NCBI GenBank assembly: GCA_016202525.1
Contig: JACQOM010000170.1
Coordinates: 1-7,937, forward strand
Direction: 5' to 3'
Length of the DNA: 7,937 nt
DNA from: Chloroflexota bacterium
GTDB taxonomy: Bacteria; Chloroflexota; Dehalococcoidia; Dehalococcoidales; UBA2162
The stretch's first letter is position 1, and each line of letters opens with the position of its first letter. The notes below the pieces were generated by a model. The model had not been told where the DNA came from and searched no databases. It was given only the letters and a program-made list of their open reading frames with translations. This document shows, piece after piece, positions 1-7,937 of the stretch. The position numbers were made by a program, and so were the translations under genes.

Positions 1-75
1 GCGGGTGTAACTCAGCGGTAGAGTGCTTGCTTCCCAAGCAAGACGTCGTGGGTTCGAATCCCATCACCCGCTCCA
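1..75 (+). tRNA. tRNA-Gly (anticodon CCC)
   Basis: A complete cloverleaf is visible. The acceptor stem pairs GCGGGTG (1-7) with CACCCGC (65-71), followed by discriminator T72 and an encoded CCA (73-75). The anticodon stem CTTGC/GCAAG (26-30 and 38-42) holds the loop TTCCCAA, which puts anticodon CCC at 33-35 and reads the glycine codon GGG. The T arm is GTGGG-TTCGAAT-CCCAT (48-64), with the canonical TTCGAAT loop and one G-U pair. The D arm carries the usual AGCGGTAGAG-type sequence. It may begin at or before the window edge, but the acceptor stem is complete, so the mature tRNA is whole. Confidence 0.97.
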
Positions 76-123
76 GGAATGGAGATGTGGAGCTTGCCTC
101 ACAGTAAGAAGGAGCACACCTGC

Positions 124-153
124 TTGACATCGGTCGGTCAAACTTTGTAGACT
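124..153 (+). promoter_or_regulatory. probable sigma70-type promoter for the binding-protein gene
   Basis: A perfect -35 box TTGACA lies at 124-129. A 4/6 match to the -10 box, TAGACT, lies at 148-153, with an 18-nt spacer. It sits about 110 bp upstream of the lipoprotein start, between the tRNA and that gene, and would leave a leader of roughly 100 nt. Nothing else clear was seen in the 76-262 gap; an AT-rich stretch at 181-215 could hold a second, weaker promoter. The -35 match is strong and the -10 match is moderate. Confidence 0.5.
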
Positions 154-247
154 AGAGGTGATAGTCGAAGAAAAAGGCCGATTAATAAATTCCGTTCGGT
201 TTAAGTAAATACTATAGGGAAAGAAGACAATTTAAGTGGAGGACAAT

Positions 248-254
248 AGGAGGA
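248..254 (+). promoter_or_regulatory. ribosome binding site that fixes the start at 263
   Basis: AGGAGGA lies 8 nt upstream of the ATG at 263. The reading frame is open from a GTG at 236, but this Shine-Dalgarno sequence would then fall inside the coding region. Starting at 263 also places a normal Lys/Arg-containing signal-peptide n-region directly at the N terminus. The ATG is therefore preferred. Confidence 0.85.
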
Positions 255-262
255 ACAATAGC

Positions 263-2092
263 ATGGTAAGAAAAATCATCTGGCTGGTGATAAGCTGCTC
301 AGTCGTTCTATCACTGGTGCTGGCAGCCTGTGCGCCGTCAACCCCGACAACACCCACGGCACCGACAACGCCTACAAAACCAACAACGCCCACGACACCA
401 ACAACACCAACAACACCGACAACGCCAACAAAACCCACAGCGGAAAAACCAAAGTATGGTGGAGTACTTACGCTCCTTGCCAGCGTTCCGGTGCAAGGCT
501 ATGCCCCGGTCCTATTCCACTCCTCGACCGCGGCCTACCTGAACCATCTGACTATGGAATCACTATGGACTGGAGACTATGCCAAGGGACCAGCCGGCAC
601 GAACGAAGCCAGCTTCCTGGTCTTTACCTGGGGCTTCAAATTTGGCCGTCTGATGCTGGCTGATAGCTACGAAATACCCGGGGGTGATATCCTTATCTTT
701 CACATCCGCAAAGGAATTCACTTCGCCCTTAACCCGAACAGCGAGGCCAGCCGTCTGGTAGCTGGCAGAGAAGTGACCGCCAATGATATAGCCCGCACCC
801 TTAACGACTGGTATTTTGACAAGGAAGGTCACTGGCAGGTCAGAGTCACTAACGAAGAGCGCCCTCTGTCCATAGAAGCGACCGATAAATACACGGTTAA
901 AATCCACTACAAGCCAGGAACCCTGAGCGCAACAATGTATTACGCTTCTACTTTCAGCACTGTATACCCGCCTGAAGTATATGACAAATACAACAAAATG
1001 CGCAGCTGGAAGGATAATGTCGGCACCGGCCCCTTTATGTTGAGCGATGTCGTTGAGGGAAGCTCATATACCCTCGTCAAGAACCCCGGCTACTGGTTCA
1101 AGAACAACCTTTCCGGACAGCAAGGAGACCAGCTACCTTATGTAGATAGCACCAAGTTCCTGGTTATCACTGACCGGTCGACACAGCAGGCAGCACTGCG
1201 TACGGGCAAAATTGACTTAGCCATGGGACAGGGCACCGGAGCGCTCTCCTGGGAAGATGCGGGGACGATGTTGAAGTCCCGCCCTGATATGAAGTATGTC
1301 AGATTCCCCGGTGATGCCATCAGTGTAGGCCTGAGAGTAGACAAGCCGGAGCTACCCTGGTATAACAAGAAGGTCCGCCAGGCACTGAACATGGCCGTGG
1401 ACTACAACACCATCATCAAGGACTATTTTAAGGGCAATGGCGTAATGGTCTACCCGATATTCCCCGATACCCAGTTTATGCCAATGGTCACCCCGCTGGC
1501 AGAACAGAACGAGGTAGTCCGTGATATGTATACTTACCAGCCTGACAAAGCCAAGAAGATGCTGGCTGATGCCGGCTATCCCAACGGCTTTACCCTGGAA
1601 GTGATTGCTCAGGCTTCAGAGGTTGACACTTTATCGATACTGAAAGACTATCTGGCTAAAGTGGGCGTTGACCTGAAAATTGACATCAAAGAACGGGCTG
1701 TCTATCTCTCAGTAACTAATGGAGCCCAGCACAAACATGCCGCCACCAAAAATCTAGCCGATACCACGCCTTATGCCTTCCACCCCACCAATCCAACGGA
1801 TACGGCAAATATTTCCCGTATTAACGACCCCTACGCTAATAAGGTATATGATGACACGCGGGAGGACTACATTCTTAACGAATCCAAGCTCTGGCCGATG
1901 ATAAAAGACTACTACAAGTATGTCATAGAGCAGGCATGGGTCATTGATTTCCCGGCCCCCTATGTCTACAACATGTGGCAGCCGTGGATAAAGAACTACC
2001 ACGGTGAAGTTGACATCGGGCCTTCGATGAAATTCCGCGCCGCTGAGTATATCTGGATTGACCAAGCGCTCAAGAAATCGCTGGGGTATTAA
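263..2092 (+). CDS. ABC-transporter solute-binding lipoprotein, peptide/nickel (SBP family 5) type
   Basis: This is an extracytoplasmic solute-binding protein of the OppA/DppA/NikA class (609 aa), which captures a ligand for an ABC importer. Residues 1-23 are a lipoprotein signal peptide with lipobox L-A-A-C (Cys23 would be lipidated). A Thr-Pro-Thr linker follows (about 24-63), and the fold begins at YGGVLTL. Family hallmarks include the F.IRKGIHF segment after a D-x-Y-E motif, GTGPFML, NPGYWF, a QLPYVD..KFLVITD stretch, AALRTGKIDLA, and VRQALNMAVDYNTII. The length is slightly above the usual 500-600 aa because of the linker. No permease or ATPase gene lies nearby, so the ligand cannot be named; peptides, sugars, nickel chelates and other organics are all possible for the family. 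It has its own promoter and terminator, so it is probably monocistronic. Confidence 0.9.
   Translation: MVRKIIWLVISCSVVLSLVLAACAPSTPTTPTAPTTPTKPTTPTTPTTPTTPTTPTKPTAEKPKYGGVLTLLASVPVQGYAPVLFHSSTAAYLNHLTMESLWTGDYAKGPAGTNEASFLVFTWGFKFGRLMLADSYEIPGGDILIFHIRKGIHFALNPNSEASRLVAGREVTANDIARTLNDWYFDKEGHWQVRVTNEERPLSIEATDKYTVKIHYKPGTLSATMYYASTFSTVYPPEVYDKYNKMRSWKDNVGTGPFMLSDVVEGSSYTLVKNPGYWFKNNLSGQQGDQLPYVDSTKFLVITDRSTQQAALRTGKIDLAMGQGTGALSWEDAGTMLKSRPDMKYVRFPGDAISVGLRVDKPELPWYNKKVRQALNMAVDYNTIIKDYFKGNGVMVYPIFPDTQFMPMVTPLAEQNEVVRDMYTYQPDKAKKMLADAGYPNGFTLEVIAQASEVDTLSILKDYLAKVGVDLKIDIKERAVYLSVTNGAQHKHAATKNLADTTPYAFHPTNPTDTANISRINDPYANKVYDDTREDYILNESKLWPMIKDYYKYVIEQAWVIDFPAPYVYNMWQPWIKNYHGEVDIGPSMKFRAAEYIWIDQALKKSLGY
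341..439 (+). repeat. Thr-Thr-Pro coding repeat (lipoprotein linker)
   Basis: Short 9-nt units encoding Thr-Thr-Pro (forms of ACA-ACN-CCN) are repeated through codons 27-59, with occasional Lys or Ala replacing a Thr. The core has five consecutive TTP units. It encodes the flexible tether between the lipidated cysteine and the binding domain. The near-identical 9-mers make the tract prone to length change by slippage. The reverse strand reads as a Gly-Val repeat, which is an artefact of this tract. Confidence 0.85.
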
Positions 2093-2124
2093 AGCCCGGT
2101 AACGTAACTAGACACGGCTATATT

Positions 2125-2156
2125 GGGCGGGAAGATGCAATCTTCCCGCCCTTTCT
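2125..2156 (+). terminator. rho-independent terminator of the binding-protein gene
   Basis: A perfect 12-bp inverted repeat pairs GGGCGGGAAGAT (2125-2136) with ATCTTCCCGCCC (2140-2151) around a GCA loop, followed by TTTCT. It begins 33 nt after the stop codon. The stem is strong and the U-tract is short and interrupted. Because of its symmetry it could also act weakly on the opposite strand, but no minus-strand gene is present. Confidence 0.85.
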
Positions 2157-2180
2157 GATTAGCAACGGGAACTACTCTGT

Positions 2181-2209
2181 TTGACAGGGTTCGGGGATAA
2201 GACTATAAT
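2181..2209 (+). promoter_or_regulatory. consensus sigma70 promoter P1 of the oxidoreductase operon
   Basis: TTGACA (2181-2186) and TATAAT (2204-2209) are separated by exactly 17 nt, a perfect match to the bacterial housekeeping consensus at both boxes and spacer. It is the upstream member of a tandem pair and lies about 110 bp before the oxidoreductase start. A perfect consensus implies a strong promoter, or one that is held down by a repressor or an RNA-level control. Confidence 0.8.
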
Positions 2210-2214
2210 TCCGT

Positions 2215-2244
2215 TTGACAGGAGTTTCGGCAAGACGCCATAAT
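2215..2244 (+). promoter_or_regulatory. second tandem sigma70-like promoter P2
   Basis: TTGACA (2215-2220) and CATAAT (2239-2244) are separated by 18 nt. It starts 34 bp downstream of P1 and resembles it beyond the boxes: both read GTTTGACAGG, then a TTCGG, then an AAGAC before the -10 box. It therefore looks like a diverged tandem duplication of P1. Its start site would fall near 2251, about 70 nt before the oxidoreductase ATG. Confidence 0.6.
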
Positions 2245-2265
2245 GTAAATTAGTGGGCTAATATT

Positions 2266-2303
2266 GCTTGTGCCGCCTAGTAAAAGTATATCAAGGCGCA
2301 GGC
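2266..2303 (+). promoter_or_regulatory. hairpin in the oxidoreductase mRNA leader
   Basis: GCTTGTGCC (2266-2274) can pair with GGCGCAGGC (2295-2303) over 9 bp including two G-U pairs, with a 20-nt loop. It ends 5 nt before the Shine-Dalgarno GGAGG (2309-2313) and lies in the transcripts from both P1 and P2. There is no U-tract after it, so it is not a terminator. It could influence ribosome access, but a 9-bp match with a loop this long may be chance. Confidence 0.3.
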
Positions 2304-2319
2304 TGCCCGGAGGTAAAGC

Positions 2320-4203
2320 ATGTGGTATGGATGGACTGGTACCGAGCTAGAGATTGACCTGTCACGGGCAAATATCAAGAAGAACCAGGGCAATCAGGCG
2401 ATGTACCACAACTACCTGGGCGGGCGAGGCCTGATTACCAGACTATTCTGGGACAGAGTCCCGCCGGAAACAGAGCCTTTTTCCGCAGACAACCTGCTAA
2501 TATTCGGTGCCGGCACCCTCGTCGGCACGGCAGCACCAGGAGCCAACCGGACCAGCATGGTCACCAAGTCTCCCCTGACCGGCTACCTCACTTACTCCAA
2601 TATGGGGGGCTTCTGGGGTCCTGAGTTAAAGTTCGCTGGCTATGACACAGTGAGCATTTTCGGTAAATCCCCCTCGCCTGTCTATATTTTCATCAATAAT
2701 GACAAGGTGGAGATTCGTGACGCCAAGCATCTCTGGGGCAAAAGCGTTGTTGAAACCCAGCGCATGATTCGGGATGAACTAAAGAACGAATGTGTCCAGG
2801 TCATGTGTATCGGCCCGGGCGGGGAAAACAAGGTACTTTTCGCCAGTATAGAGCACAGCTACGGCTTCAGCTTCAGCCGCACCGGCACCGGCGCCGTTAT
2901 GGGAGATAAAAACCTCAAAGCCATCGCCGTTTATGGCACCAAAGATGTCAATATCGCCAGACCGGAGCCATTCTATGAATTATGTCAGGAGATTCTCAAC
3001 CGGTCAGGCAAGATAGTCAACTATATCGATACCGTGCAGCATGATGACAGCCACAGTCGGCGCCAGCAGGGCACCTATTACCGCAATAGCGACCTGTTGA
3101 GAAAATGGCCGGAAGCAGGACGTGCTCACATGGACTTTCTGTCCCGGCGGGGAGCGGTGAAGATAGGCTGCTACAACTGTTCGCAAAAGTGCTTCCGCTC
3201 AGTCCAATTTTCTAATGGAGAGCCAGTTTATCTCAAGTGCCGCTCACCTTTCTACTTTATAAATATGGCCGACTACCAGAATTACGACTTTAACCTTCAG
3301 TGCAATTATTTGACACAGCGCTACGGCCTCGATGCCCTTTCACCAGGAAACGTCTGCGCCTTTGCCATCGACCTGTACCAGAAAGGCATCTTGACCAAAG
3401 AAGATACGGACGGCTTGCACCTGGAATGGGGCAAACCTGAAATCATATTCAGCTTGCTGGAGAAGATAGGACGCAGGGAAGGAATCGGTGATGTCCTGGC
3501 CAATGGGGTCTTCCGTGCATCTCAGCAGATTGGCCGCGGGGCTGAGCAATTCGCCAACCATGTCAGAAAGCTGGAAACCCGGGGCATGACGATGCATCAA
3601 GTTTCTCAGGCGAAAGCCTATATTCTGAGCGACCGCCAGGATAACACGAGGTATGGCGGGGGCGGACCCGATGAAGCTGAGCAGCCACGTAGAGCAGAAT
3701 ATGACGACTATACCGAAGCCGTCAACCGGACATATCCACCGGACTGGGAAAAATATCTGGACCTGCCTCATTGTAATTATACCCTGGCTGACTGCCTCGG
3801 CTTCTGCATTTTCTGGATAGGATTCAAACCCTTCACTCCGATACGGAGGTTGGATGAGGTAGAGCTAGTAGAGTACGCTACCGGACAAGACCTGAACCGC
3901 ACTGAAGTAGAGAAGGCCACCCGCCGGGCAAGAGCTCTCATCAGGTCCTACAATGCTATCCTGGGAGAGAGAATGCGAGCGGACGACCTCCCAGCCAAGT
4001 TTTTTAAGGGCGTGGGGACAATCCCGCCAATGAGTCATGACGGCCTCAGCAAGGCAATAGAAAGGGCTAACACCATGATGGGATATAATGTTGAAGGCGT
4101 TCCGACAAGAGAAGCCCTGGAAGAAATCGGGCTTGACGATATAGCCCAGGAACTAGAAAGAAGGGGAATTCTACCTAAACCAGCCCTTATGCCGGTTACG
4201 TAA
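2320..4203 (+). CDS. aldehyde:ferredoxin oxidoreductase family protein (tungsten bis-pyranopterin, 4Fe-4S)
   Basis: This is a cytoplasmic tungsten-dependent oxidoreductase of the AOR family (627 aa, against about 600-620 typical). The family oxidises aldehydes to acids with ferredoxin, or runs related two-electron reactions. The N-terminal cofactor domain (about 1-210) shows GGRGL (34-38), GANRTSMVTKSPLTG (74-88), NMGGFWGPELKFAGYD (94-109), and RTGTGAVMGDKNLKAI (187-202). The cluster ligands are intact: C284, C287, C291 in CxxCxxxC, and C496 in DCLGFC (491-496), which is also the D-x-x-G pterin motif. DALSPG at 338-343 fits the other pterin motif. The segment at about 415-460 differs from the usual family sequence, so the substrate is uncertain. 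GGAGG lies 6 nt before the ATG. Promoters P1 and P2 drive it, and the next gene starts 25 bp after its stop. Benzoyl-CoA-reductase-type BamB or another AOR subgroup cannot be excluded. Confidence 0.9.
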   Translation: MWYGWTGTELEIDLSRANIKKNQGNQAMYHNYLGGRGLITRLFWDRVPPETEPFSADNLLIFGAGTLVGTAAPGANRTSMVTKSPLTGYLTYSNMGGFWGPELKFAGYDTVSIFGKSPSPVYIFINNDKVEIRDAKHLWGKSVVETQRMIRDELKNECVQVMCIGPGGENKVLFASIEHSYGFSFSRTGTGAVMGDKNLKAIAVYGTKDVNIARPEPFYELCQEILNRSGKIVNYIDTVQHDDSHSRRQQGTYYRNSDLLRKWPEAGRAHMDFLSRRGAVKIGCYNCSQKCFRSVQFSNGEPVYLKCRSPFYFINMADYQNYDFNLQCNYLTQRYGLDALSPGNVCAFAIDLYQKGILTKEDTDGLHLEWGKPEIIFSLLEKIGRREGIGDVLANGVFRASQQIGRGAEQFANHVRKLETRGMTMHQVSQAKAYILSDRQDNTRYGGGGPDEAEQPRRAEYDDYTEAVNRTYPPDWEKYLDLPHCNYTLADCLGFCIFWIGFKPFTPIRRLDEVELVEYATGQDLNRTEVEKATRRARALIRSYNAILGERMRADDLPAKFFKGVGTIPPMSHDGLSKAIERANTMMGYNVEGVPTREALEEIGLDDIAQELERRGILPKPALMPVT

Positions 4204-4228
4204 ATTCATAAAGAAAGGAGGGGGGATT

Positions 4229-4741
4229 ATGGCTCTGTCTAAGAAGGTTTCTTCAGAGTTAATGGCCTGGGAGGTTTACATCGGCTGGACGGCCCTCTGT
4301 GAGGAGTTCAGCAGCCCACAGGACTGGGCCCGACTGGAGAAAGCCAAGTGGCGCAAGGGTGAGCTGGTATTCGACGAGCTGCAGAAAGAGTTGAATATAC
4401 CGCCCGGTGACCCCTTCATCGTGGCCAAAGCAATCGGTGATTGGTTTACCAAAACCGGATACGCCAAAATCAAAATCCACAAGGTCTCCGATACTCAAAT
4501 CATGTATGACATGGGCGACCTGATTATGCTACCCATACTGCGTAGCATACGGAGCCGGGGTTTCAAGGTGCTAGCTCCCGAACCATCGACCACTGTGTTC
4601 TTTGCTGCTTTCAAGAAGCTGTGCAATATGAAGGCGGAAGACATACCGGTGCCGCCAGAACTGCAGGCAAAAACCCCAGAGGGCATGGGACGTGAGATGT
4701 GGCGGCTTTCCCCCATCAAGAAGACGAAAGCTAAATCATAG
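4229..4741 (+). CDS. type A member of a tandem paralogue family, unknown function
   Basis: I do not recognise the family. The 170-aa protein has no signal peptide or membrane segment, so it is probably cytoplasmic. An N-terminal helical part (about 8-60) is followed by IPPGDPFIVAKAIGDW (57-72), TGYAKIKIHKVSD (76-88), DLIMLP (97-102), a GFKV.APEPSTT stretch (111-122), FFAAFKKLCNM (124-134), and a basic tail MWRLSPIKKTKAKS. Its closest relative here is the truncated gene at 7454, with which it shares the WRK motif, IPPGDPF, VAKA, IMLP and LCNMK.EDIP. Against the four type B genes it lacks two of three shared cysteines: Ala66 stands where they have C in VCR, and no Cys stands before the MLP motif. 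It starts 25 bp after the oxidoreductase with AAAGGAGG (4214-4221), so it is probably co-transcribed and its role may be tied to that enzyme. Confidence 0.85.
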   Translation: MALSKKVSSELMAWEVYIGWTALCEEFSSPQDWARLEKAKWRKGELVFDELQKELNIPPGDPFIVAKAIGDWFTKTGYAKIKIHKVSDTQIMYDMGDLIMLPILRSIRSRGFKVLAPEPSTTVFFAAFKKLCNMKAEDIPVPPELQAKTPEGMGREMWRLSPIKKTKAKS

Positions 4742-4820
4742 CAGTTCTGGCAGGGACCAGTCTCGGGTGATATCACTCGGAGTTAGCACCGGGAGGACTT
4801 TGCCTGAGCTAGTTTCTGCT
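4740..4820 (+). promoter_or_regulatory. structured leader 1, before the 4860 gene
   Basis: The outer stem pairs AGCAG (4740-4744) with CTGCT (4816-4820). After a small T-rich internal loop, CTGGC (4747-4751) pairs with GCTAG (4808-4812), and AGG (4752-4754) with CCT (4803-4805). Inside is a hairpin CGGGTG-ATAT-CACTCG (4764-4779). A purine-rich arm around GGGAGGAC (4791-4798) follows. The element touches the stop codon of the upstream gene and lies 25 nt before the AAGGAGG (4846-4852) of the next. It resembles leaders 2-4 in architecture and in its 3' motif TAGTTTCTGCTT. An RNA regulatory element is inferred; no named class was recognised. Confidence 0.55.
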
Positions 4821-4859
4821 TGAGTGACTGGAAAATTTTATTTTTAAGGAGGGGACACT

Positions 4860-5420
4860 ATGCCAGTAGCTAAACAAATAGGTATGGAGTGGCAGCGCCG
4901 GGAAATCCTTTTCGCCTGGATAGCGTGGCAGAAGGAAGTGGGCGATTCGCCAAAAGGAAACGAAACAATGGAAAGAGTTGTCGCCCGCAAGGCGGACCTG
5001 CATCTTGACCATATGTTGCAATCGAAGCCCCTTCCCCCTGGGACAACTGACCCCGTCCTTGTGTGCCGACACGTAGCCGATTACCTGACAGAAAATAACT
5101 ATGCCGAGTTTCAGATTGGCAGGGTCGCCGATGATATAATATACCGCGATTGGAAAAACTGTGTGGAGATGCCTCTTATCCCCTGGGCGCGGGATAAAAT
5201 GGGACTCAAAGTGACGCCGAATCCTTCGGCCAGCACGTTGCAAGCCGCCGTACGGAGATTTTGCAAAATGGATGCGGTGCCAATCCCAGCCTCGGAACTG
5301 CCGGCATCTGTCAAGGCGCTGACCCCGCCGGGATATGTAGGACAGCCGTGGCAAGAAGACAAATGGCAACGGTCATACTACCGCCTTGTCCCTATTAAGA
5401 AGTCCAAGTCTAAAAAGTAG
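4860..5420 (+). CDS. type B1 tandem paralogue, three-cysteine small protein of unknown function
   Basis: This is the first of four type B proteins (186 aa), with no recognised family, signal peptide or membrane segment. Order of features: WQRREILFAWIAWQ helix (11-24), ARKADLHLD (42-50), DPVLVCRHVADYL (64-76), YAEFQIGRVADDIIYRDW (81-98), NCVEMPLIPW (100-109), GLKVTPNPSAS (115-125), RRFCKM (132-137), and a variable C-terminal region ending in YRLVPIKKSKSKK. The cysteines kept in all type B copies are C69, C101 and C135, and could hold a metal, cluster or cofactor (inference). It is the most divergent type B copy: it has STLQAAV where the others have S.FHAAL, and one extra residue near position 61. 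The start follows AAGGAGGGG after an AT-rich run that is nearly repeated before the next gene. Confidence 0.85.
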   Translation: MPVAKQIGMEWQRREILFAWIAWQKEVGDSPKGNETMERVVARKADLHLDHMLQSKPLPPGTTDPVLVCRHVADYLTENNYAEFQIGRVADDIIYRDWKNCVEMPLIPWARDKMGLKVTPNPSASTLQAAVRRFCKMDAVPIPASELPASVKALTPPGYVGQPWQEDKWQRSYYRLVPIKKSKSKK

Positions 5421-5431
5421 ATGTTTTTAGT

Positions 5432-5469
5432 AGAAACTAGGCAGGGTGATGTCACCCGAGCCTATTTCT
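5432..5469 (+). promoter_or_regulatory. structured leader 2, before the 5505 gene (minimal form)
   Basis: AGAAACTAGGC (5432-5442) pairs with GCCTATTTCT (5460-5469) over 10 bp with one bulged C. It encloses the hairpin GGGTG-ATGT-CACCC (5444-5457). This is the shortest of the four leaders: the purine-rich middle arm of leaders 1 and 3 is absent. The stem is followed by GTTTGG and then an AT-rich run and AAGGAGGG (5491-5498). No proper U-tract directly follows the stem, which argues against a plain terminator. Confidence 0.6.
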
Positions 5470-5504
5470 GTTTGGCGACCAAATTTTTTTAAGGAGGGAA
5501 CCCT

Positions 5505-6053
5505 ATGCCTTTAGCGAAACAAATAAGTATGGAGTGGCAGCGCCGGGAGATTCTTACCGCCTGGATAGCCTGGCAGATGGAAGTGGGCACTACGGAGAAG
5601 GGAATCGAGACAATGCGGAGGGTCGTCGACCGCAAGGCAGACCTGCACCTCGACCAGATGATAAAAGATTGGCCCATTGCAGCAAATAGTGACCCGATTA
5701 CCGTATGCCGTGTCGTCGCCGATTACCTGACCGCTAGCGGCTATGCCGAATACCAGATTGGCAAGATATCTGACAAAATCATGTACCGGGATTGGAGAAA
5801 CTGCGTAGAGATGCCCATGATTCCCTGGGCTCTGAGAGAAATGGGACTTAAGGTTACACCCAATCCCTCCACCAGTCTGTTCCATGCCGCCCTCAGGAGA
5901 TTCTGCAAGATAGATGCTAAGATTGTCCGTGGTGCCGATGTGCCCAAAGAGGCACTGGCACAAATACCGAAGGGCTGGACGAAGCCGGGGGAATGGCACG
6001 AGGATGAGTGGGGACGCGAATACTGGATTCTGGCACCCCTGAAGAAAAAATAG
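5505..6053 (+). CDS. type B2 tandem paralogue, three-cysteine small protein of unknown function
   Basis: The 182-aa protein carries the same ordered motifs as its neighbours: WQRREILTAWIAWQ (11-24), DRKADLHLD (42-50), DPITVCRVVADYL (63-75), YAEYQIGKISD (80-90), YRDWRNCVEMPMIPW (94-108), GLKVTPNPSTSLFHAALRR (114-132) and FCKI (133-136). The shared cysteines are C68, C100 and C134. By hand count it is about 78% identical to the 6871 product across residues 62-140, the closest pair noted, even though another copy lies between them. The stretch from about 140 to 172 is variable and rich in Trp and charged residues, and it ends with YWILAPLKKK. The linker at 55-62 (WPIAANSD) departs from the PPG/PSG forms of other members. 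The start is fixed by AAGGAGGG 6 nt upstream of the ATG. Confidence 0.87.
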   Translation: MPLAKQISMEWQRREILTAWIAWQMEVGTTEKGIETMRRVVDRKADLHLDQMIKDWPIAANSDPITVCRVVADYLTASGYAEYQIGKISDKIMYRDWRNCVEMPMIPWALREMGLKVTPNPSTSLFHAALRRFCKIDAKIVRGADVPKEALAQIPKGWTKPGEWHEDEWGREYWILAPLKKK

Positions 6054-6080
6054 AGTTTAACCGCAAAAATCCGGAAAGAG

Positions 6081-6143
6081 ACTGGCTTGGGTTATGTCGC
6101 CTGTGACTTAGAACAGCGAGGACTATCATCCAAGCCAGTTTTT
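6081..6143 (+). promoter_or_regulatory. structured leader 3, before the 6181 gene (terminator-like)
   Basis: ACTGGCTTGG (6081-6090) and CCAAGCCAGT (6130-6139) are perfect complements over 10 bp, and the stem runs into TTTTT (6139-6143). Inside, TCGCCTGT (6097-6104) pairs with ACAGCGA (6113-6119) with one bulged C around an 8-nt loop. The shape, with the trailing U-run, fits an intrinsic terminator or an attenuator between two genes of the array. The internal sequence resembles leader 1: both have GGGT-AT-TC near the start and GAGGACT in the second arm. It lies 22 nt before AAGGAG (6166-6171). Confidence 0.65.
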
Positions 6144-6180
6144 GTTCCAGCGATTAAAATAAGGTAAGGAGATAATAACA

Positions 6181-6753
6181 ATGGCTCTGGCAGAGAAAAT
6201 AAACACTGATTGGCAACGCCGGGAGATAATTTGCGCCTGGCTAGCCATGAATCTGGAACTGGGCAATAGTCCAAAGGCGTTAGACAGGATGCGGAAACTG
6301 GTAGACCGCAAGGCAGACCTCCATCTTGAACACCTGTTGCAGACAAGAAAAATCCCATCGGGCGACCCCGTCACCGTCTGCCGGCATATCGCCGATTATC
6401 TGACGGAAAGCGGCTATGCCAAGTACCAGATTGGCAGAGCTTCCGAGGATATAATATACCGGGACTGGAATGACTGCGTGGAGATGCCTATCCTGCCCTG
6501 GGCTTACCAGAAAGGTCTCAAGGTTACACCCAACCCTTCCACCAGTATCTTTCATGCCGCCCTCAGAAGGCTGTGCAATATGAATACGGAAATCATCCGG
6601 GGAGACCAAGTGCCCAAGGAGGTCCGCGCGCTAACCCCCCCGCGATGGACGCTGAGCTGGACAAAGGGTGAGGGAGGAGTCGAGTGGCAGCCAGACCAGT
6701 GGACCCGGGAATACTGGCGCCTTTCCCCGCTTAAGAAAACCAGAACTAAATAG
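6181..6753 (+). CDS. type B3 tandem paralogue, three-cysteine small protein of unknown function
   Basis: At 190 aa this is the longest array member. Motifs: WQRREIICAWLA (11-22), DRKADLHLE (42-50), PSGDPVTVCRHIADYL (59-74), YAKYQIGRASEDIIYRDW (79-96), DCVEMPILPW (98-107), GLKVTPNPSTSIFHAALRRLCNM (112-134). Shared cysteines are C67, C99 and C132; C18 is also found in the 6871 product. It is one residue shorter before GLKV than the others. The variable region (about 140-175) carries an insertion around WTLSWTKGEGGVEWQPDQW, and the tail is YWRLSPLKKTRTK. LCNM and RLSP match the type A proteins better than B1 or B2 do. The start has AAGGAG 9 nt upstream. Expression may depend on read-through of leader 3. 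Confidence 0.87.
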   Translation: MALAEKINTDWQRREIICAWLAMNLELGNSPKALDRMRKLVDRKADLHLEHLLQTRKIPSGDPVTVCRHIADYLTESGYAKYQIGRASEDIIYRDWNDCVEMPILPWAYQKGLKVTPNPSTSIFHAALRRLCNMNTEIIRGDQVPKEVRALTPPRWTLSWTKGEGGVEWQPDQWTREYWRLSPLKKTRTK

Positions 6754-6766
6754 CAGAAGCTACGCG

Positions 6767-6835
6767 CAGAAACCATACCCGTGTCAATCACTCGGGAATC
6801 AGTTCACGGGTGATTTTTATCACGGCCGGTTTTTG
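6767..6835 (+). promoter_or_regulatory. structured leader 4, before the 6871 gene, with competing folds
   Basis: The outer stem pairs CAGAAACC (6767-6774) with GGTTTTTG (6828-6835) over 8 bp with one G-U. Within it three helices compete for the same bases. ACCCGTG (6777-6783) pairs with CACGGGT (6805-6811). AATCACTCG (6786-6794) pairs with CGGGTGATT (6807-6815). GTGAT (6810-6814) pairs with ATCAC (6819-6823) around TTTT. GATTTTT follows the first helix like a terminator U-tract. The ribosome site GAGGAGGT (6857-6864) lies 21 nt further on. Overlapping alternative helices are typical of switching RNAs, but no ligand class was recognised. Confidence 0.55.
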
Positions 6836-6870
6836 TTACAATGAGTAAGATTCTTTGAGGAGGTAACACG

Positions 6871-7416
6871 ATGCCCTTAGCTACTAAAATAGACGCCGAC
6901 TGGCAGCGCCGGGAAATACTTTGCGCCTGGATAGCCTGGCAGATGGAGATAGGCGATTCGCCAAAGGCGGTCGAGACAATGCGGAGAGTGGTCAACCGCA
7001 AGGCAGACCTGCATCTTAACGAGCTACTAAAGACAAGGGGAATTACGTCGAGCGACCCTGTTACCGTTTGCCGGTATATCGCTGACTACCTGACCGAAAG
7101 CGGCTATGCCGAATACCAGATTGGCAAGGTATCCGATACTATATTGTACCGGGACTGGAAAAACTGTGTAGAAATGCCCCTTATCCCGTGGGCAATGAAA
7201 GAAATGGGGCTTAAGGTTACGCCCAATCCCTCCACCAGCCTCTTCCATGCCGCTCTGCGGAAGCTATGTAACATGAAGGCGGAAATCATCTGGGGGAACG
7301 ATATACCGAAAGCTGCTATGGACCTCACTCCGGAAGAATTCAAAGAGGACTGGAGAAAAGAATGGGCGGAGGACAGGTGGGGCCGGGAATTCTGGCGCCT
7401 TTCCCCACTTAAATAG
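6871..7416 (+). CDS. type B4 tandem paralogue, three-cysteine small protein of unknown function
   Basis: The 181-aa protein looks close to a consensus of the type B set. Motifs: WQRREILCAWIAWQ (11-24), NRKADLHLN (42-50), DPVTVCRYIADYL (62-74), GYAEYQIGKVSDTILYRDW (78-96), NCVEMPLIPW (98-107), GLKVTPNPSTSLFHAALRK (113-131), LCNMKAEI (132-139). Conserved cysteines are C67, C99 and C133, plus C18. The variable region is charged and rich in Trp and Glu (about 150-172), and the tail FWRLSPLK lacks the terminal Lys-rich extension of its relatives. Alternating short strands and amphipathic helices suggest an alpha/beta ligand-binding fold (inference). The start follows GAGGAGGT by 6 nt. It runs on to the next gene with a gap of only 37 bp and no structured leader, so those two are probably co-transcribed. 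Confidence 0.87.
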   Translation: MPLATKIDADWQRREILCAWIAWQMEIGDSPKAVETMRRVVNRKADLHLNELLKTRGITSSDPVTVCRYIADYLTESGYAEYQIGKVSDTILYRDWKNCVEMPLIPWAMKEMGLKVTPNPSTSLFHAALRKLCNMKAEIIWGNDIPKAAMDLTPEEFKEDWRKEWAEDRWGREFWRLSPLK

Positions 7417-7418
7417 AC

Positions 7419-7437
7419 TTGAGATTCTAAATCTTAA
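7419..7437 (+). other. small AT-rich hairpin between the last two array genes
   Basis: TTGAGATT (7419-7426) pairs with AATCTTAA (7430-7437) over 8 bp with one G-U around a CTA loop, directly before GAGGAGG (7439-7445). It has no U-tract and is mostly A-T pairs, so termination is unlikely. It might partly mask the ribosome site. It shares nothing with the four type B leaders. Confidence 0.3.
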
Positions 7438-7453
7438 TGAGGAGGCGATAACT

Positions 7454-7937
7454 ATGGCAAAAAAAATCGATGCTGAATTCTTTAACGCCGAGGTCGGTCT
7501 AGCCTGGCTCGCTTTATATCAGGAGTTCGGCAATGACCCAAAGGAACTGGCCAGACTGGACAAATGCAAGTGGCGCAAAAGCGAGATGGTATTTGACTGG
7601 CTTCAAAAAGAAATGAAAATCCCACCTGGCGACCCTTTTACCGTAGCCAAAGCGGTAGGGAAATACCTGACCAAAATCGGCTATGCCGATGTCAAGGTCT
7701 TCAAGCTTGCCGATGACATAATCAGGTATAATGGCGTTGATATGATTATGCTCCCCATGGCGCGTTACCTGAACACCCAGGGGCTCAAGGTATTTCCACA
7801 ACCCTCTAACTCGATATTCATTACCGCCTTTCAGAAGCTGTGCAACATGAAGGTAGAGGACATTCCGCTGCCCCCGGAGGAACGGGCAAAACTCCCAGCC
7901 AACGTATACCAGCGGACGTGGCGTCTTTCTCCCATCA
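7454..7937 (+). CDS. type A tandem paralogue, unknown function (3' end cut by window)
   Basis: The frame is open from the ATG at 7454 to the window edge: 161 codons and one extra base, with no stop. About 10-20 residues are probably missing, judged from the 4229 product. Its order matches that protein: KWRKSEMVFDWLQKE (39-53), IPPGDPFTVAKAVG (56-69), IGYADVKVFKLADDII (75-90), VDMIMLP (95-101), GLKVFPQPSNSIF (110-122), FQKLCNMKVEDIPLPP (126-141), and WRLSPI at the cut end. It keeps the LCNM cysteine (C130) but, like the other type A protein, has VAK in place of VCR and no Cys before the MLP motif. C38 in CKWRK is its own. GAGGAGG lies 8 nt upstream. The array may continue beyond the window. 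Confidence 0.85.
   Translation, partial: MAKKIDAEFFNAEVGLAWLALYQEFGNDPKELARLDKCKWRKSEMVFDWLQKEMKIPPGDPFTVAKAVGKYLTKIGYADVKVFKLADDIIRYNGVDMIMLPMARYLNTQGLKVFPQPSNSIFITAFQKLCNMKVEDIPLPPEERAKLPANVYQRTWRLSPI

Follow-up and report, generated by a model that had tools for sequence, protein, structure and literature searches.

A tandem array of six small proteins with a predicted V4R/TRAPP-like fold behind a BamB/YdhV-type oxidoreductase gene in a Chloroflexota bacterium

The window analysed is a 7,937 nt stretch of Chloroflexota bacterium GCA_016202525.1 (contig JACQOM010000170.1, positions 1 to 7,937, forward strand). A solute-binding lipoprotein with a Pro/Thr-rich linker is encoded at 236..2092 (+; SBP_bac_5, Pfam PF00496, E 1.8e-48), and a scan places a terminator-like hairpin behind its gene (2125..2151, +; 12 pairs, 8 G-C). 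Next, at 2181..2244 (+), come the two sigma-70-type promoter-like sites that rank highest in the region scanned, matching TTGACA-17-TATAAT at 12/12 and 11/12 positions; both are present in the aligned L001 spacer. They precede the gene for a 627 aa pyranopterin enzyme of the AFOR/WOR family (2320..4203, +; Pfam AFOR_N 3.3e-75, AFOR_C 1.7e-56). The enzyme gene usually has an SBP_bac_5 gene as its neighbour upstream; one is also found there on contigs C30 (locus L001), C34, C76, C33 and C98 (on C98 in two pieces). Behind the enzyme gene, 4229-7936 is taken up by six related small ORFs, all on the + strand and in the order A-B-B-B-B-A; the end of the window truncates the sixth.

Genes 1 (4229-4741, +, 170 aa) and 6 (7454-7936, +, 161 aa) are of type A. 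Gene 6 has no stop before the window ends; its full-length L001 counterpart has 162 aa. Genes 2 (4860-5420, +, 186 aa), 3 (5505-6053, +, 182 aa), 4 (6181-6753, +, 190 aa) and 5 (6871-7416, +, 181 aa) are of type B. These assignments rest on ORFs, alignment and a tree of 35 family members, from which one 98 aa fragment was dropped beforehand; the ORF set lacks the family member on G192 C43. Type B forms a single clade (support 100/100), and each of the two type A genes falls outside this clade, on a supported branch of its own. The six same-strand genes and their order, first read from the letters alone, are therefore as predicted, at 161-190 aa. Genes 2-6 share 33-54% identity with gene 1, and the alignment of the six has 25 invariant columns; several of the shared motifs are looser than had been claimed. 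GYA is NYA in gene 2, MP is confined to type B (type A has LP), C-x-M is CKI in gene 3, and GLKV.P.PS is GFKVLAPEPS in gene 1. In place of the WRLSP(I/L)KK tail, gene 2 has YRLVPIKK and gene 3 WILAPLKK.

An identical six-gene order is found behind the enzyme gene at L001 (contig JACPSA010000063.1, a Chloroflexi groundwater MAG), and the two enzymes are 83% identical. Because L001 repeats the six genes, their order and the enzyme type, the array is neither a coincidence nor an artefact of assembly. Against their L001 counterparts all six array genes have dN/dS of 0.049-0.172, and their synonymous sites differ by 0.32-0.40. Each copy is under purifying selection. The copies are diverged yet intact, as the original prediction held, and decay is ruled out by these values. 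A second genome, G009, carries recognisable counterparts of genes 1, 2, 3 and 6 in the family tree. Plain dosage, in which all copies share one job, would suit a tandem array with the two best promoter-like sites before the enzyme gene, but the four pairs of copies that were measured share 54-68% identity, and contig C44 of G009 has kept separate counterparts of genes 1, 3 and 6; we regard dosage as highly improbable. The earlier idea that the paralogues may serve different ligands fits.

Judged by its sequence, the enzyme is of the BamB/YdhV type and is not an aldehyde oxidoreductase sensu stricto. Its best PDB match is BamB (4z3w), full length, at 380.7 bits, compared with 262.9 bits for 1aor. 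NCBIfam PRK09849, which we take to be YdhV, matches at 1.6e-68, far below its cut-off. A C-x2-C-x3-C motif is present at 284, and Cys307 aligns with BamB Cys322, a tungsten ligand which is conserved only in BamB and YdhV according to PMC12096430. The best match and this Cys column correct the original labelling of the neighbour as an AOR. The column holds Cys in 7/7 array-clade enzymes where it is visible; beyond that clade it does so in 14 sister-group enzyme ORFs and L190. Unlike BamB, the enzyme lacks the zinc/proton-relay motif. The spacing E-x3-H-x-E-x2-H occurs in 0/45 enzyme ORFs, and opposite BamB Glu251, His255, Glu257 and His260 the enzyme has H, H, R and a gap, in a region of low alignment confidence. 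AOR sensu stricto has a second-shell Glu313 (PMC12096430); the enzyme has Arg308 at the aligned place, with a posterior of ~0.5. Inspection of the fetched neighbourhoods by eye revealed no further Bam subunits. The L035 enzyme, an array-clade member, has no C-x2-C-x3-C, which makes an iron-sulphur cluster doubtful there.

The array is linked to one clade of these enzymes (SH-aLRT 100). Array genes begin 19-45 bp downstream in all seven of its testable members, and the remaining two of nine stop at a contig edge. Outside the clade array genes lie behind 0/34 enzymes, at least 500 bp being visible for 32 of them. The enzyme tree needs 3 changes against a shuffle mean of 6.6, with the two contig-edge enzymes scored as lacking an array. 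This is a quick tree, from which two AFOR pieces of <300 aa were dropped beforehand, and it samples two of the four AFOR genes of G173; the association is drawn from one lineage (the window, G001 and G009). Arrays do recur beside AOR-family genes, which the original prediction had named as a sign of a system. Family genes are also present in the fetched stretches L032 and L034 (G001) and L040-L044 (G173, G192), where no AFOR-family ORF was detected. At the G009 C44 array (L036), an opposite-strand enzyme from outside the array clade presents its 3' end. A position immediately 3' of the enzyme gene, in one enzyme clade only, might be expected of maturation factors that aid insertion of the tungsten or molybdenum cofactor. 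However, other AFOR-family enzymes of the same genomes have none adjoining, and where one factor would suffice six are superfluous, which makes this reading improbable.

Relatives of the array proteins are scarce. They form 29 clusters, including the window's own, and the family is present in 4/200 relatives of G001, 2/156 genomes of its order and 2/400 of its phylum (G001 counted each time). No Pfam or NCBIfam family fits the six window proteins, and the family profile (A4) has only chance-level matches to PDB sequences (best E 0.37). A defence system was considered and rejected: PADLOC gave no match at E 0.01 for 28 A3 members, which include five of the six window genes. No paper was found that pairs '4-vinyl reductase' with 'aldehyde ferredoxin oxidoreductase'; V4R and benzoyl-CoA reductase occur together in two papers, and the terms 'V4R' and 'Chloroflex' are absent from the main text of the 2026 WOR classification (PMC13328260) as far as it was accessible. 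The family is thus unrecognised by sequence, as had been predicted; its fold, on the other hand, is a known one. Two structure models (pLDDT 92.3 and 94.1) both have Bet3/TRAPPC3 as their top structural match, followed by BcsD, the XylR-type phenol sensors MopR, DmpR and PoxR, H-NOX and YslB. Type B is weaker in Foldseek (best E 8.2e-4). The predicted layout is three N-terminal helices, two strands, two helices and two strands with Bet3-like packing, as in the TRAPP/V4R/H-NOX group; gene 1 is predicted to have this fold, and gene 5 the same with a loop of ~30 residues before the last strand. An unknown fold is ruled out by these matches. Judging from the models, the array proteins seem to form a branch of the V4R/TRAPP/H-NOX fold group that has gone unrecognised. 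This fold is common to proteins with unrelated jobs.

XylR_N sensors are fused to an AAA+ sigma-54 activator, and DmpR, MopR and PoxR are such parts of transcription activators, whereas the array proteins stand alone. The structural matches to these sensor domains and the SBP gene in the neighbourhood could point to ligand sensors that act in trans to switch transport or transcription, much as an XylR/DmpR sensor domain freed from its effector would. Such a role is decidedly unlikely: the proteins, at 160-190 aa, have no second Pfam domain, whether of a regulator or otherwise, and by eye no regulator gene was recognised beside the arrays. H-NOX proteins have a proximal haem histidine. The array family differs from them in having no conserved His column, the His-richest being filled in 16/48 rows.

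The array proteins might themselves be enzymes, for example hydrolases related to ATC_hydrolase (PF14196) that act before or after the oxidoreductase. Cys133 is present in 44/48 family rows, and Glu26 and Asp89 in 38/40 and 39/40 closer rows; on G009 C116 an ATC_hydrolase gene is divergent to an adjoining AFOR gene. In the wider family alignment, though, Cys133 alone of these three reaches at least 90%. No HMM match to PF14196 was obtained for the six window proteins or 28 A3 members, and the comparison with an ATC_hydrolase profile (from 23/33 loci) scored 17.8, which 1/100 permutations exceeded (maximum 18.3). This reading is very improbable.

V4R proteins (PF02830, COG1719) resemble the family in their helices and twisted sheet, and perhaps in a remote profile similarity. 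With a V4R profile from 20/30 loci, hhalign scored 31.9 (P 3.4e-4, probability 38%, 116 columns), where the highest of 100 column permutations reached 19.7 and the reversed profile 16.2; with a V4R subset of six sequences the score was 21.4 against 16.6, at a probability of 3%. The family differs from V4R in being arrayed behind one enzyme clade and in lacking a PF02830 match, the Cys pair and the glycine pairs. PF02830 does not match the six window proteins or 28 A3 members at E 1, nor anything in G001, G009, G173 and G192 at E 0.1. By eye, the last hairpin of most of 20 V4R proteins has two Cys flanking a Gly; beyond column 133 no column of the 48 family rows has four or more Cys. V4R is described in PMC2253512 as having, in helices 2 and 5, glycine pairs with three residues between the two glycines. 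At the helix 2 place, column 45 is small in 48/48 rows (G27 A19 S2) and columns 41 and 49 are mostly large; at the helix 5 place, most residues are small in columns 123 (S/A/T) and 127 (A), with Gly in just two rows, at 127. Stand-alone V4R forms exist, and binding of hydrophobic ligands, with signalling in cis or trans, has been proposed for V4R domains (PMC2253512).

The Bet3/TRAPPC3 match is, as far as models go, evidence on fold and not on job. In contrast to TRAPPC3/Bet3 the array proteins are bacterial, vesicle-tethering partners are not seen, and identity in the best rows is 13% and 8%. TRAPP subunits function as homo- or heterodimers (PMC2253512), and types A and B could likewise be structural subunits of a hetero-oligomeric scaffold that seats the enzyme and carries no ligand, comparable to TRAPP pairs or BcsD assemblies. 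The TRAPP subunits at the top of the structural matches, BcsD among the next ones, the two subtypes and the specificity for one enzyme clade would all suit a scaffold. A fixed complex is awkward to reconcile with copy numbers of 1 to 6 family genes per enzyme (L038 has a single copy), and type B is absent from L033 and L038, with none visible in L037, where a contig edge cuts the locus. We consider a scaffold unlikely.

Several spacers of the array retain decayed copies of the enzyme 3' end. In spacer 1-2 (4742..4859, +) such a relic is followed by an SD (nhmmer 12.6 bits, E 0.017; top of 100 shuffles 1.4). The clearest relic, with a strong hairpin (fold z -3.99), lies in spacer 3-4 (6054..6180, +; 44.2 bits, E 3.5e-12, shuffles all <=0). 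Spacer 2-3 (5421..5504, +) may hold a shortened one, which at 4.9 bits and E 3.9 is not significant alone; the L001 spacer at this position scores 23.6 bits to the enzyme 3' end. No tail was detected by nhmmer in spacers 4-5 (6754..6870, +) and 5-6 (7417..7453, +). Twenty stretches were tested, 18 of them spacers between family genes. Eight contain a relic at E <=0.02, each beating all 100 of its own shuffles; two of these are merely window/L001 counterparts of others, and two sit in G009 C44, with no enzyme gene upstream. Because relics recur in 8/20 stretches, the duplicated unit was probably the enzyme tail plus a small gene.

The reading that we favour, with a little less than even confidence, is that the array proteins are dedicated ligand-binding partners of the array-clade BamB/YdhV-type pyranopterin (tungsten or molybdenum) oxidoreductase, and that the array grew via duplication of the enzyme 3' end. 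Its base is the predicted fold, the clade-specific linkage, purifying selection and the enzyme-tail relics of several spacers. Stand-alone proteins of the V4R/TRAPP(Bet3)/H-NOX fold would serve one BamB/YdhV-type enzyme clade. The unit of enzyme 3' end and small gene would have been duplicated repeatedly; the enzyme copies would have been lost or never complete, and the small genes retained, diverging into types A and B. Enzyme and array would share one transcript, and the array proteins would be cytoplasmic and dimerise, as homodimers or A-B pairs. Each dimer would take up a substrate or product, hydrophobic or cyclic, and either pass it on to the enzyme encoded on the same mRNA or protect it on that enzyme's behalf; a set of paralogues would broaden the range of compounds. 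The ligand idea follows from the structural matches to the phenol sensors MopR, DmpR and PoxR and from the V4R ligand proposal (PMC2253512). A more specific version is an adaptor system, in which interchangeable V4R/TRAPP-like binding subunits serve one tungsten-type enzyme and, upon duplication, the adaptors are kept while the enzyme is lost. This is unlikely; if true, the lineage extends its substrate range through more adaptors, not more active sites.

Known tungsten oxidoreductases are classed by catalytic, polyferredoxin, flavin and bifurcating subunits, as set out in PMC12096430 and PMC13328260, and according to the latter neither an activity nor a role has been assigned to the YdhV group. 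If the partner reading is true, V4R/TRAPP-fold companions would represent a type of partner new to these enzymes. The array-linked clade offers a handle on the BamB/YdhV branch and a concrete bacterial setting for asking what stand-alone V4R-like proteins do. The growth of the array is unusually readable, as several spacers retain the copied enzyme tail.

The idea that the spacers hold a conserved riboswitch-like RNA was considered and rejected: there is no Rfam match and no RNAalifold consensus structure, and the shared sequence is the enzyme 3' end. Sixteen stretches gave fold z-scores between -3.99 and +1.31. Between the window and L001, gaps included, spacers 2-3, 4-5 and 5-6 have identities of 0.83, 0.71 and 0.78. 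Spacers 1-2 and 3-4, at 0.90 and 0.89, are better conserved than the synonymous sites of the array genes, and their enzyme-tail relics may for this reason have acquired a use.

The first feature on the contig is a tRNA gene (1-72), identified by an Rfam match; its anticodon reads CCC (Gly) by eye. A gene for an SBP_bac_5 solute-binding lipoprotein, an AFOR-family enzyme gene (2320-4203) and six tandem small genes (4229-7936) lie on the + strand. The solute-binding protein has a long Pro/Thr repeat linker (encoded at window 330-480), after the lipoprotein signal. The two top promoter-like sites of the scan precede the enzyme gene; further, weaker sites (9 of 12) are found on the + strand at 6863 and 7593. 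No + strand terminator-like sites were found by scanning the spacers between array genes.

The alignment of the six proteins spans their full length and has 25 invariant columns. No significant Pfam or NCBIfam family was found for them. A six-protein profile searched against 5.8 billion proteins returned 29 clusters, including the window's own; those with a named source are hypothetical proteins from Chloroflexi or Dehalococcoidales MAGs. The family is rare, since it is present in only 4 of 200 relatives of genome G001, 2 of 156 members of its order and 2 of 400 of its phylum (G001 included). Of the 14 matches in G001, one covers a divergent gene only partially and one hits a fragment; G009 has ten, and G173 and G192, which are more distant, hold four divergent members apiece.

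Thirty-six family members were found, and 35 were placed in a tree; a 98-aa fragment was left out. Array genes 2-5 fall within a single clade (100/100); two other supported branches hold genes 1 and 6. L001 (contig JACPSA010000063.1, from the groundwater Chloroflexi MAG G001) also carries a six-gene array: the sister of window genes 1, 3, 5 and 6 is the L001 gene in the same position, and genes 2 and 4 adjoin their counterparts. On L001, two SBP genes are followed by the enzyme gene, six small genes and a further AFOR gene, of which only the beginning is present before the contig ends. This truncated gene (L001 13863-14817) matches an enzyme gene on G001 contig C79 (L033 2425-3967) at 93-98% identity over 471 and 98 bp; C79 carries two more array genes. 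C79 may continue the truncated gene or carry a recent copy of it.

Array genes are linked to one enzyme clade. The enzyme set comprised 41 of 43 AFOR_N matches plus the window (45 ORFs); a quick tree of 43 rows was built after two ORFs shorter than 300 aa were left out. The seven enzymes that have array genes behind them, at gaps of 19-45 bp, all sit in one nine-member clade (SH-aLRT 100); for the other two members the contig stops with the enzyme ORF, leaving 0 bp of downstream sequence. None of the 34 rows outside the clade has a same-strand family gene within 3 kb downstream or before the stretch ends, and at least 500 bp of downstream sequence is visible for 32 of them. One of the 34, L036_3, has its 3' end facing that of the array on G009 contig C44. 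Family genes also occur in L032 and L034 (G001) and L040-L044 (G173, G192), fetched stretches that yielded no AFOR-family ORF. In L040-L044 they adjoin FAD-dependent, old-yellow-enzyme-like and CoA-metabolism genes (by eye, ORF starts); distant members in this setting include L042 8032-9043, L043 173-661 and 6380-7412, and L040 9746-10207. A divergent member in L034 (8979-9464) lies a few kb from phage-like genes (by eye).

Several array spacers are decayed enzyme-gene 3' ends (window 4742-6180; L001, L031, L036). Twenty stretches, including 18 spacers that separate family genes, were searched with a nucleotide profile of the 3' ends of the seven clade enzymes. Eight of the stretches match at E <=0.02, each beating all 100 of its own shuffles. 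These are spacers 1-2 (12.6 bits) and 3-4 (44.2) in the window; 1-2 (20.6), 2-3 (23.6) and 3-4 (43.8) in L001; 1-2 (41.2) in C98 of G001; and 1-2 (18.5) and 3-4 (17.7) in C44. The other 12, including window 2-3, 4-5 and 5-6, have no significant match. Spacers 1-2 of the window and L001 are mutual counterparts, as are spacers 3-4, so there are at most six independent relics. When translated, the clearest still resemble the enzyme C terminus. In C44 the relics are present and the upstream enzyme is absent; with the spacer matches, this makes an enzyme tail plus a small gene the probable repeating unit. During array growth, enzyme bodies would have been lost or never complete, and the small genes retained under purifying selection. 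Compared with L001, dN/dS is 0.049-0.172 for the small genes and 0.127 for the enzyme; compared with G009, it is 0.055-0.128 for genes 1, 2, 3 and 6. Conservation between the window and L001 is unusually high in spacers 1-2 and 3-4, which also form hairpins, so these relics may have gained a role. On C98, three intact array genes are followed by pieces of one more, which is broken (L031 2840-3107).

Selection and linkage argue for the array proteins being dedicated partners of this enzyme clade. They are modelled with a V4R/TRAPP/H-NOX-group fold; members of known function bind a ligand, which may be haem or a hydrophobic or aromatic compound, or dimerise within complexes. As putative ligand-binding partners, they would deliver or guard the enzyme's substrate or product; the nearest rival reading makes them scaffold subunits. 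Some of these fold-group functions are described in PMC2253512.

The top solved-sequence match of the upstream enzyme is BamB of benzoyl-CoA reductase (380.7 bits, versus 262.9 for aldehyde oxidoreductase 1aor). According to a review (PMC12096430), the tungsten-binding Cys of BamB is confined to BamB and YdhV. Cys307 of the window enzyme aligns with it, but the zinc/proton-relay motif of BamB is absent from all 45 enzyme ORFs; benzoyl-CoA reduction is thus not implied. All seven array-clade enzymes that can be read at this column have a Cys of the tungsten-ligand type, as do 14 of 15 sister-group ORFs (the remaining one is cut) and L190, which is outside both groups. The array-clade enzyme of L035 lacks the C-x2-C-x3-C motif.

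The array genomes G001 (1.4 Mb assembly) and G009 (1.9 Mb) are rich in AFOR-family genes, with 17 and 21 AFOR_N matches respectively; G173 has four and G192 one. SBP_bac_5 matches, fragments counted, number 28 in G001 and 23 in G009, yet 58 in G173. Many AFOR_N matches in G001 (L161-L167, L188-L191) and G009 (L169-L177, L181-L187) adjoin SBP_bac_5 genes. In L177 of G009, an ATC_hydrolase gene (7290-7841) is divergent from an AFOR gene (7684-10092), and the called ORF ends overlap.
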